Origin: Warburgia ugandensis
Lineage: Eukaryota > Streptophyta > Magnoliopsida > Canellales > Canellaceae
Direction: 5' to 3'
NCBI GenBank assembly: GCA_035236585.1
Contig: CP141132.1
Location: 81,954,880 to 82,018,879 of the forward strand
DNA length: 64,000 bases
The notes below the pieces were generated by a model. The model worked only from the letters and a program-made list of their open reading frames with translations. It searched no databases and was not told the origin of the DNA. The position numbers and the translations under genes are program-made. Shown here one piece after another: positions 1 through 64,000 of this stretch. How positions within the stretch are numbered: position 1 is the stretch's first letter; each line of letters begins with the position of its first letter.

Positions 1-7
1 CAAATCC

Positions 8-11
<4 letters not shown>

Positions 12-71
<60 letters not shown>
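12..71. repeat. (CT)n microsatellite
   Basis: Uninterrupted CT dinucleotide run of about 60 bp at the window edge. Nothing in the flanks says whether it belongs to a gene leader. Confidence 0.97.
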
Positions 72-73
<2 letters not shown>

Positions 74-3000
74 GTCAAACAATAATTATTTTCCATATAT
101 ACCCATTTGTGACTCATATACACTGAGTAAGGGGTTATATAATGATTATATGTAGGCTATTTACGATGATGGGGAGAGGTGGTGTCATTCTAGCTACAGT
201 TGTAATGAATAGCTCGAAACTAAATTATTGACTAAAACAATGGACTCCATTTCTTACCACTAAAGGAAAATGGTGCCCCCATTAATTGTCACTAAGAACT
301 CTTATCTTACCATGATCTTCTTCAAGTACACCTCTAGCCAATGGCACAAACACTGAACTATTGGTTAACAAAAGAGATCATAACGAAGGCTGTGCCGCCC
401 CCATCTACCTTCGATGAGGACTTCTTTTACACTTTTCCGGCCGGCATTGGATTCTATCATTTCAGTGGGAGCAGCGCGTTAGGCATGCGCACTATCTTTT
501 CTCTATCACATGTATGCCATTACAGGTGCATCTAAAAATCTCCTTTTCACTAATGCGTCTTTAAACTTTATTAAAACCCTCTCTCCCTACCAATTTCTTA
601 GTATCTTTGGTGGGTGGAGTGTCCCCCATATTCACCGATTTTGTTTTCATCCTTACTATATTCATATACACCTTCCTGGCTTTTCCCTAAATTCGACCCT
701 GCTCCTACCCAGCTTTAATAAACTATTGGTTCTGTTTGGTTATTCATGGTTCCATGACGCATTTGTTCTTCCACGGAACATTTTAACTATTCACAAAGGT
801 TTCTACAATAGGAAAAGCATATAGTTTACAGTGCATTTATGTTAAAAAGGCCCATAGGATGGCTCTTATGTCGTTAATCATCTAGTTTCTGTCAAATCGC
901 GGAAAGGGTTTTGGACAAAAATGCTTTAAATCATGAAAAGGTCGAACCCCACGACCGTCTAATCAAGCTTTGAGATCTTAAGTGACAAACACAAATGATT
1001 ATCAGTGGCTCCCTTGGAAAAGATTAGAGGAGTGGAGGATATGATGCTAATATAGATTCCATGTCTTACTACTTGTTCTATTGAGGGAGTGGAATAAATG
1101 ATTCTCACAAGCTTCATTTTCTTCGTGTTAACCATTACTTGGGAGAAATGATGCTTCAGACGTTGGTTTTTTTACTATTGACATATGCTTTATCAATGAA
1201 GCATAAAGTGATTTGTTATTTAAAGGGTTTCAAAAGCTTACATTCGATCTTTTTTAAATAGAAGCTTGCAATCATTCAAAGGGGGAGAGCCCATCAAGTT
1301 TTCCATATATAATAAAGTTCAATTGTAGAGAAGGATGATTAAGACATATAAGTTCATGTCTTTTAAATATGAGTAAACTATTTCCCACTTTTAAAAGGCG
1401 AGAAGCCACTTTTCAGAGTTTAACTATAAAATTGTCAGGAATTATGAAATTCTAGTGACCCCTCAAGGAAAAGAGGGCCCTAATAATCTTTACAAAAAGA
1501 TACTTGAATTTATACTCTTCCAAAATTATAAATTATGAGACTAAGAGACTTAGATTTTGTATTATGGAATGATAGCCTCTTTTGTCTCAAATCTTATCAC
1601 CTGTTTATCCTATAATTTCTCTAAAGGGCAGTCAACTTGCTCGGTAGGGAAGAATAAAAATTGGATTTGAAACAATATGGTAATGGTCAATCTCATTAAA
1701 AAAGAAAGAACTACATCCATTAGCAACATCGACAGTGTGTGAACAGTAATTACTTAAGACTAAGACTATTTAACATTTGATGAAAAGATTCCCTAGAAAC
1801 AACATGATGAGATTCATTGTCAAAAAGCCAACGTTTGTTTTCTATGAATGTCTTCGTAAAATGTTTGTGTATAGTTCATTTTAATATTCTAAGAGATGCA
1901 TTTGTTGTAATATTTAGCTAATCTTGTTTTTACCTGTGTTCTAATCTGTGGACCAATTAACAAAAACACCTCTTTAGTTCAAGTGTCTAAACCACTTTAA
2001 AAGCTGCCCAATAATATGTAAATATCCCTTAAGGAATAAACAAATAATTCTAACATTTCTTGCTCCATCGATGATTTTCTTGGCTCTTAGTCCTCTTATC
2101 ATTAACTTACATGCTATCTAAGCACCTTAAATCTTGTTATTCTCTTTTCAGTTTTCTTATCCCGAGATTTCCCCATCATGATTTTTTTTGTTGCCACATA
2201 ACCAAATCAAATCTCCACTTTGACATTTTAGAAAGGCAAGTTGACTAAATGTTATTGCACTAAGATTTTTGACTTGATTAATTAAATCCCATTAAGACCA
2301 AATGAGTTTCCAAATATTAATAAACACCTTAAACCCTTGACTTTTCGAGATGAAGAAAACAAACTCCAAGCCTACAAGAGATCCTCATGAAACTCCTATA
2401 CCACTTCCTATGCAAGACTAGTTTATACTCTATTCCTTGGAGCTATAATTAAATTTTAACTTTGGACAATTGATTATTGTAACCAGGGGGTAAATTATTT
2501 TCCTATTTTGTAACTTCAAGACTAGATTATGTCTTCTTCTTCTTCTTCTTCTTTTACTTTTACTTTTCATTATCTCTATATAAAAAATGTCACAAAATAA
2601 AATTAAAAGAGAATACACATTAGTAATTTTTTCAATTTATTATCAAGGAATGGTTAGGGGAGCTTCCTAAAAAAGCTAGGCTTATCTACTAAAAGAAAAT
2701 TAAACTAAAAGAGAGACTTAACAAAGTGGCCAAAACTTCAAAAAGAAAAGAACATCACATAAGGAGTAGGAAATTGCCAAGGGTAACTAAATGCCTTAGA
2801 ATACTAATCTTAATTAGCAAGGATATCAGTCCCTAGTCCTTTAAGGGTTTTCACCCAACTTTCGGAGTCCCTATTTTGAACCTTTAACCTAACTAACGAA
2901 TATGTCACCTTCAACCTAAATAACTTCGATGCATACCTCATGAAGGAATTAGCTCATTCCTAACATTAATTTGAAGATAAACATGGATAGTGAAAGTCTC

Positions 3001-4233
3001 TCTTTTCATGGAGTTAATGATCCCCAAGGGTTACCGATAAGCTAACTTACACATATGGACCTACTACACAACTTAAAGGACCTGAATTAAATAACAAAAG
3101 AAGCTCCATTAGAATTGAGCCTAACAATCAGAGGAACAACATTAGCACACTCAACTCAATCAGAATAACCTTAAGCATTTAGAATAATGCAACAAATAGG
3201 ATAATGTATAACAATATAATAAGGTGGTAAGATCAAATACTTAAACAGGAAGAATTTGCTACTTCTATTTTTTAAGAGAAATTTAATTGATGCCACAATT
3301 AGAGGACAATAAATCTCATGCATTAATTCAAATTTATATAATTAAAATTCTTTTAACTAACCAAGACAATTGGGCTAATGATTAGTATCCCTTAGCATGA
3401 AAACACCACAATGCTAGGAAAGACTCAGAGACCAATGTGATATAGTTCTCTACCACAAATCAATACTAAGTAAGGGTTTCTTTCAATGATGAGAGGAAGG
3501 GAGAATAAGTGGGAATTATAAATGTCTCATAATCATTTTTAGAACAAGGACATAGAGGACAACTTTGATACAGAAGGCACCTTCAGCAAATCATAGAAGG
3601 AGAGCCTGCAATGATTTTGATCTTGTTTTGTACTTAGACACTAATGAATATATTATTTTAAGGGTTTGTAACAAGTAATGAAGTTGGAGCATAGGTGCTT
3701 CAGATTATCCATTGAAGGGTTTGGTCAAGGATTACTAGAAAGAAGGATAAATGGTTAAATCAAACACTTGAAACATTATCTTTGGTACCATACTTTTTCT
3801 ACTTTTATTTTTCTATATCTCCTTGATTTTCAGCCGTTAAATAAATTGCAAATCTATTTTTAAAGTTGAACAAACACTTGAACAAATACCTTGAGAGAAA
3901 AGTAGCACTAAGTTAAACTAGTAAAATTAAAACAATTATAAACCAAGACAGATGGTCAAGACTTTGATTTTATTATCATATTGGGCACATTTAGGAAGAT
4001 CCAAGATAGAGCCATATGCATATCTTAGAAGATAATTATTGAGGATCATCATCTATTAGCTTTGCCACAATATATAGATCATAGATCAATCCATGTAAAT
4101 CAAGGTTAGGGACATTCATCAAGAAGCCAAAATAGTAATATACCAATAAATTCAAATTGATCTAAGATAGAAAGTTGATAATAATTAAAATGTGAAAAGA
4201 AAACAGAGTGGATATAGATCAATAAAGAGGAAA
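72..4233. other. AT-rich intergenic DNA, no gene seen
   Basis: About 4.1 kb with stops in every frame and no conserved protein motif on either strand. A short (TTC)n run lies at about 2532-2553. The text looks like decayed intergenic DNA; I recognise no element family in it. Confidence 0.6.
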
Positions 4234-4482
4234 TGTTAGATATTTAAACTATCGTTGGCTCACTTCCTATTAGTTTAAGCTTTTAGTTGAATGATAATCC
4301 AATAAGGTATCAAAGGTGCATTGGCCAAAGGGTCATGAATTCAAATATTGAGATCTCCCATTTATCAAACCCATGTGCAAGAGCAAAAATGACCTTTTAC
4401 GTGAGCATGTGTGTGTTAGAGATATAATTATTATTTGGCCACTTCATTTATTAGCTTAAGCTCTGATACCATGCTAGTTTGT
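4234..4482 (+). mobile_element. TRIM-like miniature LTR element (fossil)
   Basis: Two short terminal direct repeats, about 4234-4308 and 4414-4482, both begin TGTTAGA and share a 'cacttc...ttagcttaagct' core. The first is followed by GGTATCAAAGG, which resembles the Met-tRNA primer-binding site TGGTATCAGAGC of plant LTR elements. The interior is about 105 bp and non-coding. This matches terminal-repeat retrotransposons in miniature. Related minus-strand copies lie at about 23985-24200, 25110-25275, 25480-25557 and 60368-60605. Old and diverged. Confidence 0.55.
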
Positions 4483-6893
4483 TATTCAATATAAAAGCTT
4501 AAGATGATAGGAAGGGTGTCAACAATGGTTATATTTGTAACAAGAAGACACAAGAAAATGGAAAAAATATTGTGTTAGACATATCAAAAATAGCAATAGG
4601 AAAGAACATAATACAAATAAGCCTAGAATCTAACTAAATCATGCAGGTTAGATGGACTGATAATTTAGAAGTAGAAGGTCGCAAACAAATTGCAAGAGCT
4701 CCTACCAACAAATCTCTAGAACAATTGGTTGGGAACAACTTGTCATCTTCACTGGAATATGCTTGGTTGTAGGTCTGAGTCACCGTTTCCCCTTTCGGTT
4801 GGGGATTAGAGTTACGATTGTGTGTGAGTAATTCTCTTTGCAATTTTTCACTTGTAAAAATTAAAATGCCGCAAAGGCTTCTATTTAGTGTGAAAATAAT
4901 TAAAATTCAATTGTACTATGCAATTCTAGCTAAAATACGTCTTAGTAGTGTTTGGGCTGTAACATTCTTTTTTTTAAAGGTAACACTTGTTGGTTTCTCT
5001 TGTATATCTACTCTTTTCTTCAGTTTATCTCCTTTCCCTTAAATTGTTTAGCGACTTGGTGAAATGTCAAAAGAAACAAACTTTCAAAAGTTTAGGAAGT
5101 TAGGTCTAGAGTTATAATTAATTTGACCATTGAATTTCAATTTTGAGACAAGTTGCATCAGCCGAGGAAAAATAAATGTGTTTAGATGAAAAGGGTTCTA
5201 ACTTGGTGTAACTATTACTATTACAAATTGTTCTAAGTCAACACAAGATAATATACTTTGCTAGGAATGTCTGAGTTCTTTATTAAATAATGAAAGGAGC
5301 TCTTTGCTTTAAAGCCTAAAAAGTACTTTGTAGAAAGCATTAGAAACCCTAATGACTTAGTGAAAATATTATAAATTAAACAAAACCCACTAAATGGTTT
5401 CATTGAAAAGATTGTATTTCACATTCCTACCTTTTACTTTTTAAAGGAAGCATTTCATATAGGGTGAGAGCTTCAAAGCCAAGTTTCTCCATGGTATCGC
5501 ACTACACTCCTATCTTTGGAATTAACAGTGCAAATTAGGTTTTAAGGTTTGATGCTAAGTGGTAACCTTTTGTCAATAGTGGTAAAGTTAGATGCTAGCT
5601 CCACTTCCTTTTCATGAGTCTCACTTTAGAATTGAGACACTTAGCTTGATTTGGTTAATTATTATATCTATAAACTACATTTCACTCACTCAAGTTCAGT
5701 AAATTAAAGAATGGCATCTACTCTCTCCAAAACAAGGATGAGCACATAACAATTCAATAGAATCATGCGTGTTGACTTGGAGATAGTAGATTGTCAACTT
5801 AAGCACAATCAAGCATGCTTTTTTATTTGGGAAGTACAAAAAAGATAATCTTTCTCATGATGTACTTGCATGTTACAAGAATTTAACTAAACTATGTCCT
5901 AATCCTAATACCATATCCTCTTCTAGGGTGTACTTGTTCTTCATAGCCTTTTCTCATATAGACTAGGTGGGTTTCGAGTCGATTCTGTTTTTGACTGTTG
6001 TATTGGAGAATAAAGCATCATAGATGTGGAATTAAGTATAACCCACAAGAATTATTTTTAGTTAATGACTTTGCATGTGTGGCCTAGAAGAGATTTTGGA
6101 GGTATTTTAGACATCCTAAAACTATACAAGCAAATGATTGAAGATCCTCCAGGTAGGATTCCATTCTAGAAGAGTGTAGTTATTCATTTGTTTATGTAAC
6201 TTTTAGATAGCTTAGGTCATCTACAAGCATGAATGGAAGCCAGCTTAGTAGGTTCAATGAGATGATAAAGATGATCAAGTGATTCGAAAATAGTGCCTAA
6301 AAGAACAATGTTAGTGGAGGGTATGGACTCTCCCTTCTTGAGTTTCCATCATCTTGGAGATGTTGGTGAGGTTCATGGGCTACTTGAACCGTATCCATCT
6401 TAATGGCTATTCCCCATTTCCTTTTCTAACGGAGAGGAAATCAACTTTTAAGCATACTTTATGCCTAAGTTCAGTGTATTCTTGTCATAAGAAATGATAA
6501 GTTTACACTCTACTCACCCATCTGTAGGTCCTCTAGCATCATGTTTCTCAATTATCTCTTATCCATCTTAATTAACAACATAAACAAATGATAAACAATA
6601 GCCCGGGAATTACCTAAGACTGCCAAGACAGAGATATTATTAGAAAGAACCACTGACGGATCTTGCAAAGAGAGATTATAGAAACAACTACGAAGGCACG
6701 TGGACTTCCAAGCGAGAGCGAGAGTTACGTAGTTATTGGAGAGAAGAAAAGGAAGGTCAAAGAGAACATACGAAACGTTGGGTAGAAAATGGGAAGTGGG
6801 GCTGTGAGAAAATGAGAGAGTTTTTAATGGTTTCTAGAACTGCCCTTGGGAGGAAAACTCTACATGACCACAATTGCATCAATCTTGGTTATC
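4483..6893. other. Intergenic DNA, no gene seen
   Basis: No conserved coding motif on either strand. Short open frames around 4634-5042 show no family resemblance and are judged chance frames in AT-rich DNA. Confidence 0.55.
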
Positions 6894-6907
6894 CCTATAT
6901 CAAACTA
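6894..6907. repeat. Target-site duplication, left copy (Au SINE)
   Basis: CCTATATCAAACTA here matches CCTATATCAGACTA at 7094-7107 at 13 of 14 positions. The pair brackets the SINE. Confidence 0.8.
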
Positions 6908-7093
6908 AAAGCGCAGTTTCGGTGCACAAAGCTCCTGTCTATGCAAGGTCTGGAGAAGGGGCAGACCACAAGGGCCTATAGTACACAGCCTTATCTTGTA
7001 TTTTTACAAGAGGTTATTTCCACATCTTAAATCTATAACCTCAAGGTCACACGACGACAACTTTTACCATTGCGCCAAAGCTCCCCTTCTATT
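6908..7093 (-). mobile_element. Au-type tRNA-derived SINE, essentially complete
   Basis: Read on the minus strand, the element opens GAAGGGGAGCTTTGGCGCAA, the tRNA-like A-box head typical of plant Au SINEs. A B-box region near 7020-7050 and the 'tctgccccttctccagacc' body follow, and it ends with a short CTTTT tail. Length, about 180 bp, agrees with the family. It lies between the 14-bp near-identical duplications at 6894-6907 and 7094-7107. Scattered substitutions in the B box suggest an old, transcriptionally weak copy. Identification is from recalled family consensus, not a search. Confidence 0.85.
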
Positions 7094-7107
7094 CCTATAT
7101 CAGACTA
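7094..7107. repeat. Target-site duplication, right copy (Au SINE)
   Basis: Right-hand copy of the 14-bp duplication, with one mismatch to 6894-6907. Confidence 0.8.
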
Positions 7108-7954
7108 TGGATTTCAAATTTAATGATGCCCTTACAGAGGTAAAATTCTCTTATAATATACTCCAAAGATTTGCAGTTTGATCTAAACCTAGTGGAACTT
7201 TGAGTGGTTGACTTAATCAAGGATTTAGCTACTTTGAGCAGCTCCCTTCACTGATCCATGAAGTTAAATCAACAACAGCCTAAATAAGTTTTTGATGTGT
7301 AAAGCTCTTTCCCATCAGATTTCTGCCACCCGTGATGAGATGCCCATGTGAGTTATAGACATGTGATTATAAAGAGTTTAATTTCGGGTAAACAGCTTTG
7401 AAATGACAAAGGTGCAACACACCTCCAAAGCATGGGATTAGCCACATTAATTTAATCATTGTCGCAAGTGAAAGCTTAAAAAGACTCACCAGCAAGATAT
7501 CTTACGCATGCTTGTGAACTATACATGCGTAACATTTGTAGCCGATGATTAAAATCCCATTTTCTTGTAATGAAGCTTTAAATATCCGTGCTAATTTGAT
7601 TGTCTCGATGGAGACGGCATTTTCATGCAGTGTGGACTGGTGTAGATATTGACAGCCAAAATGCAATCTGATCCTCTTTCTTGGTTAATGCGATCCATCA
7701 GTCTTCATGATCACGTCTTAGATAGACCATGTCCCAAAAGGAAAATCAGTCATACCACCAACTAAACTTTTCTTTGAGAGGCAAAGTAAAAAACTGTAAA
7801 AGTCTTACAAATTAATAATTACGCTAATGTAATTCAACGTCTGTGGCCCATTGTTTCAGTGAACTTCCTTTTTTTTTTTTTCAAATTTCTTTAAGGCCAA
7901 TGGATGATATTAATACTCTCTATTTTGATGATCACTTATTTTGAAAATTTTCAT

Positions 7955-8025
<71 letters not shown>

Positions 8026-9170
8026 ATATCTTAATGGCAATCATTTGGGAAGGAGGATGGTCGACAATCAATGCAAAAGTCCCCTGAAAGAAATGAGATC
8101 TTTTCTTGATTAGAAGTCTAAGTTGTATTACCTTACACTAGAAGTTAGAACAGTTAAAGAGCTGGTGAGTTGGGACTTCCAAACTTTATGGGGTCTAAGC
8201 CTGACAGTTTCAGTGCTCGCGTGGTTATTGGAAGGTGGGAGGCGTTGGCAGATGTGTGTCATTTGGTTCAGCTTTTACCTTATGCTTGGGCCCATAAATA
8301 AGGCCATTCATGGTTTCTCTCACTTCCTCTAGGCATGTAAGCTTAGTTGGATTCTGGAATCGAGATCCCCCAAGTTGTGGCAGATAAGAACGAGTGTTCG
8401 CACTTCCCACGTTTTAGACCTACTTTTTCCCTCTCTAATATCTCTTTCCTTGGTTATATCCAGCTTGCCTGCAAAAAAAAAGAAAAAAAAAATATTCCTC
8501 ACACTTTCAACTTTTTTCTGAAGTAGTTCGGAGGCGCCTGGCAAGATTACTATAATCTTCTCAAAAGAAGAAATACATAATTTTCTCTAGAAAATTTCCC
8601 CCCGTCCAAAACCCTAATTAGAGTCCCACAAAAGATGTATACATGTGTATATTTACACACACATGCATATATACATGTAAATATATAATTGCTAACTATA
8701 CAAAATTGCATGGACTGTGGAATGCCTATCATGTGTCATGTGACCATCACACAATTGATCATGGTGCAGAATGCACTCTAGCCCGCTAGCTAGCGATGTA
8801 AGCGCTGCAGGCATACCCTGATTTCAACCGCCGCCGATGGTGCCAAACTCTGGCCTACCTCCTGCATGGCACCAATGTGTCATGATTTCAATGCCATGGT
8901 CTGCAAACACCCCTTTCTCATCATATAACATCTTTCAACAATGACATCAATGATATTGAACCGATGGCCCACAGACAACCTTCTGTCGAGCATGCATCCG
9001 TTTCTATGCAACGGTATCATGAGGTCGACCAATTGCTTGAAACCATACAGAGATTCTAGCTTAGAGCATTTACAATCATAAGGTCAACCACCTGCAAATA
9101 ACAAACAGTGCAATCTCATGTTAATTCTGTGTCACATGCAAACATTTGTAGATTTACGATGGGTGTAACA
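7108..9170. other. Intergenic DNA, no gene seen
   Basis: Contains the GA tract listed separately and AT-rich, palindrome-rich DNA at about 8636-8700. Short open frames here are low-complexity or shadow frames without a recognisable family. Confidence 0.55.
7958..8024. repeat. (GA)n microsatellite
   Basis: About 67 bp of uninterrupted GA. The charged Arg-Glu protein repeat it encodes in one frame is an artefact. Confidence 0.97.
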
Positions 9171-9417
9171 TGTTGACATATTGGGTTAATAGTTAAGTAA
9201 ATATTCTTGGAATTCTTTTATACTTTTAGAGATAATATAGTTGTAAATTAGGTATAGACAATAGACAAATAGCTTGATTGTAGGGTCAATAGCTTAAATA
9301 TATGATCTGTACTATTAACCTATCACTCTATATACTCTATATATGTACCTGTACATATTCATTGAAGAACATAGAATAAAAATATTCTTCTCAATTATCT
9401 CCAAACTTTCAAACTTA
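9171..9417 (+). repeat. 5' LTR of the Copia fossil
   Basis: Begins TGTTGACATA and aligns throughout with 13372-13610, including the shared 'attcattgaagaacatagaa' stretch. It is followed by the primer-binding-site-like sequence. Confidence 0.88.
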
Positions 9418-9868
9418 GTATCATGCGCAAGTCAGATCCGAAGCTTCTGGGACCAAGTCTGTTCCCACTATTATTCAATTCGAAGGCTGATCATTCAATT
9501 CAGGGACTGGACTCAATGAGACAAATTATAATATATGGTCTCACATCATGGAAATGCATAATGCTGAGAAGGAGAAACTCATTTATTCATGGTAATTCAC
9601 ATCCACCTACCGAAAAGGATGATGAATATAAAAAAGTGGTATGCAGATAATCGAAAAGTCAAGAGATGACTATAGATGTCTATGTCCCTGTAAATTATGG
9701 AGTGATACATTCCCCTACCCACCGCTTGAAATATTTGGAAAGCTCTTTCTAAAGCTTTTTATGATGGAGCAGATAAATTACAAGTTTTTGCCTTGAATAA
9801 GAGGGCTCTCTCCCAAACATTCTACTAATTCTCCACAATACACAAAAAGTGTTCTACCTTTCTATTTG

Positions 9869-9959
9869 GTTGGACCTTGTTCCATCTTGCTAGTTTTGAG
9901 GAAACTGCTTCAATCAAAACTGGTCTCCTCAAAACCAGCAAGATCGAACAAGGTCCAAC
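9869..9959. repeat. 34-bp inverted repeat inside the Copia gag region
   Basis: Arm 9869-9902 and arm 9926-9959 are reverse complements with two mismatches, separated by a 23-bp spacer. The duplication looks like a local inversion-duplication inside the fossil element and would form a strong hairpin. Confidence 0.9.
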
Positions 9960-12900
9960 TATTCTAAGATAGCTAATGGTGCTGACAAATCTACCTACAA
10001 ATGTATTCAATGCAATCAAACTGGTCATACCTAAAGTCGCTGCTTTGAACTCATGAGGTATCTAGAATAGTGAGATCATAGCCATGACTCACAAAAGAGG
10101 AATTCCAAGAAGACCTCCACTACTGGGGTTGTGGAAACAAAGACAGAGGATGATATTGTTGAAAAAATATTTGTAATGATAGCTACTTCTGGTAATAGTG
10201 GTAAGGTTTTAAATATGTCTACTTTTGTTTCTAATAGTGCATGGATAATTTATTCTGGTGCTATGAATCATATGATATTTGATTCTCGACAGGTCTTACC
10301 CCTTAAACCACCCTCACAAAAATTTGTTTCCACTGTCAATGGTACCTCGATCCCTGTTGTTGGAAAAGGATCCTTGTCCCTCATTGATACTTGTTTTAGT
10401 TATACCATCTTTGGATTATAATCTTTTATTGGTTTCTCAAATCACCACTGCTTTATTTTGTGTTGTAACTTTTTGGCTCGAATTTTGCGTGTTTAAGGAC
10501 ATTCAAATGAGGTAAACGATTTGTTGTGGTGTTAGGCGAGGGAAATTGTATTACTTGGACTTAGTGTCAAAGAGTTCGGATAAGTTGCGTCAAGCATTGA
10601 CGATAAATAATTCTGAGGAAGAAAAGAAGCAATCTGACATTTGGTTATGGCAATGACATCTAAGGAGTGCTTCCTTTGTTCACCTTAAAAAAATATTTTC
10701 TAGTTTATTTGCAAAATTTGATATTTCTAGTTTCAGGTGTGATGTTTGTGAATTCGCAAAGAGCCATCATGCATCATTTCCATTAATTTTAAATAAAAAC
10801 CCAGTTCATTTTATGGTTATACAATTTGATGTTTGGGGTCCATCCAAAGTCACTACCTTGGGTGGATCACATTGGTTTGTTACCACAAGTTTAGGTCCTT
10901 TGTAGTGACAATGGAGGTGAATATTTGAGCTTTGACTTTCAATAGTATCTAGAAACACATAACACTATTCATCAAACTACTTGTTCTAATATGCCCTAGT
11001 AGAATGGAATGGCCAAGCACAAAAATTGTCATGTTTGTGCTTTGTTGATCGAAGCCTAAAGTCATTATCCTATTGAGGAGAAGCAATTACTTTTGCAACC
11101 TATTTGATCAACCGAGTACCCTCTAGCACTATTGATTTTTGTTCACCATTTTCTGGCTCTCTCTAAAGTGGTTGTTGCCCCACCCATCCCAAACTTACCT
11201 ATTCATGTCTTTAGTTGTATACCATTTGTACACCTCCATAAGCATCAGTACAACAAGTTGACTACTCGAGCATTACGATGTATCTTTCTAGGGTATTTTA
11301 CATATCAAAAAGGGGCATTGATGCTATCATCCTCTAACTCAATGAATGTTTGTTACATTGGATGTAGTTTTTCATGAAGATTCAATGTATTTTTCCTTTG
11401 AGCTTGAACTTCAGGGGGAGTACCATGAGGAAGTTTTGACTCTAGACTATGTTGTTCGCATATCTAAAGAAAGGAAACTCCCTGAAGAAGGGAAACTCTT
11501 TGAACCCTATAACTAGGATGTAGGCGAATTGGATTTGAGTGGTATAACTTTGGAGCATAATGGTGATGAACTCCTAAAAATTGAAGTTTTGTCAAAATCC
11601 CTCGCGCCATAGGCAACTGATAGACCAAAACAATCACTTGCTGATATTACACCAAACTAATTTCTTGTTGACGATGTTATTAGTGTATGAACCATCTATG
11701 AAACAGCTACCATCACGTCATACCAGAGGTATTTCTAAACCCGCATATGAACCTGAACTTTCTAGTAAAATTAAATATTGTACGAGTCATTATGTGTCTA
11801 GCCACCATCTGTTAAAATTAAATCAATTATCTATTGCATCTAGTCCTAACATTGAGCAAGAAGTCTTAGCTAACCCAAGGTCGAAAGCAGCTATGAGTGA
11901 GTGAAGAGATGAAATCCTTGCAAAAAAATAAAACTTGGGAACTTGTTAACTGTTCTACAAGAAAGAAATCGGTTGGTTTTCGATGGGTTTATACTATGAA
12001 GTACAAAGTAGATGGTACAATTGAATGCTTTAAAGCGAGACTGGTGGCAAAAGGGTACACTTAGACCTATGGGATCAATTATACTAAGACATTTGTACTT
12101 GTAGCTAAAATCAATATTGTTCAAGTCTTGTTGTCTCTAGCAGCAAACTTAGATGGGTCATTACAATAGTTTGACATGAAGAGTGCCTTTCTACATGGTG
12201 AGTTGTCTGAAGAAGTCTACATGGTCTCCTACCAGGATGCACGAAACTAGAAATACATAATTAGAAGGTGTGCAGATTAAAGATATTGATGTATGGGTTA
12301 AATTAATCTTCGAGAGTATGGTTCGAAAGGATCACAAAGTCTGTGAGAGCCTTTGGCTATCGTCAGAGCAATGCAGGCCATACTTTATTCTTAAAGAAAC
12401 AACATGATAAGATCACTGCACTTAATGTATATGTGGATGACATGGTGGTTACATGAAATGATCTTGAAGAAAGAGAAGCTCTACAAAGTTACTTGTCTAA
12501 AGAATTCAAAATAAAAGACATTGATTCCTTGAAATTCTTCCTTGGGATTGAAGTGTCTCAATCTAATAAAGGAATTTTTTTGTCTACAAAAAAGTGTTCC
12601 TTAGATTTGTTACAGGAAACTAGTACGTCAACATGTCAAACAACTAATACACTAGTTGAAGAACGATTAAATTATATATTGAGTCTTATCAGGTACCAGT
12701 TGATAAAGGAAGATATCAAAGACTCGCAGGAAAATTGATCTACTTAACACACACAAGACCGGACCTCACCTACGCATTGAGTATTGTTAGCCAGTTTATG
12801 CATAATCTTGGCGAGCAACATATGAACACAGTTATGAGCATTTTGAGGTATTTGAAGTCTACTCCTAGAAATTTTTTTTATAGATTATCAAAGCTTGGAT

Positions 12901-13371
12901 GCATATATTGATGCTGACTAGGTTGGAGCATAGATGACAGGTGATCTACTTCATGTTATTTCACCTGTGTAGATGGTGATTTCGTTACATGGAGAAGCTA
13001 AAATGAGAATATTGTTGCATGTTCAAGTGCAAAGGCTGAATTTAGAGGTATGACATTTAGAGTATGTGAAACTTTATGGCTAAGACTTCTCTTAAGGAAT
13101 TTGGGCTATCCACCTGGGCAACCAATTCAATAATAAGGTAGCATGTGATAGTGCTCATAATCCAGTTCAACATGATTGTACAAAGCATGTGGAGGTATAC
13201 AGATTCTTCATTAAGGAAAACTTGGATGAGAAAATTGTGAAGTTGTCTAAGATTTGATCAAAGGATCTATTGGTCAATATCCTCACCAAAGCGGTTTCAA
13301 GTAGAGTGTTCTCAAAGTTTTTGGATAAGTAGGGCATGTGTTATATCTATGCACCAACTTGAGATGGAGTG

Positions 13372-13610
13372 TTGAGATATTGAGTTGATAGTCAATGATT
13401 CTTGTAAATATCCTTCGGATTCTATCATATTTTTAGAGATAATATAGCTGTAAATTAGGTATGGACAGTAGACATGTAGCTTGATTGTTGGGTCAATAGC
13501 TTAAATATATAATATATACTATTAACCCATCACTCTATATATGTATTTGTATAGATTCATTGAAGAACATAGAATAAAAATATCCTTCTCAATTATCTTC
13601 AAACTTAACA
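13372..13610 (+). repeat. 3' LTR of the Copia fossil
   Basis: Begins TGTTGAGATA and ends TTAACA, an inverted terminal match. Its partner is the 5' LTR at 9171-9417. Confidence 0.88.
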
Positions 13611-15160
13611 TTCATATAGACTGCCAGTTGGTTAGGCTCAAGTGAACTTGTTATGTCACTTATTTGGGTCCACTCTTTGCATAGTTTGTCATGAGACTGT
13701 GGATTTGCATTGCAAGAAGGACCCATCCTTGGTTGTGTCAATAAAAGTCAAGTGGCATATTCAGATTGTTTGTTACAATCAAGCTAGAAGAGAAAGCCTA
13801 AAGGTTGGCATATGTCATGGTCTGTAGCTCATAAGAACAACTACCGATGGAGCCTAAACGACAAGATGGGAGGGTAGGATTCTCTCTATAAGTCATAGAA
13901 GAATACTATGGTAGAGATGATTCCAAATGACATAGTTGTGGAGTTATTACCGTGGTGATGTAGCTGGCATGTTCCTAAGGAAATAGAGATGAAGAGCCTT
14001 TTCAGGTACGACGGAGATGCTGAGCAAATTGAGAAGGGAGAATATCCGGTTAGTTAAAGAGAGAGAGATACGAGAGATTTGTTTGAGGAGCTGGGTGCCC
14101 TAGTTGTGATGGAATAGGATCTAAGACATTTTATAGAACTTTGGGATTGTCCTTATATATAATTCCTTCCTATATTTTGCTTATCCATGGCTTTGGCTAA
14201 AGCTATGCCACTCTCTGCTTCTTTTGCATTCCAAATTTTGATCAACTGTTAATCTAGGGAAAACAAAAACTGGAGAAGCCACTTATCTGATTTTCATCAA
14301 TGGTAGCCTCCTAAGGAAGTTACATATTTATGGTTCACTTGAGTGGAGAACTGTTGGAGATGGGTGAAACATCTTGCTAAATGGTTAGGATCAATTGGCG
14401 GTAGGTGGCTGTTTGGAGCATGGTGATGTTAGGTAATTGAGACTGATCAGTAGAAGACACCACTTATCCAAATGTTGCTGGGGTGTGTTCACCTCAGATG
14501 GCCCAACAAGAACATGCCAATTCTCTTTTGCATCATGAAAGATCTCCTATCGGAAGGTTTGGATACAGAAGATATGAGTGATTGTATGGATCATGCTGAT
14601 GTTATGTGAGTAGGACCAGTGAATGAATATCAGTATCTCATTGAACATCCTAACAAAAAAGAAGGATTTCCTTGCCCTACATGTATGTTATAAATACTAG
14701 CCGTTAAAGATTACGTATCTATCATACAATCTCCAAAATATATAAACAAAGTCTAGATGGAAAATCTCATGAAGGACTCTCCCTCATTCCCTCTCAGTAT
14801 ACCCAAACTCAATTAGGATTTTTACTACCCATTTAAAAATTCCAACTTCGAGCAAATCGAATCCCTTAGACTCTCTCTCTCTCTAGAATCCAAAATTCAG
14901 AGGGGAAGCAAAACATGACCAAAACCCAGAAGCCAAACTCTCTTAAAGTCCCGTATAGTAGCCAACCCTACAAAATATATTTCTTCTCTTCCAATCCGTA
15001 TTTGAGCAAACCCCGAATGCCTCTCTTTTTCTCTCTTGGTGGTGGTTTGTTAATACTAGTTAATATGACCACAAATATGCCCACTAGCATTTCCCACTTA
15101 GCTGCTTCACACCTGCACACATATATGGTTTGAATTGAGCAAGAGACTTTGACAAAAGGA
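13611..15160. other. Intergenic DNA upstream of the YUCCA gene
   Basis: No gene recognised. It ends in the pyrimidine-rich and TATA-rich promoter region of the YUCCA gene. Confidence 0.5.
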
Positions 15161-15162
15161 AT

Positions 15163-15192
15163 GTATATGTATATATAATATGTATATATATC
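15163..15192 (+). promoter_or_regulatory. Candidate core promoter (TATA-rich) of the YUCCA gene
   Basis: A TATATATAATATGTATATATA-like stretch lies about 300 bp upstream of the start codon. Transcription from here would give a pyrimidine-rich leader of roughly 270 bp containing the CT tract. Inference from position and composition only. Confidence 0.4.
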
Positions 15193-15352
15193 CTCCTGTT
15201 TCCATTCCCTCTTCACCACCGTTACCATTCCCTCCCTCCCTCCTCCGAGTTCTACTCCCCCGGGAATCGCTATCAGATATAGAGAAAAGGAAAACTCATT
15301 CTCCCTTTTGGATAAGCCTCAACCTAAACCTACTCTTAGATAAGAGACTCTT

Positions 15353-15354
<2 letters not shown>

Positions 15355-15428
<74 letters not shown>
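15355..15428. repeat. (CT)n tract in the YUCCA 5' leader
   Basis: About 74 bp of CT ending 60 bp before the YUCCA start codon. CT/GA tracts are common in plant leaders and can bind GAGA-binding (BBR/BPC) proteins; a role here is inference. Confidence 0.95.
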
Positions 15429-15430
<2 letters not shown>

Positions 15431-15488
15431 TATATGACTAATCTCAATCACAATTAGAGCTACCACCATTACTAACCAGCTTCTTTTC

Positions 15489-17807
15489 ATGGACTATTTG
15501 AGAGAAGTTGAAGGCAAACGAGCTCATGATCCCTTCCGCGAACGGCTAGCAAAGATGATTCGATGTGTAAGGGTCCCCGGTCCGGTGATAGTCGGAGCAG
15601 GTCCTTCCGGCCTAGCTGTAGCTGCCTGTCTCAAGGAGAGGGGTGTACCAAGTATGATCATAGAGAGGTCTAACTGCATAGCTTCTCTGTGGCAGCTCAA
15701 GACTTATGATCGACTACGCCTTCATCTTCCTAAGCAGTTCTGTGAGTTACCACTCATGCCTTTCCCGGAAGGTTTTCCTGTGTATCCTACTAAACAGCAA
15801 TTTGTAGGCTATTTGGAAGATTATGCGAAGAAGTTTGATTTAAAGCCAACATTCAATGAGTCCGTAGAAAGTGCTGAATTTGATCGAACTCTCGGGTTTT
15901 GGAGGGTAAAAACCATTGGATTGAAGAAGGAAGAGACAGAGTATGTTTGTAGTTGGTTAGTGGTGGCAACTGGGGAGAATGCAGAGGCTTTTGTGCCGCA
16001 AATTGATGGTTTGGGTGATTTTGTTGGGCCTGTTGTTCATACAAGCTTGTATAAGAGTGGAGATGCTTTTCATGGAAAGAAGGTTTTAGTGGTTGGGTGC
16101 GGGAATTCAGGGATGGAAGTGTGTTTGGATCTCTGCAACTACAATGCTTGTCCATCAATTGTAGTTAGAGATACGGTAAATTTACTCCCTATCTTTCTAT
16201 GGTTATATGATTTCTTTCACAAAATCTGACGCATATATGAACCACTCCATGTAGATTAAGCAATCTCTGAACGACTCCATGTTGATTAAGCAATCTCTCT
16301 CATTCATTTTGAAGTCTAAAAGGGACCTTATTTAGAAAACATAGCAGGTTGTTAATCTCTCTCTCTCTCTCTAAGATAATATGCATTTTCATAAACTATG
16401 ATAAATATGTGAATAAACCCAGATAAATTATTTACTCTCTCTAATTTTTCCTCGAATATCAAGAAGACCCACTAAGGATTTTCAAATTTAGAGTAGGAAA
16501 GATGTGAAAGAAAAAAAGGAACAGTAAGATTATCAAACTCTCTTTCGTTCTAAGTGTCTTGGGTTATTCACTCATGCTCAAAGTTTCCTGTGTTAGGAAG
16601 ACTCAGTAAGATTTTTCACTCTAGAGTAGAAAGATGTAGAAGGAAACAAGAGGAAAAGGAACAGTAAGATTGTCAACCTCTCTCTCTCTCTCATCTATCT
16701 TTTTCGGTTTCGTGGTAGTTTTCAATGTTTCTTAAACTGGTTTTGCCTTTGACTTAGACAGGTTTAGTTCATATATTTCTATACTTCTTTTTCGTCGCCT
16801 TCCAGTGCTGTTCCGCAGTTTTTAGCTACAAGAAGCTTGTTTTTGCACAGTAGCTGCCTTTTTCATTCCTCTTTGTTTCACTTTCTTGGGATTCGTCGGC
16901 ACGCGAGTCTTCTATATACCGTTTCTTTCCTCAACCTTCTTTTAAATAAAGTAGTGTCCATATTAACGCATTTTAACATGTATACTTATTACACAAACTA
17001 ACTCCATCATATGTTTTTTTGCCCTGTTAGGTGCACGTTCTGCCGAGGGAAATGCTTGGGAGGTCTACTTTCGGCCTTTCCATGTGGTTGCTAAAGTGGT
17101 TCCCTGTCCACTTGGTGGATCGCTTGTTACTACTCATTTCATGGTTAATGCTAGGTGATACGGCTCAATTAGGGCTTGACCGGCCTCAAGTTGGGCCTCT
17201 CGAACTTAAGAACATCACCGGCAAGACCCCTGTCTTGGACGTTGGTACTCTTGCCAAGATCCGGGCTGGAGAAATCAAGGTTTGAAAAAATGACATTAAA
17301 GAAGCACAAAATTAAAGTGTACATACAAGTGTGTGTAATGGGTCTAACAAAGATGGTTTGTTTCATAACTAAACAGGTTTGCCCTGCGATTAAGAGACTA
17401 GTTGAGCATGGAGCGGAGTTCGTAAATGGAAGAGTAGAAGACTTTGACGCTGTGATTCTTGCAACTGGTTATAGAAGCAATGTACCCTCTTGGTTAAAGG
17501 TAATTCGTCTGCTACTCTTGAAATTGCTAATTGTACTTGGAGGTGAATTTCATGTTTAATGATGAGATTTACCCTTTGCTATGATGTTTAGGAGAGAGAG
17601 TTCTTCTCAGCGAAAGATGGCTTACCAAGGAGACCTTTTCCTAATGGGTGGAAAGGGGAAGGTGGTCTATATGCTGTAGGATTCACAAAGCGGGGCCTAC
17701 TAGGGGCATCGATGGACGCTAGAAGGATCGCACAAGACATCGGTGTTGGAAAGCCGAGGCCAAACAATGCATGGCCTTCTCTCGCCCGCCTACTTCATCA
17801 TGACTGA
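15489..17807 (+). CDS. YUC: YUCCA-type flavin-containing monooxygenase (auxin biosynthesis), 4 exons
   Basis: Exons 15489-16175, 17031-17279, 17377-17499 and 17592-17807 are all bounded by GT-AG and together encode 424 residues, the usual family length. YUCCA enzymes convert indole-3-pyruvate to indole-3-acetic acid using FAD, NADPH and oxygen. Visible motifs: FAD-binding GAGPSG (36-41), the FMO signature F-x-G-x3-H-x3-Y (178-188) followed by KSG, NADPH-binding GCGNSG (203-208) and ATGY (341-344). The N-terminus 'EGKRAHD' and overall text resemble the YUC2/YUC6 branch as I recall it; subgroup assignment is tentative. The first ATG after the CT-rich leader is used and no upstream in-frame coding is seen. 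Introns fall at family-typical places. No break was found, so the gene appears intact. Probably cytosolic or ER-associated. Confidence 0.95.
16239..16298. repeat. Two 30-bp tandem repeats in YUCCA intron 1
   Basis: Units 16239-16268 and 16269-16298 differ at two positions. Both contain 'actccatgt.gattaagcaa'. Confidence 0.93.
16461..16691. repeat. Imperfect direct repeat in YUCCA intron 1
   Basis: About 16461-16545 and 16597-16691 share 'aagac.ca.taag', 'agagtag.aaagatgt' and 'aaaggaacagtaagatt', each copy running into a CT-rich stretch. The spacing is about 135 bp. A duplicated intronic segment; no function visible. Confidence 0.8.
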
Positions 17808-19720
17808 CGCATTAAGAGATAATGAGAGGATTAAAACATTGGAGGAGAGTGATTAGAGAAGCATGGTGGTGATTTAAATATTTTAGCAAGGTGATTTTGC
17901 AATCGAGTGACACAAGTGGTGGGCCTAATCTGTCGAATTCGCCAATGATACTGGATGGGGGCCTTGTGAAGTTGATGAGATTGATTGGAGGGGGACCCTC
18001 CCTGCGTATTTGTATAGCTTGTACCACAGCTGCCCGCTCGAGTTCGTTACATTCCTGGTGAAAAGATTAACAGATCGATCGATAGCCTAACCAGGCTAAC
18101 TCACTCACAAAATTAGTTTTTAATTTGACGAAGGGGTCTGGTGGATAATCGATCGGGTGAACCTGGTAGCTAAGGTTTTGTAAATTTTCAGTTTCTAATT
18201 AGGGATGACTGCAACAGATTAGGGAATTAGAGAAAGAGGAGGAAAGGTTCACATGATTTCTTTTTCTCAATTTGTGTTGATGACAGTTTGATTGGATTTG
18301 AGAGGATAGGTTAGATTCTAACTATTTTTCATAGTTATTATAAGTTTTTTGTATTGATTATGGATTGAGTTTTTTTTTTTTTCCCTTCTTTTTGTTAAAG
18401 AGAATTATTGATTGAGTTACATGTAAGTCAAGGTGAAGAATTGGCCAAATCAGAATTGTTAACATGTTGTGTACTAAGGATCCATGCCTAGGAAAGGGGC
18501 TTCAAGGAGAAAAGCAGAGGTCCTGATGAGCCCATATGGATGAAAGTAGCCTTCAGGCTCCTGTAAAGTCTCATCGCCAGGGCGGACCACCTCTCCTTTA
18601 CTATTTGTCATAAGCTCCAATGGTGCCATCCCTATCGGCGGTGGGTTCCAATAAAGTGCGATAAATATATGGACACGCATATATATTTTTGGAAAATGCT
18701 TTCCCAATGTCCCAAAAGGAAACAACTTGGCTGGGGCTTTCCTTTGAATGATCTCATACATGCATCATGTTCGGCCAGCTGCCTTAGAATGGCTGGTTAC
18801 TAAACTCCATGATCATTGGATGGGTTGAACCATGCTGGTTTTTATTTTTGAATCCTGTTTAAAATTTTAACCAAGCAAGCAAGCAAGAGGCTAGAAGCAA
18901 TCAAAGTAAAGCAGGCCGATTAAGATGAACGGTTTAAATCACCCAAATTTAAAACCTATCTAGGTTATGTCAATTCCCTGCATCTTGCTGAAAGAACTCT
19001 TATCTACTATTATATAAACCGGAATGCTTTTTCTTGACATAGGTACTAGAGAGAGAAACATAACCCAACCACCTAATGAATAGATATTTGACCACCACAT
19101 TTCCTTGACATGTGTTACTAAATATCTTACTTTGTTTCATCTCTTATCTTTTCGCATAATGACTTTTTCATGATAGGTTACGGTCATAAATGATCAAGAC
19201 CGCCCTCTAATATGATCCACTTCACATTTTCATACTTGAAAAAATAGCCATATAGAAAATTTTGTTACCTTTAAATGCACACTGTCTGTCAAATACCAAT
19301 CATTGCTTACTTCTTCCCTTACCGAGAGGAAGAAGGTGAAATTATTTTTCCTTTACACAGGAGTTAAGAGATTCGATCTAGCCATAAGAAGTTGGTATAA
19401 ATAACTCACTTCTTAGTCCTTGACGCCCTCTGTCACTGCGAACGCCCCCTGATGAGTGCAATGGGATGTGCCTATTTATCTATTTCTTGACTCAGTTGCT
19501 TCTGCAGTAGGATGAAGAAACCGTGTAATTGGATGATCAATCAACCAATAAGTATGACATTTAGACGTTTCCGATCAAATTTAGTTGGAGTCCACCATGT
19601 AAAAGTCGGTGTGCCTTACTGTAGTCCAATGTGGTGTGCGTCGTGCTGCGATTTCTCCCGACCGAGAAGAGGTGGGTGACAAAAACAAAGACTTGGAATA
19701 CTTGGCCTGTGAATAAAGAC

Positions 19721-19791
<71 letters not shown>

Positions 19792-20290
19792 TCTAGACGG
19801 CCATCACTGGTAGAGCCCATGGTTCTAGTTCTACCCACTGCCTGATTCTTACTTCTTTTCTCTTTTCATAATTTCGGTTGGACTTTGAAGTTCCAAATGA
19901 TGGCCCGGAAGATGGTAAGGGAGGAGACCACTAGTCATTTATGTGATCAAAGTTCATCATGATGCTCACCAACAGGGCGAACAGATTCAACCATCTAAGA
20001 TTCGTATGCAAAAACTTGGGAATTTCCTCTAATCTACATACGTAATATAAATTACAACTCTTTTTAAATTAATTAAGCTCGCTAATGTCTCCAAATAACT
20101 AAGTCAACAATCGGTGTTAAAGATGTCATTGAAGCCAAAGTTGTAGCTGTAAAACAAATAATCTTCTTTCGGAAAGGTTCAAGAGAAGTTTTTCATTTTT
20201 TTCAAATTTTAGGCAAGCGGGTTTCTATGGGTAACCTTAAACCAACGAGCATCGTAAACGCCTGACCTAGCACGTGAAAGCCCCTTCTCA
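17808..20290. other. YUCCA 3' region and intergenic DNA
   Basis: The YUCCA 3' UTR probably occupies the first few hundred bases; no single polyadenylation signal stands out. A 95-codon minus-strand frame at 18474-18761 has no recognisable motif. The GA tract at 19725-19787 is listed separately. Confidence 0.5.
19725..19787. repeat. (GA)n microsatellite
   Basis: About 63 bp of uninterrupted GA. Confidence 0.97.
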
Positions 20291-20640
20291 AGCCAATCTG
20301 GTAGAAGGCTAGGACTCAATTTCGAGAAGAGTTCTCCTTATATTGAAGGTGATTCAGAAGTTTTTATCGGTTGGATCAACAAAGCGACGATACTGGTTGG
20401 AGATTTGGATACATTTTAGACGAAACTCAATTTAGCCTTCAAGTTAGAATTTTTTCAGTCCAAGCTATTCCTCGTTCAATCAAACTCTTCGGCGGGTAAG
20501 CTTGCTAGAGAGGGCGATCAGTTTCATGGAATGAAAATTCTTATTACGGATGTTGGAAAAGCTAGAATTTCCTTTGAAGATTCTATTTTTAAAATTTTAG
20601 CTTTGTATTTTTCTATTTTCATTATTTGTCATCATGCGTT
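20291..20640 (+). mobile_element. L1-type LINE 3' fragment (RNase H domain remnant)
   Basis: Frame +1 from about 20341 reads 'YIEGDSEVFIGWINKA', then after one stop and a divergent stretch 'SNSSAGKLAREGDQ'. These match the EGDS and 'ADxLAxEG' landmarks of the RNase H (RVT_3) domain at the end of plant L1 pol proteins. It is followed by a T-rich LINE-like tail. Only the last part of the element remains, and no target-site duplication was recognised. Assignment is by motif recall. Confidence 0.6.
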
Positions 20641-22015
20641 ATGAGCATTGAAAGATCTAGTGGCCAGTACCTTTTCGTAGGTCTGATTTTCTGCTGCTTA
20701 CAATCATCTTGACATGTTTGTAAGTTGACCGATTTTCTCAATTTTCACTCCTTTTCATGAAACAAAACTAAGTTATAATTTTCATCAAATCATTTAGCTT
20801 AGTTAACTAACGGCTCGATCAGAAAGGTCCATAAAATCCAGTTTATACAATTATAATCCAACACAATCACACAAACAATCCACCAGAATCCCCTAAAACT
20901 ACATTATTTAAACTTTGCCAGACAAGGTTTAATTTGCCCAAGGTAAGAGTCCTGGTCTTCTACTGCATTCGGCTTTCTTGTACTAGGTCACTGGTTCAAG
21001 TTGATGGTGAGTTTAGGTTATCCGTAAAAACCCTCTTGCTATCAGAAACAAATTGCCAGAGGTGATCCCTAAAGTGGGTAGCCACCGGCACAGACCACAT
21101 GTCAACAAAATATTGGACGACCAATACACAAACATGCACTTTTTCTAGAATGATTATAACTCTTCCAGGTAAGAAAACACGTGAAAGAGGATTAATTTAG
21201 AAGTATAGACCTTGACATGTGATGTGTAGTTTATGCATGGGACCCCCAACGATCTTACCAATTTGATGCTTTGGATTTGGTTAATCACCTCTTTTTTTTT
21301 GTGACACATGAAGTGACACTTGCTTTAGATAAGTAGATTTGGAGGACATCATGAAACCACTAAACATAAACAATATTGATGAATGTAATCTAATAAACAG
21401 CATGTCATTATTGCAAACTTTGCTAAAGTAGCCTTACTGATACTCGGTCATATTATCATGGTATGATGGCGACAAATATATACATACATATATATATATA
21501 TATATGGTAGGATCCAAACCTTCTAACTTATGCGGCGGTCCATCATCGACGGCTCATAATGAAAAAAGCCAATGAAGTGATGGCCACTATTTTGTATTTG
21601 TGCCATTCCCACAATTGATTATCTTAATTTTGGCCTGCATTACATTGATGGGATGTGGCGATGATGAGTTTGGCTTCTAAGACAGCTGATTACCGGGATG
21701 GAGAATGCCATTTGATCGAACCCATGAAGGAAACAAAGTGCAAACGACGTCCCTTCATTGGCTCCGGTTATCCTGACTTAAGATAGCCTTTCGACCTTTT
21801 TGCTATAGGCTCGGTTGTCACTTTAATGAAATTTTACTAATTCTCAAAAAAAGAAAAAGAAATGAAGCACAAACGGTGGGGACACACAAATGACAAGGCA
21901 AAGGACTAATCGTCTCAATTCTATTTTCTCTCTCTGTTAAATTTTCCTCATCTCAGACCGACTCGGTCATTTCTGTAAGTTACCTCTTCCTTAATTCTAT
22001 CCAACCACTCAATAA
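20641..22015. other. Intergenic DNA, no gene seen
   Basis: Contains a short (TA)n stretch at about 21477-21505. A tRNA-like stretch with a GGTTCAAG B-box-like motif lies near 20985-21005 but is too short to call. Confidence 0.5.
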
Positions 22016-22019
22016 AGAG

Positions 22020-22200
22020 TTGAAAAAAAAAAGACTGCAAAGTTTAAAATTTTAAAAATAATTACAACCTATTAATAACATCTTTAACATAAAGTCATAT
22101 TATTATAAATAAAACTAAACATCGTATTCAAGATAGAAGTTATATTATTATAGACAGACTTGAAGATTAGGGTTAAATTATTGAAGAAAATGGGAAGTTG
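22020..22200. repeat. AT-rich dispersed repeat, copy A
   Basis: Shares 'agacagacttgaag.tta..gtt.aa.t.ttgaagaaaa' and surrounding AT-rich text with 38790-38972. A weaker relative is at about 62650-62825. Class unknown. Confidence 0.5.
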
Positions 22201-22544
22201 AAAAAAGAAAGAGTCATAAAAATTAGACTTTTCTTTTTCAAAAGAAAAAATCTTCAACCTTTTAAACAAAAATAATATGATTGTGAAAAGAGGGACTTAA
22301 CCAACTAGGGTAAGCATTCAAGTTCATTGTTCTTGATTCTTTTGTTGAATGGTCCTATACCAGGTGAGAGGTAACCCTTGATTCTTGTTGAACTTTATCG
22401 TTTATACAAAGATATCCATTTAGCGTGGGACTAAAACTTATGTAGATTGGGTTGCCTATTGGTTGTCTACAAATTACACTCTCTCCATCACCCATACATC
22501 TCCTGATGCGAGCCTATAGAGCTAAGTGTTGCCATAATCTCATT

Positions 22545-22648
22545 ATATAAACTACAAAGAAGTCATGGTACTTAATAAAGAGGAATGGAGAAATAAGATT
22601 CTTGTGGCCGACCTCTAATTGGAATAAGGGCTTGATGATGATGATGAT
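22545..22648 (+). mobile_element. RTE LINE 3' stub
   Basis: The last ~100 bp match the end of the RTE element at 28.5-31.5 kb: 'gaggaatggag.a..aagatt' (the end of RTE pol, usually 'AEWRxxIHVADP'), then 'taagg.cttgatgatgatgatga', the simple-repeat tail characteristic of plant RTE. Severely 5'-truncated. Confidence 0.8.
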
Positions 22649-23108
22649 CCATCATTACCGTTGAAATAGTATGATGTGCACAGATTACAAGTGTATGGTG
22701 GATATGTGGCCAAGTGCAAACCATTAGAGTCTTAAGAGGGTGTACTGTATACCATGGTAGAAAGATTGCTGGGCAGGTTTCACTGGTGATTTGCCCATGT
22801 AGTGAAGGAAAAGAAGTTGAATTCTTTTTGAGTTGGATGAGTTACAGTCATTTCCTGAACAACATTTAAGGAAATGAGGGAATGGATGGAAGGTCACCCA
22901 ATTTCCAACAGGTCCACAATTCCCTCTCTGTAGGCTTTATTTTCGCTTTATTACGAAGATGAAAAAGGCAATACGTGCATGCGAGGTGTTAGGGAATGCG
23001 ACGATACAAAGGATGGGATTTCTAAGGAAGGAATGTCCAGATGGGCTACTCTATCTATCCTCACTACTTGTTGTTGCTTATTCATTGTTGTTAGTGTTGC
23101 GTGATCTT

Positions 23109-23111
<3 letters not shown>
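22649..23111. other. Intergenic DNA, no gene seen
   Basis: No motif recognised. Open frames overlapping the GT/GA tract are driven by the repeat. Confidence 0.5.

Positions 23112-23200
<89 letters not shown>
23112..23200. repeat. Compound (GT)n(GA)n microsatellite
   Basis: About 28 bp of GT passes directly into about 62 bp of GA without interruption. The overlapping long frames on both strands are translations of this repeat plus CT-rich flanks. Confidence 0.97.
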
Positions 23201-23205
<5 letters not shown>

Positions 23206-23984
23206 GACCGCCACTAGAAAACAACTTGTATATGAGCTTTCTTCAATCATTTGAACGTGATTCGCACATGTTATGGATTCCGAAGTGGGGGTTTGCAGGT
23301 CTATATACCTTTTTCCTTGGCTGCACAAAAAAGATAAAGCTGTCTCTCTCTCTCTCCAAAGATATTCCCCGTGATCTTTTGAAACCAAAAGTCCAAGGAA
23401 ACCCCAAAAAAGGGATCCTCTCTCTCTCTCTAGGTTTTCTCTAGATTTTACTGCGATCTTCTGAAAGCAAAATTCATAAAAAACCCAAAGGGGATATCTT
23501 CCCTCTCTAAATTTTCGCCTTGATAATTTTAAGCAAATATCCGGCAAATTCTTTTAAGTGTGTACTCTCTTTCTCTCTCTCTCTCCCTCTCTCCCTCTCT
23601 CTGGACTCATGTTGCAGTCTGCAAACTACTGTTGCTTTTATATGTTAATGGCACGTTAAAAGTGAAGGTAGACCTGTATCTTGGTGACCCTAGCTAGCCA
23701 CTGATCATCTGGTTGCTGTCTTTGACAGGCCACGCCCACAATTCTCCTCAGTCGGATTATCTTGGCCGTAGCTGTTCTATCCATTTCGTAAACACAGAAT
23801 AAGATAGGGTAAGATGAAATAGATCAGATTTGTGCCAAGGCCTACATATCTAAGCCAAAACATAGAAGGTGAATGGTTTAGCAGTACAACACTAGTCCAT
23901 TCTACGCTATGATAACCCCATAATTTTGTCTCCCTCCTCTTTTACCATTCAGCCTCGGCCAATAATATTTACTTGTCTAACACA
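23201..23984. other. Intergenic DNA with short CT runs
   Basis: Several short CT clusters (about 23342-23356, 23420-23432, 23565-23602). Phrases such as 'gaaaccaaaagtccaaggaaacccca' and 'gaaagcaaaattcataaaaaaccca' recur, suggesting weak local duplication. No gene. Confidence 0.5.
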
Positions 23985-24200
23985 ACCATGGCATGGAAGG
24001 CCCCTTTTTTGGGCTCTTGCACGTGCACCCTAGTCCAAGCTTATCCATCTTATGCTGGAAATTAATATCAGGCTAGTCTCCGGGTTCAGACTCATGACCT
24101 TCCAGTCAATAAGGCTCTGATATGATATTGGTTTACCATTCAACCTAAAAGCTTAAGCTTGTAGGAAGTGGACTAAACAGTATTTATGTCTAATATCATA
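23985..24200 (-). mobile_element. TRIM-like element copy (fossil)
   Basis: The reverse complement reads 'cacttcctacaagcttaagc...ttgaatggtaa', then 'atatcagagcc' (a primer-binding-site-like stretch), then 'ggtcatgagt.tgaacc'. The same landmarks occur in the element at 4234-4482. Confidence 0.5.
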
Positions 24201-25109
24201 TGTATATCTCTCTCTCTAGATTTTTTTACCCTTCTCTTTGAAACCCATAGTCCAAGTAAAAAGGGTACCCTCCCTCCTCTCACCTTCGCTCCAAATATGC
24301 CATTTGAGAAAGACAGAAGCGAAAAAAAAGTGCAGTCTTTCAGTCTTCCAATAGAAGCATGAGTGATGGAAGTTGACATGCTATGTTTAAGGGTGGTATC
24401 TAAGCCACTTGTTCACTTTTGCACTGGTCTGTCCCTTTCTTTCTCCAGGGGAATCTCATCAGAATCTTCCTATCTTTGTTCTAACTTTTGTGTATTTGCC
24501 TCTACAGATTGGATTTGATAATATCCCATTTTGGAAGTTTGTGATTCAAGGTAAGAGAAGACTAGGACTGATGAAACCAAGTACTAAAGGAATGTAATTC
24601 CAAGGACGAATCTGAGAATCCACATGGGAATCCAAATTCCATTGTCTGATCAGTTATAATGAGTGCCATCAAGTTCCGCAGAAGGATTTTTGGCTTTTGA
24701 TCATGAAGCTCGGGAACTGATGCTCTTTTGGGACCAAAGTGAGAAGGAATCAAATTCCAAGCGTGATGGGATCTTCTCTTTTTAGCTTTTTCGTCCTTTG
24801 ACCATAAGTGGTTACTATCACTACTTCAGGTGACTTGGATCGCTGACCCAAATAATGCAATGTGAGAAATTCTTTTCAGTGAGCACTCCTTTGTGTTAAA
24901 AGGATTGTACGGCATGGATCCACTGCCACTTGTGCAGTAGTCGTTCCGCCAATCTTGTTTGTTGTAATCATACTACACCAGATATATCGAGACACTTGAT
25001 CGAGGGGGCTGAAAACGCTGCCTTTGCGTAGTCACTCTTTCCATCATTTGTGGAATGGAATCGATATCCTTTCAACATTGGGATTTGAACATCAGTGATC
25101 ATTTGTTGG
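24201..25109. other. Intergenic DNA, no gene seen
   Basis: Short frames only. Nothing recognised on either strand. Confidence 0.5.
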
Positions 25110-25557
25110 ATCACCTTTCAACTTAAAAACTTAAGCGGAACGCCCACTTTAGGCTCTTGCATGTAGACTCGAGTGCACGCTCATCTACTTTGAGATGAAA
25201 TTCTTAATGGAAGGTCTTTATATCCGAACTCACGACCTCTTGGCTAGTAAGGCTTTGCTGCCATGTTGAATTGGCATAGGCTTGGTGGGGCAAGAGGCTA
25301 ATCAAAGAATAATTGGATTACATGCCTCTTCGGTCATGAACCTGGATATGGTAGGCCTTGGCCTACAGGGTTCAGTAGTCAAGCAACTTCGTCACTTTCA
25401 TGTACCCATCCGACGGAAGGCTTTTCGGAGCCTGCTGCAATGTCCCTCAACTCTCTATCCGATTCCTTGTTGTATTCTGATACAGGGGCATCAAACATTC
25501 AACATAAAAGCGTAAGTTTATAGGAAGTGGATGAACAATACTTACACACCCAACACC
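25110..25557 (-). mobile_element. Fragments of the TRIM-like family (fossil)
   Basis: 25110-25275 and 25480-25557 carry the terminal-repeat core ('ttcaac.taaaa.c.taag' and 'aagtttataggaagtgga') of the TRIM-like family on the minus strand. They may be two ends of one diverged copy or two copies; the text between is not recognised. Confidence 0.45.
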
Positions 25558-25791
25558 ATCCTACGATGATTCATCACATCCATGATATTGGTCACATCCA
25601 TCCTTGAATTGGTCAATCCTATCAATCTTGTTAGCCATTACCAATCCAGCCTACCACTTACAGTCTCACCTCAATTCGGTTGATGACCGCAAAATTTTGT
25701 TCATATGAAAGGTATCGATGCAGTTGAGATCTTTGTGCTAATTTGCATGGACCCACTTGATCAAACATTGCGGCCATCCCATGGGTGCCAT

Positions 25792-25810
25792 TAAATTACA
25801 TCAGATCTTT
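25792..25810. repeat. 19-bp target-site duplication, left copy (L1)
   Basis: TAAATTACATCAGATCTTT here is repeated perfectly at 27576-27594, exactly bracketing the LINE. Confidence 0.93.
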
Positions 25811-27575
25811 CTTTTTTATCCTGAAAAAAAAAACGAAGATTCATTAAAACGGGAATAAGCCAAAATACATTTATGTACTTTTTACATATTATGACTTTAT
25901 CAATTCCTCTAAAATCGTTCAATAGGGTAAGAAAGCTTTCAGAGGACATCCTATTTGCCAAAAGATTAGCCGCTTCATTTGTTTAATGTGTTTGAATTCA
26001 GCTTGAATTCCTTGAAGCCTTCTGTTGCATTCCTTCTGCACTCCTTGCAACATTTTCTGCAGCTTCTTGAATTTCTTTCCATTGCATTGATCACTACTTT
26101 TAAATCTCCACAGATCCACCATTTTTCAATACGCATGTCAGCAGCTAAACAGATACCTTTCCATAATGCCTGCCATTCTGCTTCATTGTTTGTCTTACTG
26201 TTAATAAGAACACTATAAGTAGACAGGCATCTTCCAATATGGTCCCAACGGTACCTACTGCCTCTGCCTGACCAGGATTGCCCAATGAAGATTCATGAAA
26301 ACATAGTTCGATCCATCCTCGATTAGGTGGAGACTGCCTGCTTTAAGCATATTTCTTTTGACTTGAATAATGTTTGATTGTCCCTGTTTGTGGCGCCTGT
26401 GTAACTTTGAGGTCATGGATTCGAGACATGGAAACACTTTTACAAAATGCAATGTAAAGTTGGATACTATATACCCTTTGTGGTCTGCCCCTTCCCTGAA
26501 CCTCGATTGCAGAAGGTTTGTGCGCCGGCTGCCTTTTTTTTGTTCCCATTTCATGAGAGTATTGTATTGATCAATAAAGAAGAGGTGCTATTCACACTTA
26601 AATTGGAATGCTCAATAGTCCTGGCCTTCCAACTAGTGAAAGCACCCCTCCTGTAAGCTGATCCACACTGTAAATTTTTGTTTTTTCATGCCAGATGGTA
26701 TAACAGATAAGTGCACAAGCAGTGGCTTTAAGGCAATTGTGTCTGAACGTCCTACTCCCTGAATCAAGACATTTCGATAAAACTTCTTGACTAAAGAAAC
26801 GCCAAATTCTTGTTCGACAAAATTCCAAAAGCGAACCACCTGACTACCCTTTAGAAACAGTGTATTGTAGTTTTCGGCTCTTGCATGCAGAGACACAATT
26901 TATTATTATCATTATTTGATCATCTGACAGCCATGAAAGTCTATGTAATTTGTTCAAAGCAAGCTGTCATAGAAGTATTTTAGCCCTAGGTTCAAATAAG
27001 CATTTCAAAAAAAAAAAAATTCGAAGAAAAAATTCATGTTATCAGAGGAGCAAAGAGAGCTATAAGATGATTTAATTGAGAATAGCCCACCACTCAAAAG
27101 GATCCATACCAGTTTATCCTGAATATGAGGGTAAATATTAATTTGTAATATCCATTGTTTGATCTCTTCAGGGTGAAATTGAATACAATCAAAATTCCAG
27201 GAACCACTATCATCGATAATATCTAAGACTTTATGATCATGTGAACAAAACTCCATTTGAAATGAGCACAAAATCAAAGAATGGGCCTTTGCCCGTCGAA
27301 TTCTCAAACCAGAGAGATATGTCTTTACCATTGACAATAATCTTCAAGATTCTGGTTTCAAAGACTTTTCTGCAGCTAAGTATTTCCTCCAAAGTGAAGA
27401 TGCACTAGAGAGCTTACTTAAAAAATCAGCTCTTTGCAAGTATTTACCTGTAATAAGCTTGGTCAAGAGAGAACCAGGCTTAGAAACAATGTTCCAAGCA
27501 AAGTTCATATTGTAAACTTTGTCAAATTTAACCATGTCCTGACTCCTAGACCTCCATGAAGCTTACCTTTACAAG
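25811..27575 (-). mobile_element. 5'-truncated L1-type LINE
   Basis: Read from 27575 down: the C-terminal part of the reverse transcriptase ('GGLGVR', then 'NFAWNIVSKPGSLLTKLITGK' around 27430-27500, in two frames), the pre-zinc-finger block with 'DKLVWILLSGGLFSIKSSY' near 27060-27110, a zf-RVT-like region with 'ICYTIWHEK' near 26690-26720, and an RNase H domain with 'TNNEAEWQALWKG' and 'ICGDLKVVINAM' near 26100-26200. The element ends in a short A-tail before the perfect 19-bp duplication. Endonuclease and catalytic RT are absent, as in an ordinary 5'-truncated insertion. Frameshifts and stops are several, so it is dead, yet the duplication is unmutated, indicating a moderately young or slowly evolving insertion. 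Confidence 0.92.
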
Positions 27576-27594
27576 TAAATTACATCAGATCTTT
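27576..27594. repeat. 19-bp target-site duplication, right copy (L1)
   Basis: Perfect copy of 25792-25810. Confidence 0.93.
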
Positions 27595-28251
27595 GCTCGT
27601 CTTGATGTTGCCTTTTTTGCACCACTCTTTTTTCCTTATGGCATTGAAATGTTAGATCATTTCGTAGAACCTACACATCCAGTTTACGAGATACCACTTG
27701 AAGTGGGGCCATAGCCCATCTTAATTAACATCTAATAGATTTGATAATTGTAGATGCATAAACTGCGTCTGCAGTGGGGCGTTCTTATGGAGTGCCACCT
27801 GAAAAGTTAACTCAAGTAGTTATTGAAAACCATTACAACTACTTTGTAAGAGCACCTTCCTATAAAAGCAGTTTAACAGCCTGTATTTTGGTCGTCGAAA
27901 CGGTCTGTTAGAATTTGATTACGATCATCCGCCAAAAGTACGTGCGCTAATTTGATGTTAGGACCACAACTTTTGGGCCATTAAAGTTCTATTGCATGTG
28001 CTACCGTTTGAATGACCTAAACAAATTAATCAAGAAAGGTTCACTACGTCATAATGTGTCTAACTCATCATAGTATATAATGTGTCCTATTGAAGCATGC
28101 CCTAAATTGTATTACTGGTTCTTAAGCTAAGTTCTTTAGAAGATATAACCAAGTTAGCGTTCTTTTTGGTTCAAAAATTTCTAGATTATGAAGAAACGGT
28201 TTAGAAAGGGGTTGGGGGCGGGCGCGCGAGGGAGAGAGAGTATTTTTCTGA
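27595..28251. other. Intergenic DNA, no gene seen
   Basis: No coding or element signature recognised. Confidence 0.5.
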
Positions 28252-28450
28252 ACTCACATCTAATAGGAATCTGCGGACTTTATTTTTGGGCCTCTTATGA
28301 TTGTAAATTGCATGGTGTTTTAATAGTCTAAAAAAACCTCTTTCGCCAAATAGTCCACTTTTGTTTTTGGTAAACAAATGATGTTCATACTATAATCGTA
28401 AGAGGCCCAGAAATAAAGGCCTTAGAGATTCTCATTGATTTGAGTTTTGA
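28252..28450. repeat. Foldback (inverted repeat), MITE-like
   Basis: Arms at about 28252-28310 and 28385-28445 are inverted copies (about three quarters identical) around a core 'gggcctctta.gatt.ta'. The spacer is about 75 bp. The right arm also belongs to the ~90-bp direct repeat flanking the RTE LINE. Possibly an older MITE. Confidence 0.65.
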
Positions 28451-28475
28451 TACACTTCCGTCTAATTGAGTTTGT
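28384..28475. repeat. ~90-bp direct repeat, left of the RTE LINE
   Basis: About 28384-28475 matches 31508-31600. Over the best 71 bp about 7-8 positions differ, and 'ttctcattgatttgagtttt' is identical. Confidence 0.85.
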
Positions 28476-31400
28476 GTGATTTTAGTTTTATATGGTAAAA
28501 TCCATGCATTAATCAATTTATGACATTCCCTTAGGCTAAGGCATTCCCCATAAGCGACGCACTGCATTGGATCTCGAATACGATGGAAAATGGATAAGGG
28601 TTTCTAGGGCATTCATTCAAAAGCAATGCGTTGTTTCAGATCCCCATTGTAGTAGAAAACAAGCAAGGGCTGCTAGAGTGTTCCCTTCGAAGTGATGTGC
28701 TGTATTAGAACCCATGTGCAATGAAAAATATGCATGTGTTCATGGGCCATTCAAGAAGTGTATGAGTAAATAGGCTAAGTCAAGAGAATAAGATTCATAC
28801 CGCTATATGAAATATAGGCATATTGACATGTAAAAGTCTAGAATTAGTGGATACAATGAAGCATAGGAGGGTCAACATCGCTTATATCCAAAAAACCAAA
28901 AGAAAGGGGGCTAAAACTAGAAAAATCGATAGATATAAGCTCTAGTATGTAGGAAAGGACAATAATAGAAATAACATAAGGATAGTGTTAGATAAAGATT
29001 TAAAGGGATAAAGTTGTAGACGTTAAAAGAACCATTTATAGAATTATACTAATAAAACTTGTTCTAGAAAAGAATATGATAAATGTCATTAGTGCATACA
29101 CGCCACATGGTAGGGTGAGAAGATAGATTCAAGACACAATTCTAGGAAAATATGGAGGGAGTAATGCAAGACATTCCTAATACAGAGGGGATATTTGTAG
29201 AAACATATTTTAATGATCATGTAGGAAAAGGAAAAAAAAGATATGCTAGGGTACATGGGGGTATAGTATTGGAGAAAGAAATGAGATGGGAGAAACTATA
29301 CTCGATTTTACCTTAGCATATAACCTAGCTATGAGAAACACATACTTTAAGAAGAGAGATAAACACTTACTAACCTTTAAAAGTAGACCATATAAAAGCC
29401 AAATATATTTTTTCCTAGTTAGGAATGTCGAAAGATCAATGTGTAAGCATTGTAAGGTGATATACAGTGAGAGTCTAACTCACAACATAGATTAATAGTT
29501 ATGGATCTCTACATTAAAGTATGGAAGAAAGAAAATGAACTTAATAAGTGTACAAAAACTAAGTGGTAGAACTTAAAAGGAAAGAAGATAGAATCATTTA
29601 CAAACAAGTCAATAGTAGAAGGAAATCGTAACAATGAAATAGAAGTGGACTAATATAGTCATGTCCATTTACAAAGTGGCAAAAGATGACATAGGAGTAT
29701 CTAAAGGTAAAAGACAACCAAAAAAGGAAAGTTGGTGGTGGACTGAAAAAAGTGCAAAAAGTTATTAAAGAGAAATGTATGTGTTTTAAAGCATGACAAA
29801 GGACTAAAAATAATAAAAACTTTGAGCAATATAAGGATATTAAAAAGCTTGCTAAGATAATAGTAAGGCTAAACTTAAGGCATTTGATGATCCCTATTAA
29901 TATATTAGAATCAAGAGAAGGTGACAAAGATATATTTAAACTTGCAAAACGAAGAGAAAGGAAGAGTAAGGAGTTAAATCACATTAAGTGTATTAGAAAT
30001 GATGACTAAAGGGCACTAATAAAAAATAACAAGATCAAACAAAGATGAGAAAGTTATTGTCAAAAATTGCTAAATGACAATTACCTTAAAAATACACATA
30101 TTGAAAGTATCACAAACCCAAATAACGTTGGACATTATAGATATCACTGTAGGATGAGAATACCTTAAGTGAAAGAGGCCTTGAAAAAGACAAAATCAGG
30201 AAAGGCTCTAGGGACTGATGGTATACCCATATAGTTTTGAAGGTACATGGGAGTTACTATAGTAGTTTGGTTGACAAAATTGTATAATAAGATTATAAAT
30301 TTGAAGAAAATGCTGGATAAATGGAGAAAGAGTTCTATTTTATCAATTTACAAGAATAAAGGAGACATGCAGAGTTGCACTAATTATTATGAGACAACTT
30401 ATCTGTCATACAACTTTTTAAAAGAGTGATGGGGAAGAGGCTACTACATGAGACAAGTGTATCGAAGAACTAGTTTGGTTTTATGCTTGGGAGGTCTACC
30501 ATGGAAGCTATTTTTCTGCTTAGATAATTGATATAGAAATATAGGGAGATGAGGAAGGACCTCCATATGGTCTTTATTAACTTAGAAAAAGCTTATGACA
30601 AGGTTTCCAATAAGTTAATATGGTGGGTGTTAGGTGAGAAAGGGATTTCATGGGAGTATATAGACATAATTAAGAATATGTATGAAGCAGCGGAACAATG
30701 TTAGGACCACTAGCAAAGAGACTAATGATTTTCCTAGCACTATAAGATTGCACTAAGGATAGGCATTGAGCTTGTATCTTTTCATGTTGATTATGGATAA
30801 GTTAACAAAATATTTGCACAAGGAGATTCCATGGTAAATGTTATTTGTAGATGATATAGTATTGATTGATGAGACTAGGGAGGACATAAAAACAAATATA
30901 TAGTTATGGAAAGATGCATTATTAGAATATAATTAATTTAAAATTAGTTGAACTAAGATAAAGTATATGGAATGTAATTTTAGAAAAAAGAGAAGCGGGA
31001 GTAGAGCACCAACAAAGATTGATAACCAAGAAGTCCCCCTAAAAGCACACTTTCGATACTTGGGATCAATAATTCATGAAAGTGGAGAGAATAAGAGGGA
31101 GGTTACCAAGAGAATCCAAATGGGTTAGAACAAAATGGAGACATGCCTCTGAAATTTTATGTGATCAGAGAGTGCTACTCAAATTGAAAGGATAGAATTA
31201 GAAATGAAAACATTACAAGAAACTTAGGAGTAGCACCAATAGGTAACAACATGAGAAAGATTAAACTTAAATGACTTGGGCATTTCCAACATAGACCAAA
31301 AAGGGCACTAGTTAAACATATACCCTCGCAAGTTGAAGGTTTTAAAAGGACAAGGGGAAGGCCTAAAAGAACGTGGATAAAAAGGGTGAGAAAAAATTTA

Positions 31401-31505
31401 AAAACTTTGAGACTAAATGGAGCTATGACACTTAATAGAGGGGAATGGAGGAGCAAGATTCATGTGACCGACCCCTAATCCAGATAAGGTCTTGATGATG
31501 ATGAT
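28476..31505 (+). mobile_element. RTE-clade LINE, near full length, decayed
   Basis: The endonuclease domain starts near 28810 ('TWNIGTLTGKSMELVDTMKR', 'CIQETKWKGAKT'), continues with 'VISAYTPHG' (29085-29110) and 'AMRNTYFKKRDKHLLTF' (29325-29380). Reverse transcriptase follows: 'KAPGPDG'-like text near 30200, 'WRKSSILSIYKNKGDMQSCTNY' (30320-30390), 'VFINLEKAYDKV' near 30570-30610, the catalytic-motif variant FVDDI near 30845, and 'HFRYLGSIIHESGE' near 31050. The end is 'GEWRSKIHVTDP' and the (TGA)n tail typical of plant RTE. Many stops and frameshifts, and a missing piece between about 31140 and 31190, make it inactive. Related animal copies are often annotated as craniofacial development protein 2-like. 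Confidence 0.92.
28547..28752 (+). repeat. Three ~68-bp tandem repeats in the RTE 5' leader
   Basis: Units 28547-28614, 28615-28683 and 28684-28752 each contain 'aag.gatg.gctgt.tt.gat..c', an A-rich centre and a 'gg.cattc' or 'gtgttc' end. They lie immediately before the endonuclease coding region and probably formed the internal promoter or leader of the element (inference). Confidence 0.75.
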
Positions 31506-31507
31506 GA

Positions 31508-31600
31508 ACCATTCATATTATAATCACAAGAAGCCCAAATATAAAGGCCTTAGAAATTCTCATTGATTTGAGTTTTGATACAACACCATGTAATTGAGGT
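31508..31600. repeat. ~90-bp direct repeat, right of the RTE LINE
   Basis: Partner of 28384-28475, beginning two bases after the (TGA)n tail of the LINE. Confidence 0.85.
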
Positions 31601-32053
31601 TGAATCATATCAATTTGTTTGATCCATTGTAAAAATTGACAGGAAGTTTAATATGCAGCATTACACGTGTATGATTCTAAAGAGAAAGAATCACCTTTGT
31701 CTCCTATGAGTTTATATTCTTGGCTAAAGGAAGTTCTCAGATCAGTTTGTTTTTGAAAAGGAAGAATTACTTATACTTTAGTGGGCTTCTTAGCATGCAA
31801 AAATAGACCTCTCTCAGGCATTGAGAGCCTGAAATACCCATGAAGCTACCTTGATCCCATTTTGGGTAACTGTGTGTGTATGTTCCTTTTCTTTTTCTTT
31901 TTTTCCTTTTTCTTTTTTTTTTTAAAGAAAAAGACACTTTATTGATAGAGAGAAAATCATGCACATGCATTAATTTCATCTTAAGGAGCTAAATTTTGTA
32001 GTCTTTTGCTAGTCAAGAAAATATAAGGCTTTAAAGGAAGGATAATAGTACTC
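31601..32053. other. Intergenic DNA with T/C-rich simple repeat
   Basis: A (TTTTC)-like pyrimidine run at about 31884-31923 produces a Lys/Arg-rich minus frame that is an artefact. Confidence 0.55.
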
Positions 32054-32230
32054 TTTTTTTTTTTTTTTAATTACATGCCTAGAATTGCAAAGTAAATCTT
32101 TGGCTCACATGCACTCCTATATCTAATTTCTGGCCAAAGAGAAATGTGGAGATTAGAACTTGCAATCAACTATAGTTTAGGGAAGATATTGAGTTGTCCA
32201 TGGCCAACTATGAAAGACATTTGTTAGCAT
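32054..32230 (-). mobile_element. tRNA-related SINE-like element
   Basis: The minus strand begins 'acaaatgtcttt.atagttgg' (A-box-like), has 'tgcaagttctaatctcc' (B-box-like), then 'tttggccagaaattag' and a terminal A-run (the T-run at 32054-32069). The same body occurs at 39468-39592 and 39779-39903. Confidence 0.55.
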
Positions 32231-32467
32231 ACTTAGGTTTGAGACATGGGCTTCATTACAGAATGATATAATAGGGTGCCACCATATGGTGGTAAGTTAT
32301 GGTACAGTGGTCCACTTTTAGATGATGGCACTAACTTTTGTTGACCCAATTGTTATAATCTTAAGTGGGGATAACTTGTGGTAAAATTAAGTTTTTAACA
32401 TCAACCCTTTCATCTAATATGCCAGATTATAGATATCCATTGGTCCAACTATTAATGATAGTAATAG

Positions 32468-32575
32468 ATTTTTTTTTTTTTTTTTTAGAGTTAGAAACAT
32501 ATACCCTCGCACAGTCTCAAACCCTCAGCACCGAGACGAGAGACTCATTGCATTACTGACTATAAGGCTTTAAAC
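32468..32575 (-). mobile_element. Possible short SINE-like element
   Basis: A T18 run (A-tail on minus) is followed by 'ctaactct', and the minus strand contains 'gagggtttgagactgtgcg', a B-box-like motif. No duplication was identified, so the call is weak. Confidence 0.35.
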
Positions 32576-33072
32576 TATGATCTTAAGGGGTTATTGACAT
32601 TCATGACTGATTTTCTTATTCACTTAATTAAACCATGAAAACCATGCCTAGATTTGTGTTACCTAATTAGGTGAATAAGGGAAGGAACTTTGGCATTTTT
32701 ATTTTTATTTTGGCCTAGATGAACTGGATTATTTGCTTATCAATACCATTATCATGGATTCCTATCTAGGCCCATGAGTAAGTCCCTTACAATTGGACAG
32801 TTCAAGGGCTTGGCTTGTTAATGACAGAATCCAAACCCAATTAGTTACAAGGTGTTTTAGCTTTCTAAAATTAGAAGGTCTACAAATAGTTGGCTTCTTG
32901 CAAACTTTAGCAATGTTCATCCAAAGAGCTTTGTACCTTCTTGTCCTTCAACTCCACATAGGTTGATTGCTTGTTTCCAATTGACAACTAAACAAGGAAC
33001 CCATTGCATCAATAGAAGTCATAACATTAGAAGAAAATGAGAGCTTATAATAGATCTCTGATGGGGTTTGGC
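32576..33072. other. Intergenic DNA, no gene seen
   Basis: AT-rich text with no recognised motif. Confidence 0.5.
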
Positions 33073-33977
33073 TAGGGATGGCAATGAGTGGGGTTGGGCA
33101 GATTTTTGCCCAATCCTAACCCTAACCTTAACTCTAGGACTCTCTCCTAACCCTAATATGTCCCAACCTTATAAGGATAAAAAATCTTTTGCCCCGACCC
33201 ACTCGTACCGGTCAGATCCCCTAACTAATATGAGCTTGCTTATAACATTCAAAGGGATTTTATGGAGTTTTTTCCTTGAGTATTGTAAGTGTGCATACTC
33301 TAGAGGAGAGGAAGATCTACATGCTACTTTTTCTTTGCATAGTAATACTTTTTTTTTATAGATCTAAGTTATTCATCATGTTCAAAAACCAAAAATATGT
33401 GATCTATGAGAAACAAATAAATTTGAATAATCCTCACCTCTAATTTTAGATCTTTTAAAAAATAACAAAAATAGATGTCATAAATTTTCCTCAATAAACA
33501 TAGGTTAAAGACATCCATTGGGCAAGAATTTTGATCTCTGGCTTGTGTATGCCATTCCTAACATGATAGATGGCTTAGATCTACAAAATTATTTTTACCA
33601 TGAATGGAAAAAGAGGCAAGTATGCCTCTCTCCTCTTAGGCATGTATTCAAATTGGCACTTTTTCCTTTTCTTTCCATTAGTTTTGTTGCTTATGTAACT
33701 TGTGTTACCTATGTATGAGTATCATTACCATAACATCCTCATATTTATATTTTGAAAAGATTTCATTTGAGATCATTTTTATTTGAAATAAAGTATATAA
33801 GCTGCTTTAGTATCATGTTTTTTCACCAATGACCCTAACGTGGCCCCAACCCTTTTCAGATGAAACATTTTTTTACCCTAATAATGCTTGGATTATAAAT
33901 TTTTTGAGCCTTAATCTTGACCTTATGATCATTTAGGTCAGGTCCCCTTAAATGACCCAACCCCATTTCCTTCCCTA
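33073..33977. mobile_element. hAT-like non-autonomous DNA transposon (MITE), tentative
   Basis: The left end TAGGGATGGCAATGAGTGGG and the reverse complement of the right end (TAGGGAAGGAAATGGGG) form a terminal inverted repeat of about 25 bp with a few mismatches. TAGGGRTGGCAA-type termini are common in plant hAT-Ac MITEs. About 905 bp and no transposase. The flanking octamers GGTTTGGC and GGTTCAAG match at only 4 of 8 positions, so the duplication is not convincing. Confidence 0.5.
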
Positions 33978-36900
33978 GGTTCAAGCCAAGTCTTGACCTA
34001 ATTGAAACCCAAACCAAACACAAGTTGAGGCTTGAGACTTTTATAAACATCATTAATGAGTTTCTACCACATTTCATTGGTGAAAAAACAATATAGCAGT
34101 TATAAAGCCTTAAAGGAGACTCGGTCTCCACACTATTTATCATAATACATCATTAACACTTGCTTGCTAACTAGGAGTTCAAGTGAGTCTCATACATGCC
34201 CTATTAAAATAAAACATATAGGATGCATAAGGCTAATTGTCAAAAAATAAGATCTAACTCATACTCGGCATTAGTACATATATACAATACAAAATTTTAC
34301 ATCTTCAATTAGGCTTTCCTCATTTCATTCAACAACTTTCCTCTTCTCAGCTTGACTGGTACCTACAAAATAATAAGGTGAGCTGTGAAGCCCAATAAGA
34401 AAAAAGAACTAAACCCATACATATCCTATTATTCTTGTTGAGCTACGCTCAAAAGCACATTCAACCCCAACCATAGAGCATTCATTTCCATTTTAACTTA
34501 TCATCTACAAAGTAGCTAGCATGAATTATCAAGTAAGACATATGGGTATTAGCACAGAATTGCAGTTTATTCCAAATTCAGATATGATGCAATGGCCATA
34601 ACATGCAAACAAGCACATCCAATAGCAATTCCCTATTCATGTTCAACCATAGGACATTCTCTTCTGTTTCAATAGATGAGTAACTAAGTTATGAACTTAA
34701 TTCTAAATTTAAAATGCAAACAATAAGCAGAACTTTCAACAAAGCTGCATACTCATTTAATGGTTTCCTCAACAGTATTAAACAGGCATGACATTACCAC
34801 CATGATCCAGTAGTCATCTCCCTCAAGGTTTCCCATCTTGGGCAGCCCACTATGAGTATCATAAACAAGGCAGCCAAATCCTCAGGGTTTACCATCTTGA
34901 GCGTCACCAAAGTTAAGTTTCCCCAGGATTTACCATCTTAGGCGACTCCACCTTAGTCAAAATCAACCAGGCAGCCCTTTCCCTTAGGGTTTACCATCTT
35001 GGGTAACTCAAATCTGCCAACTCATCCCTCACGGTTTCCTATATTGGACAGCTCAATCGTGATTCCAAAAGACCAGGTAGCCCTTTACCTCAAGGTTTAC
35101 CATCTTGGGGGGCTCAATGCCTGACAGCTCATCCCTCAGGGTTTACCATCTTGGGCGGCTCCACCATGATTCCAAAGAACCAGGCGACCCTTTCCCTCAA
35201 GGTTTACCATCTTGAGAGGCTCAATAATCGACAGTCTGTTCCTCAGTGTTTACCATCTTGGGTGGCTTCACCTTAGTTGCAATCAACTAGGTAGCCATTT
35301 TCCTCAGGGTTTACCATTTTGGAAGGTGTCATCATAGCTTACCAAGCAACCCTCAGTGCTTACTATCTTGGGTTTGACCATTGCATAACAGTTTGCATCA
35401 TCATAGTAGTTAAGCATAGTAAATTAGACTATTACATGACAATTTCAATAAGTAATTACAATTCCTATCATCCATTCAACTAAGGTGATAAGATATTCAT
35501 TCTACACATTTATAATGTTAATTTCAATGAAACAGATCAACAAGAATTTAAGGAATAGAAGGTTTAGGATCCTTACCTGCTCTCAAGGTACAACTCAAAA
35601 TTCAACTACCAATGTCGTTCACACTGCGCTCAAACCTCTACAACGAATACAAGTTCTAAGTAAATTTTAGAATTCCATGCAATTTTCTATAATCACTTCT
35701 AGCTCTTTATTCACAATGTTCTTGATCTAACCTCATATATCTAGATCAAGGATTTGTACACCAATTGGTCGCTATTTAATTAGATCAGAACCATTGGTCT
35801 TACTTCGCTGGTCTACATTGAGCGTGTACCTCTAGAAGTTTCAATTACCAATATTTTAGGAAAGTTATTTCCATAATTCCATGCTTTTAACTATAATTCA
35901 TGGTCTGATCTCCTTTCCTGGCCTTCGATCTTTGTTAATCGAGTATTGGACGGTCAAATAAGATCTCCCATCAATTTGTCCATAATTTGTTAGCCATTTT
36001 TGTGATAATTCATGACTAATGGGTAATTGGAGTTATATTTTACCTAGATCTACCTTCTGATCATATTTTTAACGGTCGAATGCTAAGATCTCAACTTTTT
36101 CCTACGCACTTACAAGTTTTCGATCACAATTTCATGGACCAATCGATTCCTGATCGACGATCCATCTTCACGGATGAAGAGATCATGTGTGATTTGTCCA
36201 CATCTGAAAATTTTTCATTTTGCATATTTTTTAGGGGTTGCTGGAAAATGTCGCTATCGCCGGAGAAGGTTACCAGATTCTGGTCGTCGCTAGCGACATA
36301 GGCAACCTTGTTTTTGAGCAATTTTTCACGGGGATATTCAAAATTTGTTGAAATTTTGTTTTCTAGTGTTTTTCCCTTTCGATTTCTACTAAAACTATCT
36401 TCTTCTTCTTTTTGCTGAATTTTTCAGTAGTTTTTTAACTTACCCTAGTTGCTGTTTTTTGCAAATTGTGATGCCGATTCTTGATGGATCTTCATGAAAC
36501 CAAAGGGGTTTCACTCAGAAACACCTAATTAACAATATGAACTGTTTGGATTTTCGATCCAATATTGTTCCTCTCACTGTATTCCTTGAATCCAACGAGT
36601 TTCTTACCGTCCTAGTTCGTTGGAAAAACAGGTATATGCATGGAAGAGAAACTGAGAAATGAAGAGGGAAAGGAAAAGGGAGAGTTGGAGGCTTACCTAG
36701 GTCGAGCTTGCAGCTAGTGCAACTCGAAGATGGTAATTTGCCTCACTTCTTGTCGCCAATGAAGCTTGGGTTGGTTGTATCTTGCCGGAGAGAATGGAGG
36801 TAGAGAAAACAAGGGATAGGGAGAGGTGTAAGGGTGAGGAACCTTAAGCAAGGGTTCATGCATGGATCGGCAGGGCATGATCATCCGATCCAAGTGAAAC

Positions 36901-37018
36901 AAATGATAGTAAGACCAACTCGTGGGCATCTGCTACATTAACAGATTTGATCATATCGTTGTAGTACATGTAGCCACTAAGAAGTACCTGGTAGGAGAGA
37001 GTCACGGCCACGGTTACA
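33978..37018 (+). mobile_element. Long LTR-like non-coding block, probably Gypsy-type (fossil)
   Basis: Shares organisation with the LTR-like insertion at 52193-55346: an 'aataata..gtgag...cccaata' block (34370 here, 52570 there), a minisatellite or low-complexity part, and a purine-rich 'aagaggga.....gga' stretch followed by 'acct.ggt' (36650-36705 here, 54565-54610 there). The right end CACGGTTACA resembles plant LTR ends and is followed by an A-run. The left boundary is not determined; 33978 is only the end of the neighbouring element. No protein coding visible. Partial or solo LTR, age unknown. Confidence 0.45.
34818..35390 (+). repeat. Two-monomer minisatellite (~46 + ~61 bp)
   Basis: About eleven monomers begin 'cctcagggtttaccatcttg' with variation. 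Their lengths alternate, roughly 61 bp (with 'ccaggcagccctt') and 46 bp (with 'ctgacagctcat'), giving a ~107-bp higher-order unit. It sits inside the long LTR-like block. Confidence 0.88.
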
Positions 37019-38789
37019 AAAAAAAAAAATCTGGTTCTTTCATTTGTGTTTCAAAAATCACTTATCTTTATGTGTCATATCAAACTTTAAAAATTCCTTT
37101 TCCAATAAAATTAAGCTTTTGAGTTGTGTCCGTTCTCATTGATCAAATGCTATCTTAAAAAATCAAATTTTTATGCTTTTTTCTTTTTTGTAGCTTTTCA
37201 TCTTTGAAGTTTTTTGTAATATTTCAATCCTAAGTTTTAATTCTGTTTGCGATAACATAATTCTTATACAAGATGGTAATATTTATTTTGTATATGAAGT
37301 TGTTAAATAGATTGCTATTATTTTTCTTTAAATTATTTTCTAGTTCCTTAAAATTTACCATCTTTTTTTCAACTTTTTATTTTTTCTGATTTTTTTATTT
37401 TTCCCCTTCCAAACCCCAAAGTTCATAACTAGAAGAATGCGAAATCAAAGTACTAGTAAGTACTCCAACTTGTTACATGATGAGATTATCTCTAGATAAT
37501 TTGCTTAGTTAATCTAATTGCTTTGGCTTTTGATGTGTCCTAGTAACAAAATCATACAGATTGGCATGTGATAAGATGTTTTTTCTTAATATAGATAGTT
37601 ATTTATTACGTTTATGTTTCTTGTCTTCCATGAAAAAAGGGCTAAAAAATCATACGAATTGGCATGTGACAAGATGGGTTTTTTCCATTTTTTTATGAAT
37701 ATAGATCATTGTTTACAATGTTTCTAGCCATTGACGAAAGAAAAGCTCTTTAGATTTAGAATTACTCAATTTATGTGATTTTTTAATTAAAATACATATA
37801 AAAATAGACCAATTAGATGAACTAGGTAAATCATCAATATGTAAACCCGTTCATGCAAAAAGTTGGAGCGATTTGATTTAGCATTTCTCTTGTAACTATG
37901 GTGACGCCCAATCTTTCTTATAAGTTTCATTCCATGAAAAGGGCTGGAATTTTGGCTGAAGAATGTTGTTCCTTTCACTCCTAAGTTGGTGTATTGTATC
38001 TACTTTTTCTCATTTTTTCATAATATAAAAGTTTGATATGTGGCCTTGCATGATTTTGTCGGTGACAGTATCATGCACTTTCTGTGATGAAATATGTAAC
38101 TTCAGGGACACTTTTACATTGTTTTACGAAGATTTTGTCGACTTTGTTCTGCTTGAGCGTTTAGAAAGCGGATGATTTACCTTAAATTTTTCCTTTTTAT
38201 TAGTTTACATTATTCATGTGGTGCTGCAAAGCTGTTGTTCTATGGGCCAAATCCCGTGAACATTACCTACCGTGCTTCTTTTCCCTTCTTCAAGGCATTA
38301 GTCTTTACTTCTTCCTAATAAAACGCTAGTAGATGGATAGCTGAAGAGGCATGTTGTTCCTATAATGACTATCTTTTTTATTAACTACGTCCCCATGACT
38401 ATGATAGCACTTTGACAATGGAATGCAGCATGGAATTGAACTTTTTGCCAAGAGATCTAGTGGATTTGGTCCAAATCAGACTCCAGTTCGCGCCTTGGCT
38501 TGTGGATGAATGCAAACAACGGGTTTAGTTATCGTTTCTGGCCGCAAAAAAAAAAAAAAGGAAAGAAAACAATTTTCTAACCACTGGAATAGAGCCATAA
38601 GATTGGAAAGAATATTTACATTATGCAAAAGAAAAAATGGGAAAAGAAAAAATACTGACTGTGATGCTTCCCAGAACACGATAGTAAATCAAGAGACTTT
38701 GTAATGAGAAGCTTAGTTTGTGGAGTTGAAAAAAAGTCAGCCAAGGAAAAAGTTAAAATTCAAGAAAGAATTGGTAGAAAAGAGGAAAA
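37019..38789. other. AT-rich intergenic DNA, no gene seen
   Basis: A local duplication is visible: 'cata.gaattggcatgtgacaagatg' occurs near 37553 and again near 37649, each followed by 'atatagat'. No coding motif. Confidence 0.5.
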
Positions 38790-38958
38790 AGACTTTGAAA
38801 AGTTAGAAAAAATTAAAGAAAACAAATAATTATAGTAACCTTTTTAATAACTTATTAATCATAAAATTATATTACAATAGACAAAATTAAATATCATATT
38901 CTAAATAAGAATAACATTATGATAGACAGATTTGAAGCTTAACGTTGAAATGTTGAAG

Positions 38959-38972
38959 AAAATCTAGAAAAT
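38959..38972. repeat. Target-site duplication, left copy (101-bp insert)
   Basis: AAAATCTAGAAAAT, identical to 39074-39087. Confidence 0.8.
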
Positions 38973-39073
38973 AGAAACAAGCAATTGTAATGTGGTGGTT
39001 GTTCTACTAGACTTACAAATAGAAGTCTTAAGTTTGATTTACTATTATGTACTTATTTTTTTTCAACATTAAA
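38973..39073 (+). mobile_element. 101-bp tRNA-like SINE-type insertion
   Basis: Contains 'tgtggtggttgttctactag' (A-box-like) and 'gtcttaagtttgattta' (B-box-like) about 35 bp apart, as in a tRNA, and then a T-rich tail. Flanked by perfect 14-bp duplications. Only slightly longer than a tRNA, so it is a minimal SINE or tRNA retroposon. Family not recognised. Confidence 0.65.
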
Positions 39074-39087
39074 AAAATCTAGAAAAT
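39074..39087. repeat. Target-site duplication, right copy (101-bp insert)
   Basis: Perfect copy of 38959-38972. Confidence 0.8.
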
Positions 39088-39121
39088 GAAAAGTCATAAA
39101 AAGGAAAAAGTCCTAAAGAAT

Positions 39122-39137
39122 AGTGTTTATTTAAATA
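39122..39137. repeat. Target-site duplication, left copy (240-bp SINE)
   Basis: AGTGTTTATTTAAATA, identical to 39378-39393. Confidence 0.88.
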
Positions 39138-39377
39138 GCACATATACCAACATAGTTTAGTGATTAGGTTGAGGTGCCTCTCCCATAAATAGGTTATGAG
39201 TCTGAGGTAGTGCATCGTATTCCTTAAGGGATGCAGGATTCTTGCATGTTAAGGGAGGTTCCTACGGATATATTTAACAAGAGTGTATTTTGAGGGATGT
39301 ATGTCCTAAAGATATGTATGAGATGGATGTATTAATAAAGACCTATTTGGCTTGTGAATTGATGATGCAAAAAAAAA
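39138..39377 (+). mobile_element. tRNA-derived SINE, complete
   Basis: 240 bp. A-box-like 'tagtttagtgattagg' near 39154, B-box-like 'ggttatgagtctgaggt' near 39190, unrelated body, then an A-tail (39369-39377). Bracketed by perfect 16-bp duplications. The intact duplication and A-tail argue for a comparatively young insertion. Confidence 0.88.
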
Positions 39378-39393
39378 AGTGTTTATTTAAATA
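39378..39393. repeat. Target-site duplication, right copy (240-bp SINE)
   Basis: Perfect copy of 39122-39137, directly after the A-tail. Confidence 0.88.
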
Positions 39394-39398
39394 AGAAA

Positions 39399-39958
39399 GG
39401 TTTTAAATAGAAAGACCAAAAAGAAATTAAAGTTTTCTATGGTTATTTTTTTAAATTACAAAACAAATGACACATATACCTATAAATCTACTCCCTGGCC
39501 AAATGGAAAAGCAGCAACTCAAACTTATTATCAAGCATACTCTAGGAGAGATGTTCAAGTTGACTACTCTCAATTGCTTTAGACATTTGTTAGTTCTTTG
39601 TAACTATAGCTTGGGCTATTGAAAGTACAAATATTTACATTAAAGCTAGCTAAAAATCCATTAGAACCCAACACGGTTTTAAATAGAAAAACCAAAAAAA
39701 AATAAAAAAAAATACGAATCAAAATTTGAAGCTTTTTTAACTATAATATTTTAAATTAAAAACAAAAAATTACAAGGTAAACTACATATACACCCTCAAA
39801 TCTACTCTTTGGCCAAAGAAAAAGTGGCAATTCAAACCTTTGACCAAACATATTCCAAGAGAGATACACGAGTTGTCTGCTACCAACTGCGCTAGACATT
39901 TGTTGAATCTTTGCAACTATATTTTAGGCTATTGAAAGTACAAAGATTTACATCGAAG
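39399..39958 (-). repeat. Tandem pair of ~276-bp units carrying SINE-like cores
   Basis: Unit 1 at 39399-39674 and unit 2 at 39675-39958 both start 'ggttttaaatagaaa.acc' and end '...gctattgaaagtacaaa.atttacat'. Each contains the minus-strand SINE-like core (39468-39592, 39779-39903) also present at 32054-32230. In unit 2 the minus strand reads 'tctagcgcagttggtagcag', a good tRNA A box, and 'ggtttgaattgcc', a good B box. Confidence 0.75.
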
Positions 39959-40428
39959 CAATATAACACCGACCCCAATTTGGCCCCAGTGGACTAAGAA
40001 TAGTCCGGTGCGCCTGGCTAGCAGGGCTCATGTCTTAGACAGGCCATGCAGGTCCTGCCTCTACCAAACCCCCTACTTAAATAATAGCCAGCCCCAGTAA
40101 ACCAGGCCATGTCGTTTGTAGTTGTAGGCGAGCGTTAATCGATGCTGGCATCAATCTGGCTGGCGGATCTCCTATATTTGATGGACGTACATGCACCAAA
40201 TATCTTCCTATCCGATGACCCAAACGACTACTTACATGCAGCCAAAAGATGAACGGCCTAGATGACAATCCATGTGGTCCCATTTGGTGGAGGAGCAAAA
40301 ATGCAAAAATTGGGATGCTGATATCAAATTCTCATATGATTCTAGAGCATATTTACTTCATTAATTAACAAAACTAAAATTAGGACAAAATAAACAGAAA
40401 ATTAAGATCCATGTGAATTCTGTGATAG
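39959..40428. other. 3' flank of the heat shock factor gene
   Basis: Higher-GC DNA that presumably includes the 3' UTR of the minus-strand gene just to the right. No other feature recognised. Confidence 0.45.
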
Positions 40429-41396
40429 CTAGAAACCTTCACCCAGGAAGGAGAATGGAAACTGCGGCCTCTTCTTCTCCTCCCCTCCCCACTCTGGGAA
40501 GAAGACGAGTTCATCGAGAGGAAGTGTATTTCCAACACTTGGTGTAGTCTCCTCAGTTTGAGGAACACCCAGTGACAAATCACCACTACTGCTGGAAGTG
40601 CTACCGCCACACACTAAGTTGGTGCCAAATGCTTCCTCAAGTAATCCATTGTTCAACCTCATATCTGCTTGTGGAACAACCATAACCACATCTTTCTCAT
40701 CTCGGCCGCCGATCGCAGCGCCTTCGGACGATATCATCAATCGTCTCTTCTTCTCAGCCAGTCGTTTTGGTGCCTCCTTTTCTTGCTTCAATCGGGACAG
40801 AAGATCTGGGTCTTCCACTACTTTTACTAAGAAAGCCATCACCTGCTGAGGCCTTTTTTCGGTCGCTTGTAGCCGTCGATTTATGCCTTCCACTTCTTCT
40901 TCTAGTGCCCTTTGTTCTTGCTTCAATCGGGCTAATTCGGCTAATATTGACCTTTGGATTTTGTCATCGTCTTTCTGCTTCGGAAGGATTGACGACGTAG
41001 AATGACAATGGAGGTTCTTCCGACGGACGATGTTCTTCAGGAGACTCTTCTGCCCGCGGAGGAACCATTCGTTGGCGAATTCCCAACGGTCAGGATCGAC
41101 TTTTCGAAATCCCTGGAGGAGTATAAATCAAAGATGAATTGAATATTTTCCTTTTTTTGGACTGGAATTTGAAGAAATATATATATACTTACGTAGGTGT
41201 TGAGTTGACGAACGAAGCTGGGGAAATTGTTGTGCTTGAAGTATGTAGGAAGGAGTTTCTGAGCGAAATCCAGTGGATCGAAGACGATGAAGCTGTTGTT
41301 GGCTGGACCCCATGAGATGATAGAGTCTGTGGAGGGATCATTCACCATCTGATATGTTTTGAACACAAATGGAGCGACCAGATTGATGGGCTCCAT
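40429..41396 (-). CDS. HSFC1: Class C heat shock transcription factor, 2 exons
   Basis: Exon 1 is 41193-41396 and exon 2 is 40429-41112, with an 80-bp GT-AG intron at the phase-0 site within the DNA-binding domain that plant Hsfs conserve ('RQLNTY' / 'GFRKVDP'). The product has 295 residues. DNA-binding domain about 7-101 ('[14 protein letters not shown]', '[14 protein letters not shown]', '[14 protein letters not shown]'); coiled-coil oligomerisation HR-A/B region about 117-178; basic nuclear-localisation-like [10 protein letters not shown] at 184-193. The DNA-binding domain text and the absence of an acidic-aromatic AHA activator motif point to class C, whose members are not classical activators and often act in heat, cold or osmotic responses (family knowledge). 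The symbol is by class; orthology is not tested. No break seen. Confidence 0.93.
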
Positions 41397-41638
41397 CCCA
41401 TGAACTCTCTCTCTCTAAAGTGAAAAACCAGTCGGAAATTTTCACAATTTCTCTTGCGAGCAAGAAGAGCAAAAGCCGAAGAGGATTCCACAAATTCCAC
41501 CTAAGAATTGATGGAAGGGGTCCAAACATCAATCTACTGCCATGTTGTATTTTTGTGTTGACAGGAGACAACGGCAAAGACAAAGGCCCAAAGAAGGAAA
41601 GAAAAAGGTCTTTAGCTTCTCTCTCTTGATGCTTCTGG

Positions 41639-41649
41639 TATTTATTATA
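41639..41649 (-). promoter_or_regulatory. Candidate TATA box of the heat shock factor gene
   Basis: The minus strand reads TATAATAAATA about 245 bp upstream of the start codon, giving a leader of roughly 210 bp that contains a short GA run (41405-41416). Position and composition only. Confidence 0.45.
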
Positions 41650-42420
41650 CTCTGACGGACCCTACTCCCCCTAGCTTTTTCCTCCACTGTCAGGTAGATA
41701 TTTTCTTATATATAAACAAACAAACCTCTTATGATGCAATATCTAACCCAAAATAGTTCCTTAGATTCGGTTCCTCCAATCCCGTTTTCTTTTTGCCTTC
41801 CTTAGAGCTGATACTCTCATTTCACAATGAGTCAAAGCCTCGCTCACATATTTCATGTTATTTAAGTGGAAGCTCCTCATTAGCCCACGTATATTACTTG
41901 TCGTTCTTAATGTTATTTGATTAAAGGTTGTCTGGTGTAGGGGAAGCAATTCATTCGCTAAAACGAGTATCGGGAATTTATCGGCAACCCGTCGGTGGAA
42001 CCTGGTTTATCAGCTATATGTTGCTAATACAATTGAAAAAAGTTTGCTAAAACATCAATAAAGTAGCTGTTAATTGCCAAGAGCCGTCTAATCAGTTGGT
42101 CGTATAGGATCAAGGAGGCACTTGCCCTTTGTTGGGAAAATTTTAAGTAAATTTAAGATTTAGGATGGTAGATTCTAGATAGTTTGCTTCATGATTCTTC
42201 GCTTAAAAAAGAGTTGTTTATTTATTACGTTCAAGTGTTATGATTTACAAGCCTATAAATGATATGCTTATATGATTGGATATTGCTAAACACGATATAT
42301 TGGCTATGTATCGAGAACTTGTGACTATGGTCTTATGTCATGACACAATTATATATTTAATTCCGTCTTTGTCAGTCAGATTTGGCAATTTTTTCCAATT
42401 AACTCTTTAGCCAATTCTAA
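41650..42420. other. Intergenic DNA, no gene seen
   Basis: Upstream region of the heat shock factor gene. No convincing heat shock element array (nGAAnnTTCn) was found. Confidence 0.45.
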
Positions 42421-42423
42421 TCT

Positions 42424-45400
42424 CCTACTTTTATATCATTGACTTTGATTTATTACCTCAGAATCTAGATGCCCGATGTATGTCTCACCAAATTCAAGGC
42501 TTTTGAGGCCCTCATATCTGAAAAGATCACAAAAGAGACACGTCTAGGCAAGGAAGACCGCATAATCGAGAAATTAAAGAACATATGCCCCCATAAGAAA
42601 TGGCTTAAGTTGTAGCAACTTCGACCCATGATGCTAATAGAGGTGAAGGGAAGGTTAATCTGTGGTTCCTTCACCGCCACTCTTTGTTCGTGTTCCTAAT
42701 GAAAGGACATCGAGGATGTATTTTATTGTCTATACGAGGGTTTTCTTCAAGCTGTCTATTCATGCATCCCGTGCTGAGACACTGTATCAACTTGCTGTTA
42801 AGGATGCTTGACAAGCTCAGCGAGAGCTAGCGCTCTTAACGATATCGGTGCCAGAGAAGTTGAATAAAACAATCTGTAGTGACATTTTCCATGCAAGTAT
42901 GGATGTAACCTTAGGAAAGGTTATATCGATGAAGCTCTACATGGTAAACCAGAGATCGTATTACAAACCCACGTTATCTGCCATGAGGAAAAGATGTAGA
43001 AGCTCTAGGCGCTTCCATTTTTTATAGGAGCAAGTGGGAATGAAAGTCAGGACTCTGGTTGGCTGGTTAAGTTGACGGCTCGACACACATGTTAGGTTTA
43101 ATTTTGTTCACCAACTAATAGTGTTGATTAGACTCGCCGAAAACATTTTGCTTGATGTATCTTCCCATGTTCTCTCCATTATTAGGGCCGTATATAATTC
43201 GAGTATCTTAAAATTTAATGTGCCTAGGCAATCCAAGACACTAGGTTCTGTTTTTCAAGGACTTCTTCTCTCAGGATAAGCCAAAAACAAACCTGGAAAA
43301 ACACTGGACTACATTGAGGCAATTTAGATTTATTTGATTTTCTTTTCTTTTTTTCTTTAATGCCATTATTTGGATTTCGTTTAAAGGTTTCATTTAGATC
43401 ATATTTATAGTAAACTTTATACGAATAATATTATCGACTAAATACAACTAATATATGAGTTATCTATTTGTTGTCAACATGGAAAAAGTCACTAGTACTA
43501 GTGTATCAAACTTTTACTATATATCGTAATATATGACATACATGCTGTGACATATCCTTTATAGATTTAGTCATATTGCTACGCATTGCGACATATTGGT
43601 ACAATCTTGGGGCTGCACCCTTATGCTCTGATATAGTTATATAGAGCTGTCTTTGTTGGCGGATTTAGCATATGTTACTTACATTGTAATGGAGTTTAGT
43701 CACCTACTTTTATATCCTTGACTTTGATTTTTATGACATAATCTATATGAATAATGCATGAGTTAGCAAGAGAATGGCCTTGAGGCGTACCTAAAAGGAT
43801 CGAAAAGGAGAACCATCTAGGGAAAAGGACAATGAAAATGGAAAAGAAACACAGTTGCATAGGAAATGCCATAAAGCGATTGCAAGTTTGAAGGCATATA
43901 TTATAAGTCATTGCACTGGTAATAGAGATCAAGGGAAGTTTTTAAGGTTTCATACTGGTACTCTTTTGACTTAGCTCCTAATGATAGGATTAAGAAATAT
44001 ATTAGACCATTCAAGAAGGTTTTTCCTTTTAGTTGTCTTTTCGTGCAACCCATGCTAAGAAAAAGCATTAACTTTCTCTTACTGATTCTAAGCCAGAGGG
44101 GCTACATACTTATATTAAATATTCTAGCAAGGTCTAATCAATAGATAGTTTCTTGATAAGCATTTACCTAAGATTATCAGAGTTCATACCTAAAGTTAAA
44201 TTGGATGGTGTTCACTATAACTCTAAGATCATGGTCCGATTCCGAGTTATCTACCATGAGTAAAGATCAAAGAAGCTAGAGACTCTTCATTGGTTGATCA
44301 GAAGCAAGTGAGAGTCTAATTCAAGTATTTAATCCACTAATTAGGTTGATGGTTTAACTTTGCTCAACAACTTAACTAGTGTCATTTCACTTGATTAGAC
44401 AGTGGAGATAGATTCTCTTGATGTGCTTCCTGTATTTTCTGTATTGTTTAGATCTTAAGAATTGAATTCCTATAAATTTTAACTTAATTAGCTAGACAAA
44501 GTGGAGGCGATGACTTTATGTTCCTAGGCAATAGATCTTTTGTTTTTAGGAATTTCTTTTGCTAAAATCAAAGACTCAATCCAAGTGTTGTGACCTAATG
44601 TCAGGAATGCAAATGCTCCATCCTAGATAAACGAAAAAATTAGAGTTGATTAATTTCATGAGCTTAAAGAAGTACTTTATCAAGAGAGCATAATAGAGAA
44701 TTTTCAATTAAATTTTCCACTCTACTATGTTGTGACCATTTATTCTAATATGTTGCTGCTTGTTTGAACCAACATATCTCTCCCTAGCATTGGGAAAGTT
44801 AATGCATTTTAATAAAATTACTAGCTAAGATAATTCAGTTGAAATAGGCAACTAATATTGTTAAGGTGATGTCACATACAATAATAAAATATGAACATCA
44901 TATAGAAATACATCATATCACTACAATCTTAATATTGGTTCCACATTGATATCCCCATGGCTCAGGTGTTGGGTGATTAAAGCCTCTCTTGGTTTTGTCG
45001 CTATCAGTGGATTTAGATCATTTTTCTTGCTAAATCGTAGTCATTTTAATTACCTACTTATATATAATTCACTTCCATTTTCTATCACGCCACTAAGCAC
45101 CAACTGAGGGTCTCAATTGTACTACCTAAGTGCCTATTTGGTTGGTAGGAAATGGAGTGGAATTGATTTTCATAGGAAAAGGAATTCTCCATGTAAAGTC
45201 ATTTACTCTTTTAAACTGAGTTATGCCCAAGATCCAAAAATGTAACATGGTGTAAAATTGTTGGTTCATTGTGGTGATTCAATCTGAAGGTGCACAATGC
45301 TTTCCCTGGAGAATTCCTTTAACTAGGAAATCAATTTTCGTCAATTTACTACCACCCAAACCAGAAAAGAATGCATTCATAAATAAGAAGAGAAATGCTA

Positions 45401-45731
45401 GGCGGAATGCCTTAAAGTGACCTTATCTCGAAAACCCATATTTGGCATGAAGAAAGCCCACTTTGGTTGATCTGACTTGTCCACCTTATTGTTCGAGCCT
45501 TGGATAAATGATATATGTTGGTGAAATTTTTCTCATTTAACAAAAGTCATAAAAATTTAAAAAAAAAATTCATAAAAATGAAACTTTATTAGATGTGGTC
45601 ATATACCCACAATCATGATCTGCTCCAAATTGACAATCCCTTTGTCACTGTCTTTATTGTTATAGACTTACTTAGCTTTCTCTCGGTTAGTAGATAAATA
45701 CATTTGACTTACTAATTATAGCTATTTCACA
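42424..45731. repeat. Diverged tandem copies of a ~1.3-kb unknown repeat
   Basis: Three anchor blocks recur in order about 1.28 kb apart: 'cctacttttatat..ttgactttgattt' (42424 and 43703), 'aatagag.t.aagggaag.tt' (about 42640 and 43922), and 'cctaggcaat..a......tttttttttt..ggaattt'-type text (about 43224 and 44522). A weaker third start lies near 45052. Read-through contains stops in all frames and no family was recognised. Probably a decayed tandemly duplicated element. Confidence 0.6.
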
Positions 45732-46069
45732 TGTTGGGATGGGCCCACATAAGGCCCACGCCCATGTGATATGGTAGCCAACATCTAGAAGATAGGCACC
45801 ACACCGACTTAAGAAGTTCAACAATGACGACCGATGGTGTCATAAAAGATGTAGTTTTGATGATCTTATACTTGTAACTCCTATAAATAGGAGATATAGA
45901 TCTAAGAGAGATAAGAGAGTTATAGAGATTATAATCTGACCAGAATAGTGTTCTCTTGTGGATATAGGCCGTTTGGCCGAATTACATAAAATTGTCTCTC
46001 TTGTGTGATGTGGTGTGTTCTCTCCTAAATCATAGATCCTAGATACCAGATCGTGGTGGATCTGGCACA
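45732..46069 (+). repeat. 5' LTR of the nested Copia fossil
   Basis: Starts TGTTGGGATGG and ends GGCACA. Matches 55704-56062, including 'ctcctataaataggagatat' (a palindromic TATA-box region, about 45879-45898). Confidence 0.92.
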
Positions 46070-47690
46070 TCGAAACTAGTATTAGAGCAAAAGGTACTAC
46101 AATACCCATCATCATCAAGCTTTCCAACTGATATTAAGCTCAACAAGATATCTAGGACATGTCGAACTTCCTTGAGAACACTATTGATGTTGCTGGTTTT
46201 TCAGAGTTGTGGCACAAGCGGCTCAATCACATGAGTGAGAAATGACTAAGTTGTCTAGTCAAGAAGATTTGCTTTCAGGGCTCAAAGCTGCAAAGTTGAG
46301 CAACTGTGCTTATTGTCTTGCCGGGAAGCAACAACGAGCTTCTTCAAAAGCCATCCTTCTTCCAAGAAGCCAGGTGTTCTTGAATTGGTACATTCAAATG
46401 TGTGCAGTCGTACAAAGGTACGAACGCTTGGTGCTGCAATATATTTTGTCACCTTTATTGATGATTATTCCATAAAACTTTGGGTCTATGTTTTGAAACC
46501 TAAGGATTAGGTGCTTGACAAGTTCAAAGAATTTCAAGCTTTTGTTGAGCATCAAATAGGGAAAAAGCTGAAATGTATTTGCACAGACAACGATGGTGAG
46601 TACTGTGGACCATTTGATACTTATTGTAAGCAGCATGGGAGTAGACATCAAAGGACTCATCCAAATACTCCTCAGCTAAATGGTTTAGCAAACAAGATGA
46701 ACAGGATATTGATGGAGAGGGTTAGATGCTTGCCTTGAATGTAGATGTTTCTGACAAGCTATGGTATGAAAAAGATATCTCTTATGATCACTAGCGAGTG
46801 TTTTGGTGCAAGGCTTTTGTACATACATCCAAAGATGAGAGGTCCAAACTAAACATCAAGACCAAATAATATATTTTCATCGGCTACTGGCTAGATGAGT
46901 TTGGCTACAGGCTATATGATCATATTACAAAGAAGCTGGTTAGAAGCCGTGACGTGGTCTTTGTGGAAGACAAAACCATTGAATACATTGATAAAGCCAA
47001 AGGATCAGAAACTCGAAGTTCTGATACTCTAATTGATTTAAATCCAGTTCCAATTTCACATACGCTAGGTGTAGACGTGACGACGCGGGTTTTCAAAACA
47101 ATTTTTTGTGTTTATTTTCAAAAGGTGGCCACTCTAAATTTTTAAAATTCAAAATAGTGGTCTAGTTACTAGTATCCACATATCACATCCATCTGCTCCT
47201 ATCTGTCTCTGAGATATTGTAAACATTTAAACATTTACAATATCTCAGCAAGCTATGCTTAGTAGGGGATTTAAGAGACATATTAACTTTAAATTAAATT
47301 AAACATATATAATTCCATAATCATCAGACAAATCAACATCATAAAATTTCTTATTGCATGAATTAATCCCAACATCATAAATCACAATTTATAAGATAAG
47401 CATATCAGGCATATTCTCATGTTAAAATCTCTATAACATGTTTCTCACAGAAATTTATATATATATATCTACATACTACCCCAACTGCAGATTAATAGAA
47501 TCTATCAAAATGTGAGTACCATATATCATAATATCAAAACCCAGACATTTACAAGGTTAATATCCATACCGCTTTACCATCAGGGGTTCATAACAATCCA
47601 TCCTCTACTCGAATACATATCTAGTATTTACTAGTATCATAATATTATAATCTTTTGCTAGTAAGTAGTACACACAAATAATATACCACT

Positions 47691-47976
47691 TCCACTAGCC
47701 CGTTAGTCCACAGGCCTGCCTCAGGGAGCGTCCTCCACTAGCCCGTCAGCCTCTCAGACCCACCTCAGGGAAACGTCCTAATATCTATATATATCTCACT
47801 TCCACTAGTCCATCAGTCTGTAGGCCCGCCTCATGGAGCATCTCTCCACTAGCCTGTCAGCCTCATCAAATCCGCCTTAGGGAAGTGCCTCCACTAGCCC
47901 GTCAGCCAATAGGCCCACCTCAAGGAGGCATTTCCACTAGCTCGTCAGCCCGTAGACCCACCTCAAGGAGATATTC

Positions 47977-48028
<52 letters not shown>

Positions 48029-48312
48029 GGCTATATATGCCTATATATACATATCTCACTTCCTTTAGCCTGTCAATCTGTCGGCCCACCTCAGGGAGCA
48101 TCTCTCCATTAACCTGTCAGCCTCATCAAACCCGCCTCAGCAAAGTGCCTCCACTAGCCTGTCAATCCATAGGCCCGCCTCAAGGAGCATCCTCTATTAG
48201 CCTGTCAGCCTCATCAGACCCGCCTCAGGGAGGTCTCTCCACTAGCCCGTCAATCCCTCAGGCCTGCCTCAGGGAGCGTACTTCACTAGCCCGTTAGCCC
48301 GTAGACCCGCCT
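47691..48312 (+). repeat. 44-bp minisatellite, about 12 copies
   Basis: Monomer pattern 'tccactagcccgtcagcc' ... 'cccgcctcagggagc', 43-46 bp long. Two longer units carry the insert 'tatatat..atatctcact', the second together with (AAT)n. Lies inside LTR-like insertion no. 1. Confidence 0.92.
47977..48028. repeat. (AAT)n microsatellite
   Basis: About 52 bp of perfect AAT repeats embedded in the 44-bp minisatellite. Confidence 0.95.
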
Positions 48313-51300
48313 CAGGTAGATATTAATACCAACAACAATCATATCATAATATATAATGTGTTCATATACATATTTATATGTATGTACCATATGTACATCT
48401 ACAATCCATGGCCATAATCCACCACCTCTCTTTAAGAGGAATAATATATCAAGGATAATATTTAATCCTTTTTAAATTTTCCATAATAGTCACATAAGAT
48501 ACAAGGAATTACATACAATTTCAAATGCATCTAATTATAATTATTCAAGACATATTTCATATGAAATCTCAAAACAATGCCTCATATTTAAGCACTTTAA
48601 ATCACTATTTCAAAGTAATTCCATGGTTCGAATAGATTAAATTATCAATTCCATAATAAGGAATACCATCATGTATCAAATATTGATCTTAATATGTAAA
48701 CAAGTACGTACTCTTAAAATTCCACCTACCTCTTATGAAGCGTTCTTCAATTCCACTTGCTTTAATCACCCTCTTTTCCACGATCGACCACGTGCTTTAA
48801 TATTATTCAGGTACTTCAATTGAGTTAGAATACATACAATTGCTACAGCAACTAAAAGAACATAGATGTTTTAAGTTAAGCAACTTGCCTTATCTCTTCT
48901 ATTTTAAGCCTTATTGCAATACCATTGGCTTTTATGCTAACAATCGTTAGTGAACCCATCAAAGAACTAATGTCCAAGTAAACTAATATGTGTCTAACCA
49001 TAACAAAGTTCGAAGTGCAGACCCATTGCCAAGACCATTGACAATGAAACTACTGCATAAAACATAATTTCAGGTAGAGTGGTCAGAGTCCAAGTTAATT
49101 TCTTCTTCTAATTTCAGATTTTATACATACAATTCTGGATACTGGAATTTCATGGAACTAGAGAATTTCAAATTTTACACCTACAATTCTGGGGATTACA
49201 ATTCTAAGGAACTCGTGAATTCCAACTTTTACACATACAGTTCTCGGGACTGGAATTCTGTTGAACTCGCAAATTCCAATCATCTTCTCCCTTACCCACT
49301 CGGCCAAAACCCTAGACCTAGATGCATATACACAAATTGAGATCAAAATGAAGATGAGTTTTTGGGAATGGTGGAGATTGGAGGAAGGGTTTGCCTAAGG
49401 GATGCACGCCAATGGGGGGAGAAACGATCTGGGCACCGGTGATTTCGCAGCGGCAAAACCAAAGAGGGGTTTCTGGTCGTGCCAGGGTTGATGGAGATGG
49501 TGTTTACCCCAAGGAAGGTCATTGTGCCCGATGAGAGAAACGAGTCATCGATGCCAGAAAGAGGGTAGCTTGCTGGAGACAACAAAAAACCCCGAGAAGA
49601 GTTTCCATTAGGTAAACTGCAAATGGGGTATTTCACCAGAGCCAAAGGAGAAGGATCCGTCAGTGCCGAAAAAAAATAGGATCTGCCCAGGAAGAGTGTG
49701 CGCACCAGTGAATAGGGCTGGGATGACAGAGGTTTTGGGGTCCAGCCCGCCGGCCACCCTTAGCCTAGTTGAGTCTAATTGATCGAAGGAGTGGTTGATT
49801 AGGAGCTGCGTGGGATTTTTCCTATGCAGTTCAAAATTCAATTTTTTTCTTTTAAATACTTTAAATATTTTCTTAAAAGCAAATTCATAATGATTTTAGC
49901 TTTAATCATTGTTGGTCTTCACACTCAATTACCATTGACTAGATTTTATCTTTTTGGGCTCATATTCAGGTGCAATTACTAATTTGCACGTATTTAATTT
50001 AGTTAAAATATAAAAATTGAGAAAAATACAAAATTTTCATCCAATCTCATATTTTAACAAACTTAATGTCATTGAATTCCTATCGACACGTACAATCCAA
50101 ATTTTATAGTTTCAAGTCCAAATTCCAAGTTCCAAAGGAGTCACCTTTATCGAATTCAATTTTTACACGAAATTCAATTTCTAATTTTATTTCCATTAAA
50201 AATGAAATATCATCTATAGTAAATGGCTCAAAATTTAGGGTTGTTACAGTAGATGGCGCCAATGACCATGGTGGTGCGCCAACTGATGTTTAAGATGATC
50301 AGGCCAAGGGTGAGCATGAAGCTACTGAAAACACGGATGTTTCATCAAAGGCTGATGATGTTCAACAGGAGGTTCCTACTGAGGAGCTAGTAGTTTCATT
50401 GAGACAGAGTTTGAGAGATTGTCAACCCTTCACTTGGTATTCACCAGATGAGTAGTGCTCCTCACTGACAGAAGAAAGCCTAAGAACTACACAGAGGTAG
50501 TTGAGAGTGAAGAGAATGCGAAGTAGATTGCAGCTATGAGGGATAAGATGAAATCCTTACAGGACAACCACACATTTGAGCTGGTAAGATTGCCTAAGGG
50601 CAAACAAGCCTTGAAAAATTGGTGGATTTACAGGGTGAAGTATGAGGGTGACACTTCACGACCACAATACAAACCTAAACTTGTGGTGAAAGGCTTTGGT
50701 CAAAGAAAAGGTGTTGATTTCGAGGAGATATTTTCTCATGTGGTCAAAATATCTTCAATCTGAGTTGTATTGGGTTTGGCCGCAAACCTTGATATGGAGG
50801 TTGAGCAGATGGATGCGAAGATAGCATTCCTCCATGATGACTTCGAGGATGAGATATATATGGACGCAGCTCTTCAAGGAACAGTCAATTAAAGAAGGAG
50901 CTGAACAAAGTCTTTACTATGAAAGACTTAGGACCTACTAGACATATTCTCGGGATTTCTATCATTCGTGATAAGAGGAATAAATAGTTATAGCTGTCTC
51001 AGGAGAAGTACATAGAAAAGGTACATCAATGATTTCACATGGATAAAGCTAAAGCGGTTAGTACACCTTTTGCTACTTACTTTAAGTTTAGTAAGAATCA
51101 AGTTCTCATGAGTAATGCTGAGAAGGAATACGTGCAAGATGTTCCTTATGCTTTAGCTATTAGCAATCTTATGTATGTCATGGTATGCACCAAACTAGAT
51201 ATTGCATATGTAGTTGGTACAGTAAGCCGTTTTACATCAAATCTAGGAAAAGAGAGATTCAAATATGTGATGCTCTCTAGATGGTCAAGGAGAGAGGCGT

Positions 51301-51529
51301 GATTTACTGGTTGAAGATGGACATCATTGGAGAAACAAACGACATAGTCATGATCTCCAGCAAGGAGAGAACGCTACATCCACTTGCACATACACAAATT
51401 TGTCAACAGAAGGAGAAAACTCCTATTGTTGCAATGCATGCGATGGAGAGTGTGAAAAAAATGGTGAAGGAGAAGAGAAAGTGGACTGTCTATGAAAAAA
51501 TAGCTAAAAGAAGCATTATTAAGTCGATG

Positions 51530-51880
51530 CTATAGTACTATAATAGTACTGATATAGTGATCGTTACAGTATAGATACAGTGTTGTAACAGTATATTATA
51601 GGAACTGTAATGATGTTAGCTACAGTTACCTCATGATGATGCTGGCTATAGTATTGCTATAGGACCAAAATGTTGGTGCTACAGAAGACTGAGTTGTAAC
51701 AGTGTGAGTTACAACAGTACGCAAGTTACCACATTTTGAGTTGAAACAGTATGAGTTGCAATAGTGGCAAAGTTGCAGCAGTATGTGTTGCAACAGTGGA
51801 CAAGTTACAATAGTAGACGAGTTGCAACATTGGACAAGTTGCAACAGTGAACAGGTTGCAATATTAGCAATAAAGATGCA
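51530..51880 (+). repeat. Degenerate short-period repeat in the Copia 3' region
   Basis: Recurring 'gttgcaacagt' and 'gttacaacagt' words at irregular 15-20 bp spacing, strongest at 51686-51870; 51530-51680 has related 'tagtact' and 'acagtat' words. Slippage-type expansion of a short word. Confidence 0.75.
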
Positions 51881-51937
51881 CCCCAAGAAATTAATAATGA
51901 TACCCCTGTTCAGAAAAACTGAAAATGGTGAGTTGAC

Positions 51938-52163
51938 GCGGTGAAAAGTGTAATTCCGAGTGGACTATCTTGGTGATAGCTGGTGAGTGATTTGGTAACA
52001 GTTAGGAGTTAACTTGGTGAACAAGTGCAAAAAGTGGACACAATGACTACTACAAGTAGGCTAACTCGAGAACAGCAATTGGACTACTTGGTGAACAATG
52101 ATAGGATGGCTCAGTGAATAGTGATGATATGACTCGGTGAAAAGTGTAATTCCGAGTGGACTC
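51938..52163 (+). repeat. Direct repeat around 'gtaattccgagtggact'
   Basis: The 26-bp block 'gtgaaaagtg' plus 'taattccgagtggact' occurs identically at about 51942-51967 and 52138-52163. Related 'actcggtgaa' and 'acttggtgaac' words lie between. Confidence 0.85.
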
Positions 52164-52192
52164 GATGCATAGACCTTTTAACCAGTGGATGT

Positions 52193-55100
52193 GTGACGAT
52201 CCGGTTTTTCACATGCATTTTTAAATGCAATAACTAATTCCTAGAGCGGGATCGATCCCTATTTGAAAACACTTTTAGAAAAACAATGTAATGCAGCAGA
52301 AAAATCTTTTGTTTTAAATTCATTTTTGAAAACCCCGAGTGTCATTTGCCTTCAAGATGAATAAGGAAATTTTGGAAATAAAGAAAAATCGTAAATGTCT
52401 TCCCAGGTCTATCCAGTCACAATGCATAGTCCAACTATATTAACTACAGATACATGTCCAAAGGTTGAATTATATACTTACATTTATACGTGTCTTCTCC
52501 TCATTTACTTGATCGTAGCACTGACATTTTCTTATGCTTCTTCTAATTCTTTTGGAGTTAATCTGTAAAAATAATATATTTGGGTGAGTAGTTCTCATAC
52601 CCAATAGGTGATATGATACTACTATTTTAAAACTGGGTAGGCAACATGCACAATTCAAAGAGCTTTTTCATGTAAAACATCAGTGATTCCATCTTGTGCA
52701 AACATGCATATTTATGCATAAACATAAGCTCATTGATGCAATTTTAATCATAGAATCCTTTACCAAAATTTAGTATTCAACGATATAGACATGACTAACA
52801 TCATAAAGTAAAAATTAATAGTATCCATGTAAGAATTAATAGTATCCATGTAAGAAGATCTCAGCAACACATCAAACCAACGAGTAAAATATAATAATCA
52901 TGAAACTTTTAAAATAGTCATCATTCAAGCAGATGCTGGCATTACTACAAGTATCATGCACATGGTCTTTTAGTTTTGTTCCCACTGCAGGCTGCCTCAT
53001 TTGGCGATTTGCCCACTTAGAACTCAAGCTGATGGGTCAATAACCATATCAAACCGACTGGTCACGAGTACTTGTTTAAGACCATCTCAATACTATATGC
53101 ATATTAATACAACCGAAATCATAGGGCCAACTATGCTCACGACTAGAACACCTCTGAATCGTGTGTTTCCGGTATCTAGAGACCTGTCCACCATAGCCTC
53201 CACGACAACTATGGATATGTCCCCGAAAGAGTGCCATAACACCTCCCGTGGTTGTCCCTATTTACCACAGCAGTTAGGGAAGGGACAATGCCGTTTTTGG
53301 CAGCGATACCATCCACCCCTTGTGGTAGTAGAAGTCGGGAGGCCAACCCCATACATAACAACCTCTTAGCATAATGCCCACTAAGCTCAATAGCCCAAAG
53401 AGCATATATAGATAAATCCAAATCTCAATCATCGAAATCATGCAATTTATGCATTTATTTTCAACCATGCAAGCAGTGCATAAAATCAATTCATGCTACT
53501 ATCGCAGTCAAAGCTATAAAACATGAAGACAATTCTGCATATTCGTATCAGAACAGCATATCTCAAAAGCATGCTAAAAATGGCAATAAAGGCAAGTCAG
53601 AGTTTAAGATGCATTTCATACTTGTATAATAACAGCTTGTCTCAAAACACATACTAAATACGGCAATAGAAGCAGGTAAATCATTTAGAATTTGGGATGC
53701 ATTTGAAAACTGAGTAGTATTAGACTACCTACCTCGATGTTCTTTGAATTGCATCCTTTATTACGCGACCCTGAGTTACCTTTGTGAAATCCTGAATATC
53801 AATTAATAACAAGGATTCAAGTATTATTTTCCAACCCTTATGGATCATTACTTAGACAGCTAGATCTACTTTTTAGAATCTATAGGTCCTTACTTAGCGC
53901 ACTTTCAGGCTAGATCTCACGTATAGATCTAATGTTTAATGGTTAGATCTTTTATTCAAGGGCTGATATATGTACTTTGGGGTTAATCCTAAGCTATTAA
54001 CCTCCTAACATCTTTAATGGATCAATTCATGAGATCTGATCCTAAATTTTATAGTCTCATTAGGTCCGCGTCGTCATTATGAACGCAATGGTTCTTTCGT
54101 ATTGTCAATCAGACTTATATAGATTTTTTAATTGCGTTTTTAATGTTGCGCATCAACGAACAAACCAGAATTGTCTGCGTAGGGCCCAGGCGTCACGGTT
54201 CCCATGATGCGTGCGCATCCCGATCGAACTAAGACCACGTTAGCACAGTGCGCAAGCCCGAGCGGCATGCCAGGGCACGCATCCTGAACAGTTTCACGCG
54301 GATGCGTCTCTAGCACTTACGCGGCACTTCTCAACTCCCAGGGCACTTGTGCGTCTCGGTCGAACCTGGGACCGTGCCTGCACGGTCGCACGCCCGAAGC
54401 CCGTCCCAAGGACCCTGTCCCAAGCACGCGTTACGCGCAACATCCCTAGGACGCTTCTAGTTCGAGGGTTCTAAAACAAACCCTCTTCCGGTGATTGCTA
54501 GCTAGAACCCACCAGATATGGCATGGATCTGGGTCGGAAAAGAGGGGAAAAACCAAGGGGAGAGAGAGAGAAGAGAAAAGAGGGAAGACGAGGAGGGTAC
54601 CTGGGTGTGGAAGAGGTGGGGATTTCCACATTTTCTCTAGGTTGCCCAAGCCCTATACGCTGGAAAACACGTTAAGGAAAAACCACCCAGTTTTCCTTTG
54701 AAACCAGAGGAAAAATGGGGGGAAAAGGAGAGAGAAGAATGGCCGGCCCAAAGGAAGGACCTGGGCTAGTGCTGGAAATCACAGAGGAGGGGTTTTTCGA
54801 TAATAATAATAAATAAATAAAGAAACTTGTCGGAACCCTAGGTTGTAGCAGCCGGAGAAGATGGGGAAAAGAGGTGATCGGATGAAGAGGGAGAAGGGCT
54901 TTTTAAAGCCCGTGAAGGCGGTGCTGCCCAATGGCGGTGCCGCCATTTCTTCCGGTGACACCTTGCAAAGGCAGTGCTGGAAGTCAGTGAGAGTTATGGG
55001 ACAACCAGGGGCGTCGTTATCAAAATGACCCCCTGCGTTTTCAAGCCTTTTTCTTTTACAGTCAAATTACAGATATGCCCTCCATCTTTCAACACTTATA

Positions 55101-55346
55101 ACTTCTTCATACAAACTCCGTTTCTAGTGTTCTTTGAGGCATTGGATTCCATTTCGAGTGTAGAATCTAATGATACTAATTTTTCTCACAAATTCCTTAG
55201 TTTTATATTTTAATTAAAATAAAATATCCAGCCACCTATTAAGGTGATTTAAGCATATTTAATTCTCAAAATAAACAAACCAAACATCATGATTGATCAT
55301 GGTTGTAAAAGTGATATAATAAGATTGAAAATTTTGAGTCAGTACA
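52193..55346 (+). mobile_element. Solo long LTR-like insertion no. 2 (probably Gypsy-type fossil)
   Basis: 3154 bp between perfect GGATG duplications (52188-52192 and 55347-55351). Starts TGTGACGATCCGG and ends GAGTCAGTACA. No gag-pol motifs. Distinct in sequence from insertion no. 1 but of nearly the same length. It shares block order with the LTR-like region at about 34-37 kb. A GC-rich domain at about 54150-54460 is rich in CG dinucleotides, unlike its surroundings. Confidence 0.75.
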
Positions 55347-55703
55347 GGATGTGACCACTTCGAGTGATATTTATAAGTAGCTAACGAGGACAGGTGTAGG
55401 GAACTGACAGGCTTCTAGGTGGCAGGTTTCTAGGCAGACAAGCTTCTAGATGCTTATAATACACTCAATGATTGATTAGCACTTAGACTCGATAGAGAGT
55501 ATTAAGTAGGGGGAGCAGCAACCCTATCAAGGAAAAGTCGCAGATACATAGAAACGGTTGATGGAGCCCTGGAAAGCGCAAACAACTATTGGAGAGTGAG
55601 CTAGACTGAAGCTATGTATAAAAATAAATAAATAAGTGAGGGAGCTAAACATTGTAGCAATGTCTTTTAGTGCATTCTCCTCCCATGGGCATAGAGGGGA
55701 GAT

Positions 55704-56062
55704 TGTTGGGATGGACCCACATAAGGTTCATGCCCATGTGAGATAGTAGCCAACATCTAGAAGGTCAACACCACACTGACTTGAGAAGTTCAAAAATGAC
55801 AGCCGATGGTGCCCTTAAAGATTACTGTAACAGCCATCGGTTTTGACAATCTTACACCTGTAACTCCTATAAATAGGAGATATAGATTTGATAGAGATGA
55901 GAGAGTTACAAATAGTGTAATCTGATCATAATAGTGCTTCCTCTCCCGTGGATGTAAGCCGTTTGGGCAAACCACGCAAAATTATCTCTCTTGTGTGATG
56001 TGGTGTGTTCTCTCCTAAATCATAGATCCTGGACATCAGATCATGGTGGATCTGGCACATCA
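55704..56062 (+). repeat. 3' LTR of the nested Copia fossil
   Basis: Starts TGTTGGGATGG and ends GGCACA. Partner of 45732-46069, with one extra stretch of about 20 bp. Confidence 0.92.
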
Positions 56063-56204
56063 TCACCAACTTTTACACTCTTGACTTTCATTTCTCACCT
56101 CCCATGATCATAAAAAATGGAAAGTCTTCCGGCCCTCATCCTAAAAAGAATCCAAAGGTGGAACGACCAAGGAAGTAACATAAAAAGAATACTGCTAGGA
56201 GCAG
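56063..56204. other. Right flank of the nested Copia, resembling the ~1.3-kb repeat
   Basis: 'tcaccaacttttacactctt' plus 'gactttcattt' matches the unit-start anchor at 43703, which suggests the Copia element landed in a further copy of that repeat. Confidence 0.5.
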
Positions 56205-56420
56205 TCGGCCTTTCTTTTTTTCTGAATGTTGAGTCTTGTATTAATCCAAGGTAATAAAATACAAAGAGAGTGAGGATCAAGCTGATCATCTCCCAGCCGC
56301 TGTACATCATCGTTTAAAACTAACAAACCAAACCAGAAATCCAACATGGCTCCCTTCAATGAAATACAGAGTGATAACAGAAGCCAAAAAAGGACAAGGG
56401 GCAGCAGTCCAGAGAGAGAG
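56205..56420 (-). mobile_element. L1-type LINE 3'-end remnant
   Basis: The minus strand contains 'gctgggagatgatcagcttg', then 'ctttgtattttattacctt' and 'ggattaatacaagactcaac' leading into a short A/G-rich tail, a layout typical of plant L1 3' UTRs. No domain or duplication identified. Confidence 0.45.
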
Positions 56421-58440
56421 AGAGACTTGGTACGAGAGCTCTCTCATCCATTATAGTGGTCGGATCATGGATCTACCTTCAAATTCTTTGATAAAATGGA
56501 TTGCTCATAATTTCATTGAAATCCATATTTTCTGAACCGTATTAGCTTTCGTTTTTACAAAACATCCATAGATTTTTATTGCTTCAAATCCTCAGTACAA
56601 GACCCTTCGGTGAGAGATGAGGAGAGAGAGGGTGTCCATCAAATAAATTTCTATTTTAGTTCTCTACTTATTATTAATTCCACCATTCGTAGTTAAATGC
56701 ATTAAATTTGTAACTGAGACAATCGTAATGAGAAGGCCAAACTGCTCATAATTAATAAAGCATCAGAATCAGGAAGAGGTCCAATAGACATAACCGACTG
56801 CTAAATTCCCCAAATATCAGGAAACATTTCGGCTAGAAAAAATAAAAGCAATTACATTCTTAACAATGAAATTCTTCCAATGTAGTTATCTACTTTCCAG
56901 CCTCCGAAATAAGTAGTCTCGTGCCTTGTATTTGGCCTCCCTCTCTTGCAAGTTGATCCCCGAGTGTTGGCAGTTAGGCTTTTGTTTCTTGTCATTCAAA
57001 TTTCTTTGATCAACTAGTTGATGATTTTACAAATTTCACAGAAGAACATCTTCTTAGAAGTGTTGAACAGCCTTAATCTTAGCCTGGAAGAGCACCCCAT
57101 CTGGCCCAGTTTCATCTTTCTTCCGTGCCTTGCGTATCTTGTTCCTCGTCAAACTTCAATTCACGGTGGGGTTTTGCAGTCTTCAAATCATTTCATGGAC
57201 ATTCAATTTCTCGATCCCACCTTAGACCAATGATGCCTAAAACCCACTATCATTTAAGAAAAAATTTATAGAAGGGCCCAAATTTTAAGGAGATTTAAGG
57301 CCCTTAACCACAAGGCTTCGTACCCAACTAACAAGTTCCAAATATGTAGATCAAAAACTAAAATCAGAGATTAAGCCACTTGACGTCCACTATCATCAAG
57401 TTAGGATTACGCTCACATTCGGTCTGCACTCTAGGGCTTGAATCATCCTACAAGATCCTTAGATCATGAGCCATCCAAAATATTCTCCATCTTTTCTTTT
57501 TTTTATTTTTTTTAGGTATAAGTGAGAATTATAAAGCAAATAACTCAGACACACTCGTAATCTAATCCAGGGACAAGAAAAATCAATGACTCGAACCTGC
57601 ACCCGAACTTATTCAGGACTTCTCTCTTTCTTGATTACTTGTTTAGCAATTAATGTAACGATTTGTTACTCGCATATGGGGAGCTAGATCATTTTAAAAT
57701 TCAATACGTAACCGACAAATACCACCCGTCGGATTTGACAAACAAATCCCGAGGAACACTCAAATAATTAAAGCACATCTGATCCATCTTTATCAAACAG
57801 ATCAATTTTCTCGAATTATTTGTCGATGATCAGTCCTTTTCAGATAATGCATTGATATATTTGATCTGTTCTTATTTCGTTTAAACTTGGGTTTAATTTT
57901 AATACCTCTCGTTTCACAGGCTCTTGTTCAAGTAAAACATATAACAATTGCTTTATCCTACTTAAATGGATTATAAATTGTGCTTGCTGATTATACACAG
58001 CCTCACTGCTATATATGACAGTCGTTGGTCCAATAACTTGGTAAGCCATAGCAAAATCCTGCGGTGTTTATCAATCCATATGTCTAGAGGAAGAATCATG
58101 CTCGCGACTACCATCCATCACGTGTTTCATGATCATAGTCGTAAAAATGTCAAGATTAGAATACTTAACAGCTAGAACAAAATAAGAGTTTAGTATGGCC
58201 CTTCCCCTTTCATGCATATTCACGTGAAGTCCAAATTTTAGTACAATGTGGGACCCAGTCTGGATGCCATATCATATGATCGTCCCATGCATAAGATCAA
58301 CAGAACATACAAGCACTATGGCTGGTAGGTTTGTCTTACTAAATTCCGGAATTACACCTTGATCAAGGTGTTAAAATCACTTGATGTACTGATACCAGCA
58401 TCATATAATACGGATGACGGTCGGTCATCCACCACATCAA
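56421..58440. other. Intergenic DNA upstream of the BURP gene
   Basis: No second gene recognised. A ~100-bp stretch at about 57830-57930 resembles 60700-60830 on the other side of the gene ('ttgatat.tttctgat...gttcttattt.gttt.aactt'). Confidence 0.5.
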
Positions 58441-58455
58441 GGACACGATGAGTTA

Positions 58456-58504
58456 CATGTGGCACAAGTGGATCCTGGTCTATGCATCCTCAGGACCCCA
58501 CATG
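58456..58504 (+). promoter_or_regulatory. Two CACATG (MYC-type) boxes upstream of the BURP gene
   Basis: CATGTG at 58456-58461 (CACATG on the minus strand) and CACATG at 58499-58504, about 170 and 130 bp before the start codon. CACATG is the MYC2 site described for the Arabidopsis RD22 promoter. A six-base motif occurs often by chance, so the functional claim is inference. Confidence 0.4.
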
Positions 58505-58563
58505 AAAATGGCTTTTAAATTGATTAAAGGGTCCTAGTTGGTGGTTCCATTCTGCACTGCCAT

Positions 58564-58570
58564 TATAAAT
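58564..58570 (+). promoter_or_regulatory. TATA box of the BURP gene
   Basis: TATAAAT 59 bp upstream of the start codon, predicting a short leader of about 30 bases. Confidence 0.65.
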
Positions 58571-58628
58571 CCAGACCCACTTCCTTCATTACTGTAAATC
58601 ACTTTAACCCTATTTGCTCCTCACCTTC

Positions 58629-60082
58629 ATGGATCATTATCTGCCTCCTTTCTCCCTTCTTCTTCTTGTGGTAAGCTTTATTCACTTCATTTATACAGCA
58701 AGTCAGCTTCTTTTAGCTAAGTCCTGTTAACTTCATGTTATAAACTTTGTGACGATTGATTATCTTCTTCGCAGCTTGCTGCCCTTGTAGCAGCCAGCCA
58801 TGGAGCTTCGCCTTCAGAAGAATATTGGCACCAGGTGCTGCCTAAAACTCCCATGCCAAGAGCCATCGCCGATTCCTTGCCCGTAGGTAATCATCGATCT
58901 TTGGCATCAGCACTAAAACTACATGTAGGGTCTGGATGGTTAAGCATGCAAATGGTTCATCTTGTTGGGCATATAGCTTAGAATCAATACTCCATGTAGA
59001 GTCAGTTTAAAAGAACTATGCATGGAATGTCATACTAATTGCGTGCTAATTGGCTTTTGTTATCTATCTTTGGCTTTGATGATTTGGTAGATGACAAGAT
59101 GGGAGGGGTCTCCGTGGATGTAGGGAGCGGTGGCGTTCACGTCGGCGTTGATGTCAGAAATGGTAGTCATAAAGCTGGAACCACAGTAGATGTAGGTAAC
59201 AGTGGCGTTCATGTACATGCTGGAGAGGGGCAGCCTAACAGTGGAACCACCATTGGTGTGGGACGTAAATATGCAAGAGAGAGGACTGGACGTAGAGCTA
59301 ATGGGGGCGGGCACGGGATCGCCGTAAACGCCGGTAGGCCTCAGAAAAAACCAGTTTCCGTCCGAGTGAACCCACAAAGAAACCAGTTTCGTTATAACTA
59401 TGCTGCATCTGAAGATCAGCTCCACGATGACCGGAAGGTTGCAATCTTTTTCCTTGAGAAGGACCTGCATTCCGGTGCCAAAATGAATCTACAGTTCACC
59501 AAGACTACACCTGGATCAACCTTCCTTCCGCGATCCGTCGCCGATAAAACACCACTCTCATCCAGCAAATTGCCCGATATCCTTAATCAACACTCGATCA
59601 AACCTGGATCACCGGAAGCCAAAACCATCAAGGATACACTCGACATTTGCACGACCCCAGCATCTAATGGCGAGAACAAGTACTGTGCCACTTCAATGGA
59701 ATCAATGGTCGATTTCACCACGTCAAAACTCGGATCTAATGTCCTGATCCTAACTACCGAAGTGCCCAGGGGAAGTCCCAGGCAAGAATACACCATTGGA
59801 TCAGGGTTGCAAAAAATGGCTAGTCCAAAATCAGTGGCATGCCACAGTGAATCCTATATGTACGCCGTCTACTACTGCCACGAGACGCCTGCAACTATCG
59901 CGTACGCAGTTCCACTGGTTGGGAAGGACGGGACCCATGTCAAGGCAGTGGCAGTTTGCCACAAGGACACTTCAGCATGGAACCCTAAGCACCTTGCATT
60001 CCAATTACTCAAGGTGAAGCCTGGGACTGTTCCTGTCTGCCATTTCCTTCCTCAAGATCACATGGTTTGGGTACAGAAGTAA
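58629..60082 (+). CDS. RD22: BURP-domain protein, RD22-like, 3 exons
   Basis: Exons 58629-58670, 58775-58886 and 59091-60082 are bounded by GT-AG and encode 381 residues. Signal peptide about 1-24 (hydrophobic 'LLLLVLAALVA'), then 'YWHQVLPKTPMPRAI', typical of the family. Gly/Val-rich repeats at 56-110 resemble the TXV repeats of the RD22 subgroup ('TTVDVGNSGVHVHAG', 'TTIGVGRK'). BURP domain about 170-381 with FFLEKDL, two cysteines (238 and 250) and the signature CH-X10-CH-X25-CH-X25-CH at 302, 314, 341 and 368. RD22-like proteins are secreted to the cell wall, and several are induced by drought, salt or abscisic acid (family knowledge). The first ATG after the TATA box is used; an in-frame ATG at 59039 lies in intron 2 and would lose the signal peptide. 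Intact. Confidence 0.95.
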
Positions 60083-60367
60083 GAAGAAGTGGTGGATCTT
60101 GCGTCCTCTCTTGACTTGCATATTTTGTCTTTCTTTCTACTATTTATGTATGTTTCTGACTACTACTTCTTTGTGAAATGGTTTATATGTTGATCTATAA
60201 CGTTTTATGTAAATGATGTCGTCAGGATTTCTATAAGACTACTGTAGTTTATCTTGAATAATCACAACCCTCTATTTTAGGGGATTTAAAGGCATGGATG
60301 TGTATTTGGATTACTAATTTAATCTTGTCAAGCCATCAAGTTATGCTCGCCACCCTGTTAGAGTGTT
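60083..60367. other. BURP gene 3' region
   Basis: Probable 3' UTR in the first 150-200 bp; no canonical AATAAA was picked out. Confidence 0.45.
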
Positions 60368-60605
60368 TAGATTACCATTACACCCAAAAGCTTATGCTGA
60401 TAGGAAGTGGATCAAGAATATTTATCAGGCTAATACACCTCCTCACAAGGAGGTCCCCTTCTTGGGCTTTTGTCTATGATTACATGGACCAAACACAATC
60501 TCATCTATCTTGCATTGGAAATTAATACGACATCTTAGGATTCAAATTCACGACATCTTGGTCAGTAAGGCTTTGATACCTTGTTCAAATTACCATTTGA
60601 TAAAA
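60368..60605 (-). mobile_element. TRIM-like element copy (fossil)
   Basis: Contains 'cccaaaagcttatgctgata' plus 'ggaagtgg' at the left and 'aaggctttgataccttgttc' plus 'aaattaccattt' at the right: the terminal-repeat core and primer-binding-site-like landmarks of the 4234-4482 family, on the minus strand. Confidence 0.5.
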
Positions 60606-61902
60606 GGTTACAGTATTTGAATCGCATATTAACTCGTTATTGAGGGAATGTCCCAAACTTAATTAAAGAAGGGGGTCTCCGGATCCATCTGGAAATCATT
60701 TTCTCGTGATTGATCTTTCTCAACTAATTAATTGATATGTTTCTGATTAGTTCTTATTTAGTTCAAACTTCAATTTGATCTTAATCATGCGTATTTCATG
60801 GTCTTTCCTGCTCGTGCATATGCATTGTAGAATAGTGTATCTCCATTCTGAACAAATGAACAAACCGTAACCCACCATTCAAGAAGAAAAGAATTTAAGC
60901 GGGGCTCGTCTTTCCCATGATCGCATCCATCTGTTTTGTGTGAAATTATGTGTCGATGACAATCCACAAAAACTCAGATCCATCCAAACGATGTGGGCAT
61001 CTGATTTTGGGGGTTTAAACAAAATGTTAGAAAATTCAAATGTAAAAGTGCATTTCAACAAGAAACCCTCCCAAAATCAAAGGCTTAAAATCATCCAGAG
61101 CAAGCTTCAAAAGACAAATTACTTGGATCAGTGAAAAGATTATGCCAAGTACCCTCATTTTGAGTGAAAATATGCAAACCCACGGTATAAAAACTCCTAT
61201 TCAAGTATTGCTCTCAGCCATTGGACCTCCTTTTTTTTATGTCTTAAAGAAACGTAGGATTTTATTGAATAGGGGGGGAAGGCCTTCCAATGGCCTCATA
61301 AATTAGGTCAAGATGATCAGAGTACAACCATCAACAAAGAAATCAAAATGCACAGTATAAGTTAGATAATTAAAGGCCCTCTACTCCCAGCAAGGTCAAA
61401 TACACACCTTCCCTAGCAAGACCATACACTACAAAATGATTAGACCTCTTGCTGGTTCTAAGTTTTCCTTATGAATCGCTTGAGTTTTGAGGAGTTTTTT
61501 ATCCTTCTTCTGGATTGTCGTTAATAAATTTTAATTTTAATCAATAAGTTAAGATCATCCAATCTCAATAGTGGGGCCAAAAATTAGCAAGATACTGATT
61601 GCCCATGGAGCAACCAAAATGCATGGGGATTCTGAGACAGATTAATAATAAAGAAATCTCTATGTCGAATGGGCTTGATCTGCATTGGCACCAGCTTTTT
61701 TTCTTTTTTCTTTTAATGATGATGATTCATTGGGGTCTAATGGAAGAGCTTGTCTCAAAAAGGGATTTGGATAGTAAGCGATGTGGAGCTTTGAGTTGAA
61801 GAAAAGGGAACGAAGAGATAATAGAAATGTAAGCTTTGTTTTAGAAGGGGATTCAGGCGATGATCAAGAGTAGCAGTCTCTGAATCTCAATAAGAAAACT
61901 CT

Positions 61903-61905
<3 letters not shown>
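60606..61905. other. Intergenic DNA, no gene seen
   Basis: A T8 run followed by 'atgtcttaaagaaacgtagg' and 'attttattg' at 61230-61270 may be the A-tailed end of a minus-strand retroposon, but no body was recognised. Confidence 0.45.

Positions 61906-61996
<91 letters not shown>
61906..61996. repeat. (GA)n microsatellite
   Basis: About 91 bp of uninterrupted GA, the longest in the window. Confidence 0.97.
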
Positions 61997-62001
<5 letters not shown>

Positions 62002-62500
62002 TATTGTCCAGCCCAAGTTCATAAAAAGAGTTTATAGAATGCTACAACCGAAATAATATGAGGAGGGAGGATTAGAGATGTGGGCACTGTAGGTCTTAGA
62101 ATTACATAATTCGTACATTGTGCTGAAACTGCAACTAATTATGGAGTAGATTGGATAAGAGGAGTTGGTGGTGAATACACAATTAAGGCAATATTTACAG
62201 CTCCAAGAGGAAAGCTGCACTTTTAGACCCCTAACAAGTTAAAAACAACCTTCAAGGCTTCAACCATAGTTACAGAGTTAGAATTCAAGAATAAATGGGC
62301 AAGGCTAACCTTTGGACAAATTTAACTTTGAGAAGGACTCTCGAGAAAGTAAAAAAAAAAAAAAAGCATTGATTAGGATGGTTAATTATTAACCTAAATT
62401 CAAAACTACATCTATGATAATATTTAAAAATTTAGCAAATTACTGGTAAAGTTTTTTTAATTAGATACATTTGGACAAGTTTCTAAACAACTACCTTGCA

Positions 62501-62505
<5 letters not shown>
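61997..62505. other. Intergenic DNA between two microsatellites
   Basis: No coding motif. Short frames only. Confidence 0.5.

Positions 62506-62560
<55 letters not shown>
62506..62560. repeat. (CT)n microsatellite
   Basis: About 55 bp of CT. With the GA tract 510 bp to the left it forms an inverted pair on the same strand. Confidence 0.97.
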
Positions 62561-62563
<3 letters not shown>

Positions 62564-64000
62564 CACAAGTATCCATCACACTCGCTCTTTTGGTCTTGTA
62601 TTCAAAGTTCAAGTTAGGAAAAAGGGGGCAAGCAAAAAGTAACAAAATTTGCAAAAAGGTTTAAAAAGCCAATAGCAAACTATTTAACAACTTCTTAGGC
62701 GTAATATTGTAGATAAAATATATAAGATATCATTATCTTAAATAAGAAATTATTTTATCATTGACATGTACTTTAAGCTTAAGATTGAAAAGTAATAAAA
62801 AAGAAAAAGTTACACAATTGATTTTAAATTATTTTTTAAATATAGAACAATTGAAACAGAAAAAAAGAAAACAAGTTTTATTTAAAAAGACGAGTTAGCT
62901 ATTCTCACTCTTTTAGAGTTTCTATAGGCTCTACTACAATGCAAAACGTGCCATTTTAACCTAGACATGATAAACCCATTTCTGTCTTTTTGATTATTTG
63001 ACAGTTCTTTTTTTCTTTTTCTTTTTCTTTTTCTTTTTTTTTTTTGGAAAAACAAAGCCATCCTCTTAAAAGAGAAATGGCACACGAGTTCGGAGGGAGA
63101 GATTGAGTATTCTTGCTTCTCTTGGGTAGAGGAGAAACTTACGCCTTCTCTCTCCCTTAGCTAGATCTTTGTCTGCATCGAAAGGGGCTTCATATCCATT
63201 GCTCTACATGGTGGTGCAAGCATGAAGGGATTGGCCCAAGACTCCATAAATAACCATGGGATTATTTCAATAAAATTAATCACCTTCGTTACCATTTCCA
63301 ACACTTCTTTTATTGAATCTGCACAATTAATCTCTAGCACATCCAAAATAAACCAGCTTTCATCTCTAACACCGTGACCAAAGCTTCACAATGATAGGAG
63401 GAGAGTAGAAAGTTTTGCTAAATGAGAGATGATACCTGATGTATGTTTTAATATTACTCTCAAGGGCACAAATTAAAGTAGTATTTTTATGCGAGTGAGG
63501 TCAATCCTACAAGGAATCTCATGGATTTTTAAGCATTTGGATCTTATTTAAATTACCTATCCTAACAAAGGAAAGATTGTATTGGATTTATTCTAAGAAT
63601 TATAAGAACATGGAAATAGAAACATGCATGGAGTTAGAGACTCAATCATGAATCTTAAACATCTAATCTTGACTTCAATCCTCAAGTTGAATGATATCTA
63701 GCAAGGCTCATGCATGTGAACCAAGGGAAAGAATAGTGTTATAAACTGAAGGCAAGCTAGAGAACCTAAATCATAAGAGTTAAAGGAAGGATAAGCTAAA
63801 CAAGGCAAGCAAAGAAAGAAAAGGAGTAAAGATGATTCAAAGATTACTATCTCTTGGCTATCACTACAAGAGATAGTTGGCCTTTGGATCAAGGGAATAA
63901 AGCACAAAACTAGAAACAAAATACAAAATACAAAGAAAAACACACAAGAAAAAGTGTGCATTAAACTAATAGCAAGGAAAGGAAGAAAGGTTAGGAAAGC
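62561..64000. other. Intergenic DNA to the window end
   Basis: About 62650-62825 weakly resembles the AT-rich dispersed repeat (copies A and B). A (TTTTTC)-like pyrimidine run lies at about 63007-63045. The 61-codon minus frame at 63161-63346 has no recognisable motif. Confidence 0.45.

Follow-up and report, generated by a model that had tools for sequence, protein, structure and literature searches.

Within a 64-kb stretch of the Warburgia ugandensis genome (1.12 Gb, 14 contigs), located at 81954880-82018879 on contig C7 and hereafter called the window, a decayed Ty1/copia element spanning positions 45732-56062 preserves a layered record of retrotransposition. The Copia element came first and was, very probably, later entered by two long-LTR retrotransposons of sister families, each now represented by a solo LTR and whose source families appear LARD-like. 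A preliminary description of this DNA had proposed a three-element nest with readable boundaries, and both inserts, both pentameric duplications and the flanking Copia LTRs proved to be correctly placed (Table 1). The length of 3173 bp given for insert 1 was also correct, while insert 2 measures 3155 bp rather than 3154 bp.

Table 1. Features of the nested elements, in window coordinates
Feature	Position	Strand	Basis and remarks
Host 5' LTR	45732..46072	+	Ends at 46069 or 46072; starts TGTTGGGATGG; 81% BLAST identity to 55704-56061
Degenerate primer-binding-like site TAGTATTAGAGC	46077..46088	+	Two mismatches to TGGTATCAGAGC; position is its sole support
GAG-pre-integrase/integrase remnant	46156..47073	+	Pfam; frame broken by stops and frameshifts
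Target-site duplication (TSD) GTAGA, left of insert 1	47071..47075		Empty sites in 18/19 relatives
Insert 1, solo LTR, 3173 bp	47076..50248	-	Paired LTRs on C2; ~240 bp absent near 47155
TSD GTAGA, right of insert 1	50249..50253		Direct reading and empty sites
Reverse-transcriptase (RT) remnant with deletion	50527..50984	+	Pfam RVT_2, E 6e-14, first piece
Host 3' part	51250..52186	+	Mapping to relative L067
TSD GGATG, left of insert 2	52187..52191		Empty site in L074
Insert 2, solo LTR, 3155 bp	52192..55346	-	C7 pair; 8 solo relatives
TSD GGATG, right of insert 2	55347..55351		Direct reading and L074 empty site
Polypurine-rich tract (PPT) of host	55685..55703	+	Direct reading; equivalent place in relative L074
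Host 3' LTR	55704..56062	+	Ends at 56059 or 56062; paired with the 5' LTR by alignment

The boundaries of both inserts were compared with other copies of the host element in the same genome. Nineteen such copies, identified through the host RT, were cut as loci after the best 40 of 713 first-look candidates had been scored; here, as for both inserts, the relatives sampled are best matches and not a random sample. When 206 bp of left flank and 252 bp of right flank of insert 1 were used as separate queries, the two flanks abutted and shared exactly 5 bases in 18 of the 19 relatives (10/10 on the plus strand and 8/9 on the minus strand). In the remaining relative, L044, the left flank is locally duplicated and the junction also reads GTAGA once. 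At the site of insert 2, reading about 2.4 kb further downstream from the matched RT block in 14 relatives reached the left flank in one (L067). In L074, the continuation of this locus, the flanks meet directly, overlapping by exactly 5 bases, and GGATG is present once. L061 gave two short matches, both limited to the distal end of the right flank, and the other 12 relatives gave no match to the site-2 flanks. Chance occurrence of the pentamers is excluded by these empty sites at both insertions, not by pentamer statistics. Both insertions and both duplications are therefore real, with one covering relative at site 2. Copia sequence adjoins each insert directly on both sides, without a primer-binding site (PBS), PPT or internal sequence next to it. 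No terminal direct repeat was found within the inserts, which rules out a smaller LTR element complete inside either of them.

The orientation of insert 2 was established from its relatives. A search with its first 700 bases returned 5506 candidates, of which the best 40 were scored and 19 other copies were cut as loci. In four of the 19 (L014, L021, L024 and L026) a PBS in reverse complement, with 0 or 1 mismatch, lies directly outside the end reading TGTGA; the motif read outside the U5 end, GCTCTGATACCA, is presumably a match to tRNA-Met. Since the PBS adjoins the TGTGA end, the insert-2 LTR lies on the minus strand and TGTGACGA, previously taken as the start of both inserts, is its 3' (U5) end; PBS-like sites with two mismatches occupy the same place in diverged pairs of the insert-1 family. 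A complete pair was found on C7, whose LTRs (68646911-68649906 and 68653495-68656382) are 90.6% identical, with a Kimura two-parameter distance (K2P) of 0.10; it is bounded on either side by the TSD CCCAT, and inside it the PBS adjoins the U5 end and a purine-rich tract the U3 end. One copy without a PBS, L018, is the 3' LTR of a pair on C6, with the PPT-side motif adjoining it and extra sequence inside the LTR; the pair is incomplete, its partner L014 being matched over 643 bases only. Among the other 14 copies lacking a PBS, the far ends of eight were readable and look solo, and the PPT-side motif was seen in none of the 14 far ends. The six left out of the solo count comprise two without a match (L012 and L015) and four in which the match stops at base 231-246 of the 350-base query (L016, L022, L028 and L029). 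The eight readable copies are 2783 to 3187 bp long and carry a 5-bp duplication, identical at 5 of 5 positions in five of them and at 4 of 5, as read by eye, in three (L011, L019 and L020). Solo LTRs are thus common among the best-matching copies of insert 2.

Copies of insert 1 were sought with its first 1200 bases (best 40 of 2625 candidates) and its last 700 bases (best 40 of 1344). The insert begins CGTGACGA, its first base now being C. A close pair on C2 (54004696-54018646) is 87% identical to insert 1 at both U3 ends and flanked by TTGTA on both outer sides. Of two more diverged pairs, one on C1 carries both a PBS-like site with two mismatches and the PPT-side motif, and one on C8, read on the PBS side only, has a PBS-like site, again with two mismatches. 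No PBS was present outside the U5 end in any of the seven closest copies cut as loci. At position 80 of insert 1, all eight relatives examined (these seven and the C1 copy) contain 234-277 bp that the window copy lacks, and a copy on C13 is about 3.44 kb long by coordinates. The similarity in length between the inserts, initially considered unusual, was rejected as a signal; it is accidental, since insert 1 has been shortened and lengths vary within the insert-2 family. Inside insert 1, window positions 47681-48316 are occupied by degenerate tandem repeats (about 44/89 bp) that recur in its C1 and C8 relatives; a perfect (AAT)17 tract lies among them.

The two inserts had been described as unrelated, and their bodies indeed show no alignment beyond short, chance-level matches. 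Their ends tell otherwise. In register, the U5 ends are identical at 23 of 31 bases, a value reached by none of 200000 random pairs of 31-mers drawn from the same inserts, and at the U3 ends, for which no control was run, 14 of 20 bases match. Both inserts lie on the minus strand, and AAAGAATTTCGTC is found at the PPT side in copies of either family. The most fitting reading is that of sister families within a single lineage. As for the identity of this lineage, LTRs of Del elements range from 1143 to 4831 bp according to the part of PMC4029996 available to us, and the accessible portion of PMC6317226 assigns tRNA-Met PBSs to most chromoviruses and to Ty1/copia lineages with complete-tRNA primers, but not to non-chromoviruses. 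A Del/Tekay chromovirus (Ty3/gypsy) origin of the insert families is likely, given the tRNA-Met-type PBS together with the long LTRs, although neither feature is unique to this lineage. Unlike Del/Tekay elements, the insert-family copies read showed no coding region; the GGG of the type-A U5 end, as placed in PMC4029996, is one base off in the copies read here. A scan of viral contigs with the terminal 19-mer produced a single match, in a stretch of 60% G+C bearing no other convincing likeness to the inserts.

The host element is heavily eroded. In the pieces of its integrase region, Pfam reported gag_pre-integrs (E 4e-4) and rve_3 (E 0.02), both below the cut-off, and SH3_retrovirus at E 1.2e-9; a PDB search with one integrase piece gave no match. 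GAG-pre-integrase was the sole Pfam match in the first stop-free pieces after the 5' LTR, and neither gag nor protease was found by Pfam in the subset of stop-free pieces scanned. The domains follow in the order GAG-pre-integrase (below cut-off), SH3_retrovirus integrase and RVT_2, and because the integrase stands upstream of an RVT_2-type RT, the host is assigned to Ty1/copia. Between adjacent pieces of the RT the RVT_2 profile jumps from position 100 to 177, and relatives carry about 225 bp extra at this deletion. A further stretch of about 1.28 kb, which follows the RT in the closer relative L067, is absent from the host near 51254. The element resembles plant Ty1/copia elements in its integrase placed before RT, its short LTRs and its tRNA-Met-like PBS, and differs from them in lacking a recognisable gag, protease and parts of RT. 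Short GTTGCAACAGTG-like repeats are present in its 3' part, at window positions 51690-51861.

The host LTRs had been given lengths of 338 and 359 bp. Their positions hold, but these lengths mix two end points; under a single rule they are either 338 and 356 bp (ending CACA) or 341 and 359 bp (ending CACATC plus one base), and the latter yields a host TSD matching at 4 of 5 positions at best (TCACA/TCACC). The PBS-like and polypurine tracts of the earlier account both stand where expected, the latter directly before the start of the 3' LTR. The PBS-like site is distinguished by its position, as matches to the same motif with up to three mismatches number 51 in the window against 45 expected; the motif itself, TGGTATCAGAGC, is one that we take to be a primer-binding motif. 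The dating that had been suggested by aligning the two LTRs was carried out: over 45732-46071 and 55704-56062, 288 of 340 aligned sites are identical, with 41 transitions and 11 transversions, corresponding to a K2P of 0.177 +/- 0.026, or about 0.088 per lineage. With rates of 1.3e-8 and 7e-9 per site per year, which we assume here, the Copia element would be roughly 7 to 13 million years old. Gene conversion can distort LTR ages.

Other features were noted in the rest of the window. A second Copia-like element was recognised by eye at 9171-13606, with direct repeats (about 240 bp, 82.5% identical) that lie 4.2 kb apart and enclose pol-like stop-free pieces. An exact copy of the TGGTATCAGAGC motif, of which about 0.01 would be expected by arithmetic, occurs on the minus strand at 4460-4471, where no LTR was delimited. 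Host genes identified by Pfam, which are in keeping with a plant, include an FMO-like gene (15438-16226, plus strand; presumably YUCCA-like), an exon encoding a heat-shock-factor DNA-binding domain (41040-41414, minus strand) and a BURP-domain protein (59039-60079, plus strand). A tandem array of 3.8 copies of a 107-bp unit lies at 34920-35326. An Rfam search of the window returned no match and a tRNA scan found none.

To learn what the full elements contain is to ask what kind of element left the solo LTRs, and here the interiors of paired copies are informative. In the insert-1 family, the interiors on C1 and C8 are 79% identical over 3.9 kb, and the C2 interior, read over 1.5 kb, is 75-82% identical to the former and 71-81% to the latter. 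Interiors of the insert-2 family on C6, C7 and C1 (L030, L032 and L058) share blocks of 67-79% identity and one 75-bp block of 91%. In these six interiors, three per family, every stop-free stretch of 60 or more amino acids on either strand was scanned with Pfam, 42 in all. None carried a retrotransposon domain; three gave weak matches below the cut-off, two of them Atrophin-1/DUF3915 in a GA-repeat of L032 and one zf-Di19 in L058. The expectation that both inserts would occur elsewhere as paired LTRs around Gypsy coding elements was hence confirmed for the paired LTRs of both families and not, in the interiors read, for the coding part. A Gypsy-type RNase H piece was detected by Pfam at 358-777 on the minus strand of L059, at least 358 bp inside an element of the insert-2 family, and open pieces resembling pol or gag follow, by eye, up to 3300. 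It is on the opposite strand and L059 matches the L030 family interior only over its first 376 bp, so we take it to belong to a foreign element nested there; the region is probably another nest. The source families of both inserts look like LARDs, with which they share long LTRs (here about 3 kb), a PBS, a PPT-like tract and a non-coding interior common to copies; paired long LTRs with PBS and PPT, by which LARDs are recognised, are complete and bounded by a TSD on C7. LARDs such as Dasheng in rice, as treated in the part of PMC1940013 available to us, have an autonomous partner (RIRE2), a counterpart of which was not identified here.

Several other origins of the inserts were weighed. That they belong to another class of mobile element, non-coding but complete, that also makes 5-bp duplications would accord with the absence of recognised coding sequence, which was upheld in that the longest stop-free piece of each insert has no Pfam match above the cut-off. 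Yet the ends of the inserts coincide with the ends of paired LTRs on C7 and C2, with PBS and PPT-like tracts adjoining in the parts read, and terminal inverted repeats within the inserts do not extend past the first few bases. Other transposon classes are ruled out by the paired copies, and this origin is scarcely credible. Almost as hard to sustain is the idea that LTR-only molecules integrated directly, with no recombination between LTRs in place. The preponderance of solo forms, eight readable ones against four copies with a PBS among the 19 copies of insert 2, could be cited in its favor, but full pairs are known in both families and nothing here requires direct entry. Moreover, solo LTR formation by recombination is apparently favored by long LTRs, and numbers of solo LTRs seem to rise with LTR size, at least in the sections of PMC1940013 and PMC7251063 available to us.

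A more serious alternative concerns the nature of the source families rather than the nest itself. Both inserts could derive from ordinary coding Gypsy families, the non-coding interiors representing a non-autonomous part that shares their LTRs; with three interiors read per family, and with LARDs able to share LTRs with an autonomous partner (in the consulted part of PMC1940013), this is quite possible, if somewhat short of probable. Against it, every interior examined is non-coding, including one lying beside LTRs 87% identical to insert 1. A further proposal, that these are two abundant LARD-like sister lineages wholly dependent on the proteins of another element, with a non-coding interior of 3-4 kb that stays recognisable from chromosome to chromosome and whose RNA may function in packaging or regulation, is advanced tentatively, at a little less than even confidence.

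The favored history of the nest, with LARD-like sources reduced to solo LTRs, would then run as follows. A Ty1/copia element integrated and decayed. Two long-LTR retrotransposons of sister families, probably mobilized by proteins of a related chromovirus acting as a helper, later entered it in separate events and against its own orientation, insert 1 landing between the integrase and RT remnants and insert 2 in the 3' untranslated part, and each integration duplicated 5 bp of target. Recombination between LTRs, the standard route of interior removal, would subsequently have eliminated the interior and one LTR of each insert, leaving a solo LTR. That the Copia element preceded the inserts, as the preliminary description had it, follows from the nesting and the empty sites. 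In trees of the sampled relatives, terminal branches were 0.060 for insert 1 (12 sequences), 0.045 for insert 2 (20 sequences) and 0.074 for the host RT (20 sequences), the last being closer to the insert values than is the host LTR value of 0.088. Insert 1 probably preceded insert 2, a weak ordering that compares divergences from different sequences and from best-matching relatives. In one study (PMC7251063, in the part available), about one nested element in four seemed to be older than its host.

In single LTR, 5-bp duplication and absence of an internal part the inserts are the same as other plant solo LTRs and no different in kind; here two of them occur within one host element. The 3' untranslated part is the region most often hit in plant LTR retrotransposon nests, according to the portion of PMC6911290 available to us. 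The site of insert 2 agrees with this preference, whereas that of insert 1, in the gap between integrase and RT, is outside the preferred places listed in that portion. The nest exemplifies the ordinary layering of a plant genome, for which the proof is here unusually complete; it reveals no new kind of element and changes no concept. Its value is that three insertions and two removals are recorded in 10 kb, with inner boundaries open to verification at empty sites elsewhere in this genome, and that it points to LARD-like families as a source of 3-kb solo LTRs in Warburgia ugandensis.
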